Positions 1 to 20,252 of a stretch of DNA of 20,252 nucleotides are shown here, piece after piece (the first letter of the stretch is position 1; each line of letters starts with the position of its first letter). The notes under the pieces are model-generated. The model was not told where the DNA came from, ran no database searches, and saw only the letters and a program-made list of their open reading frames with translations. The translations under genes and the position numbers were made by a program. Source of the DNA: Candidatus Avipropionibacterium avicola (GTDB lineage: Bacteria > Actinomycetota > Actinomycetes > Propionibacteriales > Propionibacteriaceae); assembly GCA_018715445.1 (NCBI GenBank), contig DVLP01000454.1:1-20252 (forward strand). Reading direction: 5' to 3'.

Positions 1-1101
1 TTCACCGGCACCACCTTCAGCTGGGGCGATGTCGTCTGGATCGCGGCTGCCGTGCCCGTGGTCCGGACGCTGCTGCAGCTGAGCCACCTCGACCGACTCC
101 CTCGCCAGCGCTGGTGGACCGCAGCCACGGCCGTCGCGATCGGTGCGGTCATCGCCGTGGTGGGCACGGTCGTGGCCGGTGTCCTCACCGCACTCGACGG
201 CGTCGGATGGGCGGCGTGGACCGCCGGGGCCGCGATCGTGCTGTCCGGCCTGGTCGACCTGGTTCGCGGCGCCAGTCGTGACGACCACCGCCCGGACCGT
301 GACGTCCTGCTGGGTCGGGCCGCCGTCCTCGGATCCCTCGCCGTGGTGGCCGTCCTCGCACTGACGATCGTGCTGCAGGGGATCGGTGCCGGTCCGGTCA
401 GGGCAGCGGTCGGACTGCTGGCCCTGACGGGGCTGGGAGCACTGTTCGCCGCGATCGCCGGACACGGCGACGGCGTCCCCCAGCGGGGACGGATCCTGGT
501 CGGCCTGATGATCGCCCTGGTGGTGGTGCTCCTCGCTCAGCTGGTCGGTCAACGACCGTCCCCGGCCCGACTCCCTGACCCGTCGTCGACCCGGACGCTG
601 GCGCCGATCGACGGCACCGCGCCGACACCTGCCCCGCCTGTCGATGCTCGTCCCGTGCGCCCGGCTCCTGAGGCGGGTCCGCGGGTGCCGCTGTGTGCCG
701 CCCATGACCTGAGTGCCCGGACGCAGGGCTGGGACGCGGCCATGGGGGACACCTGGGTGAGCATCGTGGTGACCAATGAGGGCGCCCGTGCCTGCGCGCT
801 GACCGGTCTGCCCCGGATCGAGCTCGCCCAGGGCGATGCGCCGCTCACCCTGGAGATCGACCACAGCTCGCCGGACGGCACCGGAGCCGAACGGGCACGC
901 CGAGTACGGCTGGCGCCGGGCGCCGGGGCGACCGTGGTGCTGGGCTGGCCCGGCTACCGCACCGCCGCTGACCAGGTGACGCCGCAGACCCTGACGCTGC
1001 TCGCCCCGAAGGTGGGTGCCGTCCCGGTGATCCTCGACCAGGGGCCGGCGCCGTTCGACCTGATTGACGGTGGGCGGATCAGCATCAGTGCTTGGCGTTG
1101 A
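1..1101 (+). CDS. Multi-pass membrane protein with C-terminal DUF4232-like domain (5' partial)
   Basis: The reading frame is open from the first base of the window. The residues before the first possible GTG (position 52) look like normal membrane-protein sequence (TTFSWGDVVWIAAAVPVV), so the true start probably lies upstream. At least five hydrophobic segments follow within about 190 residues, then a Pro/Ala-rich linker, then a roughly 130-residue domain beginning PLCAAHDLSA and containing VVTNEGARACALTGLP. That pattern, with two Cys and a TN-G-CxLxGxP stretch, matches the actinobacterial DUF4232 family, which is normally extracytoplasmic and has no assigned biochemical activity. The topology suggests a membrane anchor with an exported beta-sandwich. 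The gene ends just before a repeat array, and no function can be assigned from context. The family call is from recalled sequence pattern only. Confidence 0.7.
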   Translation, partial: FTGTTFSWGDVVWIAAAVPVVRTLLQLSHLDRLPRQRWWTAATAVAIGAVIAVVGTVVAGVLTALDGVGWAAWTAGAAIVLSGLVDLVRGASRDDHRPDRDVLLGRAAVLGSLAVVAVLALTIVLQGIGAGPVRAAVGLLALTGLGALFAAIAGHGDGVPQRGRILVGLMIALVVVLLAQLVGQRPSPARLPDPSSTRTLAPIDGTAPTPAPPVDARPVRPAPEAGPRVPLCAAHDLSARTQGWDAAMGDTWVSIVVTNEGARACALTGLPRIELAQGDAPLTLEIDHSSPDGTGAERARRVRLAPGAGATVVLGWPGYRTAADQVTPQTLTLLAPKVGAVPVILDQGPAPFDLIDGGRISISAWR

Positions 1102-1108
1102 GGGGGTA

Positions 1109-1172
1109 CCCCTCGACGGGCTCGGCCCCTCGACGAGCTCGGGGGTCGGGGAGCCCCTCGACGAGCTCGGGG
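1109..1172. repeat. Short GC-rich direct repeats, core CCCCTCGACGAGCTCGGGG
   Basis: Three copies lie between two plus-strand genes. A shorter variant (CCCCTCGACGGGCTCGG) is at 1109-1125, and identical 19-base copies are at 1126-1144 and 1154-1172. Each full copy contains the palindrome CGAGCTCG. A perfect 10-base palindrome, GGGGTACCCC, sits at 1103-1112 and overlaps the first copy. The core resembles the widespread TCGACAAGCTC-type intergenic repeats of many bacterial genomes (recalled, not searched). No transposase is nearby. Confidence 0.75.
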
Positions 1173-1224
1173 AGCGTGGGGGCGTGAGATCGTGGGGCCA
1201 TCGGACGAGGGAGTGGGAGTGGTC

Positions 1225-2052
1225 ATGACGACGACCCAGTGGTCGGTCTTTGCCAAGCCGTGGGCGGATCGGACGGCGCCGCAGTTGGCGGGCGTGGTGC
1301 GGTCGATGGGGTTCGACGCCGTGGAGCTTCCGGTGCGGGCCGGGTGTGCGGTCACCCCGGAACGTGTCGGTGACGACCTCCTTCCGTACGGGCGGCGACT
1401 CGCGGACCAGGGGGTCAGGATCGCCAGCGTTGCTGTCGACAACACCGCCGAGGCGCTGACCGACGAGGTCTTCCTCGCCTGCCAGCGCAGTGGGGTGCCC
1501 CTGGTCCGGATCATGCCGACCGTACGGGGGCCGTACCGGGACGAAGTCGTGCGGTGGCAGGAGATCCTGGTCGAGGCGGCACCTCGGGCCGAGCGGTACG
1601 GGATCAGGATCGGCCTGCAACCCCATTGTGGGGCCTTCGTGCACACTGCCCTCGCGATGCGTGAGGTGCTCGATGCCGTATCCGAGACCGTCGGTCTGAT
1701 CTGGGACGCCGGGCACGAGGGGCTGGCCGGGGAGGACCTGCGGCTGAGCCTCGATGCCGTCTGGGACCGATTGTGCATGGTGAACCTGAAGAATGCGGTC
1801 CGCAGCCCGGTCGAGGTCAGCGACGAGTTCGGCAGTCGGACCGGATTTGCCCACGTGTGGGTCGACGGACCCGACGGCTACGCTGACTGGGCCGTGGTGC
1901 TCGACCACCTCGTCCGACGAGGCTGGCGGGGGCCGATCACCATGGCCGCCGAATACAGCGGCGACGAACCCGCCGTGGACCAGCGCGCTGCCGCCGACCT
2001 GCGCTGGGCCCAGCAGCTGTGGGCCACCAGCGTCGAGCGCGTCGACCGGTGA
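1225..2052 (+). CDS. Sugar phosphate isomerase/epimerase-like TIM-barrel protein
   Basis: The 275-residue protein matches the xylose-isomerase-like/AP endonuclease 2 TIM-barrel superfamily, whose members isomerise or epimerise sugars and polyols using a bound metal ion. Likely ligand or active-site residues are Glu34 (DAVELPV), His134 (GLQPHCG), Asp161 and His164 (IWDAGHEG) and Glu243 (AAEYSG). The length is typical of the family. An in-frame GTG exists at 1192, but ATG 1225 is preferred because it begins the conserved barrel strand and is preceded by the purine-rich stretch GAGGGAGTGGGAG. No signal peptide is visible, so it is cytoplasmic. It lies next to a LacI repressor, an SDR dehydrogenase and a heparinase-family lyase, which suggests a role in catabolism of an unusual sugar acid. 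The exact substrate cannot be told from sequence. Confidence 0.85.
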   Translation: MTTTQWSVFAKPWADRTAPQLAGVVRSMGFDAVELPVRAGCAVTPERVGDDLLPYGRRLADQGVRIASVAVDNTAEALTDEVFLACQRSGVPLVRIMPTVRGPYRDEVVRWQEILVEAAPRAERYGIRIGLQPHCGAFVHTALAMREVLDAVSETVGLIWDAGHEGLAGEDLRLSLDAVWDRLCMVNLKNAVRSPVEVSDEFGSRTGFAHVWVDGPDGYADWAVVLDHLVRRGWRGPITMAAEYSGDEPAVDQRAAADLRWAQQLWATSVERVDR

Positions 2053-2097
2053 TCACGCGGCCTGGTTGATCATGCAGCTTGGTTGATCACGTACCGG
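2047..2097. repeat. Degenerate 17-bp tandem triplication centred on TGATCA
   Basis: The palindrome TGATCA occurs at 2050-2055, 2067-2072 and 2084-2089, each exactly 17 bases apart. It is embedded in similar units (for example GGTTGATCATGCAGCTT). The first copy contains the stop of the isomerase-like gene and the third contains the stop of the convergent LacI gene. It is probably a local duplication in a convergent 3' junction. No classic terminator hairpin is evident here. Confidence 0.6.
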
Positions 2098-3130
2098 GGA
2101 CGGGGCCGGTGGACTCCCGGACGACGAGCTCGGGGCGCATCAGCAGCGAGCCACCGTTGGGCTCCTCGCCGTCCAGGGCGCGCAGGACGTGCTCGACGGC
2201 CACGGTGGCCATCCGCTCCAGTGGCTGACGCACCGTGGTGAGCGTCGGCCAGGTCAGCCCGGCCAGCACGATGTCATCGAAGCCGATCACCGAGAGGTCA
2301 CGTCCCGGCACGACCCCGGCCTCGCGGGCGGCGGCACAGACCCCGAGGGCGGTCATGTCGTTCATCGCCAGCACGGCGGTGGGGCGCTCGGACGGGTCGC
2401 GAGCCAACAGCTCGGCCGTGGCGGTGCGCCCGAGCTCGGCGGCGTCCAGGTCGGCGTAGTCGTCACCGCTGTCCCAGATGATCGGCTCGGCCTCGTCGCC
2501 GGCCGCGTGGAGGGCGCTGAGGAAGCCGCGGTGGCGTTCGGCACGGTTCACGGTCCGCACCGCGCCCGAGACGAACCCGATGCGTCGATGGCCCAGGCCC
2601 AGCAGGTGGTCGGCCGCCAGTCGGGTCCCCACCACGTTGTCGATGCTGATGTTGGTCACCGAGGACGGATCGTCGGGCTGTGCGGTGCGGTCGATGGCCA
2701 CCAGGGCGAGCCCGTCGGCGATCGGGTCGGCCAGGTGGGCCAGGGAGGTCGGTGAAGTGCACAGCACGATGCCACGCAGCCCGTCGGCCCACAGCTCGGC
2801 GACGTAGTCCTGCTCCCGACGGGGGTCACGTTCGCTGTTGCACAGCAGGACGTGATGATCACGTTCCAGGGCTGCGGCCTCCAGGTGACGGGCGAAACTG
2901 CCCCAGAACGGGTTGGCCACCGACGGCACGACCAGACCGATCGCCCGGGTCCGCCCGGTCCGCAACTGCCGGGCCGCGCGGTTCGGACGGTAACCGAGCC
3001 GGTCCATCGCCTGCAGCACCCGCTTGCGGGTCTGCGGCAGCATCCGGCCGTCGCGACCGTTGAGCACGTTCGACACCGTGCTCGGCGAGACACCGGCGGC
3101 CTGCGCCACCTGGTAGATCGTTGCAGCCAT
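2087..3130 (-). CDS. LacI-family transcriptional regulator
   Basis: The 347-residue protein has the full LacI layout. An N-terminal helix-turn-helix (IYQVAQAAGVSPSTVSNVLNG, about residues 5-25) is followed by the hinge helix PNRAARQLRTGRT, whose Leu normally inserts at the central CpG of the operator. A periplasmic-binding-protein-like effector domain follows, starting AIGLVVPSVANPFW and containing GLGHRRIGFVSG and GFDDI. The length is typical. The ATG at 3130 follows GGAAGGAG, though only two bases separate them. The gene is divergent from the SDR-lyase pair and converges with the isomerase-like gene. The LacI-type dyads at 3249-3262 and 5701-5712, both with a central CpG, are candidate binding sites. 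The effector is unknown but is expected to be a sugar or sugar acid. Confidence 0.93.
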   Translation of the reverse strand: MAATIYQVAQAAGVSPSTVSNVLNGRDGRMLPQTRKRVLQAMDRLGYRPNRAARQLRTGRTRAIGLVVPSVANPFWGSFARHLEAAALERDHHVLLCNSERDPRREQDYVAELWADGLRGIVLCTSPTSLAHLADPIADGLALVAIDRTAQPDDPSSVTNISIDNVVGTRLAADHLLGLGHRRIGFVSGAVRTVNRAERHRGFLSALHAAGDEAEPIIWDSGDDYADLDAAELGRTATAELLARDPSERPTAVLAMNDMTALGVCAAAREAGVVPGRDLSVIGFDDIVLAGLTWPTLTTVRQPLERMATVAVEHVLRALDGEEPNGGSLLMRPELVVRESTGPVPGT

Positions 3131-3215
3131 GGCTCCTTCCGATGCTGGTCATGATCCGAACCCTCTGGGGAACGACTCCGGTCAGGATAGGTGTTCCACA
3201 GGACAGATCGCGTCT

Positions 3216-3245
3216 TTGACACTGTCGAGCCGTTCCTCCTAGGAT
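3216..3245 (+). promoter_or_regulatory. Sigma-70-type promoter for the SDR-lyase pair
   Basis: A perfect -35 box TTGACA (3216-3221) is followed after 18 bases by TAGGAT (3240-3245). This predicts a start site near 3252, about 40 bases before the SDR start codon. The spacing and both hexamers are close to consensus. Confidence 0.7.
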
Positions 3246-3248
3246 CCA

Positions 3249-3262
3249 GTAAATCGATGCAC
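3249..3262. promoter_or_regulatory. Putative LacI-type operator over the transcription start
   Basis: GTAAATCGATGCAC is an imperfect dyad (10 of 14 bases symmetric) with the central CpG typical of LacI-family operators. It covers the predicted +1 of the promoter at 3216-3245 and lies in the intergenic region of the divergent LacI gene. Binding here would block the SDR-lyase transcript. This is inference from symmetry and position. Confidence 0.45.
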
Positions 3263-3294
3263 CACCCGCCGTTGTCGACCCGCAGGAGCCACCG

Positions 3295-4074
3295 ATGACC
3301 ACTGTTTCGCCCACCGCCGCCCTGACCGGCCGTCGCGCCCTGGTCACCGGGGCGGGTCACGGCATCGGAGCCGCCATTGCCGTCGGGCTGGCCCGGGCCG
3401 GTGCCGACGTGGTGGTCCACCACGGCCACTCCGCCGAGGCCGCCGCCCGGACCGCGGGAGTGATCACCGCCCTCGGGCGACGCGCGACCGTGCTGCAGGC
3501 CGATGTCACCCGGACCGAGGAGGTGGACCGGCTGGTGTCCGGAGCCGCCGACTTCCTGGGCGGACTGGATGCAGTGGTCTGCAATGCCGGGCACCTGATC
3601 GGACGCGAACCGGTGGCCACCATGTCCGACGAGCACTACCACCGGGTCGTGGACGTCAACCTCGGCTCGACCTTCCGCACGGTACGCGCGGCGACCCCGC
3701 ACCTGCGGGAGTCCGGCCGGGGCCGGGTGGTCACCATGGCCTCGCTGGCGGCCCACAACGGTGGCGGCGCGGGCTCGGCGATCTATGCGGCCGCCAAGGC
3801 CGGCATCATCGGCCTGACCAAGGGACTGGCCAAGGAGCTGGGCCCTGACGGCATCACCGTCAACGCCCTGGCCCCCGGGTTCATCGCCGACACCGCCTTC
3901 CACAACACCTTCACCCCACCCGAGGCCCAGGTCTCGATGGTGGCAGGGATCCCGGTCGGACGTGCCGGAGCGGTCGACGACGTCGCCTCGGCGGCGGTGT
4001 GGCTGTGCTCCGACGGCGCCGGCTTCATCAACGGCACCACGCTCGACATCGACGGCGGGGCCTGGCCCAGGTGA
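3295..4074 (+). CDS. SDR-family NAD(P)-dependent oxidoreductase
   Basis: This is a 259-residue classical short-chain dehydrogenase/reductase. It has the cofactor motif TGAGHGIG (18-25), NAG at 97-99, a catalytic Ser at about 150, and Tyr164-xxx-Lys168 (YAAAK). It ends with GFINGTTLDIDGGAW, a pattern common to FabG-like and sugar-alcohol SDRs. AGGAG (3284-3288) lies six bases before the ATG. The downstream lyase gene starts inside its stop codon, so the two are translationally coupled. With a heparinase-family lyase as partner, a role like that of KduD or other uronate-derived ketose reductases is plausible. Sequence alone does not separate this from other FabG-like enzymes, so the substrate is open. 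Confidence 0.9.
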   Translation: MTTVSPTAALTGRRALVTGAGHGIGAAIAVGLARAGADVVVHHGHSAEAAARTAGVITALGRRATVLQADVTRTEEVDRLVSGAADFLGGLDAVVCNAGHLIGREPVATMSDEHYHRVVDVNLGSTFRTVRAATPHLRESGRGRVVTMASLAAHNGGGAGSAIYAAAKAGIIGLTKGLAKELGPDGITVNALAPGFIADTAFHNTFTPPEAQVSMVAGIPVGRAGAVDDVASAAVWLCSDGAGFINGTTLDIDGGAWPR

Positions 4075-5633
4075 GCGAGGCCGTCGAGTTGGGCGGTGTG
4101 GCCTTCCCCCGAGAGCGTGGCGGTTGGTGGCACGAGTACGTGTGCGCGATCCACGGCACCGAGCTGCTGCACGAGGGGCTGACCGGTGGTCGGTTCCCGA
4201 CAGACGGGGTGCGCTGCCCGCATGGCTGCCGGTGGGACACCCCGGCCGTACGAGGGGCCTGGGTCGTCCTGGCCCACCAGGCCTACGCCACCCGACTGGT
4301 GGAGCTTGCCGAGTCCGACGACACCGATGCCCACGACGAGGCTGCCACCGTGCTGACGGCCTATGCGCAGTTCCGAGCCGGACTGCCCTCGGGCCACGAC
4401 GGCGCCCAGGCGTGGATGACCTCCGGGCGGCTGTTCCACCAGGCCCTGACTGAGGCGATCTGGGCAGTACGGATCGCCACTGCGGCCTGGGCCCTGCGCG
4501 GGCGTGGCAGGGAGCTGGAGCCGCAGGTCGACGGCCTGCTCCGGGACCTGGCCGACGATGCCCGTCGATCGCGGGACCTCCTTGTCACGCAGGGAAAGTC
4601 CCGGTCGAACTATGTCGCCTGGCTCAATGCTGCCGGCGCGGTGTGCAGCCACGATCCCGAATGGCTGACCGGGCCGTACGGCATGTTCGAGCACCTGCTC
4701 GAGGCCACCCTGCCCGACGGCTGGCACTGGGAGGCCACGACCTACTACCACTCGTTCGTGCTGCGGGCGGCGCTGGTGGCGATCGGGTCCATGCCGGAGG
4801 TGGCGGTCCCCGAGGCCGTGCAGGAGCGGCTGTCGGCCATGCGTCGGGTGTTGGTGCAGACCATGACTCCGTCCGGGGTGCTCCCGGCGCTGTCGGACGG
4901 GCCCTACCGGCGCGACGGCTACACCGCCGAGCTGGCCGAGCTCGCGCTGGAGCCCGATCCCGACCAGGCGGCGATCGTCGTGCAGCCTGACGGCGGGCGG
5001 GTGGTGATCCGCCACGCCGGGATCCATGCCCTCGTGAACTTCGGCCCCCATGGTGAGTCCCACGGGCACGCCGACACCGGCTCGTTGCTGCTCCACGGTG
5101 CGGCACCCGACGTGGTCAGTGACTGGCAACCCGACCCGGGTCAGGTCCCGTACGCGCATCGCGCCTGGCGACGTCACTACGCCAGCACCGCTGCCCACCC
5201 GAGCGTCTCCGTCGACGGTGAGGACCAGCACCCGTGCCAGGGGGTCCTCGAGGAAGTCACCGACGAGCACGTACGGATCAGGTGCGACACCGCCTGGCCC
5301 GGCGTGTGGTTCGAACGATCCCTCAGCCTGCGCGCTGACGGGCTGCTCGACGAGGTCACGGTCCACTGCGATCGACCACGTCGGATCGGCCTGCACCTGC
5401 GCCCGGCCGTCGACCTGGTCGTCACCGCCGACGAGGGAGGCTTCACCACCCGGTGGGCAGGCGGCCAGGTGCTCCACGGTCACCACCACAGCAGTACGGC
5501 CAGTGAGCTCCTGACGCGTCCGTGGCCCGGTCCGGCCGACGACCCCCAACGCCAGGTGACCGCCGTGGACTGGGTCGCCGAGACCGACGTCGTCACCTTC
5601 ACCAGCCTCTATCGCGTGGGGTCCGACGGCTGA
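4071..5633 (+). CDS. Heparinase II/III family polysaccharide lyase-like protein, cytoplasmic
   Basis: The protein has 520 residues from the GTG that overlaps the SDR stop (GTGA, four-base overlap). The same frame extends upstream to 3999, but those codons lie inside the SDR gene. An all-alpha N-terminal toroid contains NYVAWLNAAG (from Asn180) and GWHWEATTYYHSF (Tyr225, Tyr226). It is followed by the beta-rich heparinase II/III domain with NFGPHGESHGHADTGS (His327, His331, His333, Asp335) and AHPSVSVDGEDQ. These match the usual Asn/Tyr/His residues and the HxHxD pattern of the family, which cleaves uronate-containing glycans by beta-elimination. There is no signal peptide, so it should act on imported oligosaccharides. 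The N-terminal C-HG...CPHGC motif is also found in family members (recalled). The specific glycan (alginate, heparan-like, pectic or other) cannot be told. Confidence 0.82.
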   Translation: MSEAVELGGVAFPRERGGWWHEYVCAIHGTELLHEGLTGGRFPTDGVRCPHGCRWDTPAVRGAWVVLAHQAYATRLVELAESDDTDAHDEAATVLTAYAQFRAGLPSGHDGAQAWMTSGRLFHQALTEAIWAVRIATAAWALRGRGRELEPQVDGLLRDLADDARRSRDLLVTQGKSRSNYVAWLNAAGAVCSHDPEWLTGPYGMFEHLLEATLPDGWHWEATTYYHSFVLRAALVAIGSMPEVAVPEAVQERLSAMRRVLVQTMTPSGVLPALSDGPYRRDGYTAELAELALEPDPDQAAIVVQPDGGRVVIRHAGIHALVNFGPHGESHGHADTGSLLLHGAAPDVVSDWQPDPGQVPYAHRAWRRHYASTAAHPSVSVDGEDQHPCQGVLEEVTDEHVRIRCDTAWPGVWFERSLSLRADGLLDEVTVHCDRPRRIGLHLRPAVDLVVTADEGGFTTRWAGGQVLHGHHHSSTASELLTRPWPGPADDPQRQVTAVDWVAETDVVTFTSLYRVGSDG

Positions 5634-5655
5634 GGTTCTGAGCCCACACGGCGAT

Positions 5656-5678
5656 GGCACCGGTTGCATGAATCATGC
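5656..5678. promoter_or_regulatory. Upstream LacI-like half-conserved site plus adjoining palindrome
   Basis: GGCACCGGTTGC (5656-5667) shares the ACCGGTTGC half of the perfect operator at 5701-5712, with centres 45 bases apart. It is followed directly by GCATGAATCATGC (5666-5678), a perfect inverted repeat around a central A. Two sites at this spacing would allow cooperative binding or looping by a LacI-type tetramer or by paired dimers. This is inference. Confidence 0.45.
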
Positions 5679-5700
5679 CCCGATTCCTCTGCGATTCATT

Positions 5701-5712
5701 GCAACCGGTTGC
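5701..5712. promoter_or_regulatory. Perfect 12-bp LacI-type operator
   Basis: GCAACCGGTTGC is a perfect palindrome with central CCGG, the classic form of many actinobacterial LacI-family operators. It overlaps the -35 hexamer of the promoter at 5709-5737, so occupancy would block transcription of the secreted TIM-barrel protein. The local LacI regulator is the obvious candidate binder, although its presumed site at 3249-3262 has different flanks. Confidence 0.65.
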
Positions 5713-5737
5713 TATTGGTTCGGAGCCTCGCTAGCGT
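5709..5737 (+). promoter_or_regulatory. Promoter of the secreted TIM-barrel protein gene
   Basis: TTGCTA (5709-5714) and TAGCGT (5732-5737) are separated by 17 bases. The predicted start near 5744 leaves a leader of about 43 bases. The -35 box is shared with the operator palindrome. Confidence 0.5.
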
Positions 5738-5786
5738 GATGGCAGATCCGGGCACAGGAGCCCGGAGCGCGTGAGAGGAATCCCCC

Positions 5787-8189
5787 ATGTCAGCAAGCGC
5801 GAGAACGTGGTGGCGACGTGTCGTCGTGACCACGGTGACCAGCGCCGTACTCCTCGCAGCACAGGTCGGTGCGAGCCGGGCGGCACCACCGACGGACCAG
5901 GACGGTCCGTCAACCGGCACCCCGAACCACGCCACGATGCTCGGCGACTTCGCGGCCCCGGTATGGCTGCCGGACACCGGTGACGGGATCCGGCGCATCG
6001 ACATCCCGGCAACCCTGGACGCGCTCGAGGAAGCGCACGTCAACACCTACGCTTACATCCTCAGTGGTGGCGCCCAGTACGGCGATGCCGGACGCGGGAT
6101 CGTCACCGAGGCCCAGTGGAACGCGTTCCCCGCCTTTGCCGATGCTGCCGCCGAGCGCGGCATCGACGTGTACCTCTACATGTCCGGCCCGTCGGGCAGC
6201 GCCTTGGACACCTCGGTCCCGCGGCCCGAGCAGAAGCCCGGCAACAAGCCGTACGGCTGGGACTACCTCGCCTGGGCCGAGGAACTGGCCAAGGTCTCGG
6301 TCGACCATCCCAATGTAGGCGGGCTGATGCTCGACGACTTCAACGCCAACACCCCGCAGGAGAACAGCCCGTGGGCCTTCTCCTTCACCCCGGACTACGT
6401 CCGCGAGATGTCGGCGCTGGCACGCGCGCACAACCCCGACTTCCAGATCTACGGCGTGATCTACCAGCCGTCCCTCTCGACGGCCGCCGCCTTCCGTGAC
6501 GCCCTGGACGGTGTGATCTTCCCGTACCGCGGCGAGACCAGCACGCCCGGCACCGGCGACCCGTCGACGGCCCGGTCCGAGGGGGAGGTCTACGGAGACC
6601 TGAGCCACTGCTGGTCCGACCGATGCGTCCAGTTCCGAGGATCCGGCGACTCGGCGGACGGTGACCTCGCCGAGGTGAAGCGCACGGTGGCCGTCGATGC
6701 GGCCGCGCAGGAGCACGTGCTCACCATGCAGGTGAACAACGACAACTACCGCGAGCCCTGCGACGACGGACGCTGTTTCCTGTTCTCCATGCCGGGTCAC
6801 AGCCCGACCCAGGACGGCGACTACATCGCGATCAGCCAGGAGGTGGAGCTCTCCGGGGACGGTCCCCGCGAACTCTCCTTCCGGGTGGGCGATTCCACCC
6901 GACGCTCCACCTTCGGCTACCACATGTTGCAGGCGCTGGTGGACGGCGAAGTGGTGGCCGAGCGTGACGCGGCCGGCATGAACGACTGGGAGCAACTGAG
7001 CATCGACGTCAGCGAGCAGTTGGAGGGCAAGGACCATGCCACCCTCACCTTCCGGCTCCACAATCCCCAGGGCGTCGAGAACTTCGGGATCCGGACCTGG
7101 ATCGACGACATCGCCCTCACCGGGGCCGAGATCGCCGACCCGTCCTTCGACGACCGGACCAGTGGTGCCTGGCAGCAGTCCAACGTCGGCGAGGTGATGA
7201 AGGCCCAGTACACCGCCGGCACCTACACCTTGGAGACCGTGGTCGCCGGTGAGGTCGTCGCCGAACATCCGATCGAGGGCTACGACGGCTGGTCCAGCAT
7301 CACCCAGGACCTCACTGCAGCACTGGCCGGTCGCAGCACGGCGGAGGTGTCGGTCCGTCTGCGGGCCACCGATGACCTCGACGACGAGATCCGTACGGTG
7401 TGGATCGATGATGTCGAGATCAGCGGCACCGACGTGGCAGCCGAGGACTTCGACACCAGTTGGCAGGTCGACAGCGGCCCCACCATCGAGGCGCGCTCGG
7501 TGGCCAGTCACACCACCATCTGGATGACCTACGCCTCCCGTCTGGCCGCCGACGAGCCGGGCCACCAGCCGTCCGCCGACTACATCGAGGAGGTCCAGAG
7601 TGCTGGCATGTCGCTGATGGCCGAGGGACTGTTCGACGGTTCGCTGGTGTACGTCATGAACCTGTCCGACCCGGTCACCTCATCGGCTGGGGAGGAGCGT
7701 GCCCGGATCGGCCAGTTGTACGGCGACTGGGAGGCCAGTGACCGGTCCACCTGCGACGAGGTGGTCAGCGGCACCCACCGGGGCGGGGTCACCGTGACCC
7801 AGGGTCGGACCTGTCTGGTCGGAGCCGAGGTCAGTGGGCCGGTCGAGGTCGCCGAGGGTGCCGAGCTGTTGGTGGACTCGTCCACCCTGCGCGGCAAGCT
7901 CGCCGTCACCGGCGGAGCCGTGGCGGTCTGTGACTCCGAACTCGCGGGCTCGGTCGTGCTGACCGACGCCAGCGCCGTCCGGCTCGGGGCGACGCCGTAC
8001 CTGTGCGGTGGCAACACGATCCGTGGATCGGTGCAGATCACCGGGACGACGTCCGACTTCGCCGTCGCAGCGCTGCGGTTGCGCGGCTCGTTGGGCTGCG
8101 AGGGAAATGTCGCCGCACCGGACCAGCGAGGGGAGCCCAGCTCGATCTCCGGGTCGGCCAGCGGTGACTGTGCCGCCCTGGCGGCCTGA
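5787..8189 (+). CDS. Secreted TIM-barrel glycosidase-like protein with inserted beta-sandwich repeats and C-terminal beta-helix-like domain
   Basis: The 800-residue protein begins with a Sec signal peptide (basic WWRR, hydrophobic VVVTTVTSAVLLAAQ, cleavage near ASRA/AP). AGAGGA sits eight bases before the ATG. Residues about 48-260 look like a (beta/alpha) barrel, with NTYAYILSGG, GIDVYLYMSG and GGLMLDDFNAN (Asp183 and Asp184 are candidate catalytic acids) and IYGVIYQP. Two related beta-sandwich modules follow, ending in TWIDDIALTG (about 438-447) and VWIDDVEISG (about 538-547). After them comes TTIWMTYASRL...LVYVMNLSD (573-629), which looks like a final barrel strand and helix. The last 150 residues are a repetitive Gly/Val/Ser stretch with paired Cys (TCDEV, RTCLVGA, VCDSEL, YLCGGN), resembling the beta-helix-like tails of actinobacterial secreted proteins. 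It probably acts on extracellular polysaccharide. I cannot name a glycoside hydrolase family. Confidence 0.75.
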   Translation: MSASARTWWRRVVVTTVTSAVLLAAQVGASRAAPPTDQDGPSTGTPNHATMLGDFAAPVWLPDTGDGIRRIDIPATLDALEEAHVNTYAYILSGGAQYGDAGRGIVTEAQWNAFPAFADAAAERGIDVYLYMSGPSGSALDTSVPRPEQKPGNKPYGWDYLAWAEELAKVSVDHPNVGGLMLDDFNANTPQENSPWAFSFTPDYVREMSALARAHNPDFQIYGVIYQPSLSTAAAFRDALDGVIFPYRGETSTPGTGDPSTARSEGEVYGDLSHCWSDRCVQFRGSGDSADGDLAEVKRTVAVDAAAQEHVLTMQVNNDNYREPCDDGRCFLFSMPGHSPTQDGDYIAISQEVELSGDGPRELSFRVGDSTRRSTFGYHMLQALVDGEVVAERDAAGMNDWEQLSIDVSEQLEGKDHATLTFRLHNPQGVENFGIRTWIDDIALTGAEIADPSFDDRTSGAWQQSNVGEVMKAQYTAGTYTLETVVAGEVVAEHPIEGYDGWSSITQDLTAALAGRSTAEVSVRLRATDDLDDEIRTVWIDDVEISGTDVAAEDFDTSWQVDSGPTIEARSVASHTTIWMTYASRLAADEPGHQPSADYIEEVQSAGMSLMAEGLFDGSLVYVMNLSDPVTSSAGEERARIGQLYGDWEASDRSTCDEVVSGTHRGGVTVTQGRTCLVGAEVSGPVEVAEGAELLVDSSTLRGKLAVTGGAVAVCDSELAGSVVLTDASAVRLGATPYLCGGNTIRGSVQITGTTSDFAVAALRLRGSLGCEGNVAAPDQRGEPSSISGSASGDCAALAA

Positions 8190-8197
8190 TCAGGCCG
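8182..8197. terminator. 16-bp perfect palindrome at a convergent gene junction
   Basis: CGGCCTGATCAGGCCG is a perfect palindrome that contains the stop codon of the secreted protein. It lies 17 bases from the stop of the convergent ABC gene. It can form a six-pair stem with a TGAT-type loop in either transcript and may act as a weak bidirectional terminator. No U-tract follows on either side. Confidence 0.35.
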
Positions 8198-8213
8198 GTG
8201 CGCTGAAGGACCG

Positions 8214-9974
8214 TCAGCCGGAGTCGCCGTGCCAGGCCTGCCAGAGTCGAGCGTAGGCCTGGCCGGCGGCGACCAGATCGTCGTGGGTGCCCACCTCGAC
8301 GATCCTGCCGTCGGCCATCACGACGATCCGATCGGCATCGCGGGCAGTCTGCAGGCGATGCGCGATCGCGATCACCGTCCGACCCTGCAGCACCGCGGCG
8401 AGCGAGCGCTCGGTGTCGCGTGCGGTGCCGGGGTCGAGTTGGGCGGTCGCCTCGTCCAGGATCAGGGTGTGCGGGTCGGCCAGCACGACCCGGGCCAGGG
8501 AGAGCTGTTGGGCCATGGCGTCATCGAGGTGGACGTCACGTCCGGCCACCGCGTCCAGGCCGACGGGCAGGTCCGCGGCCCAGGTGGCCCCCACGGCCGA
8601 CAGTGCCGCCCACACCTGGTCGTCGTCGGCCGAGGGGCGTGCCAACAACAGGTTGTCGCGGAGGCTGTCGCTGAAGACGTGGTGCTCCTGGGTGACCAGG
8701 ACGACGTGGCCGCGCAACTGCTCCGGGGGCAGATCCGCGACCGCGGTGCCGTCGATGGTGACCGTGCCCGTCCTCGGGTGGTCCACGCCGGCCAACAATC
8801 GTGCCAGGGTTGACTTCCCAGCTCCCGAGCCACCCACGATCGCCAGGTGTTCACCCGGTCGGACGAGCAGGTCGACCCCGTGCAGGACATCGCGATCCGC
8901 CAGGTAGCCGTAACGGACGTCGTCCACCTGGAGGCGATCGCCGGCTGCCTCACGGACCGCATCGGGTACGCCAACCGCTGGTGGCTTCGGCGTCGTCGCA
9001 GGGATCCCCTCCACCCGGGCGTACGAAGCGCCACCGGCCTGGAGCTGCTCGATCCAGACCATCAGGGTGTCGAGCGGCCCGACCAACTGACGGAGGTAGA
9101 CCGTTGCCGCCACCACCGTGCCGAGACTGACCATGCCGTCGAGGTGGAGCAGGCCGCCGACCGCCAGGACGCCGACCACCGGCAGTCCCAGGGCGATGTC
9201 GGACCAGGGGAAGAGCACGGTCCGAAGCCACAGCGCGTCCAGCTGGGCGCGCCGGGCACGCCCGATGCTCGACTCCGCCGCTCGGGTCCGGCGCTGCTCC
9301 AACCCCAGGAGCTCCACGGTCCGGGCGCCCCGGACCGTGGTGGTGACGACATCAGCCAGCTCCGCCCCGGAGGCGGCGACCTCGAGGTAGGCGTCACGGG
9401 CCCGACGCAGATGACGACGGAGCGCGATCGCGACCCCGATGATGCCCAGCAGCCCGAAGGCGCCGAGGCGGGGATCCAGGACGACGACAGCGACGACCAG
9501 GAACAGGGCCTGGATTGCGGCGACCACGATCTCGGGGACCGCGGCGCGCAGGGTGGTGGCGACGACCGTGGCATCGGTGCTGCCCCGCGAGACGAGGTCG
9601 CCGGTGCCGACCCGTTCGACGCGCCGCGCCGGCAGCGCCAGGACCCGGTCCAGGAGTCGCTGCCGGATGCGGGCGCCCGCTCGTTCTCCGAATCGGTGCC
9701 CGACGAGCAGCGACCATCGGGTCAGCAGGATCTGTGCCACGGTGAAGGCCAGCGCGGCCAGGGCCAGCCGGTCGACCCGGTCCAGCACGTCGTCGGGCCC
9801 GGCCTGGATGGTGTCGATGATCCGACCCAGCAGCCACGGGGCCACCAACGCGACCGCCGAGGCGAGGACGTTGACCACGACCAGCGTCAGGACGGAGCGG
9901 CGGTCGGCGCGCAGCTCCCGTACGGCAGCAGTACGGACCTCGGCAGGACGGGCGATCGGTAGCGGCTCACTCAT
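8214..9974 (-). CDS. ABC exporter subunit (TMD-NBD) with intact Walker motifs and degenerate signature
   Basis: This is a 586-residue half-transporter. Six transmembrane helices occupy about the first 310 residues, followed by a nucleotide-binding domain. Walker A GGSGAGKST is at about 377-385, the Q-loop is VTQEHHVF, Walker B is LILDEATAQLD with the catalytic Glu, and the switch His is in AIAHRLQTA. The ABC signature is degenerate: where LSGGQ is expected, the sequence reads LDDAM (about 481). This is the expected partner of the preceding gene, whose signature is intact but whose Walker motifs are lost, so together they form one working ATP site. The start ATG overlaps the partner's stop by four bases. 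The substrate is unknown; exporters of this type carry drugs, lipids or peptides. Confidence 0.9.
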   Translation of the reverse strand: MSEPLPIARPAEVRTAAVRELRADRRSVLTLVVVNVLASAVALVAPWLLGRIIDTIQAGPDDVLDRVDRLALAALAFTVAQILLTRWSLLVGHRFGERAGARIRQRLLDRVLALPARRVERVGTGDLVSRGSTDATVVATTLRAAVPEIVVAAIQALFLVVAVVVLDPRLGAFGLLGIIGVAIALRRHLRRARDAYLEVAASGAELADVVTTTVRGARTVELLGLEQRRTRAAESSIGRARRAQLDALWLRTVLFPWSDIALGLPVVGVLAVGGLLHLDGMVSLGTVVAATVYLRQLVGPLDTLMVWIEQLQAGGASYARVEGIPATTPKPPAVGVPDAVREAAGDRLQVDDVRYGYLADRDVLHGVDLLVRPGEHLAIVGGSGAGKSTLARLLAGVDHPRTGTVTIDGTAVADLPPEQLRGHVVLVTQEHHVFSDSLRDNLLLARPSADDDQVWAALSAVGATWAADLPVGLDAVAGRDVHLDDAMAQQLSLARVVLADPHTLILDEATAQLDPGTARDTERSLAAVLQGRTVIAIAHRLQTARDADRIVVMADGRIVEVGTHDDLVAAGQAYARLWQAWHGDSG

Positions 9975-11743
9975 CCGGCATCCCCCTCGGCCCGGGAGAC
10001 CAGGTCGCGATAACGGGGGTCGGTGTGCAGCAGGTGCCGGTGGGTGCCGACCGCGGCGACCGCACCGTCGTGGACCAGGATCACCTCGTCGGCACGATCC
10101 AGCACGAGCGGCGAGCTGGTGGTGACCACGGTCGTACGGCCACGACGGGCTGCGTGGAGCCGCCCGATCATCATGGCCTCGGTGTGGACGTCGACCGCCG
10201 AGGTCGGATCGACGGCCAGCAGGACCTCCGGATCGGCCTGCACCGCTCGGGCCAGGCGGATGCGTTGACGCTGCCCACCGGACAGGTCGCGACCCTGGGG
10301 CGCGATCGTGGCGTCCAGACCGTCGGTGTCCGGCGGCCGGGGCAGCGCCTCGACGATGTCCTCGGCCACGGCGACGTGCAGGCTGGTACGGATCCGGTCG
10401 TCGTCCGGTTCGTCACGGCCGGCGACGATGTCCCTGACCGTCCCGGCGAAGATCGCCGCATCGTTGTCGGCGACGACCAGGCGCTGGCGCAGTCGGCTGC
10501 GGTCCGTCCCGCGGACCGGTCGGTCGGCCCAGGTGGCGCCGTCGGCCACCCCGCCGAGTCGGTCGACCAGAGCACGGGCGCGGTCCGCAGGCACCGCCAC
10601 CACAGCGGTGAGGATCCCCGGTCGTACCGACACCCCGGTGGGCCCGTCCACCAGCAGGCCGTCCGGCTTCGGGTCATCCTGCGTCGGGGTGCGAGGCCCT
10701 GGGGCACCGGGTGTTGGGGCATCGTCGGCGACCGGGAGGGCAAGCAGGTCGATGATCCGCCGACCCGCGACCTTGGCGCGGATCAGGTCACCGCCGGCTT
10801 CGATGAGGGCAGCAACCGGGACCACCAACATCGCGACATAGCCGTGGACGGCGACCACATCGCCGATCGAGATCGCACCGGTGGCCGCCATCCTGGCCGA
10901 CAGCCACACCACGGCCGCCAGGAAGAGGGCCGGCAGGCCGCCGGCCAGGGCGCCCACCCAACTGGTCGGTACGGCGACGCGGTAGCCCTGGTGGACCAAC
11001 TGCTGGGAGCGACGGACGTAGCGCTCGGCGACGACGTCCTTGCCGCCGAGTCCGTTCAGCACGCCGAGTCCGGCCAGGGCGTCGACCAGTCTGGCCGTCA
11101 GGTGCCCCTGGTGTTGTCGGTAGTCGTCCCCGGTGCGCTCGATCCGGCGCAGCAACGGGCCCACAGCGATCGCCAGGAGGGGCACCCCGGCCAGCACCAC
11201 GATCGCCAGCAGTGGGGAGATGGAGAACAACGCGACCGCGACCACGACCAGGGCCACCACGGCACCGACCCCCGGCCCCGTCACGGTCATGGCCCGAGCC
11301 ACCACCTGGACGTCGGTGATCCCGGCCGTCACCACCTCGCCGGTGGCGACCTGACGCGCCAGTCGGGCGCCCAGACGCGTGGTCTGCCAGATGATGGTCC
11401 GCACCGAGCGGTACGACGCGTCCATCCTGATCTTCGACATCGTGCGGTGTCGTGCGATCGACAGTGCCGCAATGAGCACCGTGGTGGCCAGCAGGACCAG
11501 GGTCCAGACCAGCAGTGCTCGACGGTCACCGGCCACGAGGCCGTCGACGGCCCGGGCCAGCACCCACGGCGGCACGGTCAGGGCGAGCGTCCACGCCGTA
11601 CCGAGGGTGGCGCCCAGGGCGACCCGGCCACCTTGGGAGCGGGCGAGCCAGACGAGGTAGTGGTACGGCGTCGTCAGGTCGGTCGGCGCAGGCGGGGCCC
11701 AGGAGTCCGACATCCGGTCCAGCCACTCCCGTCCGCGCGCCAT
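9971..11743 (-). CDS. ABC exporter subunit (TMD-NBD) with degenerate Walker motifs and intact LSGGQ
   Basis: This is a 590-residue half-transporter with an exporter-type six-helix domain and an NBD. The Walker A region reads AVVAVPADRARALVDRLGG (about residues 375-393), with no GxxGxGKS/T. Walker B reads VLLAVDPTSAVD, so by alignment from LSGGQ the Asp is Val and the catalytic Glu is Asp. The switch-His position reads VTTSSPL with no His. The signature LSGGQRQRIRLARA is perfect. It therefore lends its signature to the partner's catalytic site and cannot hydrolyse ATP itself. The ATG at 11743 lacks a good ribosome binding site. A second ATG at 11713 (MSDSWAPP) would give 580 residues. A short upstream ORF ends four bases before 11743 and may couple translation. 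Confidence 0.88.
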   Translation of the reverse strand: MARGREWLDRMSDSWAPPAPTDLTTPYHYLVWLARSQGGRVALGATLGTAWTLALTVPPWVLARAVDGLVAGDRRALLVWTLVLLATTVLIAALSIARHRTMSKIRMDASYRSVRTIIWQTTRLGARLARQVATGEVVTAGITDVQVVARAMTVTGPGVGAVVALVVVAVALFSISPLLAIVVLAGVPLLAIAVGPLLRRIERTGDDYRQHQGHLTARLVDALAGLGVLNGLGGKDVVAERYVRRSQQLVHQGYRVAVPTSWVGALAGGLPALFLAAVVWLSARMAATGAISIGDVVAVHGYVAMLVVPVAALIEAGGDLIRAKVAGRRIIDLLALPVADDAPTPGAPGPRTPTQDDPKPDGLLVDGPTGVSVRPGILTAVVAVPADRARALVDRLGGVADGATWADRPVRGTDRSRLRQRLVVADNDAAIFAGTVRDIVAGRDEPDDDRIRTSLHVAVAEDIVEALPRPPDTDGLDATIAPQGRDLSGGQRQRIRLARAVQADPEVLLAVDPTSAVDVHTEAMMIGRLHAARRGRTTVVTTSSPLVLDRADEVILVHDGAVAAVGTHRHLLHTDPRYRDLVSRAEGDAG

Positions 11744-11747
11744 GGGG

Positions 11748-11780
11748 TCACGTCCGTCGTCGTGCTCGGCCGCGGGTCAT
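11748..11780 (-). CDS. Possible 10-residue upstream ORF (Arg-rich) before the ABC operon
   Basis: ATG at 11780 is preceded at seven bases by GAGGA and encodes MTRGRARRRT followed by TGA. Only CCCC separates the stop from the ABC start ATG, which itself lacks a clear Shine-Dalgarno sequence. Five of the ten codons are Arg, three of them CGA. This may supply ribosomes to the exporter gene by termination-reinitiation. It could be chance; conservation is untested. Confidence 0.35.
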   Translation of the reverse strand: MTRGRARRRT

Positions 11781-11820
11781 GGATCGATCCTCGCAGCCGC
11801 ATCCCCTTCGTGCCGAACTT

Positions 11821-11836
11821 TGTGAGTCGCTTCACA
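11821..11836. promoter_or_regulatory. CRP/GlxR-type operator, perfect TGTGA-N6-TCACA
   Basis: TGTGAGTCGCTTCACA matches all ten fixed positions of the CRP-family consensus, and the flanking T and A extend the symmetry by one pair (11820-11837). In actinobacteria this is the site type of the cAMP-responsive regulator GlxR and related proteins. It lies between the divergent ABC and PadR genes, with its centre about 85 bases from the ABC start and about 100 bases upstream of the padR start. Confidence 0.6.
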
Positions 11837-11891
11837 AGCATGTGGCCTTCGTGTCTCCTCGGAGTCGTTCAGGGTCGGACGCAATGATGTG

Positions 11892-11926
11892 TAGTTGACT
11901 ATGGTGTGTCAGGCACAGTATTGTGC
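11892..11926 (+). promoter_or_regulatory. padR promoter with two overlapping dyads; leaderless transcript predicted
   Basis: TTGACT (11895-11900) and TATTGT (11919-11924) are 18 bases apart. The predicted +1 falls at about 11931-11932, on the ATG itself. The -35 box is inside TAGTTGACTA (11892-11901, arms TAGT/ACTA). The -10 box is inside GCACAGTATTGTGC (11913-11926, arms GCACA/TGTGC). Such dyads are candidate autoregulatory PadR sites. Confidence 0.6.
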
Positions 11927-11931
11927 TCGAC

Positions 11932-12267
11932 ATGGAGGACTTCGAGACCCATCTGCAGGAGCTGCGTCGCGGCACGATCGTGTTGGCCTGCCTGCAGCTG
12001 TTGCAGACACCGGGCTACGGCTACGGCCTGCTCGAGGACCTGGGGGGACGCGGCTTCGCGACGGACGCCAACACCCTCTATCCACTGCTGCGGCGCCTGG
12101 AGAAACAAGGCCACCTCACCAGCGAGTGGAACACGGACGAGGCGCGACCTCGGAAGTTCTACCGGACCTCCCCGGCCGGCAAGCGGCTCGCCGAGGCCCT
12201 CACCCGCGAATGGCTCACCTTGAGCGATGCGATCTCAGCCCTGCCCTCCACCACCCAGGAGAACTGA
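11932..12267 (+). CDS. PadR-family transcriptional regulator
   Basis: The 111-residue protein has the winged helix-turn-helix typical of PadR: LRRGTIVLACLQLL, GYGYGLLEDL, NTLYPLLRRLEKQGHL and RKFYRTSPAGKRLAEAL. The length fits the small PadR subfamily. ATG 11932 is chosen because a promoter -10 box ends eight bases before it, indicating a leaderless mRNA. An in-frame GTG at 11923 would lie within the -10 palindrome. It forms an operon with the HAAS/permease-prefix gene one base downstream, an arrangement seen repeatedly in Gram-positive bacteria. It is divergent from an ABC exporter that it may also control. The inducer is unknown. Confidence 0.92.
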   Translation: MEDFETHLQELRRGTIVLACLQLLQTPGYGYGLLEDLGGRGFATDANTLYPLLRRLEKQGHLTSEWNTDEARPRKFYRTSPAGKRLAEALTREWLTLSDAISALPSTTQEN

Positions 12268-12268
12268 C

Positions 12269-13222
12269 ATGTCGACCACCTACACCGAGCGCTACGTCGC
12301 CGCGACCATCAAGCACCTCCCGCCGTCCAGCCAGGACGATGTCCGAGCCGAGCTCGAGGCCTCGATCGCCGATGCCGTCGAGGGGCGGGTCGACCTCGGG
12401 GACGAGCCCGCCGCAGCTGAGCGGGCTGTCCTCACCGAGCTCGGTGATCCGGCTGTGCTGGCCGCCGACTACGCCGATCGTCCGCTCCACCTGATCGGGC
12501 CGCGGTTCTACCTCCCCTGGCGGCGACTGCTGAAGCTGCTGTTGATCATCGTCCCGATCTGTGTCCTGGTCAGCGTCGCACTGGCCCAGGTGATCATCGG
12601 AGTGCCGATCGGCGAGGTCATTGGCTCTGCGATCGGGGTCGCTGCATCGTCGGCCATCCACGTCTGCTTCTGGACGACCCTGGTCTTCGTGGTCCTGGAG
12701 CGGACCGGCGCCCGGACCGGCTTGCCCGACTGGGACGTCGACCAGCTCCAGGAGACGGAGCCCACCGGCGTCGGCCGAGTGGACCTGATCGCTTCGGTGG
12801 TGCTGGCTGCGCTGCTGGCGGGCGGAGTGCTGTGGGACCAGTTCCGCGGGTTCGTCCGAGTCGGGGGTGAACCGCTGCCGATCCTGGCCCCGGACCTGTG
12901 GCCCGGTTGGCTGCTGGCCCTGCTCGGCCTGATCGGGCTCGAGATCGTGTTTGCCGTGGTGCTCCACCGCCGGGGTCGCTGGGACACCGTGCTGGCCGTG
13001 GTCAACACCGGCCTCGCCCTGCTGGCAACCAGCTGGGGCATGACCTTGCTGGTGCGTGGGGACCTGATCAACCCCGAGTTCGTGACACTCGCCTTCACCG
13101 CCAACGGGGTCGGCGTCGACGTCCTGCGCATCCTGGTCATCCTGCTCGGCTTCGGGATCGTCGGCATCGGGGCCTGGGACGTCGTCGACGGTTGGCAGAA
13201 GAGGCGCCGCGACGCGCGTTGA
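12269..13222 (+). CDS. HAAS/permease-prefix-domain membrane protein
   Basis: The protein has 317 residues. The N-terminal roughly 85 residues are soluble and helical, with YVAATIKHLPPSSQDDVRAE, ELEASIADAVEG and AVLTELGDPAVLAADYADRP. This matches the HAAS/permease-prefix domain that typically pairs with PadR regulators. About six hydrophobic segments follow, beginning LLLIIVPICVLVSVALAQ. AGGAG lies seven bases before the ATG, and the padR stop is one base upstream, so the two are co-transcribed. Family members are thought to take part in PadR-linked membrane sensing, but no mechanism is established here. The gene ends 22 bases from a convergent membrane-protein gene. Confidence 0.85.
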   Translation: MSTTYTERYVAATIKHLPPSSQDDVRAELEASIADAVEGRVDLGDEPAAAERAVLTELGDPAVLAADYADRPLHLIGPRFYLPWRRLLKLLLIIVPICVLVSVALAQVIIGVPIGEVIGSAIGVAASSAIHVCFWTTLVFVVLERTGARTGLPDWDVDQLQETEPTGVGRVDLIASVVLAALLAGGVLWDQFRGFVRVGGEPLPILAPDLWPGWLLALLGLIGLEIVFAVVLHRRGRWDTVLAVVNTGLALLATSWGMTLLVRGDLINPEFVTLAFTANGVGVDVLRILVILLGFGIVGIGAWDVVDGWQKRRRDAR

Positions 13223-13244
13223 CCGCGGCTGCCACCGGCCCACG

Positions 13245-13754
13245 TCACCGCAGGTGGGCGAGTGTGATCCCCACGCCGATGCTGACCACCAGCACCAGCA
13301 GCAGTGCCACGTACGCGCCGGCGAGCAGTCGTCGCCCCCGACCCTCGGGGTCCGGTCCCGGACCGTGTCGGCGGCTGACGGCCCGGACCAGGGCCAGTAC
13401 GAGGGTGAGGGCCAGCAACACACTGCCGAGGTCGACACCGAGGGGTTGCCGGGTCAGGGTCGCCAGCACCACCAGGACATTGCCGAGATTCCAGGCCAGC
13501 AAGCAGGTCCAGTCGCTGCGGGGCCCGAGCGGTCGGCCCAACGTGCCGGGCACCCAGCCGAGCGCGAGCTGGGCGACGCCACCGACCAGGACGAGGTACG
13601 CCGCGACCCAACTGCCCCTGGCCAGCTCGAGCGGTCCGGTCACCGCAGCCACCAGGCCACCGGCCACGATGCAGCCGTACCCCAGCACGAGCATCAGCCA
13701 GGACGACACTGATCGCGCCACCCTCGGCCCGGTCTCGGTGGTGGACGTCCTCAC
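13245..13754 (-). CDS. Small integral membrane protein, unknown function
   Basis: The 169-residue protein has about five hydrophobic segments: SWLMLVLGYGCIVAGGLVAAV, WVAAYLVLVGGVAQLALGWV, LLAWNLGNVLVVLATL, LGSVLLALTLVLALV and LLAGAYVALLLVLVVSIGVG. A charged RRHGPGPDPEGRGRR loop precedes the last one. The start is GTG at 13754 with GGAGG only one base away, so an internal start is possible. It has the usual coding character but no motif that I recognise. It converges with the HAAS gene, and a strong hairpin separates it from the symporter gene upstream. Confidence 0.65.
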   Translation of the reverse strand: MRTSTTETGPRVARSVSSWLMLVLGYGCIVAGGLVAAVTGPLELARGSWVAAYLVLVGGVAQLALGWVPGTLGRPLGPRSDWTCLLAWNLGNVLVVLATLTRQPLGVDLGSVLLALTLVLALVRAVSRRHGPGPDPEGRGRRLLAGAYVALLLVLVVSIGVGITLAHLR

Positions 13755-13820
13755 GCCTCCAGCGTGGCACAGCGGGCTGGTCGGACTTCATCCGGGGATG
13801 CTTGGCGTCCGGACGCAGAA

Positions 13821-13851
13821 GAGGGCGGCCCGGCAGTGCCGGACCGCCCTC
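13821..13851 (-). terminator. Rho-independent-type hairpin after the symporter gene
   Basis: GAGGGCGG-C-CCGGC and GCCGG-A-CCGCCCTC form a stem of 13 pairs with one C/A mismatch and a three-base loop. It starts about 20 bases after the symporter stop on the minus strand and is followed there by TTCT. It probably terminates the symporter transcript. Confidence 0.7.
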
Positions 13852-13870
13852 TGTCGGGTGGGAGTCGCGC

Positions 13871-15277
13871 TCAGGCGCTGACCAGCTCCCGGTCGTCCTC
13901 GGTGACCTCGTCCAGGGCGTCCTCGGAGTCCTCCAGGCGGGTGATGGCCCCGCCGAAGGTGTTGCCGTTGAAGCGCTCCAGGTTCAGCAGGCCGTTGCGC
14001 TTGGCGACGACCGTGGGGATGAGGGCCTGTCCTGCGACATTGGTGGCGGTGCGGATCATGTCCAGGATCGGATCGATCGCCAGCAGCAGGCCCACGCCCT
14101 CCAGCGGCAACCCGAGGGTGGCCAGGGTGAGGGTCAGCATCACGGTGGCGCCGGTCATCCCGGCGGTGGCTGCCGATCCCACGATCGAGACGAAGGCGAT
14201 CAGCAGGTAGTGGGTGATCGTCAGGTCGACACCGAAGAGCTGGGCGACCGTGATCGCTGCCAGGGCGGGATAGATCGCAGCGCAACCGTCCATCTTGGTG
14301 GTCGCACCGAACGGGACGGCGAAGCTGGCGTACTCCTTGGCCACCCCGAGGTTGTGGGTGGTGACCCGCTGGGTCAGCGGCAGGGTGCCGATGGAGCTGC
14401 GCGAGACGAAGCCGAACTGGATGGCCGGCCAGGACCCGGCGTAGAACTTCAGCGGGCTGAGGCCGTTGAGTCGGGCCACCAGCGGATAGATCACCAGCAG
14501 CACGATGGCGCAGCCGACGTAGACGTCAAGGGTGAAGATCCCCAACGGGGCCAGCAGGTCCCAGTCGTAGACCGCCACCGCGCGACCGATCAGCGCACCG
14601 GTGCCGATCGGGGAGAGCAGGATCACCCACCAGACCAGCTTGGAGAAGATCTCCAGGCCGCCCCGGGCGACGTTGACGAAGGGCTCGGCCTTCTTGCCGA
14701 CCGCCAGGGCGGCGGCGCCGATGGCGATGCCGATCACGATCAGCTGCAACACGTTGAACGAGAGGCTGCTGGTGACGCTGATCGCTTCCTCGGCCTGCTC
14801 CACCGAGCTCGACACCTGGAGGCCGAGGATGTTGCCCGGGACGACCGAGTTCAGGAAGTCCAGCCACGAACCCGTACGGCTCGGTGCGCTCCCGTCGGCC
14901 GGGTCGAGGTCGGCGTGGGCGCCCGGTTGGGTGATGACCCCCAGGGCGATGCCGACGATCACCGAGGCGGCAGCGGTGATGGCGAACCAGATGAGGGTCT
15001 GGGTGGCCAGCTTGGCCGCATTGGTGACCTGGCGCAGGTTGGCGATCGACACGATGATCGCGGTCAGCACCAGCGGGACGACCAGGATCTGCAACAGCTT
15101 CACGAAGGTGGAGCCGACCGTGGTCAAGGTGGTGGTCAGCCAGGTGATCTCGAAGTTGCGGGCGACCAGGCCCAGGATGATGCCGACGCCGAGACCGATG
15201 AAGATCTGGGCCCAGAACGGGATGCGGAACCGTCGAGGCGTCGGGGCCTCGGTCGCCGCGTCTGTGGAGGTGGACAT
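13871..15277 (-). CDS. DAACS-family amino acid/dicarboxylate:cation symporter, likely cystine-type
   Basis: The 468-residue protein has the sodium:dicarboxylate symporter fold. It starts near FWAQIFIGLGVGIILGL and includes the re-entrant-loop motif SRSSIGTLPLTQR, the GATTKMDGCAAIYPA stretch and the helix-8 motif DPILDMIRTATNVAGQ. The Arg, Thr and Asn of helix 8 that handle substrate and ions are kept, but the Asp usual in NVxGD is Gln. The GCA-x-YPA and non-Asp NVxG features resemble TcyP/YdjN cystine carriers more than GltP-type glutamate carriers (recalled comparison). AAGGAAA lies eight bases before the ATG. A Cys-rich leader ORF of known actinobacterial type lies upstream, which supports cystine or another sulfur amino acid as substrate. 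A strong terminator follows. Confidence 0.85.
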   Translation of the reverse strand: MSTSTDAATEAPTPRRFRIPFWAQIFIGLGVGIILGLVARNFEITWLTTTLTTVGSTFVKLLQILVVPLVLTAIIVSIANLRQVTNAAKLATQTLIWFAITAAASVIVGIALGVITQPGAHADLDPADGSAPSRTGSWLDFLNSVVPGNILGLQVSSSVEQAEEAISVTSSLSFNVLQLIVIGIAIGAAALAVGKKAEPFVNVARGGLEIFSKLVWWVILLSPIGTGALIGRAVAVYDWDLLAPLGIFTLDVYVGCAIVLLVIYPLVARLNGLSPLKFYAGSWPAIQFGFVSRSSIGTLPLTQRVTTHNLGVAKEYASFAVPFGATTKMDGCAAIYPALAAITVAQLFGVDLTITHYLLIAFVSIVGSAATAGMTGATVMLTLTLATLGLPLEGVGLLLAIDPILDMIRTATNVAGQALIPTVVAKRNGLLNLERFNGNTFGGAITRLEDSEDALDEVTEDDRELVSA

Positions 15278-15284
15278 GGAGTGG

Positions 15285-15422
15285 GTTTCCTTCGGGTGTG
15301 GGATGTCGCTGGACAGAGGAACTCCCGGGCAGGGCCGACCGACGTATCGACAGGACGTGGATCTGCAGCCGTCACGGCGTGCGGAGGGTCAGCTCGACGC
15401 ACCCGGGGTCAACAGGAGGTGA
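15285..15422 (-). promoter_or_regulatory. Leader RNA with anti-Shine-Dalgarno-like segment and possible SD-sequestering stem
   Basis: Four bases after the leader-peptide stop, the RNA carries UCACCUCCU (15422-15414), identical to the anti-SD tail of 16S rRNA. Nearer the symporter, GUUCCU (15322-15317) can pair with AGGAA(A)C (15291-15285), which is the symporter's own Shine-Dalgarno sequence. Such pairing would repress translation unless ribosomes stalled on the leader Cys codons disturb the fold. The pairing is proposed by eye, not by energy calculation. Confidence 0.45.
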
Positions 15423-15426
15423 GGGG

Positions 15427-15540
15427 TCAGCGACACAGGCAGGTGCTGACACGTACCAGATCGACGTGCAGACGCTGCCAGAACATGGGCAACCGCTGGG
15501 AACTCACATTCGCCCACAACCGGCGATCGCGGCAGGGCAT
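15427..15540 (-). CDS. Cysteine-rich leader peptide (uORF) upstream of the symporter
   Basis: This ORF has 37 residues from ATG 15540, which has GAGGG seven bases upstream; an in-frame ATG at 15486 would give 19 residues. The C-terminus reads HVDLVRVSTCLCR, then TGA. The HVDLxRVSxxLCR pattern is the hallmark of actinobacterial putative leader peptides found in front of cysteine, sulfate and related sulfur genes, where ribosome stalling at Cys codons controls the downstream gene. The two Cys codons (TGC, TGT) lie just before the stop. It precedes a cystine-type symporter by about 150 bases, the right context for cysteine-responsive attenuation. The motif match is from memory. Confidence 0.75.
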   Translation of the reverse strand: MPCRDRRLWANVSSQRLPMFWQRLHVDLVRVSTCLCR

Positions 15541-15562
15541 TCCCGTTCCCTCAAAGTTGGTG

Positions 15563-15578
15563 TGTGATCCTGGTCACG
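15563..15578. promoter_or_regulatory. CRP/GlxR-type site (9 of 10 fixed positions) upstream of the leader peptide
   Basis: TGTGATCCTGGTCACG fits TGTGA-N6-TCACA except for the last base. It overlaps the stop codon of the acyl-CoA oxidase-like gene and lies 23 bases upstream of the leader ORF start, where the symporter promoter should be. I could not identify a clear -10/-35 pair there. Confidence 0.4.
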
Positions 15579-17487
15579 CCGTCGCCAGCTCGTTGGTCAA
15601 CCACGGTGCCGGGATGGCGAAGGCCTCAACCAGCAGGGCGGCGTGGGGACGCAACTGTGCGCACAGGTCTGCGCGACGGCGTACGACATCCTTGGACTCG
15701 CCCGAGCTGATCCGACCGTGCTCGAGGTACCAGGCACGATGACGGTGCAACAGGTCGTGCACGAACAGGTCGCAGACCAGGTCGAGGACCTCGCGGGCGC
15801 CCGGTTCGCCCACCTCGTCGACCGCCTCCACCAGGGCCTCCAGGGCGATCCGCTCGACATGGGCCTCGGCCGTGGCGACCAGGTGGTCCTGGCAGCGGTT
15901 GAACACCTGGGCCGCGGCGACCGGGTCGTCCTTGGGCGCCGACCGCATCCGGGCCGCGAGGGTGTCGAGCAGGTGGCGCTCCCGGTCCTCGATCAGCACC
16001 AACTGCCCGCCGCGGTCGGCCAACGGGGACTCGGCCTCCCGGCTGCGGCCCCGGGCGATCAACCGTTGGACCAGGCCGGATCCTCCGACCCGCTCGATCA
16101 TCGCCCCGGTCACCTGGCGGGCGGCGAACCGCGCGATCCCGACCGGGTCGAGGTCGCTCACCTCGGTCTGGTAGCGGGTCAGCAAGGCCTTGCCGGCCAG
16201 CTGCAGCAGCACCGTGTTGTCCCCCTCGAAGGTGGTGAACACATCGGTGTCGGCCTTCAGCGCGGCGAACCGGTTGACCGCCATGTAGCCGGCACCGCCG
16301 CAGGCCTCACGGCAGATCTGCAGCGTGTCGGTGGTGTGGCGGGTCTGGACGGCCTTGAGTCCGGCCGCACGGGCCTCGAGCTCTCGCCGGTCGTGCTCGT
16401 CGTCCAGCTCGGGTGATTCCAGGCGGCGCCGTTCGATCCGATCAAGATCGCCGACGAGCTCGTTCTGCGCAGCGGCCAGGGCATAGCTGCGGGCGATCAG
16501 CGGCAGCAACTTGAGCTGGTGGGTCTGGTAGTCGAGCAGCAGCAGCTCGCCCTCGTCGCCGGCCAGCGGGTTCGGGAACTGACGTCGTCCCAGGGCGTGC
16601 TGGACGGCCAGGGTCAAGCCCGAACGAGCCGCGGCCGCTCCGGCGCCACCGACCGAGATCCGGCCCCGGACCAGGGTCCCCAGCATGGTGAAGAACCGAC
16701 GGTTGTGGCTGTCGATCGGAGAGGAGTACGTCCCGTCCTCGCCGATCGTGCCGTAGCGGTCGAGCAGGTTCGTGCGGGGGACCCGTACCGCATCGAAACG
16801 CAATTGGCCGTTGTCGACCCCGGGCAGGCCCATCTTGGCGCCGCAGTCCCCGATCCACACCCCGGGCAGGGCCTCGCCCTGTTCGTCACGGATCGGCACC
16901 AGGATGCAGTGCACCCCGTGGTTGGTGCCGTCGACCTCGAGTTGGGCGAAGACCGCGGCCATCCGACCGTCGCGGGCGGCATTGCCGATGTATTCCTTCT
17001 GGGCGCCGGGATGGGGCGTGGTGATGACGATCTCGTCGGTCGCCGGGTCGTAGGTGGCGGTTGTCTCCAAGGACTGCACATCGGAGCCGTGGTCGCTCTC
17101 GGTCATCGCAAAACAGCCCAGAAGTGAGCAGTCCAAGGCCTTCGGCAGGACGTCGCGACGGTGACGGTCGGTGCCAAGGTTGGCGATCACGCCGGCAAAC
17201 AGGCCGAACTGCACCCCGGACTTCACGAAGAGCGACAGATTCGCATGGCCCAACATCTCGGAGGCGATCACCAGCTTGGCCGGCTCACTCGGCTCCAGCA
17301 CGTTGTGGGTCGAGATCACCTCGGTGGCGCGCAACAGCCGCTCGGTGGTGTCGCGGCGGTGCTCCTCCAGCGAGTTCTCCGGGTCGAGTGGGATGAACAG
17401 GTCAGGATCCAGGTCCCGACGCAATGCCTGCCGCAGCTCCGCCCACGGGCCGTCGAGCACCTGTCTGATCACATCGACATCAGCCAT
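15574..17487 (-). CDS. Acyl-CoA oxidase/dehydrogenase-family flavoenzyme
   Basis: The protein has 637 residues from ATG 17487; the frame is open further upstream but enters the preceding gene. The sequence follows the acyl-CoA oxidase layout. It has the substrate/FAD segment CFAMTESDHGSDVQSLETTA, then YIGNAARDGRMAAVFAQL, HGVHCILVPIRDEQGEALPG, CGAKMGLPGVDNGQLRFD and RFFTMLGTLVRGRISVG. The helical C-terminal domain contains ICREACGGAGYMA, where the Glu is the expected catalytic base. FTTFEGDNTVLLQLAGKALL binds FAD and the partner subunit. It should introduce an alpha,beta double bond in an acyl-CoA, with either O2 or an electron-transfer flavoprotein as acceptor. It lies 29 bases after the alpha/alpha-toroid gene, so one operon is likely. 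The chain-length preference is unknown. No strong Shine-Dalgarno sequence is visible. Confidence 0.9.
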   Translation of the reverse strand: MADVDVIRQVLDGPWAELRQALRRDLDPDLFIPLDPENSLEEHRRDTTERLLRATEVISTHNVLEPSEPAKLVIASEMLGHANLSLFVKSGVQFGLFAGVIANLGTDRHRRDVLPKALDCSLLGCFAMTESDHGSDVQSLETTATYDPATDEIVITTPHPGAQKEYIGNAARDGRMAAVFAQLEVDGTNHGVHCILVPIRDEQGEALPGVWIGDCGAKMGLPGVDNGQLRFDAVRVPRTNLLDRYGTIGEDGTYSSPIDSHNRRFFTMLGTLVRGRISVGGAGAAAARSGLTLAVQHALGRRQFPNPLAGDEGELLLLDYQTHQLKLLPLIARSYALAAAQNELVGDLDRIERRRLESPELDDEHDRRELEARAAGLKAVQTRHTTDTLQICREACGGAGYMAVNRFAALKADTDVFTTFEGDNTVLLQLAGKALLTRYQTEVSDLDPVGIARFAARQVTGAMIERVGGSGLVQRLIARGRSREAESPLADRGGQLVLIEDRERHLLDTLAARMRSAPKDDPVAAAQVFNRCQDHLVATAEAHVERIALEALVEAVDEVGEPGAREVLDLVCDLFVHDLLHRHRAWYLEHGRISSGESKDVVRRRADLCAQLRPHAALLVEAFAIPAPWLTNELATA

Positions 17488-17516
17488 GCACCAACTCTGC
17501 CATGTCCCCGTCGTGG

Positions 17517-18713
17517 TCACGAGGGGTCGAGGTGTCCGGCCGCCACCGCCGCTCGCAGCCGCAGCAGTCCGGTGGCGATCGTCGCGGTGGTCCATCCGGT
17601 GTAGACCGACCACGCGCCGCCCTCGTCGATCGGGTTGGACTGGTTGGCCCGACCGCGCCAGGTCCGGCGGTCGACGTCGTACGAGCCACGCCAAGCACCG
17701 TGCCAGCCCACGTGCGGGTCGTCCACCTGGATCGACATCAGGAACTCGCCGAGGCGGTGGCCGGCCTCGAGGTGGCGCCGGTCGCCGGTCGCCCGCCAGG
17801 CATCGATCCAGGCGTGCAGTGCATAGCCGCAGGTGTAGACCAGATCGGTCAGGGAGGCGTCGTTCTGCTCGGAGGCGTCACGGCAGCTGTCGTCGCAGTT
17901 GCGGATCGCGCCGTCCTCGGTGCTCAACCGGTGCAGGAAGTCGGCGGCCCCGGCGATCTGCTCACCGAGGTCGACCCCGAGCAGGCGTTGCGCGAGGGAG
18001 AACGCACGCAGCGTCTCGGCCGTCTCCGACGAGGCCGGTCGCCAGTTCTCCCGGCCCTGGATCTCGTACGAGGTCTGCAGGCGTCCGTCGGGCAGCTGCA
18101 GCTCGACCAGTCGGTCGATCGAGCGCAACGCCGCCTGACGGGAGGCCTCGGCGCCGGCCGTCCCGAGCGCGGCATGACGGGCCAGTCCGATGGCGGGCCA
18201 GGCGACGAAGCAGGGTCCGAGGCGCGGACCCCAGTTCATCGGGAAGCCGCCCTGCTCGTCCTGGTTGTCGGCGAGGTGGTGGGCGAGGCGATCGGCACCG
18301 TCAGTCGCGTCCGGCCACAGCGACAGCATCTCCAGGACCTTGCCGTTGTCGTTGGGATAACGCGTCGCGCCGGTCTGGCCGAGGGTGGAGGGGCGGTCCG
18401 GCTCGGCCAGTTGGTAGAAGGGGAAGCTGCCGTCCTCGTTCTGGGCGGACAGCAGCCAAGTCCCCATGCCGTCGGCGACCGGGCCCAGCTCGGGGCGTTG
18501 CAGGGTGACCGCGGCGTCGGCGAACAGGGCCCGGGCCTCGGCGGTGCAATCCGGCCGGACCCAGTGGACGACTTCGTCGATGTCGATCCGGATCCGTTCC
18601 CAGATGCCGCGGGAGCCGTCGGGGGCCGGGAGCATGGTCTGCAGCCAGTCGATCGCTCGACCGACGCTGCGGTCGATGCGGTCGATGGTCGTCGTCGGGA
18701 CGGGATCACTCAT
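17517..18713 (-). CDS. Alpha/alpha-toroid protein of unknown function (cyclase- or six-hairpin-glycosidase-like)
   Basis: The protein has 398 residues with no signal peptide and no membrane segment. Repeated helix pairs with turn motifs NEDGSFPFYQL, DEQGGFPMNWGPRLGP, LPDGRLQTSYEIQGRENW and STEDGAIRNCDDSC resemble the QDGSW/F-like repeats of alpha/alpha toroids (prenyltransferases, terpene cyclases, six-hairpin glycosidases). Towards the C-terminus, VGWHGAWRGSYD and GGAWSVYTGWTTA are distinctive. The DxDD catalytic motif of squalene cyclases is not seen. GGGGG lies six bases before the ATG. Its only close partner is the acyl-CoA oxidase-like gene downstream, which gives little hint. I cannot assign an activity. 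Confidence 0.7.
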   Translation of the reverse strand: MSDPVPTTTIDRIDRSVGRAIDWLQTMLPAPDGSRGIWERIRIDIDEVVHWVRPDCTAEARALFADAAVTLQRPELGPVADGMGTWLLSAQNEDGSFPFYQLAEPDRPSTLGQTGATRYPNDNGKVLEMLSLWPDATDGADRLAHHLADNQDEQGGFPMNWGPRLGPCFVAWPAIGLARHAALGTAGAEASRQAALRSIDRLVELQLPDGRLQTSYEIQGRENWRPASSETAETLRAFSLAQRLLGVDLGEQIAGAADFLHRLSTEDGAIRNCDDSCRDASEQNDASLTDLVYTCGYALHAWIDAWRATGDRRHLEAGHRLGEFLMSIQVDDPHVGWHGAWRGSYDVDRRTWRGRANQSNPIDEGGAWSVYTGWTTATIATGLLRLRAAVAAGHLDPS

Positions 18714-18870
18714 GGGAAACCCCCAAGGTCTCGGGCGGCGATGTCCTGCGACACCGTACCGGCGCCCGAGCCGTGGCTCCTCGCTGCCCGCCTGATGAGG
18801 TGCGAGCCATCACACCGGGTTGGATCCGGGGGTGCACGAACCGCAGGGGGCGAGCCGCAGGGTGCACAAA

Positions 18871-18896
18871 GGGGCGGTGCCCTCAGGCACCGCCCC
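18871..18896 (-). terminator. Rho-independent-type terminator of the LppU-like gene
   Basis: GGGGCGGTGCC and GGCACCGCCCC form a perfect 11-pair stem with a four-base loop, about 50 bases after the LppU-like stop. On the minus strand it is followed by TTTGTG. Between it and the stop codon, CTCAGGTCGAGC is repeated at 18905-18916 and 18928-18939. Confidence 0.8.
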
Positions 18897-18945
18897 CTGT
18901 GGTTCTCAGGTCGAGCAGGCGTGGCTGCTCAGGTCGAGCCGGCGA

Positions 18946-19755
18946 TCAGGCCGGCGGCACCAGGCAGTAGGTCTTGGCCGGCTCGGCGAAGGACAGCGAC
19001 TCGTTGCTGTACTCACACTGCGACACGTCGTTGGCGTCCAGCACCTCGCCGACCTTGAAGGCCGCGCTCGGGTCGGTGCACTCGACGACCTTCAGCTCGT
19101 TGCTGCCGCCGGTGTCCTCGGCGTAGCAGGTGTCGGCCTTCAGCACGGCCATCATGCACAAGGTGCCGACGGTGCTCTCCGAGCCGCGGTTGCTGCGGGT
19201 GGTGGTGAGGGTGGTGTAGTTGCCCTCCGGGCAGCCGCTCGCGTTCTCGGCGGTGGCCACGATCTGGTAGTGGAAGTCCTCGGAGCCACAGTCGACGGTT
19301 TCGGTGTCGACCTCGTCGCCGGTGCCGGTCAGGACGGCACAGGTGCCGACCTGGTCCTCCATGCCCTTCTTGTCGAAGTAGCTGCGCCCGACGGTGAAGC
19401 CGAGGGCCAGGGCGACGACGACCACCAGGCTGATGACCGCGCTGAGGATGCGTCCGCCGACGCTCTTCAGGAAGCCACCGCCCTGCTGCGGCGCCTGCTG
19501 CGGCGCCTGGTTCTCGAACTGGATGCCACCGGGGCCGCCCACCTGGCCGCCGACCTGCGGCTGGCCCTGGGGGAACTGCTGGCCTCCACCCTGCGGGTAC
19601 TGCTGGCCCCCACCCTGGGGGTACTGCTGGCCACCGTCCTGCGGGAACTGCTGACCGCCACCCTGCGGGTACTGCTCGCCTCCCTGGGGATACTGGCCGC
19701 CGGGCTGCTCGGGGTTGTTGCCGCCCGGGAACGGCGACTGGGGAGGTTGGCTCAT
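18946..19755 (-). CDS. LppU/SCO3897-like Cys-rich membrane-anchored protein with Gln/Pro/Gly tail
   Basis: The protein has 269 residues from ATG 19755, which has AAGGA ten bases upstream; the frame is open further but with non-coding character. Residues about 1-95 are a cytoplasmic low-complexity tail rich in QYPQGG and QQFPQ units. One transmembrane helix follows (ILSAVISLVVVVALALGFTVG). The exported domain of about 135 residues holds eight Cys, in VGTCAV, VDCGS, SGCPEG, GTLCMM, DTCYA, VECTD, SQCEY and TYCLV, spaced for four disulfides. This matches the actinobacterial LppU/SCO3897 family, whose role is not established. It has its own promoter and terminator, so it is monocistronic, and it is divergent from a baeRF-like gene. 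Confidence 0.85.
   Translation of the reverse strand: MSQPPQSPFPGGNNPEQPGGQYPQGGEQYPQGGGQQFPQDGGQQYPQGGGQQYPQGGGQQFPQGQPQVGGQVGGPGGIQFENQAPQQAPQQGGGFLKSVGGRILSAVISLVVVVALALGFTVGRSYFDKKGMEDQVGTCAVLTGTGDEVDTETVDCGSEDFHYQIVATAENASGCPEGNYTTLTTTRSNRGSESTVGTLCMMAVLKADTCYAEDTGGSNELKVVECTDPSAAFKVGEVLDANDVSQCEYSNESLSFAEPAKTYCLVPPA
19537..19695 (-). repeat. In-frame 24-bp tandem repeats encoding GQQ(Y/F)PQGG
   Basis: About six imperfect copies of an eight-residue unit lie in the N-terminal tail of the LppU-like protein. The middle copies are near-identical at the DNA level (CTGCGGGTACTGCTGGCC-type units on the plus strand). This is a likely site of copy-number change by replication slippage. Confidence 0.75.
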
Positions 19756-19839
19756 GATCTGGGAATCCTTGGAGTTGTGACCTCGGTGTGCGAGGCAGAG
19801 ACGTGATGCGAGCATGCAAGGCTCACGGGGCCGGGCGCG

Positions 19840-19869
19840 ATCATACGCGAAGAAGGTGCACCCCGTCAC
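19840..19869 (-). promoter_or_regulatory. Promoter of the LppU-like gene
   Basis: On the minus strand, GTGACG (19869-19864) and TATGAT (19845-19840) are separated by 18 bases. The -10 box is close to consensus. The predicted start near 19833 leaves an untranslated leader of about 78 bases. Confidence 0.6.
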
Positions 19870-19977
19870 CGCGGACCGTGGAATGGTGCAATTGGTCGGC
19901 CCAAAGGTGCCGGTCTGACCCTGGTCGATCGGACGGACCCGTGGCCCGATCCAGATCGGACCCGGTACCGTGTGGAG

Positions 19978-20252
19978 ATGAGTATCGACATTCCCACCAC
20001 CCAGGATTTCGCCGAACTCACCGAACAGCGAGCCGCGGCCAGTGTGACGATCTATCTGAGCGCTGCAGCCACGGGATCACGAGCCATCGCCCACGGTGTG
20101 GATGCGGCGAAAGTCGCCCTACGCAGTTCTGTCCATGATGCCCTCTCCGAGCTCAGCCGGGCCGATCTCTCCCGTGACGACCAGGAGAAGATCTCTGCGC
20201 ACGTGAAGGAGTTGGAGTTCGACCACGGCTTCTGGGGGACCGGTGCCCGGAG
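19978..20252 (+). CDS. baeRF-like (bacterial eRF1-domain) protein, 3' partial
   Basis: The first 91 codons are present and the gene runs off the window. The sequence SVTIYLSAAATGS, followed by a helical stretch (VDAAKVALRSSVHDAL, DQEKISAHVKELE) and FDHGFWGTGAR, follows the N-terminal pattern of baeRF-type proteins: a SxYLP-like strand, helices, then FW before the GLAVF strand. Those proteins are related to archaeo-eukaryotic release factor 1 and are thought to act on ribosomes or peptidyl-tRNA. GGAG touches the ATG directly, too close for normal use. TACCGT (19966-19971) is a possible -10 that would make the message leaderless, though no -35 is evident. The family call is tentative because the C-terminal part is missing. 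Confidence 0.55.
   Translation, partial: MSIDIPTTQDFAELTEQRAAASVTIYLSAAATGSRAIAHGVDAAKVALRSSVHDALSELSRADLSRDDQEKISAHVKELEFDHGFWGTGAR

Follow-up and report, generated by a model that had tools for sequence, protein, structure and literature searches.

A UGU codon at constant spacing from a conserved peptide core in putative cysteine-sensing leaders, including one before an SDF-family symporter gene

In putative leader peptides that precede sulfur-related genes and an SDF-family symporter gene of actinobacteria, one cysteine codon almost always stands nine residues past the Asp of a conserved VDL-type core and has the rare spelling UGU. This pairing of a single codon, in a single spelling, with a conserved peptide holds throughout the leader family as sampled here, and on these sequence comparisons it is both new and surprising. 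Neither the UGU rule nor an NF042934-type leader associated with a symporter was found reported in the open-licence literature searched. The leader from which the analysis started lies in a stretch of 20,252 nucleotides (the window, analysed over its whole length), on the minus strand, with an acyl-CoA oxidase-like gene on one side and the symporter gene on the other. The features of the locus are as follows.

13871 to 15277, minus strand: SDF (DAACS) family symporter, 468 amino acids, predicted cystine-type, PF00375, with the TM7 stretch GCAxxYPA
15278 to 15426, minus strand: C-rich spacer, 149 bases with 63 C and 37 G, where Rho might load
15427 to 15507, minus strand: leader peptide ORF with probable GTG start, VSSQRLPMFWQRLHVDLVRVSTCLCR, 26 codons plus stop, matching NF042934
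15433 to 15435, minus strand: second Cys codon, TGT, at Asp+9, proposed stall site; TGT in 117/117, 57/57 and 58/58 leaders of three sets
15439 to 15441, minus strand: first Cys codon, TGC, at Asp+7, common to genome G023; Cys here in some leaders only
15457 to 15468, minus strand: HVDL core codons; peptide core conserved, with pN/pS under 1 in frame in each of four groups
15462 to 15460, minus strand: Asp codon of the HVDL core
15518 to 15520, minus strand: -10 element GTT of a SigR/SigH-type promoter, 18 bases past the -35 box
15539 to 15544, minus strand: -35 box GGGAAT of the SigR/SigH-type promoter (GGAAT-N18-GTT); G023 and others also have 18 bases between the two elements
15574 to 17694: acyl-CoA oxidase-like gene, upstream of the leader

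The sequence-only reading of this DNA had described a short minus-strand ORF, ending in HVDLVRVSTCLCR-stop with two Cys codons, as an actinobacterial leader of the sulfur-gene type in front of a DAACS symporter. The ORF is present with both Cys codons (TGC at 15441-15439 and TGT at 15435-15433); as drawn in that reading, from 15540 to 15427, it translates to MPCRDRRLWANVSSQRLPMFWQRLHVDLVRVSTCLCR-stop. The family assignment also holds, the leader scoring 37.9 bits against the NCBIfam model NF042934 (cis_reg_atten, "putative leader peptide"; cutoff 27), with a match to residues 18-36 of the ORF as drawn that covers the whole 19-position model. The score against the Ms5788A polycysteine model, NF042933, is 19.4 bits, below its cutoff of 45. 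The gene behind the leader gives 317.9 bits against PF00375 (SDF; cutoff 27.9), as expected of a DAACS symporter. Apart from the window's leader and symporter, the draft genome, which is 91% complete, yielded no NF042934 match over the cutoff and no SDF protein. An Rfam scan of the window at gathering thresholds gave no matches. Elsewhere in the window, an overlapping pair of minus-strand ABC transporter genes (8214-9974 and 9971-11743), in which the membrane and ATPase parts are fused, probably encodes a heterodimeric exporter, and the product of the minus-strand gene at 18946-19869 has a domain of the LppU/SCO3897 family (61.7 bits, cutoff 25).

Conservation of the leader was assessed upstream of symporter orthologs, which were found in 46 of the 147 genomes covered for the window's family and in 112 of the 394 covered for its class. 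The window's genome is present in both sets, and G000 was counted once; G077, without upstream DNA, was dropped from the 46, as were G236 (contig end) and G512 from the class set. A strict pattern, defined as [VIL]D-x8-Cys in one frame with a stop shortly after it, no more than 330 bases ahead of the symporter, was found for 117 of 154 orthologs across Actinomycetes (33/45 in the family, 84/109 elsewhere). It was found in 0/154 of the reverse complements and in a mean of 1.2 dinucleotide-shuffled regions (20 rounds). Judged by these controls, the leader ORF is more than a product of chance. The traits of an NF042934-type leader, a short ORF with a stop soon past the motif, placed before a gene and kept in relatives, are thus seen in 117/154 orthologs. 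The spacers between leader and symporter vary in length and sequence while the frame and the terminal Cys stay, which is the outcome expected by the sequence-only reading from an alignment of upstream regions. The strict pattern was devised after inspection of the family set and the class listing, and 60 NF042934 places fetched afterwards (the fresh loci) served as a test on new material.

Among the best 80 of 582 relatives of the symporter, 39 of the named loci carry the strict pattern, including those of Streptomyces, Nocardiopsis, Jiangella, Knoellia and Microlunatus, and none of the 15 alphaproteobacterial orthologs in these 80 does. These relatives partly overlap the other genomes and were not summed into the totals. 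The leaderless alphaproteobacterial orthologs are 56-59% identical to the symporter (L256, L258, L262, L264, L277, L279-L281, L283, L285, L295-L297, L305 and L307). This suggests, from sequence identity, a transfer of the symporter between phyla with loss or gain of leader control. Their gene neighbourhoods gave no clue to the substrate.

The promoter form GGAAT-N18-19-GTT, characteristic of SigR/SigH, occurs at 15543 in front of the leader with a spacer of 18. Only one other such site was found in the window, at 6896 on the minus strand, and the plus strand holds none. The SigR consensus is given as GGAAT-N18-GTT in PMC2375139 and as GGAAT-N18-19-GTT in PMC9205884, and a matching consensus is described for SigH in PMC10012870. 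Genes for a SigH_actino sigma factor and an RsrA anti-sigma factor lie adjacent in the genome (322.8 and 71.9 bits, both over their cutoffs). A strict box of this type stands upstream of symporter leaders in 43 of 116 cases (0.35 in shuffles, 0 in the reverse complement), of the fresh loci in 15 of 60 (1 in the reverse complement) and of other leaders in one of 50; the shuffles used for the box-versus-leader counts and for the group comparison preserve base composition only. The distribution is uneven, with no convincing box in 22 of 23 Streptomyces-type symporter leaders and none found in eleven Nocardiopsis-type symporter leaders. The strict box also precedes 7 of the 37 symporters that have no strict leader, where it lies near the start (G028, G019, G496, G284, G409 and two others). 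No sigma-70 promoter was found between 15200 and 15700. The word "symporter" does not occur in the main text of the SigR/SigH papers PMC9205884, PMC10012870 and PMC4340878.

The promoter bears on the choice of the leader's start codon. In 36 of 44 leaders with a box, 8-14 bases separate the GTT from the earliest ATG or GTG in frame (random offsets would place 27% of starts 6-14 bases past the GTT), so that these transcripts probably begin at or just before the leader. At the window's locus, GTG 15507 lies ten bases past the -10 GTT and aligns with the GTG of the same-genus genome G023, and by this comparison it is probably a better start than ATG 15540. The latter, chosen in the sequence-only reading, is probably wrong because it overlaps GGGAAT (15544-15539), the -35 box of a promoter that the reading had missed. 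ATG 15486 is a third choice.

We propose, and consider rather probable as a whole, a model in which a thiol-stress promoter drives a cysteine attenuator whose stall is set jointly by the nascent peptide and a wobble-read UGU. A SigR/SigH-type promoter between the acyl-CoA oxidase-like gene and the symporter would give a nearly leaderless transcript, with the cysteine-sensing leader peptide as its first ORF. The RxHVDL segment would lie in the exit tunnel as the UGU, nine residues past the Asp, enters the A site. UGU is generally decoded by a single tRNA-Cys (GCA) via G-U wobble only, so that a shortage of charged tRNA-Cys would hold the ribosome at this codon, just ahead of the stop codon. With plentiful cysteine, the ribosome would finish the leader, a C-rich and G-poor tract would be exposed, and Rho would terminate transcription. 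With cysteine in short supply, the stalled ribosome would block Rho termination and the cystine-type symporter would be made.

For the substrate of the symporter, the best guess, and a reasonably good one, is cystine or a related compound, because TM7 of the symporter is TcyP-like and because sulfur genes stand behind the same type of leader. This agrees with the sequence-only reading, which took a cysteine leader before a symporter as a sign that a sulfur amino acid is carried. A TM7 stretch GCAxxYP with one inserted residue is common to the symporter and E. coli TcyP, is absent from GltP, DctA and SstT, and was present in 25/25 orthologs aligned. The domains found in genes behind the same leader type are NIR_SIR (sulfite reductase), PAPS_reduct, Rhodanese, Sulf_transp, TauD, ThiS and PALP (cysteine synthase). 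All 15 fresh loci with a SigR-type box lead into CysO- or CysM-like ORFs, of which two were scanned, one giving ThiS and the other PALP/cysteine synthase. The symporter could instead carry an acidic amino acid, a dicarboxylate or a sulfonate such as cysteate, with the leader merely tying it to sulfur status. Several comparisons favour this second possibility, which we regard as credible but the less likely of the two. Identity of the symporter to the E. coli proteins is 30% for TcyP and 31% for GltP, and the alignment with GltP is slightly better (150 bits) than that with TcyP (140 bits). Its best PDB relative is an aspartate transporter, its relatives bear the source name dicarboxylate/amino acid:cation symporter, and a tree with the four E. 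coli paralogs, which has long branches and low support, does not join it to TcyP. Against it stand the TM7 stretch and the combination of leader and SigR-type promoter that the symporter shares with the cysO/cysM loci. The closest named relative, among the matches listed, belongs to Propionibacteriaceae.

The combination of SigR-type box and leader was observed at Streptomyces-type cysO/cysM-like loci L316, L324-L326, L328, L340, L346-L348, L351, L353, L354, L356, L360 and L363. Leaders were also observed before cysteine dioxygenase-like genes (L011-L015, L018, L021 and L027; Pfam CDO_I was checked for L011), which is an odd position for a starvation switch.

The region between leader and symporter has the composition expected of a Rho-type control region. 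Its C content exceeds its G content in 115/115 leaders (C 0.465, G 0.240; two with spacers shorter than 25 bases were excluded), and the C-over-G skew climbs from 0.04 to 0.25 directly past the leader. The skew is 0.228 in symporter loci with the leader (n=90) as compared to 0.090 in leaderless ones (n=31; p 5.6e-8), the latter being 31 of the 37 without the strict pattern, after exclusion of six with the core present or a mis-set start. Fresh leaders show a mean skew of 0.148, with values above zero in 93% of 58. No intrinsic terminator (a GC-rich hairpin followed by a T run) was found in the window between 15200 and 15700. The excess of C over G together with this result fits Rho-dependent control, which has been proposed for cysteine leaders of mycobacteria and Propionibacterium acnes in PMC1262725, where TnaC-type arrest is also named.

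The same leader and the same stall could act on translation, the stalled ribosome freeing the symporter's ribosome binding site (RBS) rather than blocking Rho. We think this unlikely, though it deserves weight, as the cysteine leaders of Mycobacterium smegmatis are described as translation attenuation in PMC13236596. The lack of an intrinsic terminator suits this alternative as well. In the case of the window alone, the leader brings the predicted accessibility of the RBS down to 0.38, from 0.69 in its absence and 0.60 when its part is shuffled, and this lower accessibility favours translational control there. The effect does not extend to the set of 115 leaders, for which masking of the RBS by the leader gave no signal (accessibility 0.433 versus 0.439 when shuffled; Wilcoxon p 0.97). 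The distance from the leader stop to the symporter start ranges from 21 to 290 bases (one mis-set start excluded), and no RNA structure common to the eight groups was seen between the leader and the symporter start, both of which also argue against it. Predicted hairpins differ from group to group, Nocardiopsis-type leaders having theirs across the core codons, and one group lacks them.

A still simpler scheme is that of plain attenuation on Cys codons, in which the peptide is inert, any Cys codon near the stop suffices and the core is kept by descent. This corresponds to the published view of mycobacterial polycysteine leaders, as given in PMC9031893, and many leaders do have more than one Cys codon. 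It is nevertheless improbable. In-frame pN/pS over 16 codons, computed on 100 of the 117 leaders, is 0.25, 0.62, 0.28 and 0.80 in four groups, compared to 0.93-4.78 for the two remaining frames. The weakest of the four in-frame values, 0.80, belongs to the family of the window. Within the Streptomyces-type group, the His codons and the Asp codons vary freely between synonyms (13:10 each). By this measure the leader peptide is under selection, being kept against synonymous change.

The distance from Asp to Cys is likewise kept at nine in leaders that have otherwise diverged. The strict pattern requires this distance, and the 117/154 count alone is therefore no test of the spacing. Collections assembled without the requirement (the NF042934 loci, the blind profile and the fresh loci) nevertheless have the Cys at Asp+9 in nearly all cases. 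Among 64 loci selected by NF042934 (a set that excludes L001 and L030), 57 have Cys at Asp+9; five of these, L006, L009, L025, L028 and L032, are symporter loci also counted among the 117. Of the other seven, two have Cys only from Asp+10 (TGC at +10 in L024, TGT at +10 in L033) and five were not parsed (L081, L083, L098, L102, L111). The fresh loci were parsed in 58 of 60 cases, leaving L334 and L345. A blind profile, built from residues D-6 to D+8 of the strict hits and thus holding no information on D+9, scored above the 99% level of its controls in 174 of the 234 regions.

The Asp+9 codon has a uniform spelling in the three sets counted, and its restriction to one site also speaks against the scheme in which any Cys codon suffices. 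The Cys at Asp+9 is TGT in 117/117 leaders of the strict set, in 57/57 of the NF042934-selected loci and in 58/58 fresh leaders. Other Cys sites are mostly TGC. At Asp+2 the 117 leaders have TGC in 64 cases and TGT in 3, the fresh leaders have TGC in 40/40, and the symporter coding sequences have TGC 107 times and TGT 4 times (counted on partial coding sequence, often about 150 bases per gene). Polycysteine leaders among the NF042934-selected loci have TGT at Asp+9 despite TGC one codon earlier. The blind profile finds TGT at this position 161 times, TGA seven times, TAG twice, and TGG, CCC, CAC and ATG once each; TGC was found in none of the 174 matches. Five of the 13 matches without TGT (nine stop codons and four other codons) are less sure because they score below the highest control, 16.1. 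The position accepts a slow wobble codon or, rarely, a stop, and never the fast synonym, and in this it resembles an obligatory pause site; from the codons found there, Asp+9 looks like the place of a required translational pause. Retention of the U for RNA structure or a protein site rather than for decoding is very unlikely, since no other base from -12 to +23 around the codon is invariant in the 117 leaders and the eight groups have no structure in common, even though a hairpin is predicted over the core codons of Nocardiopsis-type groups.

Among the Cys codons of the leaders, the last alone, that at Asp+9, is widely conserved; the Asp+7 Cys is found in some leaders only. The sequence-only reading had put weight on both Cys codons, of which the second is the widely conserved one. 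Its interpretation as a whole is borne out in part, with regard to the leader type and its conservation, and needs amendment as to the start codon and the weight placed on two Cys codons.

Several further observations concern the Asp+9 position. The base directly after UGU is G in 0/117 symporter leaders and in 1/58 fresh leaders. Stop codons (7 TGA and 2 TAG) stand exactly at the UGU site, with the core kept, in Modestobacter, Klenkia, Blastococcus and Kineococcus (L236, L237, L250, L259, L266, L270, L272, L275 and L290), and other Blastococcus leaders have TGT at Asp+9. The leaders of G087 (L038) and G119 (L042) have the core and a Cys at Asp+2 and no Cys at Asp+9; they are perhaps decaying or tuned differently.

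A broader generalization can be put forward tentatively, at slightly less than even confidence. The NF042934 and Ms5788A leaders may form one family of arrest-peptide cysteine sensors, in which the RxxVDL nascent chain positions the ribosome and the wobble-read UGU nine residues past the Asp is the stall codon. Earlier UGC codons would avert an early stop, and polycysteine runs would be accessory. The synonymous choice at this single site would be part of the sensor, possibly reading a sulfur-dependent modification of tRNA-Cys, although sensing of that modification is speculation. In one branch, a stop codon would replace the UGU and arrest would occur at termination.

These results turn the loose class of "cysteine-rich leaders" into a precise and testable rule of one codon, one spelling and one distance. 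If true, the rule provides a clean natural example of one tRNA serving two synonymous codons that are not equivalent for regulation, with the nascent peptide and the codon working together. The symporter, whose annotation goes no further than dicarboxylate/amino acid carrier, gains a likely sulfur substrate, and it joins the Streptomyces cysO/cysM loci in combining a thiol-stress promoter with a cysteine leader.

The locus can be compared with several known systems. Like other NF042934 leaders, the window's leader is a short ORF of a kind found directly before sulfur-metabolism genes; here the target is an SDF symporter with a SigR-type promoter, and the UGU rule lies outside the protein model. 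The symporter shares with E. coli TcyP (YdjN), a cystine/sulfocysteine:cation symporter, the SDF family and the TM7 stretch GCAxxYPA with one inserted residue, but at 30% identity it is no closer to TcyP than to GltP. With the SigR/SigH thiol-stress regulon it has GGAAT-N18-GTT in common, and its membership is predicted from the promoter match. In TnaC-type arrest, tryptophan is sensed at the stop codon, with Rho. The proposed likeness lies in a stall beside the stop, a conserved nascent peptide and a C-rich tract past the leader; for the window's leader we infer the part of Rho. The Ms5788A polycysteine leaders of mycobacteria (NF042933; Canestrari 2020, as relayed in PMC9031893, PMC9094748 and PMC13236596) have a similar VDL core, Cys codons near the stop and a near-leaderless start, whereas the window's leader has no Cys run. 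The uORFC-8-2 attenuator of cysS in Rhodobacterales, as described in PMC8632094, likewise has conserved Cys codons in a leader ORF that precedes a cysteine gene. There, UGC is dominant, the two Cys codons stand in tandem and the attenuator has an intrinsic terminator, in contrast to the UGU at a single site, with no terminator found, in the window.
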